Part shown: positions 1-64,000 of the stretch, in pieces
Position numbering within the stretch: position 1 is the stretch's first letter
Layout: every line of letters starts with the position of its first letter
Assembly: GCA_947452005.1 (NCBI GenBank)
Contig: CANGBC010000002.1
Coordinates: 1-64,000 of the forward strand
Direction: 5' to 3'
DNA length: 64,000 nt
Source: Beijerinckiaceae bacterium
GTDB taxonomy: Bacteria > Pseudomonadota > Alphaproteobacteria > Rhizobiales > Beijerinckiaceae
Made by a program: the position numbers and the translations under genes
The notes under the pieces: model-generated
The model's input: only the letters and a program-made list of their open reading frames with translations
What the model was told of the DNA's origin: nothing
The model's database searches: none

Positions 1-197
1 AGGAAGCGATAATCTGTATTGGTGATGACGATGGGCCGGGCGAATTGCGAGGCACCCGCCAGCATGACGGCCGTCGTCTGGAAGGTCGACAGAGGCCCTG
101 TGAGCTGCAGGAATTGCTTGGGGAAGCTCTCCCGCGATTCCGGCCACATGCGGGTTCCGGAGCCCCCGCACATGATGATGGGCAAAATGGTCGCCAT
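1..197 (-). CDS. Mannose-1-phosphate guanylyltransferase, N-terminal fragment
   Basis: The reverse strand has an ATG at 197 and reads open to the window edge, so only about 65 codons are visible. The start reads [20 protein letters not shown], followed by SRESFPKQF. This is the nucleotide-binding signature of GDP-mannose pyrophosphorylases (ManC/AlgA/CpsB type), with the G-G-S-G-T-R loop and the conserved FPKQF lysine. The enzyme joins mannose 1-phosphate and GTP to give GDP-mannose for surface polysaccharide. Whether this is the one-domain or the bifunctional isomerase form cannot be seen, because the C-terminus lies outside the window. It runs in the same direction as prfC, 57 bases downstream of that gene's start region end, but nothing indicates a shared role. 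Confidence 0.85.
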
Positions 198-254
198 AGG
201 TCCGATGCCTCGTCTTTAAACGTCGAGGGGCTCTATAGCACAGACGGCGCCGCC

Positions 255-1853
255 TCAGGCAGCCTGTTTCTGGTAATCCTTAATGTCGGAAAAGATCACC
301 GCTGGCCATTTCTCCTGCTCATAGCGCAAGGACCAGGCGGAGGGTGCCAGAAAGACCGGCGCACCATCGAGATCCTCGGCAATCGAGGAGGAGAAGGCCC
401 GGCGGAATTTTTCAAGCTCGGCTGCATCGTCTGCTGTCACCCAGCGGCACAATTCAAAGCGCGAGGGCTCGAAGGAGACCGGCAGGCCATATTCAGCCTG
501 CAGACGCTCGGACAGCACGTCGAGCTGTAGCGCCCCCACGACGCCCACAATGGCGCCGGAGCCATCGGTGGGCACGAACACCTGCACGACGCCCTCTTCG
601 GCCATTTGCTGCAAGGCTTCGCGCAGCTTTTTGGCTTTCATGGCATCGCCGAGCTTCACGCGGCGCAGAATTTCGGGTGCGAAACTGGGCACGCCACGAA
701 ACACAATATCCTCGCCCTCGGTCAGCGTGTCGCCAATGCGCAAGGTGCCGTGATTGGGAATGCCCACCACATCGCCTGCATAGGCCTCATCAGCAATCGC
801 GCGCTCTTGGGCAAAGAAGAATTGCGGCGCATTGAGCGCCATCGGCTTGCCGGTGCGCACGAGCTTGGCCTTCATGCCGCGCGTCAGCTTGCCCGAACAC
901 ACACGCATGAACGCGATGCGATCGCGGTGGTTGGGGTCCATATTCGCCTGGATCTTGAACACGAAGCCGCTCATCTTCGGCTCGCGCGGCTCCACCTTGC
1001 GGGTGGCAGCATCCAGCGCACGCGGAGGTGGTGCAAACTCACCCAAACCATCAATCAGATCCTGCACACCAAAGGTGCGCAAGGCTGAGCCCCAATAGAC
1101 GGGCGTCAGATGGCCTTCCAGAAAAGCCTTCTTGTCAAAGGGTTTCAGCGCATCTGCGGCAAGCGACAATTCCTCGGAGAAAGCCGCGCGCTCGTGCTCG
1201 GGCAAGAGCGCTGCAATCGAGGGATCGCTCGGGCCATTGACGGCACGCGGACCATCTTCGCTGTCGAGCACGCGGATCTGCGAATGACGCAAATCATACG
1301 TGCCCTTGAAATCACGCCCGCGGCCAATCGGCCAGGTGACCGGCGCACAATCGAGCGCCAGCGTCTTTTCGATCTCGTCCAGCAGATCAAAAGGATCGCG
1401 CGTTTCACGATCCATCTTGTTGATGAAGGTCACAATCGGAATGTCGCGCAGGCGGCAGACTTCAAACAATTTGCGCGTGCGCGCTTCAATGCCTTTGGCG
1501 GCATCGATCACCATGATGGCGGAATCGACGGCGGTCAGCGTGCGATAGGTATCTTCAGAGAAGTCTTCATGGCCCGGCGTGTCGAGCAGATTGAAGACAT
1601 TGCCCGCATATTCAAAGGTCATCACCGAGGTGACGACGGAAATGCCGCGCTCGCGCTCAATGCCCATCCAGTCCGAGCGGGTCTGGCGACGATTGGCCTT
1701 GGCGCGCACTTCACCGGCCAGCTGAATGGCGCCGCCAAACAGCAGGAGCTTTTCGGTGAGCGTGGTCTTGCCGGCGTCCGGATGCGAGATGATCGCGAAG
1801 GTGCGCCGCCGACTGACGGGATCAGGCTGGGCCATGGGTGCTTTCAGGGTCAC
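255..1853 (-). CDS. prfC: Peptide chain release factor 3 (RF3)
   Basis: A 532-residue translational GTPase that recycles RF1/RF2 from the ribosome after peptide release. The N-terminus has the G1 P-loop HPDAGKTTLTEKLL, then the RF3-typical stretch RRQTRSDWMGIERERGISV (switch region), the G3 motif DTPGHEDF and the G4 motif NKMD. The EF-G-like domain II and the RF3 C-terminal domain follow, and the length is normal for the family. The longest reading uses a GTG at 1853. An ATG six codons in (1835) gives a start, MAQPDPVSRRRTFAIISHPD, that may be the true one; neither has a strong ribosome-binding site. The gene stands alone. Confidence 0.95.
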   Translation of the reverse strand: MTLKAPMAQPDPVSRRRTFAIISHPDAGKTTLTEKLLLFGGAIQLAGEVRAKANRRQTRSDWMGIERERGISVVTSVMTFEYAGNVFNLLDTPGHEDFSEDTYRTLTAVDSAIMVIDAAKGIEARTRKLFEVCRLRDIPIVTFINKMDRETRDPFDLLDEIEKTLALDCAPVTWPIGRGRDFKGTYDLRHSQIRVLDSEDGPRAVNGPSDPSIAALLPEHERAAFSEELSLAADALKPFDKKAFLEGHLTPVYWGSALRTFGVQDLIDGLGEFAPPPRALDAATRKVEPREPKMSGFVFKIQANMDPNHRDRIAFMRVCSGKLTRGMKAKLVRTGKPMALNAPQFFFAQERAIADEAYAGDVVGIPNHGTLRIGDTLTEGEDIVFRGVPSFAPEILRRVKLGDAMKAKKLREALQQMAEEGVVQVFVPTDGSGAIVGVVGALQLDVLSERLQAEYGLPVSFEPSRFELCRWVTADDAAELEKFRRAFSSSIAEDLDGAPVFLAPSAWSLRYEQEKWPAVIFSDIKDYQKQAA

Positions 1854-1930
1854 TCGGCGCGCGGGCGCGCCACAAACGAAATCGGGCCGGGGTTTAACCC
1901 GGCCCGGCTTAAAAATCCAATCCTTCCGGC

Positions 1931-4900
1931 CTATTCAGCCGCTTTGGGCTCAACCAGGTCAGAGGCGGCCGGGAGGGCCGTGCCCGCCTGCTTTTCCCGA
2001 TCATGGCTATGGTCACGCGCGATGAACGTATAGACGGCGGGCGTGATGAAGAGCGTGAACAGCGTGCCGACCGCCATGCCCATGGCAATGACGAGGCCGA
2101 TGTCGAAGCGACTGCGTGCACCCGCACCCGACGCCAGGATCAGCGGCACCATGCCCACCACCATGGCAGCGGTGGTCATGAGGATCGGGCGCAAACGCAC
2201 GCCAGCGGCATGTTCAATCGCCGCACGGCGGGAATAGGCCTGCTCAACCTGCAGCTTGTTGGCAAATTCCACCATGAGAATGCCGTGCTTGGTGATGAGG
2301 CCAATCAGCGTCACGAGCCCGATCTGGGTGTAAATATTGATCGAGGCCGCCCCGACAATGCCCATCAGATTGAGTGGCAGCAGCGCACCAAAAATCGAGG
2401 TGGGCAGCGCAATCAGAATGATCAGCGGATCGCGGAAGCTTTCAAACTGCGCAGCCAGCACCAGGAAGATGACGATCAGCGCGAAGATGAATGTCACCGT
2501 CAGTGCTGAGCCTTCCTGCACATATTGGCGGGCATCGCCGTTGAAATCGTAAGTATAGCCTTCAGGGAAGACCTCTTTTGATTTCTCGGTCAGGAAGTCG
2601 ATGGCCTCACCCAACGTGCGCCCCGGAAAGGGCACGCCCGACAATGTTGCCGAATTGAGCTGCTGGAATGACGTCAAAGCATTGGGCTGCACGGTGGAGC
2701 TGACCGTTGCAATGGTGGACAAGGGAACCAGCTCGCCTGTGCCTGTGCGGATCTGATAGCGCGTCAGCCAATCCGCCGTCGCGCGATATTGGCGCGGCAC
2801 TTGCGGGATGACCTGATATGAGCGCCCGTACAGGTTAAAGCGGTTGACGTAATTCCCGCCGAGCAATGTCGAGAGCGAATTGCCGACATCCTGCATGCGA
2901 ATGCCAAGTCGATTGGCTTTGTCGGCGTCAATCGAAAATTCAATCTGCGGCGTGTCAAATTTCAGATCGCCATCGACGAAGATAAACATGCCGCTTTCGC
3001 GCGCCGCTGTCTGCATCTGATCGAGCACATTGGCGAGCGATTGATAATCACCCGTCGAGCGAATGATGAATTGCAGCGGCGGCCCACCTGTCGAGCCGGG
3101 CAAAGCAGGCGGCGCAAACGCCAGAACCTGCGCGCTGGTGATGGAGGAAATGCGGCCCTGCAATTCCTGCAAAACCTGCTTCTGCGACCGCTTGCGCTGA
3201 TCCCATGGCTTCAGCAACAGACCAACAAAAGCCTGACGCACACCACCCGAGCCATTGATCGTGAAGACGTGGCTCTTCTCAGGGATGGAATCCAGGATCT
3301 TGTAGAGCGCATCGGTTGATTGTTCGAGATAATCGAGATTGCCATATTGCGGCGTCTTGACCAGCAGGAAGAGGATGCCCTGATCTTCTTCAGGTGCCAG
3401 CTCCTTCGGCGTCGAGGCATACATGACAGCGGTCAGGCCCAGCACGCCCACCAGAACCAGCATGGTCATGGCGCGGAAATCCAGCGACTTGCTGAGGCGG
3501 CGCTCATAACGCTGGCGCAACCTGTCAAACAGTCCATCGAGATAAGCCACAAAGCGATTATGATCTTCGGCCGGTGGACGCAGCAGTTTGGAACACATCA
3601 TGGGCGAGAGCGTCAGCGCGACAAAGCCCGACACGATAACAGCACCTGCCAATGTGAACGCAAATTCACGAAACAGGGCGCCAGTGATGCCCGTGACAAA
3701 CCCAATCGGCGCATAGACGGCGGCGAGTGTGATCGTCATGGAAATGACCGGCAGCGCAATTTCGCGTGCGCCTTTGATCGAGGCATCAAAAGGCGTCATG
3801 CCTTCTTCCATGTGACGGTAGATATTCTCCACCACCACAATCGCATCATCAACCACAAGTCCGATAGCCAGAACCAGCGCCAGCAGTGTCAGCAGATTGA
3901 TCGAATAGCCCATCAGCATGAGCGCGATCATCACACCCACGAGTGACAGCGGGATGGTGACAACCGGCACCATGGTCGAGCGGAAATTGCCAAGGAACAG
4001 GAAGATCACGATCACAACAATGACCGCGGCCTCCAGCAAGGTTTTCGCCACTTCATAGATCGACGCACGGATGAATTCCGTCGCATCATAGGCAATGGCG
4101 GCCTCAATGCCGGAAGGCAATTGCGCCTGAATATCGGGGAATGCAGCGCGCACCTTGTCGATCATCGTCAGCGGATTGGCCGAGGGTGTCGCATAGACGC
4201 CAACAAACACGGCTTTGAGTCCGTCAAACACCGAGGAGGCATCGACCGCTTGCGGGCCAAGCTCAATGTCAGCAATCGACGATAAGCGAATAAGACTGTC
4301 ACCACGCGCAATCACAACGAGATCGCCAAAGGCTTCAGGGCTCGACAGCGAGGTCAGCGCATTGATGCTGGTCTGGGTAAATTCGCTTTTGATCTGGCCG
4401 GCCGCCGAGACAAAGTTATTGGTGGCCAAGGCGTCACGCACATTGACCGGCGTCACACCGCGCGCGGCCATCCGGTCCGGATCAAGCCAGATACGCATGG
4501 CAAAGGTCTGGCCGCCCAGGATCTGCGCATTGCCAACGCCATCAATCGTCTGCAAACGCGGCTGCACCACGCGGGTGATGTAATCGGTGATCTGCGAAGC
4601 CGAGAGCACTTTGGAATTGAAGCTCATATACATGAGCGCATAGCCTTGACCCGTCTGCTTGACGACAATCGGGTCATTGGCTTCGCGCGGCAGAACAGAG
4701 CGAACCTGCTGCAACTTGGTCAACACATCCGAGACCGCACGATCCGGATTGGCATTGAGGCGCAGATTGAGCGTGATCAGCGAAGTGTTTTGCTGCGAAT
4801 TGGAAATGAGCGTGTCGATGCCCTCGGTGCTGGCCACCGCCTGCTCGATGGGAACCGTGATGAACCCCTTGATCAAATCCGCATTCGCGCCGGGATAAAT

Positions 4901-5050
4901 CGTGGTGATGGTGATCGTCGTTTGCGACAATTCCGGATATTGCCGGATTTGCAACTTGAACGCGGCCTGCAGGCCAACCAGCAAAATGAGCAGACTGACG
5001 ACGGTCGAGAGAACCGGGCGTCGGATGAAAAGATCGGTGAACGACGTCAT
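1931..5050 (-). CDS. RND efflux pump, inner-membrane permease (HAE1 family)
   Basis: A 1039-residue AcrB/MexB-type proton antiporter, the normal length for the hydrophobe/amphiphile efflux family. The first helix follows FIRRPVLSTV, and a large periplasmic porter domain follows. Transmembrane helix 4 carries the proton-relay pair in GLVVDDAIVVVENIYRHMEEG, and the second half repeats the fold. It would export hydrophobic drugs or other small molecules together with the adaptor encoded just upstream, 12 bases away in the same direction. No outer-membrane channel gene and no local regulator are seen, so the pump probably borrows a TolC-like protein. The substrate cannot be predicted from the sequence. 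Confidence 0.93.
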   Translation of the reverse strand: MTSFTDLFIRRPVLSTVVSLLILLVGLQAAFKLQIRQYPELSQTTITITTIYPGANADLIKGFITVPIEQAVASTEGIDTLISNSQQNTSLITLNLRLNANPDRAVSDVLTKLQQVRSVLPREANDPIVVKQTGQGYALMYMSFNSKVLSASQITDYITRVVQPRLQTIDGVGNAQILGGQTFAMRIWLDPDRMAARGVTPVNVRDALATNNFVSAAGQIKSEFTQTSINALTSLSSPEAFGDLVVIARGDSLIRLSSIADIELGPQAVDASSVFDGLKAVFVGVYATPSANPLTMIDKVRAAFPDIQAQLPSGIEAAIAYDATEFIRASIYEVAKTLLEAAVIVVIVIFLFLGNFRSTMVPVVTIPLSLVGVMIALMLMGYSINLLTLLALVLAIGLVVDDAIVVVENIYRHMEEGMTPFDASIKGAREIALPVISMTITLAAVYAPIGFVTGITGALFREFAFTLAGAVIVSGFVALTLSPMMCSKLLRPPAEDHNRFVAYLDGLFDRLRQRYERRLSKSLDFRAMTMLVLVGVLGLTAVMYASTPKELAPEEDQGILFLLVKTPQYGNLDYLEQSTDALYKILDSIPEKSHVFTINGSGGVRQAFVGLLLKPWDQRKRSQKQVLQELQGRISSITSAQVLAFAPPALPGSTGGPPLQFIIRSTGDYQSLANVLDQMQTAARESGMFIFVDGDLKFDTPQIEFSIDADKANRLGIRMQDVGNSLSTLLGGNYVNRFNLYGRSYQVIPQVPRQYRATADWLTRYQIRTGTGELVPLSTIATVSSTVQPNALTSFQQLNSATLSGVPFPGRTLGEAIDFLTEKSKEVFPEGYTYDFNGDARQYVQEGSALTVTFIFALIVIFLVLAAQFESFRDPLIILIALPTSIFGALLPLNLMGIVGAASINIYTQIGLVTLIGLITKHGILMVEFANKLQVEQAYSRRAAIEHAAGVRLRPILMTTAAMVVGMVPLILASGAGARSRFDIGLVIAMGMAVGTLFTLFITPAVYTFIARDHSHDREKQAGTALPAASDLVEPKAAE

Positions 5051-5062
5051 GCGCGGCGCTCC

Positions 5063-6220
5063 TTACTGGCGCTGCAATGTGGCGGGGGCTTTCAGGCCAC
5101 CCGCCTCATCAATGCGCACACGCGCATTGGGCTGCAGCTTCAGTTGACCTTCTGTAATCACACGTTCGCCAGCCTCAACACCGCTGAGAATGGACACACG
5201 GTCGCCGCGCGTATCGCCGGTCTTGACCACATGGCGCTCGGCAATCATCGGCTGATCAGCTGGCGCGGGGGCTGCCTGCGCGCTGCCCTCGGCAGGAGGC
5301 TGCGGCTTCACCACATAAATTGTGTCGCCATAAAGCGAATACGTGACCGAGGTGCGCGGCAGCGTGACCACATCAACACCCTTGCCAACCAGAAGCGCCA
5401 CATTGGCAAACATGCCCGGGCGCAATTCGGTCTGCGGATTGCTCACCTGTGCACGCACGAGAATGGTGCGCGCTTCAATGCTGACGCGCGCATCAATCGA
5501 TGTGACTTTGCCCGCAAAACTTTTGCCCTCAAAAGCATCGACGACAATTTCAATCGGCTGTCCGACAGCCACGCGCGCAATGTCTTGCTCGGGAACCGGG
5601 AAATCGACGTCAATCGGATCAAGCTGCTGCAGCGTCACAATGGATGTGCCGGGCTGGATATATTGGCCCGCATCAATCTTGCGCAAACCAAGCCGACCCG
5701 CAAAAGGTGCCGCGAGTGCTTTCTGGGCAATCAGGGCTCGCGTGCGATCAGCAGCTGCTGCCGCCGAGTCACGCGCAGCCAAAGCTGAATCCACTTGCGC
5801 GGTCGCTGTTGAGCCACCTGTGATCAGCTGGCGCTGACGCTCAAGTGCCAGCTCTGCATTGCGCAATGTGGCGAGATTGGATTTCAGATCCGCCTGCTCA
5901 ACGGAATCATCAATCTGCACGAGCAACTGGCCCTTTTGCACATCTTGTCCGGAGTCGAAATTGATGGTGCGCACAACGCCACCCACTTGCGGGGAGACAT
6001 CAATGCCCTGCACAGCGCGGAACGTGCCGATGGCGGCAATGCGCGTCTGCCATGTCTCGGTCCTGGCTTCTGCAACAGCGACGGCCGGCACGGGGCGCGG
6101 CATGCCTGCAATAATCCCCTTCACAATTTGTGGCTTGGCAACAAACTGGAAAGTGGCGAGGCCGACAATCACAACAGCCAAACCAGCGGACACTGTGACA
6201 AGAGCAGTTTTGCGTTTCAT
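5063..6220 (-). CDS. RND efflux pump, periplasmic adaptor (membrane fusion protein)
   Basis: A 385-residue HlyD/AcrA-family adaptor. One N-terminal hydrophobic segment (about residues 7-25) is an uncleaved anchor or signal. The first lipoyl half (GTFRAVQGIDVSPQVGGVV), an alpha hairpin rich in Ala, Gln and Arg, the second lipoyl half (FAGRLGLRKIDAGQYIQPG) and beta-barrel regions follow. It links the inner-membrane permease to an outer-membrane channel. It is the first gene of a two-gene reverse-strand operon with the permease. The C-terminal region contains a proline- and alanine-rich insert before the last beta strand. The 288 bases upstream, to the divergent PepSY gene, hold the likely promoters; I see no recognisable operator there. 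Confidence 0.93.
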   Translation of the reverse strand: MKRKTALVTVSAGLAVVIVGLATFQFVAKPQIVKGIIAGMPRPVPAVAVAEARTETWQTRIAAIGTFRAVQGIDVSPQVGGVVRTINFDSGQDVQKGQLLVQIDDSVEQADLKSNLATLRNAELALERQRQLITGGSTATAQVDSALAARDSAAAAADRTRALIAQKALAAPFAGRLGLRKIDAGQYIQPGTSIVTLQQLDPIDVDFPVPEQDIARVAVGQPIEIVVDAFEGKSFAGKVTSIDARVSIEARTILVRAQVSNPQTELRPGMFANVALLVGKGVDVVTLPRTSVTYSLYGDTIYVVKPQPPAEGSAQAAPAPADQPMIAERHVVKTGDTRGDRVSILSGVEAGERVITEGQLKLQPNARVRIDEAGGLKAPATLQRQ

Positions 6221-6508
6221 GAATCACCGAACGGCAGGGAGGAACCTGCGAGACTTGCAAATCGAGGGGGTGCCGCCCCGGCCTTGAGGCTCTGGCGCGC
6301 GGCAGGTCCATTTTTAGAGCTTACGCCCCGCAAAAAGGATGGATCAGCAGTGAACCAATTCAGGGTCAGAGGCAAGGGCTTGTGCCGTTTTGTGGCGTTA
6401 TTTGCGGCCAAAGACCGCAGAAGCGTCGCTCAGCGACATGAAGAATTGTTCAGTTGATTAGACCCACGTGATTGTTTCACAATTCCTGACAATCAACAGG
6501 GTCGATAG

Positions 6509-7417
6509 ATGAAACAGCCTCTTCTCAAATTGCATCGCTGGACCACATTGCTCTTCGCGCTGCCTTTGGTGGTTGTGATCGTCACTGGATTGATACTGTC
6601 ATTTCAGCCCATTACCCAACATCTGGCGATCAAGCCCGGCAGTTTGAGCGAGGCGCGCCTCATAGCCCTGATCGAGAGGCATGATCCCAAAGGCGAAGCG
6701 CGCAGTCTGAACGTGGATGCCGGGCAAGGCGTGATGTCGCTCTCGCCCGTCAATGGCGCCAGCGTGAAGATCGATCTTGGCTCAGGCGAGATCACCGACC
6801 GGCCAGAAAGCCCTCTGGCACGGGTCTATTCGCAAAGCCGCCGCTTGCATGAACATTTGCTGTTTGGGTTTGATCCACTCGTGCCCCTGTCAACATCTGC
6901 CATGCTGGCGCTGGCCGCGCTTGGCCTTTTGATGGGGTGGCCCCGATTTCTGCGCAACGATCTGTCGAGCTGGCACAAAGGCATGGCCTGGGGCCTTTTG
7001 CCCTTGATTGTCATCAGCCCGCTGACGGGCCTGTTGCTGACATTCAACGTCACCTTCACAGAGCCCATGGCGCGCGCACCGGCTTTGCCGTTGATCAAAG
7101 CCGTCCAGCTGACCTCGGCCTTTACGGACCCCGCCCATATTCTCTTCATCGCCACACGCGGCGGGCGCCAGATTGTGCGCACGATGGAGGATGGCGCGGT
7201 CAAAACCTACACCCCCTCGGACGGCGGCCTGCGCAGCATGAGCCCCAATTGGCCCCGCCTCATCCACGAGGGCAATTGGGCGGGCCTCTGGTCTGGCGGC
7301 CTCAATGGTTTGACGGCCGCCGCCATGATGGCGTTGATGACCACCGGTCTCCTGATGTGGGGCCGCCGCACATTCCGGCGCAAGGTACACCGCAAGCCAG
7401 CCCGGGCAATTGCCTAA
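6509..7417 (+). CDS. PepSY-domain transmembrane protein
   Basis: A 302-residue inner-membrane protein of the PepSY-TM family. It has about four hydrophobic segments: residues 12-32 after the LHRW motif, about 130-147, 160-182 and 268-287. Histidine-containing motifs lie near the membrane edges (LHRWTT, LHEHLLFG, SSWHKGMAW, LIHEGNWAG). Relatives are linked to iron or siderophore uptake and to electron transfer, where membrane histidines may bind haem, but no iron-uptake gene is adjacent, so the role is unresolved. The gene is divergent from the RND operon. It ends before a GC-rich hairpin at 7445-7468. Confidence 0.8.
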   Translation: MKQPLLKLHRWTTLLFALPLVVVIVTGLILSFQPITQHLAIKPGSLSEARLIALIERHDPKGEARSLNVDAGQGVMSLSPVNGASVKIDLGSGEITDRPESPLARVYSQSRRLHEHLLFGFDPLVPLSTSAMLALAALGLLMGWPRFLRNDLSSWHKGMAWGLLPLIVISPLTGLLLTFNVTFTEPMARAPALPLIKAVQLTSAFTDPAHILFIATRGGRQIVRTMEDGAVKTYTPSDGGLRSMSPNWPRLIHEGNWAGLWSGGLNGLTAAAMMALMTTGLLMWGRRTFRRKVHRKPARAIA

Positions 7418-7444
7418 CCACTAGGCAGATGCATGCCGCTTTTG

Positions 7445-7468
7445 GGGCAGCCCGGCATTGGGCTGCCC
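7445..7468 (+). terminator. Hairpin after the PepSY gene
   Basis: A perfect 9-bp stem (7445-7453 with 7460-7468) and a 6-base loop. It is followed by only a weak T-rich run, so termination is likely but not certain. It lies inside the longest reading of the next gene, which argues that the next gene starts further downstream. Confidence 0.45.
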
Positions 7469-7528
7469 GTTCTGGCGTCAATACTCGTCTATAGTCGTAG
7501 AAAAAGAACCGCTACGGATCAGCTATGG

Positions 7529-9031
7529 ATGGCACTTGGCTTGCTTGGCTTTTCAACGAAAAGTTTCAGCGTGTCAGGAGTGCGGTCAGTGGCCAACGGG
7601 CGCTTTTTCGATGAAATGACCAAGCCCGACGGGTTGCCGCGCGCTGTCTATGAACGGGTCAATGACTGGCTGGCCTCCGCACCGCCCGAGCTTCTGGCCT
7701 CGCGCCGCAGCCAGGCCGAGCTCATGTTCCGGCGCATTGGCATCACCTTCGCCGTCTATGGCGATAAGGATTCGACCGAGCGCCTGATCCCCTTCGACAT
7801 CATCCCACGCGTGCTCGGCCGCTCCGAATGGACGCGGTTGGAAGCGGGCCTCAAACAGCGCGTCAAAGTGCTGAACATGTTTCTGGCCGATATTTACGGC
7901 AAGGGCGAGGTCATCAAGGCTGGCATCATCCCGCAAGACATCGTTTATCAGAACGAACATTTCCGCCCCGAAATGCGCGGCGTGAAAGTGCCCCACGATG
8001 TCTATGTCCATATTTCCGGCATCGACATTGTGCGCGTCGATGATCACGACTTCTATGTGCTCGAAGACAATGCGCGCACACCGTCCGGTGTATCCTACAT
8101 GCTGGAAAATCGCGAAGTGATGATGCGGCTCGTGCCGGAATTGTTTTCGCGCCACCGCGTCGCACCGGTTGAAAATTATCCCGACGCCTTGCTGACAAGT
8201 CTGCGTTCGGTGGCACCCAAAGCATCAGGCTCTGACCCTGTTTGCGTGCTGCTGACACCCGGCATTTATAATTCGGCCTATTACGAACATTCCTTTCTGG
8301 CCGACAAACTCGGCGTGGAACTGGTCGAAGGCCGCGACCTCTTGGTGCGCGACAAGAACGTTTATATGCGCACCACACAAGGCCCGCAGCGCGTCGATGT
8401 GATCTATCGCCGTCTTGACGATGATTTCCTTGATCCACTGGCCTTCCGCCCCGACAGCGCGCTTGGCGTGCCCGGATTGATGAGCGCCTATCTGGCCGGC
8501 AATGTCACACTCGCCAATGCAGTAGGCACAGGTGTTGCCGACGACAAGGCCGTCTATACGTATATGCCCGAGATCATCAAATTTTATCTGGGCGAAGAAC
8601 CGCTTCTGAAAAACGTGCCAACTTGGCGCTGCCGCGAGCCTGACTCTTTGAAATATGTGCTCGCGCATTTGCCCGAGCTGGTGGTGAAAGAAGTCAATGG
8701 ATCAGGCGGCTACGGCATGCTGGTTGGCCCGCATGCCACACAAGCGCAGATCGCCGAATTTGCGGTGAAACTGCAAAATGATCCGGATGGATTTATCGCG
8801 CAGCCGACACTCAATCTCTCGACCTGCCCGGCCTCTTTTGAATCAGGCATTGGCCCACGCCACGTTGATCTGCGCCCCTTTGTTCTGTCGGGTGCTGATG
8901 GCGTGCGTGTTATCCCCGGCGGGCTGACGCGCGTGGCTTTGAAAGAAGGCTCGCTGGTCGTCAATTCCAGTCAGGGCGGGGGCACCAAAGACACGTGGGT
9001 TATTGATGATTTTGAAGGAGGGCAAGCCTGA
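7529..9031 (+). CDS. Circularly permuted ATP-grasp protein (type 2; DUF404/DUF407)
   Basis: About 500 residues with the family hallmarks: FFDEMTKPDGLPRAVYERV near the start, RRIGITFAVYGDKDSTERLI, FDIIPRVL, a DNARTPSGVSYMLENR ATP-grasp core, and a C-terminal KEVNGSGGYGMLVGP segment. Such proteins ligate or activate a carboxylate with ATP and are usually paired with an alpha-E protein, as here; the product is unknown. The reading is open from 7433, but that start would contain a terminator-like hairpin. I chose the ATG at 7529. GTG codons at 7580 or 7589, just before the conserved FFDEM, are also possible. The stop overlaps the next start by one base, so the two genes are translationally coupled. 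Confidence 0.88.
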   Translation: MALGLLGFSTKSFSVSGVRSVANGRFFDEMTKPDGLPRAVYERVNDWLASAPPELLASRRSQAELMFRRIGITFAVYGDKDSTERLIPFDIIPRVLGRSEWTRLEAGLKQRVKVLNMFLADIYGKGEVIKAGIIPQDIVYQNEHFRPEMRGVKVPHDVYVHISGIDIVRVDDHDFYVLEDNARTPSGVSYMLENREVMMRLVPELFSRHRVAPVENYPDALLTSLRSVAPKASGSDPVCVLLTPGIYNSAYYEHSFLADKLGVELVEGRDLLVRDKNVYMRTTQGPQRVDVIYRRLDDDFLDPLAFRPDSALGVPGLMSAYLAGNVTLANAVGTGVADDKAVYTYMPEIIKFYLGEEPLLKNVPTWRCREPDSLKYVLAHLPELVVKEVNGSGGYGMLVGPHATQAQIAEFAVKLQNDPDGFIAQPTLNLSTCPASFESGIGPRHVDLRPFVLSGADGVRVIPGGLTRVALKEGSLVVNSSQGGGTKDTWVIDDFEGGQA

Positions 9032-10032
9032 TGCTCTCGCGCACCGCAGACAATCTCTACTGGCTCTCCCGCTATATGGAGCGCGCCGATTTTCTGGCCC
9101 GTATCATTGATGCCGCCCAGCGCCTCGCCACTTTGCCCACCGCCTATGGCGGCACGGGCTCAGAGTGGGAGAGCACGCTCAATGCAGCGGGCGCATTGGA
9201 TGGCTATCGCGAACATATTGGCGCGGTCAATGAAACGAGCGCGATTTATTATCTGGCTTTCGATCCGCAAAACTCCTCTTCCATTTGCAATTGTCTCGAA
9301 TTTGCGCGCACCAATGCGCGCGCGGTGCGCACCGCACTGACCATTGAAATGTGGCAGTCGATCAACACCGCCTGGCTGGAGATGAAGCGTTTCCAGACCA
9401 TCTTCGGCAAGCCCGGAACGATTGATCGATTGGAACTGTCGCGCTTTCTGGATTTTGTCCGCAAAGCCTCGCTGGATTTCGATGGTTCGGCACATCGCAC
9501 CATGTTGCGCAATGATGCGCATTGGTTCTCGCGCCTTGGTCTTTACATGGAGCGCGCCGATACAACCGCGCGCATTCTGGATGTGAAATACAATGTGCTC
9601 TTGCCTGCGACCGAACAGGTGGGCGGCTCGCTCGACTATTTCCAATGGACCGCCATTTTGCGCGCGGTCTCGGCACTGACCGCCTACAACTGGGTCTACA
9701 AATCCTCGATCAAGCCGTGGTTTGTGGCGGATCTTCTGATCCTGCGCCCCGAAATGCCACGCTCATTGCGCTCCTGCTATGATGACATCGTGCGCCTGCT
9801 CGACAATATCGGCCGCGCCTATGGCAAGCAGGGCAAGGCGCAAGCCATGGCGCGCGAGACGCTGCACAAGCTCGAAAATGGCGACATGAAAGACGTGTTC
9901 GGCATGGGGCTGCATGAGTTTCTGACGCAATTCATCGAAGGCAATGACGGATTGGGTGCCGCCATTGGTGCGCAATATCTCGTCCATGACGATGAGGCCC
10001 TTTTTCAGGGGCAAATGCAGTCACAGGGTTAA
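9031..10032 (+). CDS. Alpha-E domain protein (DUF403)
   Basis: A 333-residue helical protein beginning MLSRTADNLYWLSRYMERAD, the family signature. A second ERADTTARILDVKYN motif lies near the middle. Its function is unknown; the family co-occurs with the circularly permuted ATP-grasp protein, and the ATGA overlap here supports a complex or a shared pathway. In many genomes a transglutaminase-like gene completes the set. Here none follows: a palindromic repeat and the thiC riboswitch come next. No membrane segment or signal peptide is seen. Confidence 0.9.
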   Translation: MLSRTADNLYWLSRYMERADFLARIIDAAQRLATLPTAYGGTGSEWESTLNAAGALDGYREHIGAVNETSAIYYLAFDPQNSSSICNCLEFARTNARAVRTALTIEMWQSINTAWLEMKRFQTIFGKPGTIDRLELSRFLDFVRKASLDFDGSAHRTMLRNDAHWFSRLGLYMERADTTARILDVKYNVLLPATEQVGGSLDYFQWTAILRAVSALTAYNWVYKSSIKPWFVADLLILRPEMPRSLRSCYDDIVRLLDNIGRAYGKQGKAQAMARETLHKLENGDMKDVFGMGLHEFLTQFIEGNDGLGAAIGAQYLVHDDEALFQGQMQSQG

Positions 10033-10040
10033 CGCAGCAT

Positions 10041-10121
10041 CGTCATTGCGAGCGCAGCGAAGCAATCCAGAGGCCTCACGCGGGGCTTTCTGGATTGCTT
10101 CGCCTACGGCTCGCAATGACG
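10041..10121. repeat. Dispersed palindromic repeat, copy 1
   Basis: The outer arms are CGTCATTGCGAGC and its complement. The inner arms are GCAATCCAG and CTGGATTGC, around a short variable loop. It folds into a long imperfect hairpin of about 81 bases. It lies between the alpha-E gene and the thiC riboswitch. Four further copies occur in this window. Confidence 0.85.
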
Positions 10122-10156
10122 GCCCTGCCCTTGCACCCATCCGCCCACAAGAGTAA

Positions 10157-12150
<1,994 letters not shown>

Positions 12151-12170
12151 AACTAACGCCTGCTCCTCGC

Positions 12171-12254
12171 CGTCATTGCGAGGAGCGCAAGCGACGAAGC
12201 AATCCAGAAGCACCACGTGCGACTCTGGATTGCTTCGCTGCGCTCGCAATGACG
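12171..12254. repeat. Dispersed palindromic repeat, copy 2
   Basis: Same family as the element at 10041-10121: outer arms CGTCATTGCGAG with GCTCGCAATGACG, and inner GCAATCCAGA with TCTGGATTGC. The loop contains CACGTG. It begins 20 bases after the thiC stop, where it may protect or end the thiC transcript. Confidence 0.85.
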
Positions 12255-12273
12255 ATCCCAATGAATTGGACCG

Positions 12274-13344
12274 ATGACCCAAACATCCCGCCGCACACTT
12301 CTCGCCGCCTCCGCAGCCGCCACGCTCGCAGCCCCTCACGTGGCACGCGCGCAAGCGCCGATCCGCTGGCGCATGATCACTTCGTGGACGAAGAACCTGC
12401 CCGGCCCCGGCGTCTCGGCAGAACGCCTCGCGCAACGCATCAACAAAATGAGCGGCGGGCGCATGCAGGTCGAGGTGTTTGCCGCTGGCTCCATCGTGCC
12501 AGCCTTTGGCGTGTTTGAAGCGATCTCAACAGGTGTCGCGGAAATGGGCCATACGGCCTCGTTCTTCTGGGACGGCAAAATGCCGGGTGCGGCTCTCTTC
12601 ACCACAGCGCCATTTGGCCTGCCGTCTGTTGAACACCAGACATGGATTGAGCAGCGCGGTGGCCAGCAATTGTGGGACGAATTTTATCGCCCCGCTGGCG
12701 TGCGTGGATTGCTCGCTGGCAACACCGGCCCCTCCATGGGCGGCTGGTTTCGCAAAGCCATCACATCGGTCGATGATCTGAAAGGCCTGCGCATACGCGT
12801 GCAAGGTCTGGGTGGCGAGGTTTACAAGGAACTGGGCGCAACACCGCAATCCATTCCTCCGGGCGACATTCTGCCAGCGCTTGAGCGCGGCACGATTGAT
12901 GCGGTGGAATTGCTCGCACCCGTCAATGACCAGCCGCTCGGCTTTCAGAAATACGCGCCCATCTACCACATGCCGGGCTTCAACAAGCCCAATGGCGCCG
13001 CCGAGGCTTTGCTCTCCATCCCCGCTTTCGAGAAATTGCCTGACGATCTGCGCGCCATTGTCGAGACCGCCTGCGCGGCCGAACATAATGCGGGCCTTGT
13101 GGAAGCGCAGGCCAGCAATGCGCAGGCGATTGTCGAACTCGTGGCCGCAGGCGCCAAGGTGACTGCCTTTCCGCCAGATGTCATCGCCGCCATGCGCGCC
13201 AAGACTCACGTGGTGCTGGATCGCAAAGCATCCGAGAGCGCATTTGCGGCGCGCATTGTTGGCTCCTATCGCGCCGCCATTGGTGCGGGGCGCAACTGGG
13301 CCTCCATTGAAGCCTATATGGCGCAGGTGCTGCGGCAGGCCTGA
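12274..13344 (+). CDS. TRAP transporter periplasmic binding protein (DctP/TakP-like)
   Basis: A 356-residue precursor with a twin-arginine signal: RRTLLAASAAATLAAPHVARA, cleaved near residue 28. The mature part carries the DctP-family pattern, including GNTGPSMGGWFRK (ligand-loop region), LKGLRIRVQGLGGEV and ERGTIDAVELLAPVND. These resemble TakP-type 2-oxoacid binding proteins. It would deliver an organic acid to a TRAP membrane complex. No DctQ or DctM membrane genes are in the window, so it is an orphan that must work with a complex encoded elsewhere. Its place before shikimate/quinate genes hints at an aromatic or hydroaromatic acid ligand, which is inference. Confidence 0.88.
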   Translation: MTQTSRRTLLAASAAATLAAPHVARAQAPIRWRMITSWTKNLPGPGVSAERLAQRINKMSGGRMQVEVFAAGSIVPAFGVFEAISTGVAEMGHTASFFWDGKMPGAALFTTAPFGLPSVEHQTWIEQRGGQQLWDEFYRPAGVRGLLAGNTGPSMGGWFRKAITSVDDLKGLRIRVQGLGGEVYKELGATPQSIPPGDILPALERGTIDAVELLAPVNDQPLGFQKYAPIYHMPGFNKPNGAAEALLSIPAFEKLPDDLRAIVETACAAEHNAGLVEAQASNAQAIVELVAAGAKVTAFPPDVIAAMRAKTHVVLDRKASESAFAARIVGSYRAAIGAGRNWASIEAYMAQVLRQA

Positions 13345-13450
13345 GCCAGAGCGACAGGCCAAAGGTCAAACTCGACGGACGCGCCTTGAGCCGCTAGAAC
13401 CCCGCTAACCCCGAACCGGGGGCAGAGCCGTTTCCACTTCGAGATTCTTC

Positions 13451-14293
13451 ATGGCGCATCCTGACCGTTACCTTCTTGCCGGCGTCATGGGCTGGCCCGT
13501 GATGCATTCGCGCTCGCCGATGATGCACAATTACTGGTTCAAGACGCACAATCTGGCGGGCACCTATCTGCCGCTGGCGGTTGAACCTGACGGTATCGGC
13601 CCTGCGCTGAAGGCGCTGCAGCCGTTAGGCTTCGCCGGCTGCAATCTGACGATCCCGCATAAAGAAACCGCCATGACCTTCATGGACGAGATTGACGAGA
13701 CGGCGAAGCGCATCGGTGCGATCTCTTGCGTCGTCGTGCGCAAGGATGGTTCGCTGAAGGGCTCCAACAACGACGGCTATGGCTATATCAACAGCATTCT
13801 CGAAGAAGTGCCGGAGTGGAAAGCCGACAGCGGCCCTGTCGTGATCATGGGTGCGGGTGGCGGCGCGCGTGCCGTCTCGCTGTCGCTCGCAGATCGCGGC
13901 GCGAAAGATATTCGCATCATCAATCGCTCGCCGGAACGCGCACAAGGCCTGGCGCGCGAGTTTGGCGCACCGATCACAGCTGTGGCTTGGGAAGATCGTC
14001 ACGCTGCGCTCGAAGACGCAGCCATGGTGGTGAACACCACAAGCCAAGGCATGGTCGGACAAAGCGCACTCGACCTGTCGCTCGCCAAATTGCCCAAGCA
14101 CGCTTTGGTCTCAGATATTGTCTATATTCCGAAAGAGACGCCGCTTTTGAAAGAAGCGCGCGAGCGCGGCAACAAGACCGTCAACGGCCTTGGCATGCTG
14201 CTGCACCAAGGCCGCCCGGCGTTTCGCGACTGGTTTGGCATTGAGCCAAAAGTGACGCCAGAATTGCGCGCCATGATGGAAGCGACGATTTGA
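13451..14293 (+). CDS. aroE: Shikimate (quinate) dehydrogenase family protein
   Basis: A 280-residue NAD(P)-dependent dehydrogenase that interconverts 3-dehydroshikimate and shikimate. It has the substrate serines in SRSPMMHN, the catalytic lysine in NLTIPHKE (Lys71) and the catalytic aspartate in NNDGYGY (Asp108). The Rossmann loop is GAGGGARAV, with NRSPERA after strand 2, which favours NADP. The gene lies next to quiC, which uses 3-dehydroshikimate, so a catabolic role with shikimate or quinate is plausible. A housekeeping aroE function cannot be excluded, because no other aro gene is nearby. A palindromic repeat follows the stop. Confidence 0.88.
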   Translation: MAHPDRYLLAGVMGWPVMHSRSPMMHNYWFKTHNLAGTYLPLAVEPDGIGPALKALQPLGFAGCNLTIPHKETAMTFMDEIDETAKRIGAISCVVVRKDGSLKGSNNDGYGYINSILEEVPEWKADSGPVVIMGAGGGARAVSLSLADRGAKDIRIINRSPERAQGLAREFGAPITAVAWEDRHAALEDAAMVVNTTSQGMVGQSALDLSLAKLPKHALVSDIVYIPKETPLLKEARERGNKTVNGLGMLLHQGRPAFRDWFGIEPKVTPELRAMMEATI

Positions 14294-14308
14294 CGAAGCC
14301 AAAGGCTT

Positions 14309-14393
14309 CGTCATTGCGAGGAGCCGCAGGCGACGCGGCAATCCAGAGCCACATGTGAGGCCTCTGGATTGCTTCGCTTTGCTCGCAATGACG
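14309..14393. repeat. Dispersed palindromic repeat, copy 3
   Basis: Same family: CGTCATTGCGAG and CTCGCAATGACG outer arms, GCAATCCAGAG and CTCTGGATTGC inner arms, with CACATGTG in the loop. It lies between the convergent aroE and class II aldolase genes. Confidence 0.85.
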
Positions 14394-14406
14394 GCGTATT
14401 AAGCCG

Positions 14407-15081
14407 TCACCCCGTCACCTTCGAGCGGTAATGATCCCAGGTCTTCTGGAACAAGCTCGTTGACCAGAGCTTTTCGTAGCAAGCCTTCTTTTCTTCTTCC
14501 GAAAATTCGTAAGGCTCGCCCAGCTGCTCGGCCATATATTGGCGATAGCAATTTTCTTCGACGTAAGCTGCGAGCGCGAAGCACTCGATCATATTTGTGC
14601 CGACAATCGTCACGCCATGTGATTTCAGCAAAACCGCCGGACGCTTGCCCAATGTTTGCGCGAGGCGCTCGCCCATCGGCTTGGTGTTGACCGACATCGG
14701 CGTGTTCATCACCGGCATATCGCCCAGCAAAACGCCCTGCGCATAAACATGCTTGTAGGGCTTGCCGACCATGGTCAGAAAGGTCGACCATTTGGGATGC
14801 GTATGCGCCACCGCCTGCACATCGGGGCGCGCGCGGTAGATTTCGGTATGGATGTGAAACTCGAGCGGCGGCTTGCCTTTGCCTGAAACCACATTGCCAT
14901 CCATGTCGATCTCGACAAGATCATCCTGCGTCATCAGTCCCTTCACTGCCGAGCCATTGTTGATCAGGAGATTGTCGCCATAGCGGATGGAGACATGGCC
15001 GTTGTGATCGATGATATCCGCCTTTTCCAGCATGCGGATGCAATCAACCAGCTCTTGGCGCGGATCATTCTTCTGCGACAT
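14407..15081 (-). CDS. Class II aldolase/adducin family protein A
   Basis: A 224-residue zinc-dependent aldolase or decarboxylase of the fuculose-aldolase superfamily. The metal-binding histidines are in AVAHTHPKWSTF and KSHGVTIVG, and the N-terminal DHNGHVSIRYGDNLLI block matches the family. Members cleave sugar phosphates, and some decarboxylate aromatic acids such as 3,4-dihydroxyphthalate; the local aromatic genes favour the second type here, but the sequence does not settle it. It lies 12 bases after a second, distinct class II aldolase-family gene, so the two are co-transcribed. The last residues (TWDHYRSKVTG) resemble other small members. Confidence 0.85.
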   Translation of the reverse strand: MSQKNDPRQELVDCIRMLEKADIIDHNGHVSIRYGDNLLINNGSAVKGLMTQDDLVEIDMDGNVVSGKGKPPLEFHIHTEIYRARPDVQAVAHTHPKWSTFLTMVGKPYKHVYAQGVLLGDMPVMNTPMSVNTKPMGERLAQTLGKRPAVLLKSHGVTIVGTNMIECFALAAYVEENCYRQYMAEQLGEPYEFSEEEKKACYEKLWSTSLFQKTWDHYRSKVTG

Positions 15082-15093
15082 ATCAAACCTCTT

Positions 15094-15891
15094 TTAGAAA
15101 CCGACGCGGGATTTCCACAAATCCCAGGCGCGGAAGCCCGCATTTCTGTTCACTTCATCGGCCAGACGACCCTCGTCCGGCGAGAGTGCTGCAATATGAC
15201 CGCCCAGCATGGTGGCGGTGACCTGCATGCGCGCGTTCAATTCCGTATAGACCGCGCGGAAAACCGCCGTCTGCAGATCAGGGCCCGTGGCCACAGACCC
15301 ATGCGCGCGCATCAGCACAATATCCTTATCTGCCAGCACAGCCGAGAGCGCGTCGCCCTTGGCATTGTTGCCCACCAACATGTCGGTCGCGCCAAACTTT
15401 TCTGAAATATCAAAAGTCGGCACACCGCGCGCGATGAAAGCCGCATTGTGGAACATGGCCTGCAGGGGGCGACCTGTCAGACCGAAGGGAATGACATTGG
15501 GCGAATGCGAATGGGCGACCGCGTTAATGTCGGGACGTGCGCGATAGATGGAGCCGTGGATGAAACGCTCCAAGAATGAACCAAACCCACGCGCGTCCAC
15601 ACATTCGCATTCCAGATCATATTCGAGAATATCTTCGGGCGTCACAAGCGCAGGCGCCAATGAGCGCGACATCAGGAAGCGATTGGGATCGTGCGGGTGG
15701 CGCATGGAGACATGGCCGAACCCGTCAACCACGCCCTGATCGGCCAGAATACGGCTGGCAGCAGCAATATCCTTGAAGACAGAGGCATCAACCTTGCCGC
15801 CCGACTTGGGTGCTGGCGCACCCGAGGCGATGTCAGCTGGCGAGCGCAGATAGGAAAGGCCTGAATGACAGGCGCAGCGGAAGAGTCTCAT
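15094..15891 (-). CDS. Class II aldolase/adducin family protein B
   Basis: A 265-residue second member of the same superfamily, clearly diverged from its downstream neighbour. The metal histidines are in AVAHSHSPNV and MRAHGSVATG, and GFGHVSMRHPHDPNRF is the N-terminal family block. The first 30 residues, including CACHSG, are not part of the known domain. Even so, the ATG at 15891 has a good ribosome-binding site (AAGGGGAAA), so this start is probably real. It sits between quiC and aldolase A in one reverse-strand run. A heteromeric enzyme with protein A, or two successive steps, are both possible. Confidence 0.83.
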   Translation of the reverse strand: MRLFRCACHSGLSYLRSPADIASGAPAPKSGGKVDASVFKDIAAASRILADQGVVDGFGHVSMRHPHDPNRFLMSRSLAPALVTPEDILEYDLECECVDARGFGSFLERFIHGSIYRARPDINAVAHSHSPNVIPFGLTGRPLQAMFHNAAFIARGVPTFDISEKFGATDMLVGNNAKGDALSAVLADKDIVLMRAHGSVATGPDLQTAVFRAVYTELNARMQVTATMLGGHIAALSPDEGRLADEVNRNAGFRAWDLWKSRVGF

Positions 15892-15922
15892 GTCGTTTCC
15901 CCTTTTATATTTTCAGTAGCGC

Positions 15923-16008
15923 CGTCATTGCGAGGAGCGAAGCGACGAAGCAATCCATAAGGCCGCACGTGGGGCTTTCTGGATTGCTTCGCTTCGCTCG
16001 CAATGACG
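15923..16008. repeat. Dispersed palindromic repeat, copy 4
   Basis: Same family as at 10041, with CGTCATTGCGAGGAGCG opening and CGCTCGCAATGACG closing. It lies between quiC and class II aldolase B, inside what otherwise looks like one operon, so it may process or attenuate the transcript. Confidence 0.85.
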
Positions 16009-16015
16009 AGAAAAA

Positions 16016-17908
16016 TTACCATCCCATGCGTTCTTGTTCCGCGACCTGCGAGGCCAGACGCACGGGCGTGTTGGCTGCACCAAACAGCTCGTAATTCCTG
16101 CGCTCCACGATCTCGAAGAAGAAGGTCTTCTCAAAGGTCGCCGTATAAATCTGAAAGAAATCGCCTGAGCGATTGCGATCATAGAGGATGCCGTATGTGC
16201 GCATCTGCTCGATGAGATCATTGTCGAGATCAACAAAACGCGCCGACAGGTCTTCGTAATAATTGTTCGGAATGGTCAGAAACTTCACGCCGCGCGCAAC
16301 AGCGGCTTCGACAAAGGCGAAGATGTCGCCTGTCTCCAGTGCAATATGCTGCACGCCTGAACCACCAAAGGCATCGATGAAGCGCGAGACGGCCGTTGAG
16401 CCGCCATCGGCAATGTTGAGCGGAATGCGCAATGTGCTGGAGGGCGAGCGGATCACGCGGCTGTAGAAAGCGCCATATGGGTCGGCCACTTCCACCTGCG
16501 GATCATTCACCAGACCCAGCACGCTTTTGTAGAAGGTCATCCAGGACAGGAATTCAGAGCGGCGCAGCACGTTCGAAAAATGGTCAAAACATTTCAGCGA
16601 ACCCGGTGCTTCAGCCTTGTCGAAAACAAAGTCGCGATCCCAATTGGTCTGCGCTCCTTCTTGGCGCGCACCCATGAAATAGATCAGCGAATTTTCAACG
16701 CCAGCCACCGCCGGAATAAGATCTTCACCCGGCCCGATGCGGCCGAAATAGGTCGGAGCGCCAAGCGCATTGGCACGCTCCAGCGCGCGCTCGGGATTGT
16801 CAAAGCGCAAGCCCAGCGCGCACATGGATGTGCCATGCAGCAGCCCAAAGGCATGCGCAAAACCATCCTGCTCGCTGTTGACGACAATGTTGAGATCATT
16901 CTGGCGATAGAGATCAACCTCTTTCGAGCGATGGCGCGCCACACGTGTGAAGCCCAGACCTTCCAGCAGCCCAACAAAGGACCCCGGACCCGATGAGCCC
17001 GTGGTGAATTCGACAAATTCAATGCCACCAATAGGTGAGGCTTCCGGCAATTCGCCGCCGATGCGCAAGGGGGCCAGCCCCTGCGCGATGCGACCCTGAT
17101 CCAGTGTCTCACCCGCAATCTGCAACGAACGCATGCCGTCTTGCGCAATCATGGCTGCGGGCGCGCCACGGAAATGATCGTTGAAAGCCTCCAGCGAGAC
17201 AGGGCCGCGATAGCCCGTCTTCATCACGCAGTCGAGAAACTCCGCCACAGGGTGATCGCCTTGGCCCGGAAAGCAGCGGTGATGGCGCGACAGCGACATC
17301 GGATCCATAAGGATGCCCGGCGCGTCTGACAGCTGCACAAGACCAATTCGGGCGGCTGGAATATCAGCCAGCGGCGCGAGCGGATTTTTGTTGGCGCAAA
17401 TGTGGAAACTATCCAGCACGATGCCGAGGTTGGGCTTGTCGGCCAGGCAGACCAGCTCATAGGCCTGCATCCAGTCTTTCACATAGCGGCCCCAGGCGAG
17501 CGCCTCATAGCCCAGACGAAAGCCGCGCTGCGCGGCGCGATCCGCCAACTCGGCCAGATCAGCGGCGGCGCGATGCTTGTCATCCACACTGTCTTCGGAG
17601 ACCGAGGAGCACATGCCTAAAAAGCGCGTGCCCAATTCTTCCATCAGGTCGAATTTGCGCTCGGCGCGGTCGAAATTGCGCGCCCGCATGGGCTCGGGCA
17701 TGGATTCAAAATCGCGCAGCGGCTGCAGACCGATGATCTCAAGGCCCAGATCCTGACAGCGCGCGCGCACATCCTTGGGCTTGCCGGAGAAGAAGGTCAG
17801 GTCGTTTTCAAAGATCTCGACGGCGCGAAACCCGGCCCTGGCCACGGCAGCCAGTTTCGCTTCCAGCGTGCCTCCCATGGAGACGGTAGCGATGGACCAA
17901 CGAAGCAT
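16016..17908 (-). CDS. quiC: 3-Dehydroshikimate dehydratase, two-domain (QuiC type)
   Basis: About 630 residues. The N-terminal half is a xylose-isomerase-like TIM barrel (IATVSMGGTLEAKLAAVARA, GYEALAWGRYVKDW, LDSFHI, HHRCFPGQGDHPVAEF, SLEAFND). The C-terminal half is a 4-hydroxyphenylpyruvate-dioxygenase-like vicinal oxygen chelate domain (GVQHIALETGD). This architecture matches the Pseudomonas QuiC1 enzymes, in which the N-terminal domain dehydrates 3-dehydroshikimate to protocatechuate. Reading is open to 17953, but the ATG at 17908 follows an AAGGAAA ribosome-binding site and starts the conserved domain. It heads a reverse-strand unit with the two aldolase-family genes, facing aroE. Confidence 0.9.
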   Translation of the reverse strand: MLRWSIATVSMGGTLEAKLAAVARAGFRAVEIFENDLTFFSGKPKDVRARCQDLGLEIIGLQPLRDFESMPEPMRARNFDRAERKFDLMEELGTRFLGMCSSVSEDSVDDKHRAAADLAELADRAAQRGFRLGYEALAWGRYVKDWMQAYELVCLADKPNLGIVLDSFHICANKNPLAPLADIPAARIGLVQLSDAPGILMDPMSLSRHHRCFPGQGDHPVAEFLDCVMKTGYRGPVSLEAFNDHFRGAPAAMIAQDGMRSLQIAGETLDQGRIAQGLAPLRIGGELPEASPIGGIEFVEFTTGSSGPGSFVGLLEGLGFTRVARHRSKEVDLYRQNDLNIVVNSEQDGFAHAFGLLHGTSMCALGLRFDNPERALERANALGAPTYFGRIGPGEDLIPAVAGVENSLIYFMGARQEGAQTNWDRDFVFDKAEAPGSLKCFDHFSNVLRRSEFLSWMTFYKSVLGLVNDPQVEVADPYGAFYSRVIRSPSSTLRIPLNIADGGSTAVSRFIDAFGGSGVQHIALETGDIFAFVEAAVARGVKFLTIPNNYYEDLSARFVDLDNDLIEQMRTYGILYDRNRSGDFFQIYTATFEKTFFFEIVERRNYELFGAANTPVRLASQVAEQERMGW

Positions 17909-18092
17909 GCGGGTTTCCTTAGCAGGGCGGCGGTCAGATTCTTCTGATTTCAAAGCATAAAGGGCTCTGCATGTCCCCGCAATGACGCCCTCCCCATATT
18001 CCCCATGGCCGCCCTTTCATGTATCAGAACCGGGACGGTCCGCGCCCCAAAGGCACAAGACCCGCAAAAACAAGCTTTGGAGGGGTGGATAG

Positions 18093-19079
18093 ATGAGCCA
18101 GTTGAAACTCAGCATCGCGACGACCGATTACGACCATTTCCGCGATTTCCGCATGGGCCTCGTCAAGGCCGAGGGCATTGACCACAATTGGCTGACGCTG
18201 GGTCACCATGAAATCTTCGCCCGACAGACTTTTAACCGTGAATTCGACGTCAGCGAATTGTCCTTTGCAAAGTTCTCGACCCAGATAACCCGCGATGATT
18301 GCGACATTGTCGGCCTGCCGGTGGTCTGCTCGCGTCTGTTCCGCTTCTCGTCCTTCTATGTGAACAAGAATTCCGGCATCAAGACGATTGGCGACCTGAA
18401 GGGCAAGCGCGTCGGCTCGCCGGAATGGGCGCACTCGGCCGCCGTCTATATGCGCGGCTGGATGCACAATGATTGCGGCGTGAAGCTGACGGATGTGCAT
18501 TGGTATCAGGCGGGTGCCAATGCGCCGGGCCGTATTGAAAAGGTCGAGCTGAATTTGCCGGAAGGCCTCAAGCTTACCCGCGTGGCTGACAAGTCACTCT
18601 CGGAAATGCTGGCCTCGGGCGAAATCGATTGCGCGATCATCGCGCGCCCGCCCACCTGCTTCCTGGAAGGCGACCCGAATGTCGTGCGCCTCTTCCCCGA
18701 ATATCTCGAGATGGAAGAAGATTATTACGCCAAGACCAAGGTCTGGCCGATCATGCATATCATCGCGATGAAGAAGTCCATCGTGGACGAAAACCCGTGG
18801 GTGCCGCGCAACCTCTACAATGCGTTTGTCGAGTCAAAGAATCGCTCCATCGAGCGCCTGTTTGATCCGGCTGTGTCGCGCTATCCGCTGCCGTGGCTGC
18901 CGACCTATGCGCGCCGCATGCGCGACATGATGGGCGACACATTCCCCTTCGGCATTGATGAAAACCGCGCCACTTGGGAACAGATGCTGCTCTATACCTA
19001 TCAGCAGGGCATTGCTCACAAGCACGTCAAGCCGGAGGATATTTTCCCGGCGAGCACGGGCACCAAGATCATCGTCTAA
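18093..19079 (+). CDS. 4,5-Dihydroxyphthalate decarboxylase-like protein
   Basis: A 328-residue protein resembling Pht5-type decarboxylases: an N-terminal KLSIATTDYDHFRDF, then KAEGIDHNWLTL, EFDVSELSFAKF, RFSSFYVNKNSGI and LKGKRVGSPEWA. The fold is that of periplasmic NMT1-type binding proteins, but no signal peptide is present, so it is cytoplasmic, as expected of the enzyme branch. Relatives decarboxylate 4,5-dihydroxyphthalate to protocatechuate; many homologues have untested substrates. It is followed by a clear terminator and then a third class II aldolase-family gene. It is divergent from quiC, with 184 bases between the starts for the two promoters. Confidence 0.8.
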   Translation: MSQLKLSIATTDYDHFRDFRMGLVKAEGIDHNWLTLGHHEIFARQTFNREFDVSELSFAKFSTQITRDDCDIVGLPVVCSRLFRFSSFYVNKNSGIKTIGDLKGKRVGSPEWAHSAAVYMRGWMHNDCGVKLTDVHWYQAGANAPGRIEKVELNLPEGLKLTRVADKSLSEMLASGEIDCAIIARPPTCFLEGDPNVVRLFPEYLEMEEDYYAKTKVWPIMHIIAMKKSIVDENPWVPRNLYNAFVESKNRSIERLFDPAVSRYPLPWLPTYARRMRDMMGDTFPFGIDENRATWEQMLLYTYQQGIAHKHVKPEDIFPASTGTKIIV

Positions 19080-19090
19080 ACTGACGATCC

Positions 19091-19124
19091 AACCGCCGGC
19101 CCCACAGGTCGGCGGTTTCTTTTT
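19091..19124 (+). terminator. Intrinsic terminator after the decarboxylase-like gene
   Basis: Stem AACCGCC (19091-19097) with GGCGGTT (19111-19117), with possible extra pairs inside, followed by TTTCTTTTT. It separates the decarboxylase-like gene from the next class II aldolase-family gene. Confidence 0.8.
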
Positions 19125-19173
19125 CAAGACACAAGAAACCATTCCAACAACAAGAAAAACGGGAGACTCCGAT

Positions 19174-19920
19174 ATGTCCACTCTGACCGGACTGAACAGC
19201 AAGCCGCGCCTGGCTGCCGAACTCTGCGCTGTCACGCGCATGCTCGAAGACATGGGCATTCTGCAATATAGCGGACATATCGCCGTGCGCGTGCCGGGCC
19301 AAGACGCATTGATGGTTCAGCGCCGCTCAGATTCGCGCGCCGAACTCGTGCCCGAGCGGATTGTCACAGTCGACTTTGATGGCAATGTGATCGATGGCGA
19401 CGGCAAGCCGCCGTCTGAAACAGCCATTCACATTGAGACCATGCGTGCGCGTCCTGATGTGCATGCGACGTTGCACAGCCATATGGAACTCGCCATCGCC
19501 TTCACCATGATGGAAGATGCGCAAATGTATCCGATGCGCGCCCGCGCCACACGCTGGGCGAGCGGCATTCCGACCCATCCCGATCCCAGCCACATCAAAT
19601 ATCCGCAACAGGGCAAGGATCTCGCAGCCACGCTGGCGCACCACAATGTCGCATTGATGCGCGCCCATGGCCTGCTGCTGGTGGCTGAAAGTCTGCCCGC
19701 TTTGATTTCAGACGCCGTGCATTTTGAAGAAAACGCCAAGGCGCAAATGCAGGTGATGAATGCGGGCGCCAAGCCCAAGCCGCTCACGGCAGCAGAAATC
19801 GAACAGATTCTGAAACTCGACGACCGCCCGCACCACGTTTCCAAAATGTGGAACTATTACGTGCGCAAGGGCCTGGTGGCCGGCACGGTCGAGAAAGAAT
19901 GGGATCTGCTGGAAGGGTGA
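19174..19920 (+). CDS. Class II aldolase/adducin family protein C
   Basis: A 248-residue third superfamily member in the region. It starts at the ATG at 19174, which follows a GGGAG ribosome-binding site; the longer open reading runs through the terminator and is not credible. Metal histidines appear in ATLHSHMELAIAF and MRAHGLLLVAE, and the N-terminal block is LQYSGHIAVRVPGQDALMV. It may act on an aromatic or hydroxy-acid intermediate like its neighbours, but the substrate is unknown. The strong terminator just upstream means it has its own promoter or depends on read-through. A cluster of hairpins follows it. Confidence 0.85.
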   Translation: MSTLTGLNSKPRLAAELCAVTRMLEDMGILQYSGHIAVRVPGQDALMVQRRSDSRAELVPERIVTVDFDGNVIDGDGKPPSETAIHIETMRARPDVHATLHSHMELAIAFTMMEDAQMYPMRARATRWASGIPTHPDPSHIKYPQQGKDLAATLAHHNVALMRAHGLLLVAESLPALISDAVHFEENAKAQMQVMNAGAKPKPLTAAEIEQILKLDDRPHHVSKMWNYYVRKGLVAGTVEKEWDLLEG

Positions 19921-19929
19921 CAAATCTTC

Positions 19930-20046
19930 CCCTCTCCCGCATGCGGGAGAGGGTGTCTGCGCAGCAGACGGGTGAGGGTGCGTGCGCATGTCCCACCCTC
20001 ATCCGGTTGCCTCTGGCAACCACCTTCTCCCGCCAGCGGGAGAAGG
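19930..20046. repeat. Five-hairpin intergenic repeat
   Basis: Consecutive palindromes: 19930-19953 (11-bp perfect stem CCCTCTCCCGC), 19955-19969 (GTCTGC/GCAGAC), a GGGTGAGGGTG/CACCCTCATCC pair spanning about 19971-20004, 20005-20021 (GGTTGCC/GGCAACC) and 20023-20046 (11-bp perfect stem CCTTCTCCCGC). The first and last arms are near-identical. It lies between the convergent aldolase C and cupin genes. It belongs to a different family from the CGTCATTGCGAG repeats. Confidence 0.8.
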
Positions 20047-20056
20047 GGCGCGCATC

Positions 20057-20518
20057 TCACCCCTGATGAATCGGATCAACCCACAGTACTTCGCTGGGCT
20101 GTTCCACCGCTTCAATATCCAGATTGATCGACGTCGCTTGTCCGTCTGAGCGCACGAGCACGCATTCCAGCGTCTCGTCATCGCGCGCATTGATTTCCTG
20201 ATGCGGCACAAAGGGCGGCACGAAAATGAAATCGCCCGGCCCCGCCTCAGCTGTAAATTCCAGCTTGTCGCCCCAGCGCATGCGCGCATGGCCCTTCACG
20301 ATATAGATCACACTCTCCAGTGCGCCGTGATGATGTGCGCCAGTCTTCGCGCCCGCATGGATGGTCACCGTGCCAGCCCAAAGTTTTTGCGCACCCGCAC
20401 GGGCAAAATCGATCGCGGCTTTCCGCTCCATGCCCGGCGTTGAGGGCACGCCCGCACCATCCAGCGCACCTGCGGGGATGACCCGCACGCCATCATGCTT
20501 CCAGCGCTCTGTGCTCAT
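20057..20518 (-). CDS. Small cupin-domain protein
   Basis: A 153-residue single-cupin protein. The metal motif 1 is GAHHHGALESVIYIVKGHARMRW and motif 2 is PPFVPHQEIN, so the His-His-Glu-His set is intact. The ATG at 20518 follows a GGAGG ribosome-binding site; the longer open frame upstream is not conserved-looking. Such proteins can be dioxygenases, isomerases or sensors, and no specific function can be assigned. It is convergent with aldolase C and divergent from a secreted hypothetical protein. Confidence 0.8.
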   Translation of the reverse strand: MSTERWKHDGVRVIPAGALDGAGVPSTPGMERKAAIDFARAGAQKLWAGTVTIHAGAKTGAHHHGALESVIYIVKGHARMRWGDKLEFTAEAGPGDFIFVPPFVPHQEINARDDETLECVLVRSDGQATSINLDIEAVEQPSEVLWVDPIHQG

Positions 20519-20634
20519 CGTTCTGCCTCCGAATTGATCGCCCGAACATCCAGCATCACGTGGGAGAGCGCAAGCGCAGCCACGCAAGCCAAGCTCGCGC
20601 GTTGTCGAGCTGATCCCCTGTTGCGGAGCGTAAG

Positions 20635-21039
20635 ATGCGTCGGACACTGGCAGCTTTTATCCTGCTGGCCGCCCCTGTGGCGGCGCAAGCAGGCTTTCTG
20701 GAAGAGCTGTTTGGCATACGCCCGCAGCCCCAACCAGCGCCCTATCAAGACTATTATGAGCCGCGCCAGATTGTGCCCGATCGCGGGCCACGCTTGCCGG
20801 TGCTGGATGTGCCGACCGCGCGCGTGGAATCGACCTGTTGCAAACATGGCGAAGATCCGATGCAAGCCCTGCTCAATGACGACACATTGGTGCGTGGTGA
20901 TATCGTCATGACGACGGAAGGGTTGCGTAGCTTTGTTGGGTCACGCCCACCCCATGCGATGCGCGATTTCGTACCCGTCGGCAAAGCCACAAGCCTCAGC
21001 GCCGAACGCAAGAAACAATTGCTGGCGCTTGATCGGTAG
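20635..21039 (+). CDS. Hypothetical secreted protein with a Cys-Cys motif
   Basis: A 134-residue protein with a classical signal peptide (MRRTLAAFILLAAPVAAQA, cleavage about residue 19). A proline- and tyrosine-rich linker (about residues 30-50) and a conserved-looking domain with ESTCCKHGEDP and RGDIVMTTEGLRSFVG follow. I do not recognise the family. The pattern suggests a periplasmic protein. A GGAG ribosome-binding site precedes the ATG. It stands alone, 116 bases from the divergent cupin gene. Confidence 0.65.
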   Translation: MRRTLAAFILLAAPVAAQAGFLEELFGIRPQPQPAPYQDYYEPRQIVPDRGPRLPVLDVPTARVESTCCKHGEDPMQALLNDDTLVRGDIVMTTEGLRSFVGSRPPHAMRDFVPVGKATSLSAERKKQLLALDR

Positions 21040-21160
21040 CGCCCGCTGCGGCAGCAACACAGTTAATCGGCCCTTTCACCAGTCGGCAGAGTGCGCGGCT
21101 TCTGGCACACGCAACAGCAAAGTCTCTCTGGCATGCTGCACTTATCGATGGGAGCCAGAC

Positions 21161-21433
21161 ATGACACATGAGGACAAGATCATTGCGAGCGAACGGGTTT
21201 GCCGCAATTGCCGCTATCTCTCCTGCGCAGGCGGCGCGACGCTGCGCTGCGCAGACCCGGCCGCGCTGGATTTTCATCGCGACGTCGCCCCACGCGGATC
21301 CTGTGGCCGGTTTCAGATTTCGTTCAAAGCCGTGCGCCAGCTGGCTTTCGCCTCCAGCACACCGCAGCGCGCGGAAGTTTGGGAAATGGCCATGCAGCGG
21401 CGCGCAAACGCGCTCATCATCAGCGCGCCATAA
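21161..21433 (+). CDS. Small Cys-rich hypothetical protein
   Basis: A 90-residue protein starting MTHEDKIIASERVCRNCRYL, with a CX2C pair, another cysteine four residues later (LSCAGG), and later single cysteines in RCADP and GSCGRF. This could be a zinc- or iron-sulfur-binding module. The longer open frame from 20933 overlaps the preceding gene in another frame, so I chose the ATG at 21161, which follows GGGAGCC. I recognise no family. A bidirectional terminator follows directly. Confidence 0.6.
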   Translation: MTHEDKIIASERVCRNCRYLSCAGGATLRCADPAALDFHRDVAPRGSCGRFQISFKAVRQLAFASSTPQRAEVWEMAMQRRANALIISAP

Positions 21434-21465
21434 AAAAAGGCGCGAACCTTGCGGGTTCGCGCCTT
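21431..21465. terminator. Terminator between convergent genes
   Basis: A perfect 12-bp stem (21437-21448 with 21454-21465) with a 5-base loop. A run of seven A precedes it on the plus strand, so it has a U-tract when read on the reverse strand and mainly ends the bicupin transcript. Confidence 0.85.
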
Positions 21466-21487
21466 CGTCTCACCGCAAGGGTGAAAC

Positions 21488-22717
21488 TTACATCACATTG
21501 CCGACGGCATCGCCTGCCGCAGCATCGGCGTAGAATTCCGGCAACATGCGCGACTCGACACCTTCCGCCTTGAGGCGTTCAGCGAATTCGTTGCGCAAAT
21601 GCGGATCTTCGTCGCAATAAGGAATGGCCGAGCCGCCCTTCTTCAGGTCGATCGCGCCGTAATCCATGATCGCTTCGCCCGGCAGGCCGGCCTTGCGCGA
21701 ACGCTGGTTGTTCGGACCATGCCAAGCCGAGACGCGCAGCGGCTCCTTGGAAATACCAAAGTGCTGGTGGAACCAGTCACCCGACATCGGAGCAGCCGAA
21801 ACCAGACCGCCGTATTCGTAATCCTGACGGCGCACGAGTTCGGACTTGCCCGCTTCCCACGGACGCATGCCGATGACATCGGCCGGCCATGTGTAGGTGT
21901 AGCCCTTGCCCTTGAGGCAGAGCAGAACCGCAGCCGAGGCATGCTTATGGGCCTTGGAATAGCGGCCCGTCTCATGCTGGCCGATCCAGAAGTAGAAGCG
22001 GTTGCCGGCCATCCACGGCTCAACGCGGCGATAGCCCGGTGAACGGCGGTTATCGAGCGGCAGCTCGCAATTGATCAGATCGGGGATGAAGTTGGTGCGG
22101 CGCATGGCCAGACCACGCACCGGATCGGGCTCAACGTCCTCAACCGATTTAAAGTAATCTTCATTGCCCGAATAGCGATCAGTGAAGCTGAAATCATTGT
22201 TGAAGATGAAGTTCGCATTGTCGAACAGGTTCATCACATTCGGGGCCGTCGTGCCGCAATAGAGCAGCGCAGGCGAGTTCGTCGCGTTGACGAAACGATG
22301 TGATGCGTTCAGCGGGATCGAAAACGTCGAGCCCTTCTGCCATTCAAAGGTCTGCTTCTTGGAGGCATTGGCACCCGACCACACTTCGGTGGAGCCGCGG
22401 CCTTCAACGACGAAAACAACCTTTTCATACATGTGCTTGTCGACATTCAGCGCGCCACCAGCGGGCACTTCGACGACATAAGAACCCCAGAGGCCTTCGG
22501 TGCCAAACAGCTGGATGTATGAGCCACGACCGCCGAGGCGCTTCCAAGGCTTCAGTTCAATATCGAGAACCGTGCGCACGCCGATGCTGCGGTAGCAAGG
22601 AATGCCTTCTGATTCCATGAACTGGTCATAAGGCATGGCCGGCCGCTTGAACTTGCCCAGACCAGCGATTTCGCCAGCTTTCGGTTCGTGCCAATGTGAT
22701 GGTGCGTCATGCGGCAT
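21488..22717 (-). CDS. Bicupin protein (gentisate dioxygenase-like fold)
   Basis: A 409-residue protein with two cupin domains. The first spans about residues 75-165 (LNVDKHMYEKVVFVVEGRGSTEVW, then SIPLNASHRFVN). The second spans about 255-350 (YSKAHKHASAAVLLCLKGKGYTY, then GDWFHQHFGIS). Metal histidines are present in the second domain (KAHKH, FHQHF). It resembles ring-cleaving or ring-modifying bicupins, but I cannot assign a substrate. The gene is isolated on the reverse strand, with its own terminator. Its setting among aromatic-acid genes favours a dioxygenase role; that is inference. Confidence 0.75.
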   Translation of the reverse strand: MPHDAPSHWHEPKAGEIAGLGKFKRPAMPYDQFMESEGIPCYRSIGVRTVLDIELKPWKRLGGRGSYIQLFGTEGLWGSYVVEVPAGGALNVDKHMYEKVVFVVEGRGSTEVWSGANASKKQTFEWQKGSTFSIPLNASHRFVNATNSPALLYCGTTAPNVMNLFDNANFIFNNDFSFTDRYSGNEDYFKSVEDVEPDPVRGLAMRRTNFIPDLINCELPLDNRRSPGYRRVEPWMAGNRFYFWIGQHETGRYSKAHKHASAAVLLCLKGKGYTYTWPADVIGMRPWEAGKSELVRRQDYEYGGLVSAAPMSGDWFHQHFGISKEPLRVSAWHGPNNQRSRKAGLPGEAIMDYGAIDLKKGGSAIPYCDEDPHLRNEFAERLKAEGVESRMLPEFYADAAAGDAVGNVM

Positions 22718-22845
22718 GGGAATCCTCGCTCTTGTTGTTGTCGGGACTTGCTCCGGCCTCGGGGGTTGAGTGCCCTCTACTTTCGGAGAAGATGCCTCTG
22801 ATTAGCAGAGGCTTTCGCTGGTTCCAAGCACGATCCGCGGCCGGT

Positions 22846-23040
22846 TCAGCCGCCCGCCCGGTTGGCCTCTTCCTGAAGGGCTTTCAGCTCGGCTGCCAGG
22901 GCCTCGTAGCGGGCCAGCCAGCGGGCGAGATCGCGCTTGACGTCAAGATTGGTGGCCTCAGCCTCGAGCTGACGCACATGGTCGGCCAGAGCGCTCGCGC
23001 GCTCCACTGCATCTTGCCAGGTTTTGTCGAAATCGAGCAT
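22846..23040 (-). CDS. Short coiled-coil hypothetical protein
   Basis: A 64-residue, highly charged, all-helical protein (WQDAVERASALADHVRQLEA, then DLARWLARYEALAAELKALQ). It has no cysteines, signal or membrane segment. A good ribosome-binding site (AAGGGACC) precedes the ATG, which supports a real gene. No family is recognised. Confidence 0.55.
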   Translation of the reverse strand: MLDFDKTWQDAVERASALADHVRQLEAEATNLDVKRDLARWLARYEALAAELKALQEEANRAGG

Positions 23041-23082
23041 GAGGGTCCCTTATCCGAGGTCATTATAGCCTAAGGGCGGCTC

Positions 23083-23505
23083 TTACTCGACCCTCTTCTT
23101 GCCGATCGGCCCCAGACGGCCCAGGTGCGTATCCTGAAAATGCGACCCATATTTCAGCCCGTAGCCCAGCATGCGGTCGAAGCCAATATGTGCGACCCAG
23201 ATGAGGGACAGGCCCAGAAATGGCTCCTGCCCCAAGAACCAGGCCAGAACCCCCAGCGCAATCGCCCCCGCATAGCTATGCAAGGCATTATAGGCGATGG
23301 CGCCAGCCACCGGCCCGGCCAGATAGGCAAGAAAACTGATGTCAGGGGCCAGAAAGAAGACAAAAAAGCCCATGGTTGAAAAACCCAGCGCGAAATAGGC
23401 AAAGGTCGCGACGGCAAAGACGGTCAGGCCTTCCAGACGCAGCAGGTAAAGCGGCCAGCCCTGTACGGCAGGCACCGTCATTAAATCTTTTCTGAAATCA
23501 GTCAT
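23083..23505 (-). CDS. DUF4260 membrane protein
   Basis: A 140-residue integral membrane protein with about four helices. The conserved family pieces are [61 protein letters not shown] and DTHLG. The function is unknown. The ATG at 23505 (MTDFRKDL) fits the family length; a second ATG at 23481 is possible. The open frame extends far upstream but there overlaps the divergent YaiI-family gene and is not coding. Confidence 0.8.
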
Positions 23506-23574
23506 GAAAATCCCCGTCTCGGCAATGAGGGGAGTGTCCGAATTTGCCGGTGGCTTTGCAAGGCGAGGCTCTGC

Positions 23575-24060
23575 ATGCTTAATCAAGCCATGCCTGCCCC
23601 TATCACCCTCTACCTCGATGCCGATGCCTGTCCCGTCAAAGACGAGGCCTATCGGGTGGCGGAGCGCTATGGGCTCAAGGTCTTTGTGGTGGCCAATGCC
23701 TTCATCAACGTGCCCCGCTCGCCCCTGATCGAACGGGTGATTGTGCCCGCCGGGCCCGATGTCGCCGATGACTGGATTGTCGAGCGGGCGGGGCCGGGCG
23801 CCATTATTGTCACCACCGACATCCCGTTGGCCGCACGCGGCGTCAAAGCCGGCGCCGAGGTCATCTCGCCCAAGGGCAAGGTTTTTAACGAGGATTCCAT
23901 CGGCATGGCGCTGGCCACCCGCAATCTGATGGAAGATTTGCGCAGCGCGGGCGAAACCACCCGCGGCCCCGCCCCCTTCAGCCCTCGCGACCGCAGCGCC
24001 TTTCTGTCCGCGCTGGATCTGGCCGTCAACAGACTGAAGCGGGCCGGATTTACGCCCTGA
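23575..24060 (+). CDS. YaiI/YqxD family protein (UPF0178, DUF188)
   Basis: A 161-residue PIN-like protein with the signature [20 protein letters not shown] and [20 protein letters not shown], plus the C-terminal [19 protein letters not shown]. The conserved aspartates suggest a nuclease-like fold; no activity is established. The ATG at 23590 ([10 protein letters not shown]) may be the real start, five codons into the frame given. It ends 81 bases before the ring-cleavage operon start and is probably unrelated to it. Confidence 0.88.
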
Positions 24061-24073
24061 CAGGGCCAAGGCC

Positions 24074-24119
24074 TTGACTCCCCGGCACCTGTTGCCGACT
24101 TTGATTTCCAACGAAAGTC
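24074..24119 (+). promoter_or_regulatory. Candidate promoter and operator of the ring-cleavage operon
   Basis: A TTGACT hexamer at 24074-24079 is a possible -35 element. An inverted repeat, GACTTT (24097-24102) and AAAGTC (24114-24119) with an 11-base spacer, sits just upstream of the dioxygenase ribosome-binding site, where a repressor could block transcription. No regulator gene is encoded nearby, so the partner is unknown. Confidence 0.35.
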
Positions 24120-24141
24120 AAAGATGCCGGGAGGCAACAGA

Positions 24142-25032
24142 ATGATCATCGACGACGAAAAGGGCGTCACGCCAGCTGTCCTGAAAGCCATGGAAGGCAC
24201 GACCAATGCGCGTGCCCGCCAGATCATGGAAGCCTTGGTGCGCCACTCCCATGCTTTTGCGCAAGAAGTGCAGCTCACAGAAGAAGAATTCGAATATGGA
24301 ATCGACTTCCTGAACCGCATCGGCAAGACGACCAATGATGTTCATAACGAAGCCATTCTCTTCTCCGACACCATTGGCTTTTCGACGCTCGTTTGCTTGA
24401 TGAACAATGGCAAGAATGGCGCAACCGAAACCGCGGCCGCTTTGCTCGGACCCTTCTGGCGCATGAACTCGCCCAAAACCGAAAATGGCGGCTCGATTGT
24501 GCGCTCTGACACGCCCGGCCCCGTGCTCTTTGCCAATTGTCTGGTGAAAGACCAAGACGGCCATCCGCTCGCGGGTGTTGAAATTGACGTGTGGCAATCT
24601 TCCCCCGTCGGACTTTACGAAAATCAGGATGAATCGCAGATCGACATGAATTTGCGCGGCAAATTCATCACGGATGCGCAGGGACGCTTCTTCTTCCGCT
24701 CGGTGAAACCGGCAGGCTATCCGATTCCGCTGCACGGACCTGTGGGCGATATGATCCGCGCGCAGCATCGCCGCCATTTCCGCCCGGCGCATATTCACTT
24801 CCTGTGCTTCAAGGACGGCTACAAGACACTCGTCACGCAGGTCTTCGTCGATGACGACAAGGATCTCGAAAACGATGTGGTCTTTGGCGTGACGCGCGCT
24901 TTGGTTGGCGATTATGTGAAACATAACGGCAATGCGCCCGCACCCGATGTGACAGGCGAGTGGTATTCGCTCGACTATACATTCGTGATGGAAAAGGGCG
25001 TGGCGAAGCTGCCGCATCCGCCGATCAAGTAA
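24142..25032 (+). CDS. Intradiol ring-cleavage dioxygenase (hydroxyquinol/catechol type)
   Basis: A 296-residue non-haem iron(III) dioxygenase that opens an aromatic ring between two hydroxyls. The N-terminal helical dimerisation domain occupies about residues 1-100 and LLGPFWR starts the catalytic domain. The four iron ligands are visible as Tyr159 (VGLYEN), Tyr193 (AGYPIP), and His217 and His219 (RPAHIHF). The single-chain form and helical N-terminus favour hydroxyquinol or catechol 1,2-dioxygenase over protocatechuate 3,4-dioxygenase. The ATG at 24142 follows GGGAGG and is preferred over an earlier ATG at 24124. It is the first gene of a co-directional run with SDR, BKACE, MDR and cupin genes. 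Confidence 0.88.
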   Translation: MIIDDEKGVTPAVLKAMEGTTNARARQIMEALVRHSHAFAQEVQLTEEEFEYGIDFLNRIGKTTNDVHNEAILFSDTIGFSTLVCLMNNGKNGATETAAALLGPFWRMNSPKTENGGSIVRSDTPGPVLFANCLVKDQDGHPLAGVEIDVWQSSPVGLYENQDESQIDMNLRGKFITDAQGRFFFRSVKPAGYPIPLHGPVGDMIRAQHRRHFRPAHIHFLCFKDGYKTLVTQVFVDDDKDLENDVVFGVTRALVGDYVKHNGNAPAPDVTGEWYSLDYTFVMEKGVAKLPHPPIK

Positions 25033-25047
25033 GAGAGCCAGCGACAC

Positions 25048-25812
25048 ATGACCTATCCGATTTCGCAGGCTGGACGCATTGTTCTTGTCATGGGTGGCGC
25101 GGGCGGCGTTGGCAAAGCCACCGCGCGGCTCTTTGCCGAAAGCGGCGCGCAGGTGGCGATCACCTATCGTGATGATGCGAGCAAAGCGGCTGAGGCACAG
25201 GCTTTTGTGAAAAGCCTGCCGGGCAGCAATCATGCGGCCTTTGCAGCTGACGTGGGCGACACGGCCACGCTGCTCGCCTTGCGTGATGCGATGCAGGCCA
25301 AATACGGCGACAGGCTGCATGTGCTGGTCAATTCGGCAGGCTTCACCAAGCCCATCCCGCATGCTGATCTCGATACGCTGGATGATGAGCTGATCGACCG
25401 GATGTTTGCCATCAACTGGCGCGGCCAGTTTGCCACCGTGCGCACTTTTGCGCCCATGCTCAAAGCCTCGGGCGATGGGCTCATCGTGTCGATCTCGTCC
25501 ATTGCTGCCAACAATGGAAATGGCTCCAACATTGCCTATGGCGCCGTGAAGGCAGGCATTGAAGCGATGACGAAATCGCTCGCCCGTGCATTGGCGCCAG
25601 AAATTCGCGCGATGAATGTCTCGCCCGGTGTGGTGGACACAGGCTTTGTGGCCGGACGCGGGGCGGAATTTAACGCCAAGACCGCCGCCTCCACACCACT
25701 CAAGCGCGTGGCCACAGCTGATGATGTTGCTGCAGCCGTTCTGGCTTGTGCCACCCACCTCACTTATTCGACCGGCACGACGATCACCGTCGATGGCGGC
25801 CGCGCGCTTTAA
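25048..25812 (+). CDS. Short-chain dehydrogenase/reductase
   Basis: A 254-residue classical SDR. The cofactor loop is GGAGGVGKATA, strand 4 has NSAGF, the catalytic serine is in SISSIAANN, and the YGAVKAG segment supplies the Tyr-X3-Lys pair. The C-terminal TGTTITVDGGRAL is typical. The substrate is unknown; in this operon it could reduce or oxidise a ring-cleavage product or a hydroxylated side chain. It starts 15 bases after the dioxygenase and ends 11 bases before the BKACE gene, so it is certainly co-transcribed. Confidence 0.88.
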   Translation: MTYPISQAGRIVLVMGGAGGVGKATARLFAESGAQVAITYRDDASKAAEAQAFVKSLPGSNHAAFAADVGDTATLLALRDAMQAKYGDRLHVLVNSAGFTKPIPHADLDTLDDELIDRMFAINWRGQFATVRTFAPMLKASGDGLIVSISSIAANNGNGSNIAYGAVKAGIEAMTKSLARALAPEIRAMNVSPGVVDTGFVAGRGAEFNAKTAASTPLKRVATADDVAAAVLACATHLTYSTGTTITVDGGRAL

Positions 25813-25823
25813 AGGAACGCCAC

Positions 25824-26708
25824 ATGCGCCGTCCGCTCGACAAGGTTTTCATCACCTGTGCCATCACCGGCAATCTCACCTTGCCGGAGCAGACGCCCTA
25901 TCTGCCGATCACGCCCGAAGAGATTGCCAATTCTGCTTTGGGCGCTGCCGAGATGGGCGCTGCCATTGTGCATTTGCATGTGCGCGAGCCGGGCTCCGGC
26001 AATCCGTCGATGGAAATTGCCTATTACCAGGACGTGGTGGAGCGTATCCGCGCACGCAACAAGGATGTGATCCTCAACATCACCACGGGACCGGGCGGGC
26101 GCTTTGTGCCCTCCGACGAAGACCCGAAAGTGGCAGGCCCCGGCACAACATTGCTCGCACCTGAAAAGCGCGTCGAACATATTGCGCTGCTGAAGCCTGA
26201 AATCTGCACGCTTGATTTGAACACGATGAATTCGGGCGGACAGGTTGTCATCAACACGCCCAAAAACGTGCGCCGCATGGCGAAGGTGATCAATGAGGCA
26301 GGCGTGAAGCCCGAGATCGAATTGTTCGATTCCGGCGATATCGCGCTCATGCATGATCTCATCAAGGACGGTACGCTGAAGGGCCCCGTACTCACCTCTT
26401 TTGTCATGGGCGTCTCTTACGGCTTCCAGCCGAGCCCCGAGACCGTGCTTTATGCGCGCTCGCTTTTGCCGGGCGACGCGCATTTCACTGCCATCGGCAT
26501 TGGCCGCCATGCTTTCACCAGCGTGGCGCAATCCTATCTCGCAGGCGGGCATGTGCGTGTCGGGCTTGAAGATGGCGTCTATCTGTCGAGGGGCGTGTTG
26601 GCAGAATCCAATGCCGTGCTCGTCGAAAAGGCGCGGCGCATGGTGGAAGATCTTGGCGGCCAGATTGCAACCGCGCGTGAGACGCGCGCCATGCTGGGCT
26701 TTGCCTGA
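25824..26708 (+). CDS. Beta-keto acid cleavage enzyme (BKACE, DUF849)
   Basis: A 294-residue TIM-barrel zinc enzyme of the Kce family. Members condense a beta-keto acid with acetyl-CoA and split the adduct to acetoacetate and a new acyl-CoA. Conserved pieces are KVFITCAITGNLTLPEQTP, the zinc pair HLHVREPG (His50, His52), NITTGPGGRF, LDLNTMN and GIGRHAFT. The ATG at 25824 follows AAAGGAA; the longer reading lies inside the SDR gene. Family members differ in beta-keto acid specificity. Next to a ring-cleavage dioxygenase and a reductase, 3-oxoadipate is the natural guess, which would give succinyl-CoA and acetoacetate; this is inference. Confidence 0.9.
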   Translation: MRRPLDKVFITCAITGNLTLPEQTPYLPITPEEIANSALGAAEMGAAIVHLHVREPGSGNPSMEIAYYQDVVERIRARNKDVILNITTGPGGRFVPSDEDPKVAGPGTTLLAPEKRVEHIALLKPEICTLDLNTMNSGGQVVINTPKNVRRMAKVINEAGVKPEIELFDSGDIALMHDLIKDGTLKGPVLTSFVMGVSYGFQPSPETVLYARSLLPGDAHFTAIGIGRHAFTSVAQSYLAGGHVRVGLEDGVYLSRGVLAESNAVLVEKARRMVEDLGGQIATARETRAMLGFA

Positions 26709-26734
26709 ACAGAATAAACTGGAGAGTAAAACGC

Positions 26735-27748
26735 ATGTCCGACAAAATTCTCGGCGAAGTCGAAGCCACCTGCCTGCGCTTGCATGAAAAGGCGATTGAT
26801 GCCGACCATGTTGCGCCGTCTGTTGAAAAGATGCGCCTGCAACGCAACAAGGCTGACGATGTCATCGTCGAATTGCAGGCGGCTGCCGTGAACCCATCCG
26901 ATATCAAAGCTGCCATTGGCATGATGCCTTATGCCATTTTCCCGCGCACGCCGGGCCGCGATTATGCAGGCACGATTGTTGATGGACCCGCAGATCTCAT
27001 CGGCAAGCAGGTGTTCGGCTCGTCGGGTGATCTCGGCATTCGCCGCGATGGCACACATGCGAGCCATCTCGTCGTCGAAAAAGACGCGCTCGTGATGAAG
27101 CCCGACAATATTTCGATCTATGAAGCCGCTGGCATTGGCGTGCCTTTCGTCACCGCCATTGAAGGCTTCCGCCGCGCGGGCATGCCGAAGGCGGGTGAAA
27201 CGGTTCTCGTTATGGGCGTCAACGGCAAAGTTGGCCAAGCCGCAGCACAGATTGCTGCCTGGCAGGGCGCGCGCGTCATTGGCGCGGTGCGCAAGAGCGA
27301 GCCTTATGCGGGCTTCTCATCTGCACCTGTCGAGATCGTCGATAAATCCAAAGGCGATGTCGCCACCCAAGTGCGCGACATGACTGGCGGCAAGGGTGCG
27401 GACATTGTCTACAACACGGTCGGCGACCCCTATTTTCAGGATGCGCATAAGGCGCTGGCTATTCTTGGCTGCCAGATCCTGATCGCTGCTATCGACAAGA
27501 TCGTCCAGTTCAACATTTTCGAATTCTACCGCGGTCGCCACACCTATGTGGGCATTGACTCGCTGGCGCTGAATTCAGTCGCGACCGGTGCCGTGCTGCG
27601 CGAGCTTGGGCCCGGCTTTGCGGCTGGCAAGCTGAAGCCTTTTCCGATTGAAGAGCGCGCCATCTATGCGCTGAAGGATGCGGCATCCGCCTATGTCGCC
27701 GTTATGGGATCAGCGCGTGATCGCGTCATCTTCGATCCGAAGCGCTAA
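26735..27748 (+). CDS. MDR-family NAD(P)H oxidoreductase (zeta-crystallin-like)
   Basis: A 337-residue medium-chain reductase without the structural zinc cysteines. It has the GroES-like N-terminal part (AAAVNPSDIKAAIG, FPRTPGRDYAGTIV), the nucleotide loop VMGVNGKVGQAAAQIA, and GGKGADIVYNTVGD. Quinone or enoyl/enone reduction is likely. In this operon it may do the job usually done by maleylacetate reductase, although it is not of that iron-alcohol-dehydrogenase family. It begins 26 bases after the BKACE stop behind a GGAGAG site. Confidence 0.82.
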   Translation: MSDKILGEVEATCLRLHEKAIDADHVAPSVEKMRLQRNKADDVIVELQAAAVNPSDIKAAIGMMPYAIFPRTPGRDYAGTIVDGPADLIGKQVFGSSGDLGIRRDGTHASHLVVEKDALVMKPDNISIYEAAGIGVPFVTAIEGFRRAGMPKAGETVLVMGVNGKVGQAAAQIAAWQGARVIGAVRKSEPYAGFSSAPVEIVDKSKGDVATQVRDMTGGKGADIVYNTVGDPYFQDAHKALAILGCQILIAAIDKIVQFNIFEFYRGRHTYVGIDSLALNSVATGAVLRELGPGFAAGKLKPFPIEERAIYALKDAASAYVAVMGSARDRVIFDPKR

Positions 27749-27760
27749 GGGGCCATCAAC

Positions 27761-28111
27761 ATGCATGTGACACGCTTTTCGGAAGCTCCTGCTTATTATC
27801 CCGCCGCCCATTACGACATGCGCTGCCTGCGCTTGCAGGGGCGCGAGGCTGGACCTTCATCACAAATGTGGCTGGGCATGTCGCAAATTCTCCCCGGTGG
27901 ACACACGGACCCGGATGCCTCGCCGATGGAGAAAATCTATTTCGTCGTGGAAGGTGAACTGACGATTGAGACACCCGAAGGTGAAGTGGCGTTGAAGCCG
28001 CACGATTCCTGCCGCATCGCGCCCGGTGAATCGCGCACGTTGAAGAACAAAACCAATAAGCCGGTCATGGTTGTGCTCGCCATGGCATTAGAGCCAGCAA
28101 AGGCCGCTTGA
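27761..28111 (+). CDS. Small cupin-domain protein
   Basis: A 116-residue single cupin. Motif 1 is unusual (GGHTDPDASPMEKIYFVVEGELTIET), with one clear histidine and a glutamate, and motif 2 is LKPHDSCRIAPGESRTL, without the usual final histidine. Metal binding may therefore be altered or absent. It is the fifth gene of the operon, 12 bases after the reductase. An isomerase, lactonase-like or ligand-sensing role is possible; nothing in the sequence decides. Confidence 0.8.
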   Translation: MHVTRFSEAPAYYPAAHYDMRCLRLQGREAGPSSQMWLGMSQILPGGHTDPDASPMEKIYFVVEGELTIETPEGEVALKPHDSCRIAPGESRTLKNKTNKPVMVVLAMALEPAKAA

Positions 28112-28143
28112 GCAAAACGAAACGACACAGGGGAAGAAACGTC

Positions 28144-29148
28144 ATGATGCGTAAAATCGCTACAGCACTCGGCCTCGCCGCCGCCCTGCTCGCTGCCCCA
28201 GAAGGCGCACGCGCGCAAAGCGAAACCAAAATCGGCATCGGTTTTGGCGTCGGCTTTCTGCCGATGTTCATTGTCGATGACATGAAGCTCATCGAAAAGC
28301 ATGCCAAGGCCGCTGGCATTGAGACCAAGGCGACCTATCAGCGCTTCTCAGGATCAGCCGCCATGCAGGATGCTGTTCTGTCAGGCTCGGTTGATATCGG
28401 CGTCTATGGCGTCGCAGCCATGCTGATCGCATGGGACAAGGCCCGCAATTCACCTCAGCAGATTTTTGGGCTGGCAGGCGTCAATTCCTCGCCACTGGTG
28501 CTGGTCTCAAACAAGCTCGATGCGAAGTCGATTGAAGATCTGGCTGCCACCGACAAGATCGCCATGCCAGCACTCGTCTCGCCGCAAATGTATGCGCTGC
28601 AGATGATTGCCGAAAAGCGCTTTGGCAAAGGCAATCAGGACAAGATGAAGCCGCAGGTTGTGGCTCTGCCCCATCCTGAATCGCTCAACGCCATGCTGAC
28701 CGGTGGCACGGAAGTGAAAGCCTATTTCGCTACGCCACCCTTCACACAGCTCGTGCTCGACAGTGGCAAGGCGAAGGTGCTCACCTCGTCTGAAGAAGCC
28801 TATGGTGGCCGCTCGACCTTCCTCGCGGCAGGCGCCACGAAGAAATGGATCGATGCCAATCCGAAAATGGCGGGCGTGCTGATCAAGGCTTTGGAAGAAG
28901 CCAATGATGTGATCCGCAAAGATCCTGCCAAGGCGGCTGCCATCTATCTGAAGGCCGAGCCCTCCAAGCTCTTGGATGAAGCCAAGGTCACGGCCATGCT
29001 GAAAACCATGCCGGATGATTTCGGTGTTGCGCTGCATGGCGTGAAGACACTGGCCGACTTCATGGGCCGTACGGGCGGACTGAAGAACATCCCCACCAAA
29101 TGGCAGGATGTGGTCGTGCCTGACCTCGCCAACACAGCCAGCAATTAA
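28144..29148 (+). CDS. ABC transporter binding protein 1 (NitT/TauT, NMT1-like)
   Basis: A 334-residue precursor with a signal peptide (MMRKIATALGLAAALLAAPEGARA, cleaved about residue 24). The mature domain (KIGIGFGVGFLPMFIVDD, GSAAMQDAVLSGSVDIGVYG) is a type II periplasmic fold of the NMT1/SsuA group. The ATG at 28144 follows GGGGAAGAAA. The gene lies 32 bases after the cupin gene, so uptake and catabolism are linked. A strong terminator directly follows, and the ATPase and permease genes come after it. The ligand is probably an aromatic or other organic acid fed to the operon's enzymes. Confidence 0.87.
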   Translation: MMRKIATALGLAAALLAAPEGARAQSETKIGIGFGVGFLPMFIVDDMKLIEKHAKAAGIETKATYQRFSGSAAMQDAVLSGSVDIGVYGVAAMLIAWDKARNSPQQIFGLAGVNSSPLVLVSNKLDAKSIEDLAATDKIAMPALVSPQMYALQMIAEKRFGKGNQDKMKPQVVALPHPESLNAMLTGGTEVKAYFATPPFTQLVLDSGKAKVLTSSEEAYGGRSTFLAAGATKKWIDANPKMAGVLIKALEEANDVIRKDPAKAAAIYLKAEPSKLLDEAKVTAMLKTMPDDFGVALHGVKTLADFMGRTGGLKNIPTKWQDVVVPDLANTASN

Positions 29149-29156
29149 AAATATCA

Positions 29157-29188
29157 GGCCGGCCCGTAAAAGGGTCGGCCATTTTTTT
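29157..29188 (+). terminator. Terminator between binding protein and ATPase genes
   Basis: A 9-bp stem, GGCCGGCCC (29157-29165) with GGGTCGGCC (29172-29180), with one wobble pair, then ATTTTTTT. It sits between genes of one transporter, so it probably works as a partial terminator that raises binding protein over ATPase. Confidence 0.82.
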
Positions 29189-29197
29189 GGGGATGAA

Positions 29198-30004
29198 ATG
29201 GCTTTTGTGATGGATCAAGTTTCAGCCACAACCACTGGCGCGCCGCTGCTCAGCGTCGATGGCGTCACATTGCAATACAAGACGCCAGACCATCTGGTGA
29301 CAGCGACCTATCGCGTCAGCTTCGATATCCATCGTCATGAACGGCTGATCCTGCTCGGCCCGTCGGGCTGCGGCAAATCCACCATTTTGAAAGCCATGGC
29401 TGGCTTCCTGCAGCCGGTTGAAGGGCGCATCACACTGAAGGATCGCGTGATTGAAGGCCCCGGCCCCGACCGCATGATGGTGTTTCAGGAATTCGATCAA
29501 TTGCTGCCGTGGAAAACGGTCGTACAAAATGTCTCCTACCCGATGCTCGTCAACGGCATTGGTGCACAGGATGCCAAAGAGCGCGCACTCGATGCACTCG
29601 CCAAAGTGAACCTCTCCAAATTTGCGGACGCTTATCCGCATATGCTATCGGGCGGCATGAAACAGCGCGTCGCCATTGCGCGTGCCATGGCGATGAAGCC
29701 CGATGTGCTGTTGATGGATGAGCCCTATGCCGCGCTCGACGCGCTGACGCGGCGCAAGATGCAGGAAGAGCTTCTGCAACTCTGGGACGATATTGGCTTC
29801 ACGCTCGTCTTCGTCACCCATTCCATTGATGAGGCAGTTGTCATCGGCTCACGCATTGTCGTGCTCTCGCCCCATCCGGGCCAAGTGCGCGCCGAGATCA
29901 ATTGCGACCATCTGGGCCTTGATGAACGCACGAGCCCTGAATTTGCCGAGCTGACGGGGCGCATTTCGCACATGCTCTTCGACGGCCAAGACGTTGCGCA
30001 TTGA
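29198..30004 (+). CDS. ABC transporter ATPase (NitT/TauT type)
   Basis: A 268-residue ATP-binding subunit. It has Walker A GPSGCGKST, the Q-loop QEFDQLLPW, the signature LSGGMKQRVAIARA, Walker B VLLMDEPYAALD and the H-loop FVTHSIDEA. It drives import with the permease encoded 10 bases downstream. The ATG at 29198 (MAFVMDQVS) is preferred over earlier in-frame codons, which lie in the terminator. A second ATG at 29210 is possible. The regulatory C-terminus is short, like the SsuB/TauB group. Confidence 0.92.
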   Translation: MAFVMDQVSATTTGAPLLSVDGVTLQYKTPDHLVTATYRVSFDIHRHERLILLGPSGCGKSTILKAMAGFLQPVEGRITLKDRVIEGPGPDRMMVFQEFDQLLPWKTVVQNVSYPMLVNGIGAQDAKERALDALAKVNLSKFADAYPHMLSGGMKQRVAIARAMAMKPDVLLMDEPYAALDALTRRKMQEELLQLWDDIGFTLVFVTHSIDEAVVIGSRIVVLSPHPGQVRAEINCDHLGLDERTSPEFAELTGRISHMLFDGQDVAH

Positions 30005-30014
30005 GGGGCATGAC

Positions 30015-30896
30015 ATGAGCAAGACACGCTTCCCCCTCCCCCAGCGCGCGGAAATCGAATTCAACGTCACCGCACCCAAAGAACTCGGTGACGTTGCCAA
30101 GCCGCTTTCATTTATTGAGAAGCTCGCTGCCAATGGCGCGGTGCGGCGCGGCTTGATCCTTCTTGCTGTGGCTTTGATCTGGGAATTTTACGCGCGCTTT
30201 CTGGATAGCCCGCTCTCCTTCCCGACCTTCCTCGACACGCTGGAAGCGCTAAGCGATGGCTTTGCATCAGGCATCATTCCGGCGCGCCTGTCGGTGACTT
30301 TGCAGACACTCGTCATCGGCTATTTTATCGGACTGACCATTGCCGCAGTTCTGACAACGGTGGCAGTCACAAGCCGCATCGGCACGGATCTGCTCTCCAC
30401 CTTCACAGCCATGTTCAATCCGCTGCCTGCCATTGCGCTTCTGCCGCTGGCGCTTCTGTGGTTTGGCCTCGGCCGCCCTTCGCTCGTCTTTGTCATTGTG
30501 CATTCGGTGCTCTGGGCGGTCGCACTCAACATGCATTCGGGCTTTCTCTCGGTCTCAGAGACCTTGCGCATGGCAGGGCGCACCTTCGGCCTGAAGGGCC
30601 TGCGCTTTGTGTTTGGTATTCTGATCCCGGCTGCCTTCCCGGCCATTCTGGCGGGCCTGAAGATCGGCTGGGCCTTTGCCTGGCGCACACTGATCGCCGC
30701 CGAACTCGTCTTTGGCGTGTCGTCGGGCCAAGGCGGGTTGGGCTGGTATATTTTTGAAAAGCGCAACACGCTGGATACGGCTTCCGTCTTTGCGGGCCTG
30801 CTCACTGTCATGGCGGTTGGCCTCATTATTGAGGCGGTGATCTTCCGCTTGATCGAGGCCAAAACGGTTCGGCGCTGGGGCATGCAGCGCGGCTGA
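30015..30896 (+). CDS. ABC transporter permease (NitT/TauT type)
   Basis: A 293-residue inner-membrane permease with about six helices. The cytoplasmic EAA-like loop is SVSETLRMAGRTFGLKGLRF followed by ILIPAAFPAILAGLKIGWAF. The ATG at 30015 follows GAGGGG. It forms the importer channel with the ATPase encoded upstream. The N-terminal 35 residues are hydrophilic and extended. The second binding protein gene follows 49 bases later behind a GGAGG site. Confidence 0.9.
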   Translation: MSKTRFPLPQRAEIEFNVTAPKELGDVAKPLSFIEKLAANGAVRRGLILLAVALIWEFYARFLDSPLSFPTFLDTLEALSDGFASGIIPARLSVTLQTLVIGYFIGLTIAAVLTTVAVTSRIGTDLLSTFTAMFNPLPAIALLPLALLWFGLGRPSLVFVIVHSVLWAVALNMHSGFLSVSETLRMAGRTFGLKGLRFVFGILIPAAFPAILAGLKIGWAFAWRTLIAAELVFGVSSGQGGLGWYIFEKRNTLDTASVFAGLLTVMAVGLIIEAVIFRLIEAKTVRRWGMQRG

Positions 30897-30945
30897 AACA
30901 TCCATCACAACAACGAGCCCAAAAGGGCCGTCACTTCCGGAGGAC

Positions 30946-31947
30946 ATGAACATGGTCAGCATGAAATTTCTGCGCTCTGCACTGGTGGCGGGCTTCGCGC
31001 TCTCCGCAGGCCTTTCGGCATCCGCTGCCGAATTCAAAGTGGTCGCCTTTGCCGGCGCATCCAACTGGCCGTTCTGGATCGGTCAGGAAAAAGGCTTTTT
31101 CAAATTCAACAATGTCGAGCCCGCGCTCGACATCACGCCTAATTCCGTAGAAATGGCGAAGAACCTCTATAATGGCAAATATGATCTGGCATTAACCGCA
31201 ATTGACAACATCATTGCGTATAATGAAGGCCAAGGTGAATCCCCCGACGTGCCAGCCAATGCAGGCTTTGTGGCCTTGTTTGGTGTCGACAATGGCATGT
31301 TGAGCGTTATGGCCAAGTCAGACAATTCGACGATCAAAGATCTCAAAGGCAAGACGTTCTCCGTCGACGCCATGACAACGGGCTTTGCTTTTGTGCAGCG
31401 CGAAATGCTGAAGAAGAACGGCCTGACCGACGCCGATGTGAAATGGGTGAAGGTCGGCGGCGGTGCGCAGCGCCTCGAAGCTTTGCTCAAAGGTGAGCAA
31501 GATGCCACCCTGCTCAACGCCCCACTTGACCTTGCGGCAGAAGCCAAAGGCTTCAAGCGTCTGATCCGCGCGACTGAAGAGCTTGGCGCCTATCAAGGCA
31601 TTGTGGGGGCGGCCAAACGAGACAATGCCGAAAAAAATCGCGCTCAAATCGTTGCCTTCATCAAAGGCTTCAAGGAATCGGTGGGCTGGCTCACCGAGCC
31701 TGCCAATAAAGAAGAAGCGCTCGCCATCTTTTTGGCGCGTATGAAAGGTATGGACCGGCCAGCGGCTGAAAAAGCCTATGCCGTGCTGACGGATTCCAAG
31801 AGCGGCATTTATCGCGATCTGAAAATCAGCAGCGATGGGCTCAAAATGGTGATGCGTCTTCGCTCTGAATATGCTGAACCCAAAAAGAGCCTCGCGGATG
31901 CCAGTCGCTACACGGATGACAGCTATCTGACGGAAGCCAACAAATAA
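30946..31947 (+). CDS. ABC transporter binding protein 2 (NMT1-like)
   Basis: A 333-residue precursor with a signal peptide (MKFLRSALVAGFALSAGLSASA, cleaved about residue 27). The mature domain (EFKVVAFAGASNWPFWIGQE, NGKYDLALTAIDNIIAYNEG, LKGKTFSVDAMTTGFAFV) is an NMT1/THI5-type fold that differs from binding protein 1. Having two unlike binding proteins around one ATPase-permease pair suggests two ligands, or one protein recruited to another task. A GGAGG site precedes the start. A strong terminator ends the unit at 31981-32018. Confidence 0.87.
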   Translation: MNMVSMKFLRSALVAGFALSAGLSASAAEFKVVAFAGASNWPFWIGQEKGFFKFNNVEPALDITPNSVEMAKNLYNGKYDLALTAIDNIIAYNEGQGESPDVPANAGFVALFGVDNGMLSVMAKSDNSTIKDLKGKTFSVDAMTTGFAFVQREMLKKNGLTDADVKWVKVGGGAQRLEALLKGEQDATLLNAPLDLAAEAKGFKRLIRATEELGAYQGIVGAAKRDNAEKNRAQIVAFIKGFKESVGWLTEPANKEEALAIFLARMKGMDRPAAEKAYAVLTDSKSGIYRDLKISSDGLKMVMRLRSEYAEPKKSLADASRYTDDSYLTEANK

Positions 31948-31980
31948 GGCTGGACCGAAAATAGATTGTGTCATGACAGC

Positions 31981-32018
31981 GCGCGCCCGCCCAAAAGGCT
32001 GGCGCGCCTTGATTTTTT
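31981..32018 (+). terminator. Terminator ending the ABC transporter unit
   Basis: An 11-position GC-rich stem with one mismatch (31981-31991 with 31997-32007) and a C-plus-four-A loop, followed by CTTGATTTTTT. It closes the 24-32 kb catabolic and transport run. Confidence 0.8.
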
Positions 32019-32078
32019 ATGGACAAGCTTCAGCCACACTCATAGAAGCACAATCGTTCTCCACCAACGGAAACTTGA

Positions 32079-34208
32079 ATGAACAGGCTTCTGGACCAGA
32101 ACGATCTGCAGACGAAGTCCGCGCACAAGATGCCATCGCCGCCTCTTCGGCGTGCGCTGCTGCAGAGCGCCTTGATCGGCGCTTTGTTGGGGCTTGTGGC
32201 GCCCATGCAGGGAACGCCTTGGTTTGCGACCCCCCTTATCATCATCGCCTGTATCAGCGTGACCTTGGCGATCTATAAGGCCGGCGCTCGAACGCAGTCC
32301 ATCATTCACTTCATGTCTGATTTGCCCAAAGCGACGCGATTTCTGCTCGTCGCCTTTTTTGTGACATCCATCTTTGCGCTGGAATTGCGCTTTGATTTTG
32401 TGCCCAACAAATATGGCTTTCTGGAATTGCTGATCCCCGTTGCGTTTTTCGCCGTGTTCTTCAACGTCACAGGCGGATTGTTTTGCGCAGCCTTGACCAT
32501 TGCTTATGCCTTTCAGGCCTTGGCCCCGCCACGTTTCGCGCCTGTTCTGGAACCCGCCGTGTCTCATACGGGCGCGCTGCTGGCCTTCACCGGGGCAGCC
32601 ATCGCCAGCGCCGTGTTTTTTGCCCAGCAAGCACAGCATCTGCGCCAGCAGGCGCGAAGTGAACTTGACGCTCTGACCCAATCGCTGCGCTCAGCCAGTC
32701 AGCTTGTGCAGGGTGAAGCCGCACATTTCGCCCTGCGCTTCAAAACCCTCATTCTGCCTGCTTGTGCGATCATTCTGATCTACACATTCGTTTGGGCAAG
32801 CTTTGCGACGCTGTCGACCGGCGGCGGGCTACATGGCGACTCGCTGGAAGCATACGCTTGGGGCCGCGAATTCAGCTTTGGCTATTACAAGCATCCTCCC
32901 TTCTGGTCTTGGGTGGCGGGTGCCTGGTTTGCCGTTTTTCCAAAAACGAATTTTTCCTTCTGGTTCTTGAGTGAACTGAATGGCGCCATAGGCCTTGCTG
33001 GTGCCTGGGCCTTGATCGGACGATTTGCCAATCGGCGCATGCAGGTGCTGGGTGTGCTGCTGCTCATGCTGACGCCCTTCTACCAGTTCAATGCACAGCG
33101 CTTTAATGCCAATACAATCTTGCTCTCGATCTGGCCGTGGACGCTCTATTTCTTCGTGCGCTCGCTGGAGATGCGCCGCGTCTCGCACGCACTGATCTGC
33201 GGCGTGCTCGCGGGCATGGCCCTGCTGTCCAAATATTATGGCGCTATTCTGGTTGCGACCTGCTTTTTTGGCGCTCTCGCACATCCCTCGCGCAAAGACT
33301 ATTTCCGGTCCGCCGCACCTTACGTCTCGACAGCGGCCGCTTTCTTGATGTTTCTGCCGCATCTGCTCTGGCTTGTGAGGGATGGCTTTCAACCGCTCTT
33401 TTATCTGGCCGACCGCATCGACAAAGCAGACCGCGCCATCGCCAACCAATATTTTCAATTCATCCTCGGCAATGCTGGATTTTTCATTCTGCCTGCAGCT
33501 GTTCTGGCTTTGGCAAGATGGCGCGGTGGCGCCGCATCCACGCGGCCCCAGATCAGCAAGGTGCATGGCGCATCCTTTCTGCAAGTGCTCGCTTTCGCGC
33601 CCTTCGTTTTGACGCTCGTTGCAGGGACGGTCGGCCATACAGCGCTCGGCATTCCTTTTGCCGTGGCCATCTTGTCCCTCGTGCCGCCCTTGCTGGTGGT
33701 CTGGATCAATCCCTCACTTGATCTCGCATCACGCTATGCGCGCCGGACAGCTGGCGGCATTTTAGTTGCCTGTGCGCTGGCGGCGCCAGTTTTGCCATGG
33801 CTCTACCTGCGCTTTGATCAAAAGCAATATTCGCTGCCGCGCGATGAGGCGGCAGATTTTGGCATTGCGCTTTGGAAACAAGAGACCGGCCTGCCCCTGC
33901 GCACCGTCTCGGGCGAGCGCGATTTTGCCACCGCGACGACGTTCCGCTCGCGCGATAAGGTATCGGAATTCAACGCTTTCAACTTCCGTTGGTCACCCTG
34001 GGTGACAAAGCAAAGCCTGCACGATGGCGGCCTGCTCGCCATCTGCCGCTCGGCAGATGAAAATTGTAATGACAAAGCAAAGCTCTATACCGGCGCTGGC
34101 GCTAAGGTGGTGGAACAGTCGCTGCAACGCCAGATCTGGACGGCAACAGGTCTGCCGTTGAACATGACATTCTACATTATTCCGCCCGGTGCGATTTCTA
34201 ACAAGTGA
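32079..34208 (+). CDS. GT39-type glycosyltransferase with KdpD-like N-terminal membrane domain
   Basis: A 709-residue membrane protein. Residues about 220-709 are an ArnT/PMT-like GT-C glycosyltransferase: a first loop with HGDSLEAYAWG (Asp254, Glu257) and YYKHPPFWSW, then about ten helices. These enzymes move sugars from polyprenyl phosphate to lipid or protein on the outer face of the inner membrane. The first 182 residues are extra: about six hydrophobic segments ending in FFNVTGGLFCAALTIAYAFQ, then a charged coiled coil (about 183-215, AQQAQHLRQQARSELDALTQ). That pattern recalls the DUF4118 membrane module of KdpD-like kinases. The reading frame is continuous, so this is a real fusion. 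Confidence 0.8.
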   Translation: MNRLLDQNDLQTKSAHKMPSPPLRRALLQSALIGALLGLVAPMQGTPWFATPLIIIACISVTLAIYKAGARTQSIIHFMSDLPKATRFLLVAFFVTSIFALELRFDFVPNKYGFLELLIPVAFFAVFFNVTGGLFCAALTIAYAFQALAPPRFAPVLEPAVSHTGALLAFTGAAIASAVFFAQQAQHLRQQARSELDALTQSLRSASQLVQGEAAHFALRFKTLILPACAIILIYTFVWASFATLSTGGGLHGDSLEAYAWGREFSFGYYKHPPFWSWVAGAWFAVFPKTNFSFWFLSELNGAIGLAGAWALIGRFANRRMQVLGVLLLMLTPFYQFNAQRFNANTILLSIWPWTLYFFVRSLEMRRVSHALICGVLAGMALLSKYYGAILVATCFFGALAHPSRKDYFRSAAPYVSTAAAFLMFLPHLLWLVRDGFQPLFYLADRIDKADRAIANQYFQFILGNAGFFILPAAVLALARWRGGAASTRPQISKVHGASFLQVLAFAPFVLTLVAGTVGHTALGIPFAVAILSLVPPLLVVWINPSLDLASRYARRTAGGILVACALAAPVLPWLYLRFDQKQYSLPRDEAADFGIALWKQETGLPLRTVSGERDFATATTFRSRDKVSEFNAFNFRWSPWVTKQSLHDGGLLAICRSADENCNDKAKLYTGAGAKVVEQSLQRQIWTATGLPLNMTFYIIPPGAISNK

Positions 34209-34296
34209 TGCAGGCCTTTTTCTGCATACCGGCGCACTGTTATCGATAAAAAGTACTGCTTACAAAGTCCGCAGAAACCCCTATGAATGTCGTTAA

Positions 34297-35229
34297 ATGC
34301 GCATTCTTTTTATAGGCAACACCCGTATTGGCGACTTCATTCTCAGCAGCGGGTTGATTGCCCATTTGCTTGAAGCCTATCCCAATGCGCGCCTGACCAT
34401 TGCCTGTGGTTATACATGCGAGCCGCTGACGCGACATATTCCGCGCGTTGAGCGCGTGATCGCGATGCGCAAGACATCCTTCAATCGACATTGGCTAAAA
34501 CTCTGGCAGCAAGTCTGCGGCACGCATTGGGATCTGGTCATCGACCTGCGCAACAGCGCGGTCTCGCGCCTCGTGCGTAAAAACAAAGTCTATCGTCTCG
34601 TTCGCCCGATCGGCCTGCACAAGGTTGAAGAAGCCGCGCGCGTCTTGGGCCTCCGCCCTGCGCCCAACCCAAAAATCTGGATCGGTGAAGAGCACCGCGC
34701 CTATGCGCGCATGTTGATCCCGGATGGAATGGAAGTGATTGGCATTGGATCTGGCGCCAGCCATTTGTTCAAGCGCTGGCCCCCTGAGAATTTCGCTGAA
34801 CTCTGCACGCGCTTGATCGCGTCGGACGGGCTCTATCCAAATGCCAAGATCGCGGTCCTCGGCTCTCCCGATGAACGGGCTTTGGCGCAACCGATTTTTG
34901 ATCACTTGGCGCAAGACCAGGTTCTGGATCTGATGAAACGTGCCGATCTGCTGCAAGCTGCGGCCATTCTGGAACGCTGCGCGCTCTATATCGGCAATGA
35001 CAATGGACAGATGCATCTGTCGGCCGCGATGGGCGCAAAAACCATCGGGCTGTTTGGGCCTACGCCAACAGCGCTTTATCGGCTATGGGGCGAGAATTGC
35101 GGATTTGTATGCTCGCAGGTGCCGCAAGCCGAGCTGGCCGCGATTGAGAAGAAATTGGGACGGGATGCGCAGTGCTTGATGGAGGGCGTGGACGTCCGCC
35201 AAGCCCTGGCTGCCATCCGCACGCCTTAA
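34297..35229 (+). CDS. Glycosyltransferase family 9 (heptosyltransferase-like)
   Basis: A 310-residue GT-B enzyme. The N-terminus MRILFIGNTRIGDFILSSGL and the C-terminal donor-site block CALYIGNDNGQMHLSAAMGAKTIGLFGPTPT are the GT9 hallmarks; GIGSGASHLFKRWPPENFA lies between them. Relatives add heptose or other sugars to the lipopolysaccharide core. The local genes point to surface glycan work, but the sugar is unknown. It converges with the UDP-glucuronate decarboxylase gene, 20 bases apart, and no terminator is visible between them. Confidence 0.88.
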   Translation: MRILFIGNTRIGDFILSSGLIAHLLEAYPNARLTIACGYTCEPLTRHIPRVERVIAMRKTSFNRHWLKLWQQVCGTHWDLVIDLRNSAVSRLVRKNKVYRLVRPIGLHKVEEAARVLGLRPAPNPKIWIGEEHRAYARMLIPDGMEVIGIGSGASHLFKRWPPENFAELCTRLIASDGLYPNAKIAVLGSPDERALAQPIFDHLAQDQVLDLMKRADLLQAAAILERCALYIGNDNGQMHLSAAMGAKTIGLFGPTPTALYRLWGENCGFVCSQVPQAELAAIEKKLGRDAQCLMEGVDVRQALAAIRTP

Positions 35230-35249
35230 GCGAGCTGTGGCTACGCCTC

Positions 35250-36221
35250 TCACGCAAGACTTCGAAAATAGTCGATTGTCTTTTCCAGCCCCTGCTCCAG
35301 CTGAATGCGAGGCTGCCAATCAAGAAGCGACTGCGCCATTGAAATGTCGGGACGTCTCTGAGCTGGATCATCTCCGGGCAAAGGAAGAAAAACCAATTGC
35401 GAGCGCGAGCCTGTCATTTTGATGACCGTCTCTGCCAATTGAAGCATGGTGAACTCACCCGGATTTCCCAGATTCACCGGACCCGTTACATCATCACCGG
35501 TCTTCATCAAACGAACGAAGGCCTCAATCAAATCATCGACATAGCAAAAAGAGCGCGTCTGAGCGCCTGTTCCGTAAATCGTGATGGGCGCATCTTGAAG
35601 CGCTTGAATGATAAAATTTGATACGACGCGCCCATCATTGGGATGCATGCGCGGACCATACGTATTGAAGATCCGCGGCACCTTAATGCGCAAATTGTGC
35701 TGCCGATGATAATCAAAGAAAAGCGTTTCTGCGCAGCGCTTTCCCTCATCATAGCAAGAGCGGATCCCAATCGGATTCACCCGCCCCCAATAGGACTCGG
35801 GTTGAGGATGGACCTCGGGATCGCCATAAACTTCGCTTGTTGACGCCTGAAGAATCTTGGCTCCAACCCGCTTGGCCAGCCCGAGCATATTGATGGCGCC
35901 ATGAACACTTGTTTTCGTCGTCTGCACGGGATCGCGCTGGTAATGTACGGGCGATGCCGGGCAAGCCAAATTGTAGATCTCGTCGACCTCAATATACAGT
36001 GGGAAGGTCACATCATGACGGATGAGCTCAAATCTTGGATTTGAGAGCAGATGAACAATGTTCTCGCGCGTGCTGCTGTAAAAATTATCGACGCACACCA
36101 CCTCTGCGCCCTCTGCGAGCAAACGCTCACACAGATGCGAACCGAGAAAGCCGGCTCCGCCCGTCACAAGGACGCGCTTTCGATTTGCTACGCGAGACGT
36201 CACAGCACTCATCCTATTCAC
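35250..36221 (-). CDS. UDP-glucuronate decarboxylase (UDP-xylose synthase)
   Basis: A 323-residue extended SDR that makes UDP-xylose from UDP-glucuronate. It has the cofactor loop [14 protein letters not shown], the family-specific [20 protein letters not shown], the [16 protein letters not shown] segment with the catalytic Ser/Thr, CYDEGKR with the Tyr-X3-Lys pair, and [20 protein letters not shown]. These blocks are much closer to UXS than to UDP-glucose 4-epimerases. The frame starts with GTG at 36221; an ATG at 36212 is an alternative. The product could supply xylose to the neighbouring glycosyltransferases. Confidence 0.9.
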
Positions 36222-36247
36222 AATCGCTCTATTGAACGGTTCACGCC

Positions 36248-38128
36248 TTACTGAGCATTAGCCTGATATTTTGTCAGGCGATGACCCAGCTGATCAGCAT
36301 CATCTTTGCCAACCAGAACAATGTTGCGGTTTTTCTGCGTCTGCGATTTCAAAGCGATATCGGCGTTTGATGTCGAATAGCCGTCAATTTCTTCGAAATC
36401 CATATGTCCTTTCATGCGGGCGGGGGCGCCACAACCAGGACAGAATTTCGCGACCTGCTTGGCAAACACGTCCATACGCGCCTTCCACCAGCCATTCGTG
36501 ACGGGAAGTCCGTGATCTTCGTTACGCGCCAGATCAAATGATGCGGCAACCTCGCAAAAATACGCCCGCAACTTGCCCTTGTTTTGAATGATCGCAGCCG
36601 ACCAGTTTTTGTTCACGTCACAATTGGAGATTTTTGTCCACATGGTCGGCGGGTCGAACAGATCTTTGCCTGCAACCAGCAATGGGGCATGCTCTGAGGA
36701 GGTGTCATAATAGCCGCCGTTAAACTTGCCGCTTCCCACCATACGATCATAAATTGGTTTCACTGACTTGATGCCGCGCTCAACCCCGTGCGGGTTCAGG
36801 TTAAAGGCACCAAATTTTTGCTCCAACAGATCAGCATGTTTGAAAGCATTATTGGTCCAGATGCCACGCTTGTGGCGATCGGGAATCTCTTCTTCAAAAA
36901 TACGGCTGATTTCTTCAAAGCGCGAATGCATGCAGGGGTTGCCACCAATCACGGCAATCACGCCCGGAAAGTCTGCCAAGGAACGGGCTGCAAGCCGGAA
37001 ATTCTCCGGTGTCATCTCCCAGAAGTAATCCTGGTTTTTCAGCAAGCGCGTGCAATTCGAGCAGGACAGATCGCATTTGTTGGTAATATCAATGCAAATG
37101 ATGCCCATTTCGGAGGGTGAACGCATCCGTGGAATCGCCCAGTGTGCCGATGCTTCGCCAGCTTTTTCGCTGAGCACATCATCGATCATGCTCAAGACAT
37201 TCTCGCGCGAAAAAAGGTCCTGATCGCGCAGAATAGCGTCCTGATAAGCGGCAATTTTTTCGATATTGACTGATGCAAGATGCTCGGGCAGTCGCGCCAG
37301 CTCACGTTCAGGCACGCGCAGAACATATTTGTCCCATGCAATCCGGTCGCCAAATGGCAGGACATAATCGTCCGCCATAATCACGGGAATCGAACCTGCA
37401 TTCAGAGCTTCAATCCAGCGGAATGACCACTGGCCATAGCCTGCCGGGCAGAGTGTGAAAATCGAGCGTTGCATCAATTCGCGGCTGGAAAGGCCCGCAA
37501 TCGCGCCCTGCTCATGGGGCGCGTAAATATGAATGCCTTCGCTCTTCAGCAGATCCTTATGCGAGAGAAGCTGCTCGCCTCTGATATGCGTGGCCGCAAG
37601 CTCGGAATAGCCAAGAGCGCCTTTAAAAGAGCACAAAAGATCGCGCGGCTGATCGGATGCTTTCGCAGGCATCGGCTCGACCATATAAGGGAGAAAGCCC
37701 AGATCCTGATCATGCAAATCCGCTGTCGATTCCAGAGCGAGAAGCGAAAAGCGATCATCCAGCCAACGATATTTATTGACGTTGGCGCGCGTCGGATGTC
37801 CCTGCATTTCTGACTTGGACTGGTAACGCTGCCCAAAATCACCGGTGCCAATCAGCAAATGACGTCCGCGCGACAGATATTTGCAATAGTGCGAAATGAT
37901 TTTGTGGTTCTCAGGATCCATGTTTTCGAACTGCCAGCCAGCCAGAAACAACGGGACGCAGAAATAATCAGCATCATCCGGATTGTCCGTCGAATGCATT
38001 GCCATGCGCTCCAGAATGTCGATGAAATACTGGAATTGCTGGTTCAGCTTATGTTTTTGAACCACCTGCGAATTAAACGATGCGATCTGCTCGTCAGCCA
38101 TCAGGTCAGAATAGAAGTAGATTTTCAT
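36248..38128 (-). CDS. Exostosin-like glycosyltransferase fused to a radical SAM domain
   Basis: A 626-residue protein with two unrelated domains in one open frame. Residues 1-about 320 resemble exostosin (GT47): [15 protein letters not shown] near residue 55, and the donor-site core [20 protein letters not shown] with [15 protein letters not shown] (222-259). Residues about 340-570 are radical SAM-like. [14 protein letters not shown] gives CX3CX2C at Cys352, Cys356 and Cys359, GGNP (395-398) stands where the SAM-binding GGEP motif lies, and Cys503, Cys525, Cys563 and Cys566 could hold an auxiliary cluster. No signal peptide is seen. The ATG at 38128 follows GGGTGG. The gene is richer in A+T than most of the window. 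I infer a glycosyl transfer coupled to radical modification; the substrate is unknown. Confidence 0.82.
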
Positions 38129-38352
38129 GCGCCACCCATTTGATCTGAGATCAGCGCCGGTCTTTCAGGCGCACAAAGTAAGTCGTCGAGATCTCAGCAA
38201 ACGTTATGCCAATTGCAAAGTGTTGAAAACAATAGATTTTCCCTCACTCCGCCAGTTGCGCAGCCCGCTCGCCGCCGCCCCTTGAACTGGCACGGCAATT
38301 GCTGATCGACAGCTATGTGTTCGTATTCGAGTAGCTGTCGCGAGGCATTGAA

Positions 38353-39093
38353 ATGACTGGAAGAATGACAACGGTCTTTTGCGCGGTCTGGAGCAAGGAC
38401 CCCAATCGTCATGCGCTGATCAAGCAGCACCAATCGAATCTGCTCGCGCAAACCAAACCAGTCGACATTGTTTACGTGTTCGATGATGGCGATCTGCCTC
38501 CTGAAGGGCTTGTGGCGCGCACGATCAGCGTCGGCTCGCCCTTGGGCATTTATGAAGCCTGGAACGTCGCCCTTTCGATGTGCCGGACAGAATTCGTGAT
38601 GAACCTGAACCTGGATGACAGGCTTGCGCCAGACGCCGTTGAGCGTCTCGAACATGAGATGCTAGCCAGCAAGGGCAATCTCATTGGCGGCGACTGGAAT
38701 ATTTGCTTCTCTCAAGAAGAGACGGATGCCGTCAGGCCGGTCCATCTGGCGACAGATATTCCATTTCTTCCCTATTGGCCGCCCAAACCATTCGCGCCCA
38801 CGCGTCTTGGCAGCGGAACAGGCGAACGCGGCACCTATGGGCCAGCGACCATGTGGCGACTAGATTGTCACATCGCACACCCGCGCTATCCCTATCGCAC
38901 GGTCAACAACACGCCCATCAAAAGCGTTGCAGACGCCGTTTGGTGGGGCATGCTGGTTCAGCATAACGCCGAACGCGTGCTGCGTTACCCGGCCATCATT
39001 GGAAATTATTACTCGCATCCTTCGGACCAAGCGGAATTCCGACTTGGTGATGAAACCAAACTGGTCTCGACGCAGCCCATCAGTCTCGTCTAA
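38353..39093 (+). CDS. Glycosyltransferase, GT-A (family 2-like)
   Basis: A 246-residue protein with a GT-A pattern: an N-terminal TTVFCAVWSKDPNRHALIKQ, VYVFDDGDLP, and the metal-binding acidic motif in VMNLNLDDRLAPDAVERLE. The C-terminal half (GTYGPATMWRLDCHIAHPRY) is unlike standard family 2 enzymes. It is divergent from the exostosin-radical SAM gene, with 224 bases between the starts that hold both promoters. It is followed 12 bases later by another glycosyltransferase-like gene, so the two form an operon. The donor sugar and acceptor are unknown. Confidence 0.75.
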   Translation: MTGRMTTVFCAVWSKDPNRHALIKQHQSNLLAQTKPVDIVYVFDDGDLPPEGLVARTISVGSPLGIYEAWNVALSMCRTEFVMNLNLDDRLAPDAVERLEHEMLASKGNLIGGDWNICFSQEETDAVRPVHLATDIPFLPYWPPKPFAPTRLGSGTGERGTYGPATMWRLDCHIAHPRYPYRTVNNTPIKSVADAVWWGMLVQHNAERVLRYPAIIGNYYSHPSDQAEFRLGDETKLVSTQPISLV

Positions 39094-39105
39094 AAAGGCC
39101 AGAAG

Positions 39106-39930
39106 ATGCTCGATATCAATGTTCTTTGTGTTGGCCTCATCCGAAATGGCGCTCGCACCATCCAGCAATCAGTCGAACACATTGAACAGGCCTTCTCCTT
39201 CACCAAAAGCAGAAGATGGCTCGTCATTGAATCTGACAGTGACGACGAGACGCTCAGCTCGCTCCAACATATGAATGAAGAGTTGCCAAACTTTTCATAT
39301 CTGTCGCTTGGTAAGCTTGCGGACCGCATGCCTGCACGCACGCAGCGGATTGCATTCTGTCGCAACAGATATCTTCAGGAGATCTTCGCAAACCCCGAAT
39401 ATGCGAACATTGATTATGTCGTGATGGCCGATCTGGATGGCGTGAATCAGGGGCTGGATTGGCGTGCTGCGCTATCATGCTGGACGCGGACAGACTGGGA
39501 TGCCTGCTTCGCCAATCAGACCGGCGCCTATTACGATATCTGGGCCCTGCGCCATCCGGCGTGGTCGGCCAACGATTGCTGGCAACAAGTCAATTTCTTG
39601 TCACAACAAGGTGTCTCGTCAGAATTTGCCGCGATCACCAGCATTGCCGCACGCATGATCGAAATCCCGCCGCAATCACCCTGGATCGCCGTGAACTCAG
39701 CCTTCGGTGGATTGGGCATCTACAAAAAAGCGATGCTTGAAGGGTTGAGCTTTCACGGGCTCAGCCCATCGGGAGACGCTGTTTGTGAATGGGTCGGCTT
39801 CAACGAGCAGCTGTGCGAAAAAGGCTACAAGCTTTTCATCAATCCGCAATTGGTGAATGGCGGCTTCAACGAGCATAGCCTGCCCTACAAGGGCATCCTC
39901 GAGCAGATGCGCGGCGCACGAAGCGTCTAA
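39106..39930 (+). CDS. Glycosyltransferase-like protein
   Basis: A 274-residue protein with features of GT-A enzymes: LNVLCVG-type start (MLDINVLCVGLIRNGARTIQ), RIAFCRNRYLQEIF, the acidic motif VVMADLDGVNQG, and GAYYDIWALRHPAWSAND. The FCRN and DXDG pattern recalls alpha-mannosyltransferases of the CMT1 kind, but the resemblance is weak and I do not assign a family. It is co-transcribed with the preceding gene and ends 15 bases before the tRNA-Glu gene, which is on the other strand. Confidence 0.68.
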   Translation: MLDINVLCVGLIRNGARTIQQSVEHIEQAFSFTKSRRWLVIESDSDDETLSSLQHMNEELPNFSYLSLGKLADRMPARTQRIAFCRNRYLQEIFANPEYANIDYVVMADLDGVNQGLDWRAALSCWTRTDWDACFANQTGAYYDIWALRHPAWSANDCWQQVNFLSQQGVSSEFAAITSIAARMIEIPPQSPWIAVNSAFGGLGIYKKAMLEGLSFHGLSPSGDAVCEWVGFNEQLCEKGYKLFINPQLVNGGFNEHSLPYKGILEQMRGARSV

Positions 39931-39945
39931 GCAAGGGAGATGAAT

Positions 39946-40021
39946 TGGCGCTCCCTAGGGGAATCGAACCCCTGTTTTCGCCGTGAGAGGGCGACGTCCT
40001 GGACCGCTAGACGAAGGGAGC
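39946..40021 (-). tRNA. tRNA-Glu (CTC)
   Basis: The reverse-strand cloverleaf begins GCTCCCTTCGTCTAGCGG. The acceptor pairs GCTCCCT with AGGGAGC, the discriminator is G, and CCA is encoded (39946-39948). The anticodon arm is TCGCC-CTCTCAC-GGCGA, so the anticodon is CTC. The T-arm has GGTTCGAATCC. Confidence 0.96.
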
Positions 40022-40049
40022 GCGGACCGCGTTTGGCGCGGGAGCGGGT

Positions 40050-40079
40050 TCTATAGCCTCCCTCGGCCACTCCGGGCAA
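40050..40079 (-). promoter_or_regulatory. Putative tRNA-Glu promoter
   Basis: On the reverse strand, TTGCCC (40074-40079) and TATAGA (40050-40055) are 18 bases apart and end 28 bases before the tRNA 5' end. Confidence 0.5.
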
Positions 40080-40155
40080 GGAATATCGGGCTGGCCTCCT
40101 CTTGAGCCTTGTCTTGGGTCTTGTCTTGGGCCGTGGGCTGACCCATCTCACCCTT

Positions 40156-41523
40156 ATGCTCCATCGCCCGCCCGCTCCCACACCGCTCGACAAGCCACTT
40201 GGCACGATCCCGCTGCTGTGGGCCATGCGGGCCAATCCGCTGAGCACCTGGACGCGCGCGCATTTTGAGGAGCCCATCCTCCACGGCACCAGCATCATTG
40301 GCGAGGTCTGCGTGGTCTCGGAGCCGGCCGCCATTCGCCATGTGCTCGTCGATAACGTCGCCAATTATCGCAAGGATGATTTGCAACAGCGCCTGCTGGG
40401 CCCGGGCCTCGCAGGTGGGCTGTTGCTCGCTGAAGACGATATGTGGCGCCGCCAGCGCCGTCTGTTGGCGCCTCTGTTCACGCCGCGCGCGGTGGCTGGC
40501 TACAAGCCCGCCATGGCGCAATCAGCCCAATGGCTCGTGGCCCGCTGGGGCCGCCAGCGCGCCGGGCGCACGATTGATATTGCCGCCGACTTTTCGCGCG
40601 TCACGCTCGATGTGCTGGAACGCACGATTTTTCCGCAAGGCCTTGGCCGCGACCCAACGCAGTTTATCCATGCGGTGACCGCCTATTTCGAAACTGCGGG
40701 CCGTGTCGATCCGCTGGATCTTCTGCGCCTGCCCGAATGGCTGCCGCGGCTCGGGCGCAAGCGCGCGGCACCGGCACTTGCGTTTTTTGCGGAAGCCGTC
40801 GAGGCCATGATCACCAAACAGCGCGCGGCCTTGGCGCTGGCACCAAACACAAGTGAGCGGCCCGATCTGCTCTCAGCCCTCCTGTCAGCAGCAGATCCAG
40901 AAACGGGCGCTGGCCTGTCAGAAGAAGAAATCCGCGCCAATATCCTCACCTTCATTGGTGCGGGCCATGAGACCACCGCCAACGCCCTGACATGGACGCT
41001 CTATTTGCTGGGCACACATCCACTCTGGCGGGCGCGTGCGGAAGCAGAAGCGGATGCGCTGCTGGCGCAATCAGATATTCCCTCGCCCGAAGAGGCTCCC
41101 GTCATTCGCGCGGTGCTCGAAGAAGCCATGCGGCTTTATCCGCCAGCTGCCACGCTGACGCGCGATGCCATTGGGCCTGATCGCATCGGCAGCTTTCATA
41201 TTCGCCCGGGCACACGCATGGTGATTTCGCCCTGGCTTGTGCAGCGACACAAAACACTCTGGACGGATGCTGATCTGTTCGATCCCGCGCGCTTTCTTCC
41301 TGGCGCGCGCGACAAGATTGATCGCTTTGCCTATCTGCCTTTCGGCGCTGGCCCGCGCATCTGCATCGGCATGGGCTTTGCCATGCAGGAGGCGGTCATT
41401 CTTCTGGCCCATGTGCTGAAACATGTCCGCTTCGAGCCCGTGCCCGGCCACGTACCCGTGCCGGTCCAGCGGGTGACGCTGCGCCCGCAAGGCGGCATGC
41501 CGATGGTTCTGCAGCGGCGCTGA
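40156..41523 (+). CDS. Cytochrome P450
   Basis: A 455-residue haem monooxygenase. The I-helix oxygen motif is FIGAGHETTANALT, the K-helix ExxR is in VLEEAMRLYPPA, and the haem-binding loop is FGAGPRICIG with the cysteine ligand at about residue 403. The overall pattern resembles CYP102/CYP110-like or fatty-acid-type bacterial P450s. No signal is seen. The open frame begins at a TTG (40102), but the first ATG at 40156 is the more likely start; its ribosome-binding site is weak. No ferredoxin or reductase gene is adjacent. It converges with the next gene, whose stop directly adjoins. Confidence 0.92.
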   Translation: MLHRPPAPTPLDKPLGTIPLLWAMRANPLSTWTRAHFEEPILHGTSIIGEVCVVSEPAAIRHVLVDNVANYRKDDLQQRLLGPGLAGGLLLAEDDMWRRQRRLLAPLFTPRAVAGYKPAMAQSAQWLVARWGRQRAGRTIDIAADFSRVTLDVLERTIFPQGLGRDPTQFIHAVTAYFETAGRVDPLDLLRLPEWLPRLGRKRAAPALAFFAEAVEAMITKQRAALALAPNTSERPDLLSALLSAADPETGAGLSEEEIRANILTFIGAGHETTANALTWTLYLLGTHPLWRARAEAEADALLAQSDIPSPEEAPVIRAVLEEAMRLYPPAATLTRDAIGPDRIGSFHIRPGTRMVISPWLVQRHKTLWTDADLFDPARFLPGARDKIDRFAYLPFGAGPRICIGMGFAMQEAVILLAHVLKHVRFEPVPGHVPVPVQRVTLRPQGGMPMVLQRR

Positions 41524-41946
41524 TCACACCTTCTCGTGATCAAGCATCAAATGCGCGGCGCCCAGTTCCGCTTGTGCAGCAACCATATCTGCACGCAGAT
41601 GCGCCAATTCACGCTCCAGCGTGGCGACGTGATCTTTTAAAGCCAGACGTTCTGCAAAATGGCGCCCCTGTGCAGCACGCGCTTGGGCAAGCTGGTCACG
41701 CAAGGTCTCGACAGCTTGCTCAAGCTGCACCACATGCACAGCATGCTGGGCGCGCAACAGATCGCGCTGCGCATGCACTTCGCTTAGCGAGATTGGCAGC
41801 CGCTCTGCCAGATGTTCAGAGGTGACCCGCGTGGCGCGCGACCAGAGAGCGGGCAGCAGCATCAAACAGATGAGGCCTGCGCTCAGCACGCCGAGCGTGA
41901 AAAAGAAGACTTGCTCAATCACGCTGAAAATTGTGACAGGCTGCAC
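41524..41946 (-). CDS. Membrane-anchored coiled-coil protein
   Basis: A 140-residue protein with one N-terminal transmembrane helix (FFFTLGVLSAGLICLMLLPAL, about residues 13-33) and a long cytoplasmic coiled coil (about 50-135, with heptads such as VVQLEQAVETLRDQLAQARA). Similar proteins of unknown function are common in Hyphomicrobiales. It lies downstream of eipA on the same strand, but a strong terminator separates them. Confidence 0.7.
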   Translation of the reverse strand: MQPVTIFSVIEQVFFFTLGVLSAGLICLMLLPALWSRATRVTSEHLAERLPISLSEVHAQRDLLRAQHAVHVVQLEQAVETLRDQLAQARAAQGRHFAERLALKDHVATLERELAHLRADMVAAQAELGAAHLMLDHEKV

Positions 41947-41950
41947 ACAA

Positions 41951-41990
41951 AAGAAAAGCGCGGCCGTGAGACATCTCAGCGGCCGCGCTT
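41951..41990 (-). terminator. Terminator after eipA
   Basis: A perfect 11-bp stem (41956-41966 with 41980-41990). On the reverse strand it is followed by TTCTTTTG. It lies just downstream of the eipA stop and upstream of the coiled-coil gene. Confidence 0.75.
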
Positions 41991-42014
41991 GAAAAAATGA
42001 GTTTCAGCTGAAGA

Positions 42015-42602
42015 TCAGAAGGGGTTCCAGGTGGAGGCTTGCGTGAACTTCAGATAGCCCAGATTGACGCCCAAACGCGCGCCCACACCGGCGCGGATCG
42101 GCACCACCACCACTTCATCAGCAGTGAGTGCGGTAAAGCCAAAGCCTGCGACGAAATAAGCCGAACCATCCACACCGCCAAAGCGACGGAACATCGAATT
42201 GGTGGAGGGCAAATTATAGACAAGCATCATGGTGCGCGCGCCATCGGCACCTGCATCAAAGCCAACAGATGGGCCCTGCCAGAAGATCTTTTGCTGGCCC
42301 GCATTGCGCGTATACATCTGGCCTTCGCCATAGCGCGCGCCGGCAATGAAAGCGCCCGAGGCTTCCTGACCCAGAATATAAGCATTGGGCTGACCCCAGC
42401 GCTTGGTGGCTTCTTCAACCACTTGGGCGAGCCCGCGCGACATGGAGCCAAAGAACTTGTGCCCGTTGTCGACGAGTTCATTGGTGGTGAAGCGCTGCGG
42501 TGGACCCTGTTGCGCCAGCACGCTGGAAGCACCAAGGCCGGTGGCGGCAAGAGCCACACCACCCAGCAACATTTCGCGGCGTGATTTATCGATTTTCGTC
42601 AT
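42015..42602 (-). CDS. eipA: Envelope integrity protein EipA-like (DUF1134)
   Basis: A 195-residue secreted protein with a twin-arginine-like signal (SRREMLLGGVALAATGLGAS, cleaved about residue 30). The DUF1134 blocks are present: ELVDNGHKFFGSMSRGLAQV, QPNAYILGQEASGAFIAGAR, IFWQGPSVGFDAG and NLGYLKFTQASTWNPF at the very C-terminus. In Brucella the homologue is a periplasmic beta-barrel protein needed for cell-envelope integrity and linked to O-polysaccharide. Envelope glycan genes lie a few kilobases away, but the gene is common in the class and not part of that cluster. Confidence 0.9.
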   Translation of the reverse strand: MTKIDKSRREMLLGGVALAATGLGASSVLAQQGPPQRFTTNELVDNGHKFFGSMSRGLAQVVEEATKRWGQPNAYILGQEASGAFIAGARYGEGQMYTRNAGQQKIFWQGPSVGFDAGADGARTMMLVYNLPSTNSMFRRFGGVDGSAYFVAGFGFTALTADEVVVVPIRAGVGARLGVNLGYLKFTQASTWNPF

Positions 42603-42729
42603 GACGTCCTCTCATCGACCGAGCGCCGAAGCATGAGCATGATCAGGCTTGGACGTGGCTAAATCAGGGCAAATTCCAGAATGAGAGCCTAGCGCGCACA
42701 TGGTTAAAGATGTCTTGCGCAAGGCAGCT

Positions 42730-43560
42730 TCAGCTGAGCCGCGCAACGAGCGCCTTGTCACCAAAGGCCACGAAATCGGGCGAGGCAAAATTTTGATCCT
42801 TGCGGCCATAGCGCAAGGGCGCACCATCAAGCGTGGTGACGATGCCGCCAGCTGCGCGCAGCACGGCGTCGCCCGCCGCAATATCCCATTCCATGGTCGG
42901 GCCAATGCGCGGATAGACGTCGGCGCGGCCCTCCGCAATCAGGCAGAATTTCATGGCGGACCCCGCCTCGCGCATATCGTCCGCTCCGAGGCGGCGCATC
43001 AGCGCTTCGGTTTCGCCATTGCGGTGCGAGCGACTGACCGCGGCAATGGGAGCGCGGCCTTGCGTGTCGCGCACATGAATGACGCGCATGGCTGCCAGCG
43101 GCAGCACGCGCTCGCCCGGCGCAACGTCACAGGTGAAAGCACCCGCGCCTGAGGCCACCCACAGCCGCCCGAAGGCCGGCGCATAAAGCGCGCCCAGCAC
43201 CGGCTCGCCATCGCGCACATAAGCAATGTTGACGGTGAACTCGCCATTGCGGCTGGCAAATTCACGCGTGCCATCCAGCGGGTCGACCAGCAGAAAGTCA
43301 CGCTTGAGCTCAGGGACAATGCCTTTGGCGCAGGATTCTTCTGCCACCACCGGAACACCGGGGCAGGCTTTGGCCAGCTCATTGAGGATGAGTTCTTCGG
43401 AACGCTCGTCCGCCTCGCAGACAGGGCTTTCATCCGCCTTCAGGCGCATTTTGAAATCGCGCTGATAGACGTCCATGATCAACGCGCCCGCAGAGACTGC
43501 GGCCTGCGCAAAGGCGAGGGCCAGCCGCGCCTCGGGCGAATCGTATCCCGGCGTTTCCAT
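42730..43560 (-). CDS. cysQ: 3'(2'),5'-bisphosphate nucleotidase CysQ
   Basis: A 276-residue Mg-dependent phosphatase of the inositol-monophosphatase family that removes PAP formed in sulfate activation. Metal-binding motifs are VVAEESC, LLVDPLDGTREFASRNGEFTV and EWDIAAGDAVLRAAGG. The open frame runs to 43602, but the ATG at 43560 follows AGGAAAAGG and gives the usual length. It is divergent from chpT. No other sulfate-assimilation gene is nearby. Confidence 0.9.
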   Translation of the reverse strand: METPGYDSPEARLALAFAQAAVSAGALIMDVYQRDFKMRLKADESPVCEADERSEELILNELAKACPGVPVVAEESCAKGIVPELKRDFLLVDPLDGTREFASRNGEFTVNIAYVRDGEPVLGALYAPAFGRLWVASGAGAFTCDVAPGERVLPLAAMRVIHVRDTQGRAPIAAVSRSHRNGETEALMRRLGADDMREAGSAMKFCLIAEGRADVYPRIGPTMEWDIAAGDAVLRAAGGIVTTLDGAPLRYGRKDQNFASPDFVAFGDKALVARLS

Positions 43561-43749
43561 GGGCCTTTTCCTGCGCCCAAAAAGCGTCTCCCTCAAGGGC
43601 AAATTATCAAGTCTGCCTTTTCAATGCGCTCGCGCCCGCGCTAAGACGGCTCCGGGCCAGCCTGATTGGCCAGATTGATTCGCAACAGATGTTGCACTGC
43701 GCAAAAACTGAAGCTTTGCGTTTTCTCTCGTCACGACACGGATTTCACC

Positions 43750-44388
43750 ATGTCTCTTGTCTCGCTCGAACCCCTCGATCTTGCAGCCCTGCTCTGCTCG
43801 CGCGTCTGCCACGATGTCATCTCGCCGGTGGGCGCGATTGTGAACGGGCTTGAGGTTCTCGATGATGAAAAAGATGAGGATATGCGCGTTTTCGCGCTCG
43901 ATCTCATCAAACGCTCGGCCAATACGGCATCGGCTCGTTTGCAATTCTGTCGGCTGGCCTTTGGCGCAGCCGGCTCGGCGGGCGCCTCCATCGACACGGG
44001 CGATGCTGAAAAAGTTGTGCGCGGCCTGATGGAAGACGACAAGACCAAAATCATCTGGAACGTCCCGCGTGTGCTCATGCCCAAGAACAAGGTGAAGCTC
44101 GTTCTCAATCTCTGTCTGATTGCGCAAGCGGCGGTGCCGCGCGGCGGCGAGATTCATGTCACGATCACAGGTGATGATGGCGCCACCATGCAGGTGGACG
44201 CCAAAGGCGCCAATGCCAAACTGGCCCATCATGTGCCCGCACTCGTTGCAGGCGCGCCCGAAAATGGCAGTGTCGATGCGCATGGTATCCAGCCTTTTTA
44301 CACAGGGCTTGTGGCGCGCGAATGCGGCATGGCCGTCAACATCGATGTGAAGCCTGATCATGTCGCCATCGCTGCAATTGCAGCGTGA
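43750..44388 (+). CDS. chpT: Histidine phosphotransferase ChpT
   Basis: A 212-residue phosphotransferase that passes phosphate from CckA to CtrA (and CpdR) in the alphaproteobacterial cell cycle. The start MSLVSLEPLDLAALLCSRVC-HDVISPVGA places the phospho-accepting histidine at residue 21 with the adjacent aspartate. A degenerate ATPase-like C-terminal domain follows, without a clear ATP lid, as is normal for ChpT. It lies 1.5 kb from ctrA, with only the mntH gene between them. The ATG at 43750 is preferred to an earlier in-frame codon. Confidence 0.92.
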   Translation: MSLVSLEPLDLAALLCSRVCHDVISPVGAIVNGLEVLDDEKDEDMRVFALDLIKRSANTASARLQFCRLAFGAAGSAGASIDTGDAEKVVRGLMEDDKTKIIWNVPRVLMPKNKVKLVLNLCLIAQAAVPRGGEIHVTITGDDGATMQVDAKGANAKLAHHVPALVAGAPENGSVDAHGIQPFYTGLVARECGMAVNIDVKPDHVAIAAIAA

Positions 44389-44449
44389 CGATTGAATCTT
44401 TCTGCCCCAGAATGGTGCCTTGGCGACCAGAGGGTCAGGAGGAATAAAC

Positions 44450-45766
44450 GTGAGAGCGGATGAGACGGCGGCCAGACCACGCAGCCTGGGCGAACATCAC
44501 GCCAGCGTGCCGGTGCCTGAAGGCGCATCCCTGTTTCGCAAATTTCTCGCTTTTGCTGGCCCCGGCTATCTGGTGTCTGTGGGCTATATGGACCCGGGCA
44601 ATTGGGCGACCTCCATCGCGGGCGGCTCGCAATTTGGTTACACGCTGCTCAGCGTCATTCTGCTGTCCAATCTCATGGCCATTGTCCTGCAGGCGCTTGC
44701 TGCACGCCTCGGCATTGCCACAGGCCTTGATCTCGCCCAAGCCTGCCGCGCGCATTATGCAAAGCCCGTCAATCTCGTGCTGTTTATCGCCTGCGAATTG
44801 GCGATCATTGCTTGCGATCTGGCAGAGGTCATCGGCACAGCCATTGCGCTGAAATTGCTGTTTGGCATTCCCCTTGTCATCGGTTGCCTGATCACCGCGC
44901 TTGATGCCGTGCTGGTCCTCTGGCTGATGCAGAAAGGCTTTCGTTGGCTCGAAGCTTTTGTCATTGTGCTCATTCTCACCATCATGGGCTGTTTTATCTA
45001 TGAGCTGACCATGGCAGCTCCCGCCATCTCCGAGCTGGGCGCGGCCCTCAAGCAGACAAGCGAGATTGCGCATAACCAGGCCATGCTGTTCATCGCGATT
45101 GGCATTATTGGCGCCACCGTCATGCCGCATAATCTGTATCTGCATTCATCAATCGTACAGACGCGTGCCTATGAGCGCAGCGAAACCGGCAGGCGTGCCG
45201 CCATCCGCTATGCGACGTTCGATTCCACACTTGCCTTGATGCTGGCCCTGTTTGTGAATGGCGCCATTCTTGTTCTGGCGGCCACGGTCTTTCACAAGAG
45301 CGGCCGCACCGATGTGGTTGAGATTGAACAGGCCTATGAATTGCTCGCGCCAGCTTTGGGCGTGTCGCTGGCTGCCACCTTATTCGGCGTGGCGCTGCTG
45401 GCGTCCGGCCTCAATTCAACCGTCACCGCCACGCTCGCGGGACAAATCGTGATGGAGGGCTTTCTCCATCTGAAACTCAAACCGTGGGTGCAACGGCTGT
45501 TCACGCGCGGGCTCGCCATTATACCGGTGCTGATCGTGGCCTGGCTTTATGGCGATGAAGGCACCGCCCGCTTGCTGGTGCTGAGCCAGGTCATCTTGTC
45601 GATGCAATTGCCCTTTGCGGTTTTGCCCTTGGTGCAATTTGTGTCGAGCCGCAAAATCATGGGGTCATTTGTGATCTCGCGCGGATTGGCCGGACTGGCC
45701 TGGGCCATTGCACTGCTGATCATCGGACTGAATGTGAAACTGTTGGCCGATACTTTTGTGAGTTGA
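44450..45766 (+). CDS. mntH: Nramp-family divalent metal transporter (MntH-like)
   Basis: A 438-residue proton-coupled Mn/Fe importer with eleven predicted helices. Helix 1 has the metal site motif DPGN in [20 protein letters not shown], and helix 6 has the [10 protein letters not shown] motif with the conserved histidine. A GTG start at 44450 follows a strong AGGAGG site eight bases away; the upstream frame is non-coding. The next features are a palindromic repeat and a bidirectional terminator shared with ctrA. It sits between chpT and ctrA but has no known cell-cycle role. Confidence 0.93.
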
Positions 45767-45771
45767 GCCGC

Positions 45772-45857
45772 CGTCATTGCGAGCGGAGCGAAGCAATCCA
45801 GAGGCCGCATGTGTGGAGGATGGATTGCCGCGTCGCCTTCGGCTCCTCGCAATGACG
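45772..45857. repeat. Dispersed palindromic repeat, copy 5
   Basis: Same family as at 10041: CGTCATTGCGAGCGGAGCG opening, CTCCTCGCAATGACG closing, inner GCAATCCAGAG against TGGATTGCCG. It lies right after the mntH stop and before the bidirectional terminator. Confidence 0.85.
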
Positions 45858-45871
45858 AGCTGAGGGAGCAT

Positions 45872-45903
45872 AAAAAAAGCCCCGCAAAAGCGGGGCTTTT
45901 TCT
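45872..45903. terminator. Bidirectional terminator between mntH and ctrA
   Basis: A perfect 10-bp stem, AAAGCCCCGC (45876-45885) with GCGGGGCTTT (45890-45899), loop AAAA. It has a T-run on the plus strand and an A-run before it, so it ends both converging transcripts. Confidence 0.9.
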
Positions 45904-46605
45904 TTAAGCGGAAGCCCGCTCTTCAACTTCGTTGGGCTCGCGCAGCACATAGCCGCGGCCCCAGACGGTTTCAATATAATTGCGTCCCTGGCTCGCATTG
46001 GCGAGCTTCTTGCGCAATTTGCAGATGAACACGTCGATGATCTTCAGTTCCGGCTCGTCCATGCCACCATAGAGATGGTTGAGGAACATTTCCTTGGTGA
46101 GCGTCGTGCCCTTGCGCAGCGAGAGCAGCTCGAGCATCTGATATTCTTTGCCCGTCAGATGCACGCGCGAGCCGGCCACTTCGACTGTCTTCTGGTCAAG
46201 ATTGACGACGAGATCAGCCGTGGTGATGACCGACTGGGCATGGCCCTTGGAGCGGCGCACGATGGCATGAATGCGCGCGACCATTTCATCCTTGTGGAAA
46301 GGCTTGGTGAGATAATCATCCGCGCCAAAGCCCAGACCCTTCACCTTGTCTTCGATGCCAGCCAACCCTGAGAGAATGAGGATCGGTGTCTTCACCTTTG
46401 CGACACGCAGGCTGCGGAGAACCTCGTAACCCGACATGTCGGGGAGGTTCAGATCCAGCAGGATGATGTCGTAATCATAGAGCTTGCCGAGGTCGATGCC
46501 TTCTTCACCCAGATCGGTGGTGTAGACATTGAAATTCTCTGACTTGAGCATCAACTCGATGCTCTGCGCCGTGGCGCTGTCGTCTTCAATCAAAAGTACC
46601 CGCAT
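45904..46605 (-). CDS. ctrA: Cell-cycle response regulator CtrA
   Basis: A 233-residue OmpR-type response regulator, the master cell-cycle regulator of Alphaproteobacteria. The receiver has the acidic pocket in IEDDSATAQ and the phospho-acceptor Asp51 in [11 protein letters not shown]. The winged-helix DNA-binding domain contains [20 protein letters not shown] and [17 protein letters not shown]. The ATG at 46605 gives the standard CtrA length; an earlier in-frame codon is not conserved. ChpT, encoded 1.5 kb away, should phosphorylate it, and SciP, encoded 2.2 kb away, should restrain it. The 544 bases upstream hold candidate CtrA and CcrM sites. Confidence 0.96.
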
Positions 46606-47149
46606 GTGAGGTCCCCACCCTAGCTCTGTCCTGATCGCGATCGGCGCCAACCAGCAAAGAGCGCGGCTTAAAAAATCCGGTCCAACAACCTTAACGAGAG
46701 ATGGTTAACAAACAGTGATTCCTGCTTTCAAGTGTCTGGCTCCGAGCGTGTGAATTGCACACAAGAACCTGATTTAACTTGAACTTCCGACAGTGACCCT
46801 GTTTGGAAACCGGTTTAACGCCGACCGCTAAACCAATCTCTCGACTCGAAACCCCGACACTTGCCTCAGGCAAATCACCTGTGGCGTCACACAGGACTGT
46901 TAACCATTAGGGTTAACAGACCGTTACGCGCGGGGCTTTGGAACAGGCCCGAATCACCCACAACAGAGGAATAGCATGCGAATCCATGGCTCTGGCAGAG
47001 TCTTCGTGGCTTTTTTTGGCTTTCTGCGTGTCACGGTAAGGAAAGCGCAACTTTGAGGCGTCATGCTCATCCTGTCTCGCGGAAGTCTCGCGTCGGCGCC
47101 CCACACGGCACCGGCGCATGGGTAGTTATGCATCTCGGAGTCACGAGTG
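46606..47149. promoter_or_regulatory. Divergent control region between ctrA and fliJ
   Basis: No gene is visible in these 544 bases. They are AT-richer than the flanks and hold six TTAAC half-sites (46691, 46705, 46774, 46815, 46900, 46913) and four GANTC methylation sites (46717, 46843, 46951, 46980). This fits control by CtrA and by CcrM methylation. The exact promoters cannot be placed. Confidence 0.6.
46913..46927. promoter_or_regulatory. Candidate CtrA box in the ctrA-fliJ region
   Basis: TTAA-N7-TTAC matches seven of eight bases of the CtrA motif TTAA-N7-TTAA with the correct spacing. It lies 308 bases upstream of the ctrA start and 223 bases upstream of fliJ. Confidence 0.45.
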
Positions 47150-47536
47150 ATGAAATCGCGGGATACATTGGTCAGGCTGAAGCGTTTTCAGGCCGAAGAA
47201 AAGCGCCGACGCGTCACCCAGATCGAAACCATGATCGCCGACTTTGCGCGCATGGCGGGTGAACTCGACCGGGAAATCGCCGCTGAAGAGCAGCGCTCGG
47301 GCGTGGCAGACCCAAGCCACTTTGCTTATTCCACTTACGCGCGGGCCGCACGCACCCGGCGCGACAATCTCCACCAGTCAGGTGAAGATCTGCGCGGCCA
47401 GCTCGAAGAGGCCAAAGCGCGCTACGAGGAAGCCGCCGAGGAATTTTCCAAGGCGCAATCCATGGATATGCGCGACAAGGCGGTCGACGTCGTGCGCGAC
47501 CGGGCGGAGCCCGTCCAACGCGTCGCCCGGATCTAA
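47150..47536 (+). CDS. fliJ: FliJ-like flagellar export chaperone
   Basis: A 128-residue, almost entirely helical coiled-coil protein: MKSRDTLVRLKRFQAEEKRR, EQRSGVADPSHFAYSTYARA, then a long charged helix. This is the pattern of rhizobial FliJ, the small ATPase-associated component of flagellar export. An ATG at 47150 is preferred to the GTG at 47147. No fliI or other flagellar gene is adjacent in the window, so the assignment rests on sequence and on its place beside ctrA, as in other Hyphomicrobiales. A terminator follows. Confidence 0.82.
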   Translation: MKSRDTLVRLKRFQAEEKRRRVTQIETMIADFARMAGELDREIAAEEQRSGVADPSHFAYSTYARAARTRRDNLHQSGEDLRGQLEEAKARYEEAAEEFSKAQSMDMRDKAVDVVRDRAEPVQRVARI

Positions 47537-47555
47537 AAGCCCCTTTGCACAGATC

Positions 47556-47588
47556 AGCCAGCCGGCACCCCGGCTGGCTTTCCTATTT
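47556..47588 (+). terminator. Terminator after fliJ
   Basis: A 10-bp perfect stem (47556-47565 with 47570-47579) and a 4-base loop, followed by TTCCTATTT. It lies 20 bases after the fliJ stop. Confidence 0.75.
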
Positions 47589-47677
47589 GTTATCAGGCGC
47601 TCCTTGCACTCCTGCCCCCTGCATGGCACGGATGGGTCTACACGCCCCGTCAGCCAGCAGGACGAGCCCCAGAGCAG

Positions 47678-48724
47678 ATGAAGCGCATCCTTGATTTTTT
47701 TTGGCCCGTTGTCGGGCTTGTCGCCGTCGCTTGGTCCGTCAAGCTCCTTTACGAGAAGCTCGCCGCCGAAGCAGCCACGGATGAGAAAGTGCGCCTTCTG
47801 CTCGATGGCGGCGGCCTGTGGAGCGACATCAAAATCATCGCCACGGTCATCGGCCACAAGCTGGCTGATATTCCAGCCCACGGCTATTGGCTGGCTGGCG
47901 TCTCGACACTGATCGCTTATGCGGCGCTCGCTTGGTACGACCGCATTGCGCTCATTCACCTCAAGCGTGAGCAGGGCATTTCCTGGCTCTATATCGCCGT
48001 GTGCTCTTTCGTCACTTATGCGCTGTCGCATAACATCGGCGCCTCAGTTTTTTCCGGCGGCATGGTGCGCTACCGCGCCTATTCAGCCAAAGGCCTGAAT
48101 GCTGCCGACATCGCCATTCTCGTGGCGCTGTGCTCTTACACCTTCGCCTTTGGTACCATGTTGCTCTTGGCCTTCGTGTTGATTGGCGAGCCGCAAATTC
48201 TGGCGCCGCTCTCCACCCTGTCGACCCATTTCAGCGTGGGTGAACATGTCGCCCGCGTGATTGGCTTTTCCATGCTGGGCTTTGTGGCGCTCTACACCAT
48301 CGGCTCATGGCTGCAATTGCGCCCGCTGCGCTTTCGCTCGTTCGAGCTCATGTATCCGCGCCTCAATGTCGTAGCCCGCCAATATGTGGCAGCGCCGCTG
48401 GAATTGATTGGCGCAGCCGGCATCATCTATTTCGCGCTGCCTGAACAGGGCAATCCGGGCTTCTTCATTGTGCTAGGCGCGTTTCTTCTGTCGTTTTCGG
48501 CGGGCTTGTTGTCGCAGGTGCCGGGCGGCGTGGGCGTGATGGAGGCTGTGTTTCTGGCCGTCATGCCGGGCATGCCAGCGACAGCCGTCTTTGCCGCCTT
48601 GCTGGTCTGGCGTCTGTTTTATCTGATCCTGCCGCTGGCCATGTCGGTGCCGGTGATCTTGCTGTTCGAGCGCGCTCAGCTCGCCAAGACCTTGCACCAG
48701 GAATGCAAAACGCCGGACCTTTGA
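47678..48724 (+). CDS. Lysylphosphatidylglycerol synthetase-like membrane protein (UPF0104)
   Basis: A 348-residue integral membrane protein with about eight helices. It resembles the flippase domain of MprF (LPG_synthase_TM/AglD-like): LSHNIGASVFSGGMVRYRAY, a central LNVVARQYVAAPLEL segment, and the helix-loop LLSQVPGGVGVMEAVFLAV. No synthetase (GNAT-like) domain is attached, so lysyl transfer is not supported; lipid or polyprenyl-linked substrate flipping is possible. An unconvincing hairpin overlaps the stop. It is flanked by fliJ and sciP. Confidence 0.8.
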   Translation: MKRILDFFWPVVGLVAVAWSVKLLYEKLAAEAATDEKVRLLLDGGGLWSDIKIIATVIGHKLADIPAHGYWLAGVSTLIAYAALAWYDRIALIHLKREQGISWLYIAVCSFVTYALSHNIGASVFSGGMVRYRAYSAKGLNAADIAILVALCSYTFAFGTMLLLAFVLIGEPQILAPLSTLSTHFSVGEHVARVIGFSMLGFVALYTIGSWLQLRPLRFRSFELMYPRLNVVARQYVAAPLELIGAAGIIYFALPEQGNPGFFIVLGAFLLSFSAGLLSQVPGGVGVMEAVFLAVMPGMPATAVFAALLVWRLFYLILPLAMSVPVILLFERAQLAKTLHQECKTPDL

Positions 48725-48733
48725 GGCCCGGCG
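48711..48733. terminator. Hairpin between the membrane protein and sciP genes
   Basis: A 10-position stem with one mismatch (48711-48720 with 48724-48733), overlapping the stop codon of the upstream gene. There is an A4 run on one side and a weak T-run on the other, so it could end both converging transcripts. Confidence 0.4.
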
Positions 48734-48765
48734 TCTTGTAAAAATCCCACAGAAACAAAACCGCC

Positions 48766-49041
48766 TTACTGGCGATATTGCTGAATGCGTGTCGTGCGAA
48801 GACCGGCAAGACCATGCTGGTCAATGGACATTTGCCAGCTCAGAAATTCGTCGACCGTCAGCGTATAACGGCTGCAGGCCTCTTCCAGAGACAGAAGACC
48901 GCCACGAACAGCGGCCACCACCTCAGCCTTGCGGCGGATAACCCAACGTTTGGTGTCCGTGGGTGGCAGATCGGCGACGGTCAAAGGTGAGCCGTCGGGG
49001 CCAATCACATATTTCACCCGGGGACGATGAAGTTCGGTCAT
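48766..49041 (-). CDS. sciP: CtrA inhibitor SciP (DUF1153)
   Basis: A 92-residue helix-turn-helix protein that binds CtrA and blocks activation of CtrA-dependent promoters in Caulobacter. The family signature is clear: YVIGPDGSPLTVADLPP, RWVIRRKAEVVAAVRGGLLS, then EEACSRYTLTVDEFLSWQ. The ATG at 49041 is chosen; an ATG two codons earlier is less likely. The 248 bases to the divergent mnmA gene contain a near-consensus CtrA box. Confidence 0.93.
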   Translation of the reverse strand: MTELHRPRVKYVIGPDGSPLTVADLPPTDTKRWVIRRKAEVVAAVRGGLLSLEEACSRYTLTVDEFLSWQMSIDQHGLAGLRTTRIQQYRQ

Positions 49042-49096
49042 TATCAAAACTCGCTACGCGACACACTGACTAGACCCTCAATCTAACCGCCGGTTT

Positions 49097-49111
49097 TTAA
49101 GATTTGCCTAA
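49097..49111. promoter_or_regulatory. Candidate CtrA box upstream of sciP
   Basis: TTAA-N7-CTAA matches seven of eight bases of TTAA-N7-TTAA with correct spacing. It lies 55 bases before the sciP start on the reverse strand, a normal promoter position, and fits the known activation of sciP by CtrA in Caulobacter. Confidence 0.5.
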
Positions 49112-49289
49112 ACGCAAACCCCGTTTTTGGGGTGCTAACTATCGGATTTGTTTCCAAATCCTTAGTTTAGAGGCCATTCCGTCTTCATCTGGCACACAAT
49201 TGGCCCCAAGCCGCGCTTGCGTCTGCCCGCCGCCAAATTGATCCATTCGGTTGCAATTTTTTGCCGCCAGTGGTTTGACTTGCCCCATC

Positions 49290-50489
49290 ATGAACCCGCT
49301 CCTGCAGCAAGACGCCCCAGCCACCCGTCCGGCCACCCTGCCCGGTGTGAATTCGCTTGGGATCGCCAAAGCCCCGGCCGACACCCGCGTGGTCGTCGCC
49401 ATGTCGGGCGGCGTCGACTCGTCCGTGGTGGCCGCTCTGCTGAAGCGCGAAGGCTATGATGTCATCGGCGTGACCCTGCAGCTGTATGATCATGGCGCGG
49501 CTGTGCATCGCAAAGGTGCGTGCTGCGCGGGACAAGACATTCACGACGCACGCGATGTGGCCGAGCGCCTCGGCATTCCCCATTACGTGCTCGATTATGA
49601 AAGCCGCTTCAAAGACAAGGTGATTGATTCCTTCGCCAAATCTTATGTGGCTGGCGAAACACCGATCCCGTGCGTGGCGTGCAACCAGCACATCAAGTTC
49701 AAGGATCTTTTCGACACTGCGCGCGATCTGGGTGCCGATGTGCTGGCCACTGGCCATTACATTTCATCTGCCGAAGATGGCGAAGGCCACCGCGCCTTGT
49801 TTCGCGCCATCGATTCAGATCGCGACCAAAGCTATTTCCTGTTTGCCACCACGCGCGAACAGCTTGATTTGCTGCGCTTCCCGCTGGGCGATCTGCCCAA
49901 GCCCGATGTGCGCAAATTCGCGCATGATTTCGGCCTGACCGTTGCTGACAAAGCCGACAGCCAGGACATTTGCTTCGTTCCGTCAGGAAAATATACCGAT
50001 GTGATTGAACGCCTGATCCCGGGCGCTGCAGAGCCTGGCGACATTGTGCATATTGATGGGCGCGTCATTGGCCACCACCATGGCGTGATCCATTACACAA
50101 TCGGCCAGCGCAAAGGCTTGGGGCTTGGCTCCAACACGGCGGCCAAAGGTGACCCTCTTTATGTCGTGAAACTCGATTCAGCGCAGCGCCGCGTGATTGT
50201 TGGCCCGCGCTCGGCGCTCGCCACACGTCTTGTGATGCTGCGCGATGTGAACTGGATCGGCCCGGGCTCAATCGATGATCTGCCTGCGGATGGTCTCGAA
50301 GTGGCGGTGCGCCTGCGCTCCACGCGCCCGCCTGCCGCTGCCATCCTGCGCCGCACGGGTACCGAGATCGTAGTCGAACTGGCAGTGGGCGAAGACGGCG
50401 TGTCGCCGGGCCAGGCTTGCGTCTTTTACGAAGACGCCAGTGCGCGTGCGCGCGTGCTGGGCGGTGGCTTTATCAAACCGCAGCTCTGA
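49290..50489 (+). CDS. mnmA: tRNA-specific 2-thiouridylase MnmA
   Basis: A 399-residue enzyme that places sulfur on uridine 34 of Lys, Glu and Gln tRNAs, including the tRNA-Glu family. The PP-loop is [16 protein letters not shown], the active cysteine lies in [14 protein letters not shown], and the second lies in QDICFVPSG. The central domain has [12 protein letters not shown]. The ATG at 49290 gives about 25 extra N-terminal residues before the conserved core. Its last base overlaps the next ATG (TGATG), so it is translationally coupled to pmtA. Confidence 0.95.
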
Positions 50490-51148
50490 TGAGCGACAAG
50501 ACCTCCACCCTCTCCCACGCCGATGTGGAAAGCGCCTATGCGCGCTGGGCACCGATCTATGATCTGGTCTTCACCGCCACCATGAAGCCGGGACGGCGTG
50601 CAGGTGCTGCAGCCATCAATGCACTGGCCGCACATCGTGAAATTTCCCTGCTTGATGTTGGCGTGGGCACTGGCCTTGAGCTGCCAATGTTTTCACCGCA
50701 TGTGAAAATCACCGGCATTGATCTCTCCGAGCCCATGCTGGCGGTCGCGCGCAAACGCGTGTTGCGCGAGGGCCTGGGCAATGTGCTCGACCTGCAAGCC
50801 ATGGATGCCATGGCGCTCACATTTCCTGATGGCCATTTTGATGCGGTGATTGCACCCTATGTACTCACTGTTGTGCCCGACGCGCATCGCACGCTGGACG
50901 AAATGGCGCGCGTCACCAAACAGGGTGGCGAGATTGTGCTGGTCAATCACATCGGGGCGGAGCGCGGCCTGATGGCGACATTGGAAGCCTGGCTCGGACA
51001 GCGCGCCGCCGCCCTTGGCTGGCGACCAGAATTCCCCTGGTCCATCGTCGGCGACTGGCTCGCCCAGCGCCCAGACATCCGGCTGGTGGAGCGGCGCAAA
51101 CTGGCCCCGCTCGATCTCTTCACATTGATCCGGCTGGAACGGCTCTGA
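50489..51148 (+). CDS. pmtA: Class I methyltransferase, phosphatidylethanolamine N-methyltransferase PmtA-like
   Basis: A 219-residue SAM-dependent methyltransferase. Motif I is LLDVGVGTGLELPMF, then GIDLSEPMLAVARKR, and motif II is FDAVIAPYVLTVVPD. YARWAPIYDLVFTATMKPGR and WRPEFPWSIVGDWLAQRPDI match Rhodobacter-type PmtA. It would methylate phosphatidylethanolamine towards phosphatidylcholine at the inner membrane. No membrane segment is seen, as in that family. The start overlaps the mnmA stop. A menaquinone-type methyltransferase is the main alternative. Confidence 0.78.
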   Translation: MSDKTSTLSHADVESAYARWAPIYDLVFTATMKPGRRAGAAAINALAAHREISLLDVGVGTGLELPMFSPHVKITGIDLSEPMLAVARKRVLREGLGNVLDLQAMDAMALTFPDGHFDAVIAPYVLTVVPDAHRTLDEMARVTKQGGEIVLVNHIGAERGLMATLEAWLGQRAAALGWRPEFPWSIVGDWLAQRPDIRLVERRKLAPLDLFTLIRLERL

Positions 51149-51167
51149 GAGAAGCCGTTCACGAGAT

Positions 51168-52016
51168 TTATTTGTTGCTCGCGAAGGGCAACATCGCTTG
51201 GAAAGCGTATTGGTGGGACTGATAAAGCTGCAACGCGCCATTGCGTGGTTCCGGCTTCAACAGTGCGACTGCCAGTCCACCAACCATCTTGAAACGCTGT
51301 GCATCCATCGGCAGGAATGAGCCGTGCACATAATCTGTTTCAATGTAATGGACATGCGGATTCGCTTGCCAGTTTATATTCAGAATGGCTTGGCGCACGG
51401 TGGGCATAAAACTATCGTGCATAATGAGGCAGGTTGGCTGCCGCGGCACGATTTTTAAAACAGCCTCAATATCGCGATGCGCGCCAGCTGCAGAGTGATC
51501 GCCGTCCACCAGAATGAAACTAACCGGCAGGCCATTGGTGTTGATAATCTGCACCAACTCGGGGAGAACCGTCGCGGAATCTCCCGCTACAAATTCGACA
51601 TTGGCGAAACATGGCATCTTCTGCAGCACCGTCTGGTTCGCTGAGTTGATGTCAATGGAAATAGCCCCTTTTGCATGCTGCATCATGGCTTGAAGACTGC
51701 CGCCCTTATCCGTTCCAACCTCAAGCGCAATTTCTGGTTGGAAGGTTTTGAGAAGGTGCAGAAAACCAAGACGCTCCACACGCGTCATTTGCCAAGGGAG
51801 CTCAACGCGATCAATCGCAATATCGTCAGGTGAGAAATCAACCAGATCTCCGGAAGGAATCGCGGAGCCCAACGCAAATTCAGTGCGTGAAAACATGTTT
51901 AGCCCCTGTTGTTGCTCACCCAAACTCGCCGGGAGCTTCAACGTACAATCGTTAAAAAGTGATGATCTGCGCGGGTGAAGAGCCTGAAAATTATATAATT
52001 CAACGAATTTTTTCAT
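51168..52016 (-). CDS. Class I SAM-dependent methyltransferase-like protein
   Basis: A 282-residue protein with a methyltransferase-type core: ALEVGTDKGGSLQAMMQHAK (motif I), ISIDINSANQTVLQKMPCFA, FILVDGDHSAAGAHRDIEAV, then LIMHDSFMP. This resembles cephalosporin hydroxylase-like or Methyltransf_24 proteins that often sit in surface-glycan and antibiotic clusters. The ATG at 52016 (MKKFVELYNFQAL) is preferred to a TTG at 52031. The sequence is visibly richer in A+T than pmtA, so recent acquisition is possible. It converges with pmtA and lies about 260 bases from tRNA-Met. Confidence 0.72.
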   Translation of the reverse strand: MKKFVELYNFQALHPRRSSLFNDCTLKLPASLGEQQQGLNMFSRTEFALGSAIPSGDLVDFSPDDIAIDRVELPWQMTRVERLGFLHLLKTFQPEIALEVGTDKGGSLQAMMQHAKGAISIDINSANQTVLQKMPCFANVEFVAGDSATVLPELVQIINTNGLPVSFILVDGDHSAAGAHRDIEAVLKIVPRQPTCLIMHDSFMPTVRQAILNINWQANPHVHYIETDYVHGSFLPMDAQRFKMVGGLAVALLKPEPRNGALQLYQSHQYAFQAMLPFASNK

Positions 52017-52211
52017 ATGTTTAAGCTGCAACTAGCCGAAAAGCCCCAAGCCGGCGCGTGGGGTCCAGGCCACAGGCTTGGGGGCGCAGAGCCGCTGAGC
52101 CCGCCCTTCAGGCTTGCAGGGGACAAGAGCCCCAAGAAAACGAGTGGCGCGACACCCCGAATGAACTGAAATCCATCCCGAAAATGGCGCCACATGGTCG
52201 TTTGAGGGCGC

Positions 52212-52240
52212 TTGACTTGAGGCCACCCGCCCCTCTATAT
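52212..52240 (+). promoter_or_regulatory. tRNA-Met promoter
   Basis: TTGACT (52212-52217) and CTATAT (52235-52240) with 17-base spacing, 36 bases before the tRNA 5' end. Confidence 0.65.
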
Positions 52241-52276
52241 CGCGGGCTTCCGGAGCGCCTTCCAAGGCCTTCTCGG

Positions 52277-52353
52277 GGCGGGGTAGCTCAGTTGGTTAGA
52301 GCAGCGGAATCATAATCCGCGTGTCGGGGGTTCGAATCCCTCCCCCGCTACCA
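52277..52353 (+). tRNA. tRNA-Met (CAT), elongator-type
   Basis: The cloverleaf starts GGCGGGGTAGCTCAGTTGGT. The acceptor is GGCGGGG with CCCCGCT (one G-U end pair), the discriminator is A, and CCA is encoded. The anticodon arm is GCGGA-ATCATAA-TCCGC, giving CAT. The G1-U72 end pair and D-arm are not those of initiator tRNA; a tRNA-Ile2 (CAU, lysidine) cannot be fully excluded. Confidence 0.92.
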
Positions 52354-52455
52354 ACGAACCCCCGGACCAAAATCCACCAACGACCATTGGCCCATTTGCG
52401 AGCCACCCCGACGCCTTGTAGAAAAATCACAAGACGTTCGGGAGGGGACATTCGC

Positions 52456-53418
52456 ATGACCATTCATCGCCTTGCTTTGGCTGGCTTCGCACTCATGGCG
52501 CTCGCCAGCCCCCTTTGTGCCCAAACCTACCCCGACCGTCCGATCACCATGATCGTGCCTTTTGCTGCTGGTGGCGCCTCGGATGTGATTGCGCGCATTA
52601 TTGGTGAGCGCATGGGCCAAGAGCTCGGCCAGACCATCGTGAATGAAAATGTCGCCGGTGCGGGTGGCGTGATTGCGCTCAACCGCGTCGCAGCTGCGCG
52701 CCCCGATGGCTATACGATCCTGATCGGCAACACGGGCACCAATGCCGCCTCTTATGTGCTCACACCTGATGTGAAATTCACGCCCGAGTCCTTTGCGCCC
52801 GTCGGCCTGATCGCCAAGACCGCGCCCGTGCTGGCCGTGAAGAAAGATTTCCCGGCCAAGACGCTGTCGGAGTTTGTGGCCTATGCGAAAGCCAATCCGG
52901 GCAAAATCAATCTGGCCCATGCAGGTGTTGGCTCGTCCAATTATCTCATCTGCAAGAATTTCGTTGCCGCTGCCAAAGTCGAGGTGACCTTGTTGAGCTA
53001 TCGCGGTGCAGGCCCTGCGCTGAATGATTTGCTCGGCGGCCATGTGGACGGCGTGTGTGACAACGCCGCCTCTATCGCGCCCTCCATTCAGGCGGAGCGC
53101 GTCAATGGCTTGGCAGTGGCGGCCGCCAAGCGGCTCGAAATTCTGCCCAACCTGCCAACGTCAGCCGAAGGCGGATTGCCGGAGTTTCTGGCTGAAGGCT
53201 GGAATGCCATTTTCACCCCCGCCAATGCGCCTGCAGACGTCACCGCGCGCCTCAACGCGGCCTTGCGCACATCCATCGCTGATCCTGCTGTGCGCAAGCG
53301 CTTCAATGAACTGGGCTCAACGCCCGCCGACGATGCCGAGATGAGAGGCGCGCATGTGCGCAAAGTCGTTGAGGCTGATATTGCGCGCTACAAAGTCACT
53401 TTGGCGACCAAAGATTGA
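52456..53418 (+). CDS. Tripartite tricarboxylate transporter binding protein (Bug/TctC)
   Basis: A 320-residue precursor with a signal peptide (MTIHRLALAGFALMALASPLCAQ, cleaved about residue 22). The Bug family blocks are clear: YPDRPITMIVPFAAGGASDV, ANPGKINLAHAGVGSSNYL, LLSYRGAGPALNDLLGGHVD and LPNLPTSAEGGLPEFLAEGW. It binds a small organic acid in the periplasm. No TctA or TctB membrane genes are in the window, so it is an orphan. The ATG at 52456 follows GGAGGGG, and a tRNA-Met gene lies upstream. A terminator follows. Confidence 0.9.
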   Translation: MTIHRLALAGFALMALASPLCAQTYPDRPITMIVPFAAGGASDVIARIIGERMGQELGQTIVNENVAGAGGVIALNRVAAARPDGYTILIGNTGTNAASYVLTPDVKFTPESFAPVGLIAKTAPVLAVKKDFPAKTLSEFVAYAKANPGKINLAHAGVGSSNYLICKNFVAAAKVEVTLLSYRGAGPALNDLLGGHVDGVCDNAASIAPSIQAERVNGLAVAAAKRLEILPNLPTSAEGGLPEFLAEGWNAIFTPANAPADVTARLNAALRTSIADPAVRKRFNELGSTPADDAEMRGAHVRKVVEADIARYKVTLATKD

Positions 53419-53423
53419 AATGA

Positions 53424-53450
53424 AAAAGGCGGGGAGGATCCTCGCCTTTT
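53424..53450. terminator. Bidirectional terminator
   Basis: AAAAGGCG pairs with CGCCTTTT, with an inner GAGGATCCTC palindrome. It lies between the stops of the convergent Bug and hypothetical genes. Confidence 0.75.
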
Positions 53451-53451
53451 G

Positions 53452-53895
53452 TCACATCACAGGGCGACCATTCCAGCGCTGGACGAGCCAGTGCTTGATC
53501 CCCGAGAACATGCCACTGCGCAATTTTGAAATGCGATTGGCGGCTGCCATGGCTGTCATTGTGCGGCCATAGCGGCACGAGCAGAGCGTGTCATGAGCTT
53601 CGGCTTCGGTCATTTCAAAAAAGGCGAGACCCTCGCCCAAACGATCGCTCATCAAACCAGCGGCGCGCAAGGCCGGGTCTTCGAAAGCAATGGTCAGTGG
53701 CGAGCCATCCGCACGCAGATTGGCGCGCTGCTGAGGCGCCACCCATTCAATTTCAGGCAAGGGCTGCAAAACGCGTGTCGGCTCACGGTTGAGAGCCTCA
53801 AGCCAGAGATTGATTTTCTGGTCACGCGTCAGCTTGGCAATGGCAGGCTTGATCTCGGCAATCGAACGCAGGTCATCGAGCGACTTGGATTCCAT
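53452..53895 (-). CDS. Hypothetical protein
   Basis: A 147-residue cytoplasmic protein with no family I recognise. The N-terminus SKSLDDLRSIAEIKPAIAKL is helical, EALNREPTRVLQPLPEIEWV is a linker, and a single CSCRYGRTMTAM segment holds a Cys-X-Cys. A GGGAGGG site precedes the ATG at 53895. It follows pyrC on the same strand (58 bases), so it may share that transcript. Confidence 0.6.
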   Translation of the reverse strand: MESKSLDDLRSIAEIKPAIAKLTRDQKINLWLEALNREPTRVLQPLPEIEWVAPQQRANLRADGSPLTIAFEDPALRAAGLMSDRLGEGLAFFEMTEAEAHDTLCSCRYGRTMTAMAAANRISKLRSGMFSGIKHWLVQRWNGRPVM

Positions 53896-53953
53896 GACAC
53901 CCTCCCGGGGCAGTTGTCGTGCTGCCCTTCAAACGTGTCACACGGCCGTTCGT

Positions 53954-54991
53954 TCAGACGGTCTGGCTCCAAGGCGCCGCCGTTCCTGCAAAAAGCGACA
54001 CAAGCCGCCCTGCACCATCCACTTCGATCTCTTCCGCAATACGTGCCGGGCGCTCGACATAAGTCACGCGCTCGTCGTTGGGTGCCAGACCGTAGAAGGC
54101 TGGCCCATTCAACGAGGCAAAAGCCTCAAACCGGTCCAGTGCATTTTCTTCCGCAAAGACCTGCAAATAAGCCGCAACCGCGACTGGTGCCGAAAACACG
54201 CCCGCACAGCCGCAGTCAGCTTCCTTGAGGTGGCGCAGATGCGGCGCGGTATCCGTGCCCAGAAAATAGCAAGCCTCGCCACTGGTCGCCGCCTTGCGCA
54301 AAGCGAGCTGGTGACGCTCACGCTTGAGCACTGGCAGGCAATACATGTGCGGGCGCAGACCGCCCTGGAACAGAGCATTGCGATTGTAGAGCAGATGCTG
54401 CGGCGTGATCGTTGCACCCATGCGATCCTTGTGCGCCAGCACCAGATCAGCGCCCTCTTGCGTCGTGATATGTTCCATCACCACGCGCAGCTTGGGCACA
54501 CGCTGGAGAAGCGGCGCCAAAATCTCTTCGGCAAAACGCGCCTCGCGATCAAAAATATCGACTTCGGCTCGCGTCACTTCGCCATGTGTGAGCAAGGGCA
54601 TGCCAGCCTCGGCCATGGCTTCCAGAACCGGCATGATGTGATCAACCGATGTCACGCCATGGGCCGAATTGGTGGTGGCATGCGCTGGATATAATTTGGC
54701 GGCCGTAAAAATCCCGGCCTTATGCCCGGCGATCAGATCTTTGGCATCTGTGTGATCGGTCAGATAGCAAGTCATCAGCGGCGTGAAAGCAACGCCCTCT
54801 GGCACACAGGCCATAATGCGTTGGCGATAGTCAGCTGCCATGGCAGCCGTGGTGACGGGCGGTGTCAGATTGGGCATGACAATGGCGCGGCCAAAAGCGC
54901 GTGCCGTATAGGGCACAACGGCTTTCATCATCACGCTGTCGCGGAAATGTACATGCCAATCATCGGGGCGGCGGAAGGTCAGGCTGCGCAT
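53954..54991 (-). CDS. pyrC: Dihydroorotase PyrC
   Basis: A 345-residue class II dihydroorotase that closes carbamoyl aspartate to dihydroorotate in pyrimidine synthesis. The zinc histidines are in DDWHVHFRD, the bridging carboxylated lysine is in [14 protein letters not shown], and later ligands lie in HGEVTR and EHITT. The catalytic aspartate is in GTDTAPH. The start overlaps the dctD stop by one base, so it is coupled to a transport regulator rather than to other pyr genes. Confidence 0.95.
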
Positions 54992-56325
54992 CAGCGGTAA
55001 TCCTCGGAGTTGAGATCAAAGCGCTTCATCTTGTCGTAAAGCGTCTTTTTGGGGATTGCGAGCGCGTCCGCCGCGGCAGCCACATTGCCGACATGACGGC
55101 GCAGGGCTTCCATAATCAGGCCGCGCTCAAATTCCAGAACAAGTTCGTTGAGACCGCGCGACTGGGGCGCTGTTTCACGAAAGCGGGCAGGCAAAACGCC
55201 CAGCACAAAACGATCCGCCACATTGGCCAGCTCGCGCACATTGCCTGGCCAATCATGGCTCATCAATTCGCGCGTCAATGCCTCGCCGACCTGCGGCACA
55301 TCGCGCCCATAACGCTCAGCGGCTTGCGCCACGTGATGCTGGAAAATCAGCGGAATGTCTTCGCGCCGCGCGCGCAAGGGCGGAATGTCGAGCGAGACGA
55401 CATTAAGCCGGAAATAAAGATCGCTGCGGAAAGCCTGTGCTTTGGAGAGCGCGGCCAGATCTGTCTTGGTCGCCGCCACGACGCGCAATGTGACAGGCAC
55501 CGGCTTGTTGGAGCCCAGCCGCTCAACCTGACGGAATTGCAACACGCGCAGCAACTTGACCTGCATGGCCAAGGGCATGGATTCGACTTCGTCGAGGAAC
55601 AATGTGCCACCTGACGCATATTCGATCTTGCCGATGCGCTGCATTTGCGCGCCCGTGAATGCGCCGCGCTCATGGCCAAACAGCTCGCTCTCGAACATAC
55701 TTTCAGGAATGGCGCCGCAATTGATCGCGACAAAGGGTTTGTCACGCGCCGGCGAGGCTTCATGCAAACAACGCGCGACCAGCTCTTTGCCGGCCCCTGT
55801 CTCGCCCAAGATCAACACATCGGGCCCGGCTTCTGCGAGCTGCAAAATATCACGGCGCAATTCTGCCATGCCTGCGGATTGGCCAATCAGAATGCGGTCT
55901 ATGCCATCTTTTTGTTGCAGCTTGCGGCGCAGATCAGCCAATTCAAACGTCAGCTTGCGTCGCTCCAGAGCGCCTTGGGCTGCACCCACCAGCCGCTCGG
56001 CAGGCGTTGGCTTTTCCAGAAAATCATAAGCGCCTGCGCGCATCGCTTGCACGGCCATGGCCACATCGCCGTGCCCGGTGATCACAATCACCGGCAGTGC
56101 GGGCTCCATGCGCTGCGCACGCTCCAGCAAGGCCAGACCATCCATGCCCGGCAAGCGCACATCAACCAGCAAGACGCCGGGAAAAAGCGGATGCAATTTC
56201 TCCAAGGCCGATTCTGCCGAAGCGCAGACCTCGACATGCAGACCCGCCAGCTTCAGCGTCTGCGCATTGGCAAAACGCACAGCCGGATCATCTTCGACAA
56301 GGAGAACCTGGAGTTCGGGCGACAT
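54991..56325 (-). CDS. dctD: C4-dicarboxylate response regulator DctD (sigma-54 activator)
   Basis: A 444-residue NtrC-family activator. The receiver has VEDDPAVRF and the phospho-acceptor in [12 protein letters not shown]. The AAA domain has Walker A GETGAGKE and the sigma-54 contact GAFTGAQ, and the C-terminal Fis-type helix-turn-helix has [20 protein letters not shown]. Phosphorylated by DctB, it should activate sigma-54 RNA polymerase at the dctA promoter. It begins 18 bases downstream of dctB and overlaps pyrC by one base. Confidence 0.94.
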
Positions 56326-56343
56326 GAGCCTGTAATGCCTTTC

Positions 56344-58158
56344 TCAGCCAGCTTCTGCAAGAGCGGGCTCGGCGCGTGGCAGGTGCAAGGTGAAAAGCGC
56401 CCCACCCGCTTCAGCATTCTCCGCCTGCATCGTGCCGCCGAAATCGCGCATGATGCGCTCGGATATGGCAAGCCCCAGACCCAGCCCTGAGCCGGCCAGT
56501 TTAGTGGTGAAAAACGGCTCGAACATGCGCGCCCGCACATCTGGCGCCAGCCCCGGCCCGCAATCCCGGATCAAAACGCTGACACCTTCCGCATGCGCAA
56601 AAATCTCAATGTCGATGCGCGGCGCGGGCGTTTGCGCCATGGCATCGAGCGCATTGGACACAACATTCACCAGCACCTGACTGAGCCGGTCCCTGTCGGC
56701 ACGCACGAAGATTTCGTCATCCGCACCATCCTGCGCAATGATGGCACCCAGCCGGCGGATGCGCTCATCCAGAATAAGCAGGCTCTCGGCAATCGTGCGC
56801 CGCAATGGCACGGCTGAGAGAACAGAGGGACGCTTGCGGGCGAAGATTTTCAGCTGGCTGGTGATGCCGCTCATGCGATCAACCAGATCGGAGATGAAAT
56901 TGAGATTGTCGCGCGCACCCTCGCGCTGGTCGCGATCCAGAAACACTTTGGCATTGTCAGCCAGCGAACGAATGGCAGCCATGGGCTGATTGAGCTCATG
57001 CGTGACGCCCGCCGCAATCTGGCCGATGGCAGCGAGTTTCGCCGAATGCACCAGTTCATCCTGCGTGGTGCGCAATTGGCGATTGGCTTCGATCAAATCA
57101 CGGGTTCGGCTTTCAACCTGATTTTCCAATTCGAGATTGGCTGAGGTCAAAGCCTTGCTGGCGGCACGCTCAATTTCTGCGGCGCGTCGGCGCTGAAGAA
57201 GATAGAGCACCAAAAGCGCTGCAGTAGACGACATCAGCGCGACAATGACCTGCATCCAGAAGCGAAACAGACCTACATCGACGAGATCCACCAGCACAAC
57301 GACTTTCCAGTCGGAGCCCGCCAACAGACGCTCCACCGCCAGCACCGTCGTGCCACCATCCTCGGCTGGCAAATCCAGCAAGGTGGACGCCGGCCCCATG
57401 GTTTCAACCAGACGAAACCCCAGCGGGCGCAGCGGCACATTCTCATATTGCCGCTCTGCGCGAATGCGCGCCAATGTGGCGTCAGGCAATTGCGCGAGCG
57501 TGTGATATTTCCACGCCTCATCGGACGCCAGAACGATGACGCCATTCTCATCGACGATCATCATGCGCCCCGCGCCCGGCCAGGTATCGGCATGCCAGCG
57601 CTCGACCTTCACAACGCCCACACCCTTTGGTTCCAAAAGCGAGGGCAGTGCGCGGCTGGCATAATAGCCAGGCACGCCTGTTGTGGTGCCAATGCCAAAG
57701 AAATGCTGGGAGCCTGATTTCAGCGCATCGCGGAAATAGGGACGATAGGACAGGTCAACACCGACAAAGCTCGTCTTGTCGCGCCAATTGCTCGCAGCAA
57801 TACATTTGCCGCTGAGATCGAGCACATAGAGCACGCCAGCGCCCGCCACAGCATTGACGTTTTCCAGATGGCGATTGGCGGCTTCAACCTTGTCGCCATC
57901 TTGCGGATCATCCAGCAGCGCCTGAATGCTGGGATGAAAGCGGATGATTTCGGGCAGATGATCGTAGCGGGCGAGTTCTGTTTCCAACTGCACGGCATGG
58001 CGCTCCGCCTGAAGCGAGGCGAATTCATGCACTTGCTCGAGCTTGTAACGGCGTGCAGTCGCACCTGCCATGGTGACGATCACCACGACTGCCGCCATCA
58101 GCGCCAAAGTGGCGAGGGCTTGTAGGCCTGCTCGCGGCGCGCGCGCAACATCCTGCAT
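56344..58158 (-). CDS. dctB: C4-dicarboxylate sensor kinase DctB
   Basis: A 604-residue membrane kinase. A first helix (about residues 15-35) and a second (about 305-325) bracket a periplasmic double-sensor domain that reads C4-dicarboxylates. The dimerisation box is GVTHELNQPMAAIR (phospho-accepting His), and the ATP-binding boxes are NVVSNALDAMAQ, IRDCGPGLA and TTKLAGSGLGLGLAISE. It works with DctD, encoded 18 bases downstream. It lies after dctA, but a strong terminator separates them, so dctBD has its own promoter. Confidence 0.94.
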   Translation of the reverse strand: MQDVARAPRAGLQALATLALMAAVVVIVTMAGATARRYKLEQVHEFASLQAERHAVQLETELARYDHLPEIIRFHPSIQALLDDPQDGDKVEAANRHLENVNAVAGAGVLYVLDLSGKCIAASNWRDKTSFVGVDLSYRPYFRDALKSGSQHFFGIGTTTGVPGYYASRALPSLLEPKGVGVVKVERWHADTWPGAGRMMIVDENGVIVLASDEAWKYHTLAQLPDATLARIRAERQYENVPLRPLGFRLVETMGPASTLLDLPAEDGGTTVLAVERLLAGSDWKVVVLVDLVDVGLFRFWMQVIVALMSSTAALLVLYLLQRRRAAEIERAASKALTSANLELENQVESRTRDLIEANRQLRTTQDELVHSAKLAAIGQIAAGVTHELNQPMAAIRSLADNAKVFLDRDQREGARDNLNFISDLVDRMSGITSQLKIFARKRPSVLSAVPLRRTIAESLLILDERIRRLGAIIAQDGADDEIFVRADRDRLSQVLVNVVSNALDAMAQTPAPRIDIEIFAHAEGVSVLIRDCGPGLAPDVRARMFEPFFTTKLAGSGLGLGLAISERIMRDFGGTMQAENAEAGGALFTLHLPRAEPALAEAG

Positions 58159-58170
58159 CAGGCTCTCCGA

Positions 58171-58202
58171 TACAAAAACGCGGCGACCCTCAGGCCGCCG
58201 CG
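58171..58202 (-). terminator. Terminator between dctA and dctB
   Basis: A 9-bp stem, AACGCGGCG (58175-58183) with CGCCGCGTT (58194-58202). On the reverse strand it is followed by TTTTTG. It ends the dctA transcript ahead of dctBD. Confidence 0.8.
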
Positions 58203-58245
58203 TTCATTATGACAGGGCACGAAAGACCGCGCCATATGCTCGAGC

Positions 58246-59568
58246 TTAGCCCGTGGTCACAGCCGTCTCGACATCGGAGGTATCGACCGTGCGATTGAGA
58301 CCTGCATTGAGCTTGTTGCGATCCAGCTCACCTTCCCACCAGGAGACGACCACGGCAGCCACGCCATTGCCCGTCAGATTGGTGAGCGCGCGGCATTCCG
58401 ACATGAACTTGTCGATGCCCAGCACAATCGCCATGCCCGGAACCAGCTCCGGACGGATGGCGGCGAGCGTTGCGGCCAGCGTGATAAAGCCAGCACCCGT
58501 GATGCCCGATGCGCCCTTGGAGGTCAGCATGGCCACACCCAGAATGACAAACTGCTCACCCATGGTGAGATGCACGCCCAACGCCTGCGCGATGAACAAT
58601 GTGGCCAGCGTCATATAGATGTTGGTGCCATCAAGATTGAACGAATAGCCCGTCGGCACAACAAGGCCGACGACCGACTTCGAGCAACCCAGACGCTCCA
58701 GCTTTTCCATGAGCTGAGGAAGCGCTGATTCCGACGATGACGTGCCCAGCACGATCAGCAATTCATCCTTGATATAGGCGATGAATTTGAAGATCGAGAA
58801 GCCCGCCACGCGCGCCACCGTGCCCAGCACAAGCACCACAAACAGGATTGCGGTGACATAGAACGTGGCAATGAGGCCGATCAGATTGCCCAAGGCCTGC
58901 GGACCAAAGCGACCGATGGTGTAAGCCATCGCGCCGAAGGCACCGATGGGCGCAGCCTTCATGATAATGGCAATCACGCCGAACATGCCATGTGCCACAT
59001 CATCAATCGTCTGGCGCAATGTATGACCGCGTTCACCCAGCGCCATCAGCGCAAAGCCAAACAGGATCGCGAAGAACAGGACCTGCAGAATATCGCCCTT
59101 GGCGAAAGCACCCATGGCCGTGTCAGGGATGATGTTCATGACGAAGTCGATCGACTTCATCTCGCCGGCCTGTTTGGCAAAGCCGGCGACGGCATTGGCA
59201 TCCGGCTTGCCCGCAAAACCATGACCCGGCTCCACGATATTGCCGACCAGCAAACCGATCACCAGAGCGAAGGTCGAGATCACTTCGAAATAGACCAGCG
59301 CCTTGACGCCGACGCGGCCGACCTTTTTCGCATCCTGAATATGCGAAATGCCCGACACAACGGTGCAGAAAATGATGGGCGCAATGGCCATTTTGATCAG
59401 CTTGACGAAGCCATCGCCGAGCGCCTTGATCCAGTCGTTCTTGGCAAGCTCAGGTGACAGCCAGCCCAGCAGTCCGCCCAACAAAATGGCCACGAGCACC
59501 TGTACGTAGAGCTGCTTGTAGAGTGGTTTTTTGACAGCCGAAGCCGCCCCAGACATCCCTTGTGACAT
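58246..59568 (-). CDS. dctA: C4-dicarboxylate transporter DctA
   Basis: A 440-residue DAACS-family sodium/proton symporter for succinate, fumarate and malate. Family motifs are [16 protein letters not shown], the serine-rich loop [36 protein letters not shown] and [17 protein letters not shown]. It begins 17 bases after maeB on the same strand, so the two are very probably co-transcribed; import and first oxidation of malate thus sit together. A sigma-54 promoter is expected for dctA, but the gap is too short to hold one. Confidence 0.95.
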
Positions 59569-59585
59569 TTCTTTTTTCCTTCTGC

Positions 59586-61856
59586 TTAAACCTGGATGGC
59601 AGCATCCACGACAGTGAGTGCCGTCATATTCACAATGCGCCGCACAGAACTTGTCGGCGTCAAAATATTCACGGGCCTTGCCGCGCCCAGCAGCACGGGC
59701 CCAACAGTTACGCCTTCACCAGCGACGATTTTCAAAAGATTGTATGAAATATTTGCAGCATCAATATTCGGCATGACCAAAAGGTTGGCCTCCGATGTCA
59801 AACGCCCGCCGGGAAACACACCGTCGAGAATGCGCTTGGAGAGGGCCGCATCGCCATGCATTTCGCCTTCCGCTTCAATGTCGGGCGAGGCCAGCTCGAG
59901 GATGCCCAAAGCCGCGCGCATTTTGCGCGAGGAGGCCGACTGCGAGGAGCCGAAGTTGGAATGCGACAAGAAAGCCACGCGCGGCTCCAGACCGAAGCTG
60001 CGCACTTCATCAGCGGCCATTTGCGCAATTTCAGCCAGCTGCGCTGCTGTGGGCTCATGGTTGATATAAGTGTCGGTGATGAAGAGCGTATGCTTGGGCA
60101 GCATCAGCACATTCATCGCGGCGAACGTGGTGACGCCTTTCTTCTTGCCGATCATATCGGCAACATATTCGAGATGCGTGGAATAGGGACCATAAGTCCC
60201 GCAGATCATGCCATCGCCCATGCCCCAACGCAGCGCCATGGTTGCCATGAGCGTAGGATTGGTGCGCAAAAGCGCGGCTGAGCCATTGATCGTGGCGCCG
60301 TTGCGCCGGTTCTGCTGGTAATATTCCTCTGCAGCCCGCCCGATCAGCGCATCATCTTCGAGATCGATGATCTCAACGTCACTGCCTTCTTCAAGCTTGA
60401 TGCTCTGGGCGGCAATGGTGGCCAGAATTTCGCTCTTGCGGCCAACAAGAATGGGCCGTGCAATTTTTTCATCAATCGCGATGCGCGCGGCGCGCAGAAT
60501 GCGCAGATCCTCGCCTTCCGCATAGATGATCTTTTTGCGCGCAAGGGCTGCCGCCTCAAACACCGGCTTCATGATATTGCCGGAGCGATAGACGAAGTTT
60601 TCCATATCGCGACGATAGGCGGCCAGATCAGCCAGCGGGCGCTTGGCCACGCCGCTTTTCATCGCCGCTTCCGCCACAGCAGGCGCCACAGCCGAGATCA
60701 GACGCGGATCAAACGGCTTGGGGATGAGATATTCTTCACCAAAGCGGCTCTCAAATGCATAAGCCGCGCTCACCACATCTGATTGCTCGGCATGAGCCAG
60801 CTCAGCAATCGCGCGCACAGCAGCAAGCTTCATCTCTTCATTGATCGTGGTTGCGCCCACATCCAGCGCGCCACGGAAAATGAAGGGGAAGCAGAGAACA
60901 TTGTTCACCTGGTTGGGATAATCCGAGCGGCCTGTCGCGATGATCGCATCGGCGCGGGCTGCGCGGGCATCTTCAGGCATGATTTCTGGATCAGGATTGG
61001 CCATAGCCAAAATGAGCGGGCGCGGCCCCATGCGCTTGACCATATCGGGCTTGAGCACATTGCCTGCCGACAGACCCAGAAAAATATCTGCGCCATCGAT
61101 CACATCGCCAAGTGTGCGCGCGGCGGTCTTTTGCATATAGCGGCGATTTTCCTCATTAATCCCTTCATTGCGCTCCGTGTGGATGACGCCGTAAAGATCA
61201 GAGACGAAAATATTCTCTTTGCGAATGCCAAGCCCAACAAGCAGATCGAGACAGGCAAGTGCGGCAGCACCCGCGCCTGAACAGACGAGCTTCACATCGG
61301 TGAGCTTTTTGCCGACCAGCTCCATCGCATTGAAGACCGCAGCGCCCACGACAATGGCCGTGCCATGCTGATCATCATGAAAGACAGGAATGTTCATCCG
61401 CTCGCGCAATTTGCGCTCGATCACGAAACATTCCGGTGCCTTGATGTCTTCAAGATTGATACCACCAAACGTCGGCTCCATCGCCGCAATCATGTCGATC
61501 AGTTTGTCGGGATCATTCTCGGCCAGCTCAATATCAAAGACATCGATATTGGCGAATTTCTTGAACAGGCAGGCTTTGCCTTCCATCACAGGCTTGCCAG
61601 CGAGCGGGCCAATATTGCCCAGTCCCAACACAGCCGTGCCATTGGTGACGACAGCCACAAGATTGCCGCGCGACGTCAGAGTGAGTGCTTGCTCGGGATC
61701 TTCCGCAATCGCCAGACAGGCGGCGGCCACACCAGGTGAATAGGCCAGCGACAGATCGTGCTGGTTGCTCATGCCCTTGGTGGGCACAACGGAAATTTTT
61801 CCAGGTGTCGGAAACGAGTGATAGGCAAGCGCGGCCTTGGCGAGCTGTTCATCCAT
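59586..61856 (-). CDS. maeB: NADP-dependent malic enzyme, MaeB type
   Basis: A 756-residue protein. The N-terminal malic enzyme domain (about 1-430) has [16 protein letters not shown] and the NAD(P) loop [15 protein letters not shown], with the metal-binding [12 protein letters not shown]. The C-terminal domain (about 430-756) is a phosphotransacetylase-like module that regulates the enzyme. It decarboxylates malate to pyruvate and makes NADPH or NADH; MaeB-type enzymes prefer NADP. It is followed by dctA and preceded by a LuxR-type regulator, all on the reverse strand. Confidence 0.95.
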
Positions 61857-61871
61857 GTGTTCTGTCAGCCT

Positions 61872-62603
61872 TCAGATCGGCGCGTCGACATCGGTGGCCA
61901 TTGCCGACCAACGCGACCCCATTGCGAGGCGCTGTGCGAAAAGAGCGACCTCAGTGCGATTGGTCAAACCAAGGCGGGCAATCGCAGCCCCCACATGAGC
62001 TTTCACGGTAGCTTCCGAAATGCCCATGCGAAACGCGATCTCCTTGTTGGAATGACCATTTCCAAGATAGCCGATCACACGCCATTGAGTCGCGGTAATT
62101 CTGTCGATCTCCTGCAAACGCCCCCGGCGCTCCCCCGCTCCCTGATCAGCCCGCTTCAACGTCAGCCGAATAGTCTCGGCCAGCCCGCGTGGGGTGATGT
62201 CGCGTGGGATCGCCTTCACGCTCTGGAAATGATCGAGCGTTTGCGCGCCGGGCGTGGCTGAAAGCAGCAAAACAGGCACAGACCGGAAGGGGCGCAGCCA
62301 GGTGCCCACAAGATCCGGCCCCAGCTCAGAGAGCAGCGCCGCATCAAGGATGATCAGCGCATGGCCACGAGAGTCGAGGTGGCGCGCAGCGCGCAGATCG
62401 TCGAGTTCCGGGCGGATCACCGTCACAACGGGGAAATGCGAGGTGCAAAGCGAGGTCACCGCAAAGGCCATGAGTGAGTCGGAGGTGAGGACCGCAATGC
62501 GGCATTCAACCCGCAACGGCAAAGTGGCGATGATGCCAGCGTTGGCTGTCACGACACTGCCCGTATCGCTCTCAAGACGACGAAGAATCTGGCTGGTCCC
62601 CAT
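61872..62603 (-). CDS. LuxR-family regulator with atypical receiver domain
   Basis: A 243-residue regulator. The C-terminal helix-turn-helix (about 175-235) is clear: TATQWRVIGYLGNGHSNKEI, then GISEATVKAHVGAAIARLGL. The N-terminal domain has a receiver-like layout with a candidate aspartate in HALIILDAALL, but it lacks the usual double acidic pocket and has arginine (KAIPRDI) where the conserved lysine is expected. Phosphorylation is therefore doubtful. The ATG at 62603 follows an AGGA site; a longer open reading from 62684 is less likely. It precedes maeB by 15 bases, so it may control the block. Confidence 0.82.
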   Translation of the reverse strand: MGTSQILRRLESDTGSVVTANAGIIATLPLRVECRIAVLTSDSLMAFAVTSLCTSHFPVVTVIRPELDDLRAARHLDSRGHALIILDAALLSELGPDLVGTWLRPFRSVPVLLLSATPGAQTLDHFQSVKAIPRDITPRGLAETIRLTLKRADQGAGERRGRLQEIDRITATQWRVIGYLGNGHSNKEIAFRMGISEATVKAHVGAAIARLGLTNRTEVALFAQRLAMGSRWSAMATDVDAPI

Positions 62604-62662
62604 GGCGCTGTCCTGCCCGTCTGTTTTGTCGTCCGCGCCTCTTGGGTGGCGGGTCGACCCAG

Positions 62663-62678
62663 AGCAAAGCCAGAGCCA
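62663..62678 (-). promoter_or_regulatory. Candidate sigma-54 promoter upstream of the luxR-maeB-dctA unit
   Basis: On the reverse strand TGGC-N7-TTGCT (consensus TGGCACG-N4-TTGCW) lies about 60 bases before the regulator ATG. The -24 GG and -12 GC are correctly spaced; other bases are imperfect. It could be the missing DctD-controlled promoter, or a chance match. Confidence 0.35.
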
Positions 62679-62730
62679 TGCCAAGGGGAGGCCTCCCAGC
62701 CTTTATATTAAATTCTTTTAAATCAGTGAC

Positions 62731-62767
62731 TTAAAACGAAATCACCCCGCCTGTTGGGCGGGGTGAT
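62731..62767 (-). terminator. Terminator after serA
   Basis: A perfect 11-bp stem, ATCACCCCGCC (62741-62751) with GGCGGGGTGAT (62757-62767). On the reverse strand it is followed by TTCGTTTTAA. It lies 50 bases after the serA stop. Confidence 0.85.
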
Positions 62768-62816
62768 GCAGAAAGTCAGAAAAAGCCTTTTGAAGGCGTG
62801 CGGTTTTCCAGACGCT

Positions 62817-64000
62817 TCAGGCGCCGGCGTACAGCAGACGGGCGCGGATTGTGCCCTCGACTGCTTTCATTTCTTCCAGCACGGCCTCGGCATCGCCACC
62901 GCAACCATCGGCTTCCATGACGACATAACCCAGGTCACCCTCGGTCTGCAGATATTGCGCTGCAATATTTACCCCGTGACGCGAGAAGACCTGGTTGAGA
63001 CGGTTCATCACGCCGGGCACATTCTTGTGCACATGGATGAAGCGTGTGCCCTGCGCGCGCGACGACAATTGCACCTGCGGGAAATTCACCGCGCCAACTG
63101 TAGAGCCGGAATCGGAATAATCGACGAGCTTGCGCGCCACTTCCGCACCGATGCGTTCCTGGGCTTCCTCCGTCGAGCCGCCGATGTGCGGCGTCAGAAT
63201 GACATTCGACAGACCCTGAATCGGCGTCACAAATTTTTCGCTGTTGGACGCGGGTTCCACCGGGAACACGTCAACCGCTGCACCCGCCAGATGTCCGCTT
63301 TTCAAAGCGGCTGCCAGCGCGTCGAGATCAACGACAGTGCCGCGTGCATTGTTGATGAAATGCGCGCCCTTTTTCATCTGGGCGAATTGTTCGGCACCCA
63401 TCATGTTAAAGGTCGAGGCATTTTCTGGCACATGCAGAGAGACAACATCTGCCACGCGCAGAAGCTCATTGAGACTTTCGACCGGCTCCGTATTGCCATG
63501 GCGCAGCTTGTCCATGACATCGAAATAAATGACGCGCATGCCCATGGCTTCGGCCAAAGTCGACAGCTGGCTGCCGATATTGCCATAGCCAATAATGCCC
63601 AGCGTCTTGCCGCGCACTTCAATCGAACCCGTGGCTGACTTATCCCAGCCACCTTCATGGGCTGACACAGAGCGCGGGAAGATGCGGCGAAACAGCATGA
63701 CGATTTCGCCAATCACCAGCTCAGCGACCGAGCGTGTGTTGGAGAAAGGCGCGTTGAACACAGGAATGCCGCGCCGATGCGCAGCATCGAGATCGACCTG
63801 ATTGGTGCCCACCGAAAAGCAACCCACTGCAATCAGCTTCTCAGCCTTGGCAAAGACCTCTTCGGTCAATTGCGTGCGCGAGCGAATGCCAATGATGTGC
63901 GTGTTGCGAATGGCTTCATCGAGTTCTTTGCCATCCAGCGCCTTCATCAGGCGTGTGGTGCTCGAATAGCCAGAGCCCATGATGAGCTCAACGGCACTGT
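62817..64000 (-). CDS. serA: D-3-phosphoglycerate dehydrogenase, missing 5' end
   Basis: The reading is open to the window edge, so the N-terminus is outside the window; at least 393 residues are seen. It oxidises 3-phosphoglycerate to 3-phosphohydroxypyruvate, the first step of serine synthesis. The cofactor loop is GIIGYGNIGSQL, the substrate arginine is in HIIGIRSRTQLT, and the catalytic HIGGSTEEAQ is present. A C-terminal ACT domain (about the last 75 residues, FIHVHKNVPGVMNRLNQVFS) suggests serine feedback, as in the E. coli-type short enzyme. A terminator follows. Confidence 0.94.
   Translation of the reverse strand, partial: SAVELIMGSGYSSTTRLMKALDGKELDEAIRNTHIIGIRSRTQLTEEVFAKAEKLIAVGCFSVGTNQVDLDAAHRRGIPVFNAPFSNTRSVAELVIGEIVMLFRRIFPRSVSAHEGGWDKSATGSIEVRGKTLGIIGYGNIGSQLSTLAEAMGMRVIYFDVMDKLRHGNTEPVESLNELLRVADVVSLHVPENASTFNMMGAEQFAQMKKGAHFINNARGTVVDLDALAAALKSGHLAGAAVDVFPVEPASNSEKFVTPIQGLSNVILTPHIGGSTEEAQERIGAEVARKLVDYSDSGSTVGAVNFPQVQLSSRAQGTRFIHVHKNVPGVMNRLNQVFSRHGVNIAAQYLQTEGDLGYVVMEADGCGGDAEAVLEEMKAVEGTIRARLLYAGA

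Follow-up and report, generated by a model that had tools for sequence, protein, structure and literature searches.

Locus and gene neighborhood

The window analysed here, a stretch of 64,000 nucleotides from a Beijerinckiaceae bacterium (source assembly of 25 contigs, 58% complete), harbors on its minus strand an uninterrupted 626-residue ORF with an ATG start (36248..38128), in which a GT47 glycosyltransferase is fused to a radical SAM domain. Over the same interval, plus-strand frame 1 is interrupted by several stops. The exostosin-type GT47 half (GT-B; residues 1–326, 37151..38128, minus strand) matches Pfam Exostosin_GT47 (PF03016) over residues 2–286 at 6e-30, with 105 bits against a gathering cut-off of 33.4; of the proteins with solved structures, human exostosin-1 is nearest in sequence (2.1e-9). 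The twitch radical SAM half (residues 338–626, 36251..37117, minus strand) matches Radical_SAM (PF04055) over residues 348–421 at 1.4e-4, with 22.6 bits falling below the cut-off of 29.5, which is a detection threshold and no chemical feature; relatives in L031 (23.4 bits) and L087 (21.9 bits) also fall below it. An earlier note on this DNA had described a single 626-residue frame joining an exostosin to a radical SAM domain and had suggested searching the halves separately. The frame is intact and on the minus strand, the note having named no strand, and each family matches its own half, the radical SAM match being under the cut-off. An assembly chimera is ruled out because at least 11 viral contigs carry the same fusion with identical domain order.

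A UDP-xylose synthase (UXS, a UDP-glucuronate decarboxylase; 35250..36221, minus strand) follows the fusion gene in the same orientation after a gap of 26 bases, and the two genes probably form one operon. Among solved relatives, the UXS protein matches human UXS1 at 3e-124 and the next family at 2.7e-40, and a viral copy (L036) scores 3.7e-110 and 2.2e-37, respectively; NCBIfam gives no match above its cut-off for the window protein. The remaining neighbors lie on the plus strand and comprise a PMT-type membrane glycosyltransferase (32079..34208; Pfam PMT_2, 1.8e-28), a GT9 glycosyltransferase (34297..35229; Pfam, 2e-26), a divergent GT2-type glycosyltransferase (38353..39093; Pfam, 1.8e-4, 21.9 bits, below the cut-off of 23.3), and a 274-residue protein (39106..39930) that is glycosyltransferase-like by eye only and has no family match in Pfam or NCBIfam. 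The setting of glycosyltransferases and a UDP-xylose synthase described in the earlier note is thus recovered, with the GT2 just below its cut-off. A prophage origin of the window copy finds no support in Pfam: phage families are absent among the 10 neighboring proteins searched, two of which have no match of any kind. Elsewhere in the genome, a gene of the UDP-glucose/GDP-mannose dehydrogenase family is present.

The fusion and UXS genes have the second and third lowest GC contents of the 43 ORFs taken as genes, a hint of sideways gain. A tRNA-Glu (39946–40021), a candidate site for the insertion of an island, borders the low-GC stretch, GC rising there from ~0.56 to 0.66. Exact repeats of 13–24 bases of the tRNA-Glu region do not occur elsewhere in the window, and none of the genome's six integrase matches lies on this contig. 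At a distance, a TPP riboswitch (Rfam, 10164–10265) precedes a 610-residue ORF, perhaps thiC (a guessed name).

Putative cluster ligands and predicted folds

Conservation was assessed in an alignment of 62 homologous radical SAM domains, including that of the window and leaving out L103 as too short. The CX3CX2C radical SAM cluster motif (Cys352, Cys356, and Cys359, residues 352–359; 37052..37075, minus strand) is present in 62/62 domains, as is a GGNP motif (residues 395–398; 36935..36946, minus strand). The latter occupies the place of GGE, the usual radical SAM motif at this position, a substitution with precedent in a solved 7-carboxy-7-deazaguanine synthase. After CX3CX2C, the protein has cysteines at positions 399, 503, 525, 563, and 566. 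Cys503, Cys525, Cys563, and Cys566 (36431..36622, minus strand) are each found in 62/62 domains and, within the predicted twitch fold, are the putative ligands of a single auxiliary cluster. The full set of seven cysteines, three expected for the radical SAM cluster and four for a single auxiliary cluster, is hence invariant, which rules out chance cysteines. Cys399 is kept in 53/62 domains and Cys345 in 51/62, and one further alignment column has cysteine in 59/62 and serine in the window protein.

In the predicted structure, the GT47 half adopts a GT-B fold like that of EXT1, and the radical SAM half adopts the fold of solved radical SAM enzymes, with the overall twitch architecture of BtrN and SpeY. 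The mutual placement of the halves is unsure since the full-length model has a pTM of 0.58. The cysteines and the GGNP motif stand at the positions given in the earlier note, and neither of the findings that it named as contrary to its reading emerged: both halves take up their own fold within one model, and the three cluster cysteines are conserved throughout the homologues. Its suggestion that four later cysteines could bind a second cluster fits a SpeY/BtrN twitch-type cluster, with binding being predicted.

The best fold matches to residues 338–626 are SpeY and BtrN, at 11–19% identity; in a profile search, BtrN is matched at 1.8e-4 over positions 8–147 only and SpeY at an E value of 1.6. 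SpeY, titled a dehydrogenase in its PDB entry, belongs to the spectinomycin pathway and acts on an already assembled sugar conjugate. To our knowledge, neither SpeY nor BtrN has an attached glycosyltransferase. Both have sugar-like substrates and share the twitch fold with the radical SAM half; however, they are antibiotic-pathway enzymes, neither viral nor dedicated to surface glycans, and the fusion has GGNP instead of GGE. The four-cysteine auxiliary cluster is established for BtrN of butirosin biosynthesis, where it accompanies a two-electron oxidation (PMC9012708, in the part available), and is predicted for the fusion protein. Human EXT1, EXT2, and EXTL3 are the exostosin GT47 relatives of the other half. 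EXT proteins carry a second glycosyltransferase domain where the fusion has a radical SAM domain.

By analogy, the radical SAM half may oxidize a sugar, and the fold likeness to BtrN and SpeY leaves the exact reaction unfixed. Radical SAM epimerases use a hydrogen-donor cysteine, and the near-invariant extra cysteines of the relatives make such an epimerase-like cysteine possible. Within the same partnership, the radical SAM half would then epimerize, dehydrate, or decarboxylate the sugar rather than oxidize it, a set of outcomes that we regard as rather unlikely.

Distribution and domain partners

Six patterns drawn from the window protein as sole query retrieve no relative in a collection of genomes from 84,980 species; relatives surfaced with alignment queries, after the first single-protein scans had given none. 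Among 398 genomes of the phylum (its own included), there is one close relative, G163, whose radical SAM domain is 50% identical and runs on, without a break in frame, into an apparent GT2 domain, and three weak ones (3.4e-6 to 6.8e-4). L018 is the same protein as G163 and has a Pfam GT2 match. A two-row alignment query yields 14 genome loci, all but one of them close (51–67% identity), and 7 viral loci, and a 21-row query yields 164 viral matches, the best 80 of which are 39–65% identical. The viral counts given below rest on these best 80 of 164; some of the other 84 may belong to different radical SAM families. Across 385 genomes from the class, matches at 1e-30 are confined to the genome itself and G163. 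The radical SAM domain is found in 0/50,697 phage records, which argues against the family being a general phage gene, and no relative is found in 72,556 plasmid records. GT47 is represented by weak partial matches in four phage records, by one partial match besides its own in the 385 class genomes, and, in a scan of viral contigs with two narrow patterns, by 11 loci, all of them the same fusions. All scans used short patterns, with pattern sets differing between collections, so the counts of relatives are lower bounds. Few bacteria thus have the radical SAM domain, which is common by comparison on contigs of uncultured viruses. An archaeal locus (L019, 27% identity), judged to be a general radical SAM match, was left out of the alignments. 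A distant viral branch (L022–L026) is 28–35% identical, and methyltransferase genes adjoin in the three loci tested (L022, L024, and L026).

The viral-type loci number 82, namely 79 new ones from the best 80 of 164 matches together with L016, L020, and L021; L090 lies on the same contig as L021, and L094, with a broken radical SAM frame, is counted among them. The set is redundant, forming 45 clusters at 95% identity, of which 10 contain the GT47 fusion and 13 contain UXS. Across the 82 loci listed, the GT47 fusion occurs in at least 11 contigs, 10 of them with complete proteins of 616–625 residues and one (L103) truncated where its contig stops. Two (L087 and L089) have a C-terminal extension of 293 residues, matched by Pfam GT2 in L087. 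A small GT2 gene like that of L016 adjoins the radical SAM gene in 49 loci (25 upstream and 24 downstream, as counted by script) and, with overlapping genes, in 4 more (L048 and L051–L053). The remaining 16 comprise five whose contigs end at the locus or close to it (L068, L079, L084, L095, and L096), three with a 245-residue neighbor (seen in L043 and L047, expected in L045) that matches Anp1 in L043 at 8.8e-5, under the cut-off, and eight distant relatives (L097–L102, L104, and L105), with Pfam GT2 near L098 and L102 and a methyltransferase at L101; at L104, the two neighbors tested give no match.

Among the genome loci, the domain is fused to GT2 in L008, L010, L013, L017, and L018, and to an FkbM-like domain in L011, L012, and L014, which form one clade; the FkbM-like NCBIfam matches are weak and sub-cut-off (1.8e-6 in L011, 1.9e-5 in L012). 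Unfused genes lie beside glycosyltransferases of families GT2 (L006, L007, and L016), GT25 (L009), and GT61 (L015), and GT25 also adjoins L012. Overall, 11/13 genome loci (L006–L018) are fused to or beside a glycosyltransferase. The exceptions are L011, which by eye has no glycosyltransferase or other glycan gene among its neighbors, and L014, which by eye has none downstream and has only ~390 bases upstream before the contig end. L014, binned as Marinimicrobia, may be misbinned because it nests with L011 and L012. The radical SAM half of the window protein is, on sequence grounds, a member of a wider family that in these collections lies mostly on uncultured virus contigs and that has GT2 and FkbM-like domains as further fusion partners.

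As in the window, a UXS gene sits next to the radical SAM gene in L010, L016, and L021, and UXS is within 3.5 kb of the domain in 23/82 of the viral-type loci listed. The viral UXS–GT2–radical SAM gene sets resemble the window in having an adjoining UXS and glycosyltransferase and a homologous radical SAM domain (~50–60% identity), but their glycosyltransferase is a separate GT2-type gene, whereas that of the window is a fused GT47. In L016, binned as Balneolaceae, such a set is followed by a weak terminase match (7.2e-4, under the cut-off), and this contig is therefore probably from a phage. The closeness of UXS, 26 bases away in the window, would also suit a radical SAM half that works first, on a sugar nucleotide (UDP-xylose, for instance), leaving the transferase to move the altered sugar, which is compatible with oxidation of the transferred sugar in all but the order of steps. 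Against this order, which we consider rather improbable, the domain has GT47, GT2, and FkbM-like fusion partners, and often no UXS is visible nearby.

Viral setting of the fusion

The 11 fusion contigs listed largely share one gene order, in which neighbors often overlap by 4 bases. Where the earlier note proposed surveying genomes for the same pairing beside glycosyltransferase genes, the fusion is found to recur in these viral contigs, at least 11 in number, and a GT2-type gene (cluster c0) lies one or two genes upstream in 11/11. Between the two genes, six contigs have a 182-residue gene (Pfam Methyltransf_24 in L031) and two a different 161-residue gene, methyltransferase-like by eye. A 220-residue gene lies directly behind the fusion in 10 of the 11; in L031, this gene and two others tested behind the fusion give no match. 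Upstream in L031, genes matching a head scaffolding protein (1.3e-6) and a major head protein (5.6e-25) are found, with the GT2 and methyltransferase genes situated between the latter and the fusion. The GT2 of L031, the one tested, matches a PHROG beta-1,4-glycosyltransferase at 1.2e-20 as well as Pfam GT2. A head-protein cluster (c4) is upstream in 9/11 of the fusion contigs listed. L036 and L084 lack the GT47 fusion, and in both a gene matching the large terminase comes next behind the radical SAM gene. The viral GT47 fusions are without a window-type UXS nearby, one of the 11 records having a 28% match far off. A tyrosine integrase family is found in 0/11 fusion records, which may be fragments.

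Glycosyltransferases encoded by mycobacteriophages decorate capsid and tail tube proteins, and the available part of that report mentions no radical SAM step (PMC12363180). The occurrence of the fusion in viruses, once close behind a coat-protein gene, suggests a new kind of chemically altered sugar coating. The fuller proposal, in which the transferase–radical SAM enzymes encoded near head and packaging genes furnish virion proteins with a glycan containing a radical-oxidized keto-sugar, and bacteria such as this one adopted the module for glycans of their own, is speculative, and we judge it more probably wrong than right. Another, doubtful candidate is the host surface, whose glycans the viral module could alter, for example to exclude other phages. 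Such a role has been proposed for pelagimyophage glycosyltransferases, and, in the part of that report available, some host-recognition clusters hold radical SAM cassettes, unlinked to transferases (PMC7029224). The bacterial copies, moreover, are mostly beside ordinary glycosyltransferases. The location of the major head protein gene near the fusion in L031, the upstream head cluster in 9/11 contigs listed, and the terminase match immediately downstream of the radical SAM gene in L036 and L084 favor the virion instead, although position alone is no proof. Some phages glycosylate their own DNA (PMC7029224, in the same part), and a viral DNA target rather than a protein or surface glycan is very improbable, given that a thymidylate synthase family is found in 0/11 fusion records (possibly fragments) and that most bacterial copies adjoin glycosyltransferases.

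Evolutionary history

In a tree of 62 rows (L103, with 124 residues, left out), the window radical SAM half groups with copies from Beijerinckia and Methylosinus (97/83), apart from the viral fusions, whose nine rows form one clade (100/100). A constraint that unites the window with the viral GT47 fusions, as a single origin of all GT47 fusions would require, narrowly escapes rejection (AU p 0.0575). For the window, the end branch is long (0.67), and the tree program warned of long branches meeting. The GT47 halves of the window and the viral fusions are 41–44% identical, and the only close viral GT47 relatives found with the two narrow patterns are the fusions themselves. Taken together, the grouping and the GT47 similarity point to either two fusions or a recombined window gene. 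The window module, whose chromosomal surroundings include further glycosyltransferase genes, was possibly gained sideways.

The long end branch would be expected if the tether were incidental or the radical SAM half inactive. This is most improbable, however, as the cluster ligands are kept in 62/62 domains, the domain has three kinds of partner, and the tree requires at least five changes of partner state.

Proposed function and significance

GT47 enzymes using UDP-glucuronate and others using UDP-xylose exist, and the adjoining UXS together with the UDP-glucose/GDP-mannose dehydrogenase family gene makes these two the likely donors. The invariant cysteines, the likeness to BtrN and SpeY, and the likely donors make oxidation of the transferred sugar the leading reading. 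The fusion would be a bifunctional glycan-building enzyme that oxidizes its transferred sugar in place, an assignment drawn from sequence and structural models that we hold with about as much belief as doubt. The earlier suggestion that the protein may both add and chemically alter a sugar remains the best reading, drawing on its build and on plausibility.

In the proposed mechanism, UXS would make UDP-xylose from UDP-glucuronate, and the GT47 half would pass this pentose, or else the uronic acid, on to an acceptor. SAM would be cleaved by the radical SAM half at the CX3CX2C cluster to generate a 5′-deoxyadenosyl radical, which would abstract a hydrogen atom from a carbinol carbon of the newly added sugar. 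The four-cysteine auxiliary cluster would accept the second electron, affording a keto-sugar in a BtrN-like manner, and the tether would give the radical site access to what the transferase has made. The viral versions of the module may place the keto-sugar on virion proteins.

Antibiotic pathways already offer examples of radical SAM enzymes that act on sugars. The GT47–radical SAM build is not described in the titles, abstract openings, and passages of the papers listed from the open-licence literature, outside which most subscription papers lie, the available parts of these papers including those of PMC9012708, PMC7029224, PMC9716671, PMC12363180, and PMC10783043. Since the radical SAM domain is tied to several glycosyltransferase families in viruses and bacteria, the testable prediction is that a glycan sugar is altered in place by radical chemistry. 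If true, the fusion would be a single-chain enzyme that adds and then modifies a glycan sugar, and there would be reason to seek unusual virion sugars that routine glycan searches miss. Should the modified sugar indeed reside on the virion, both the kind of post-transfer glycan chemistry and the class of virion modification would be new.
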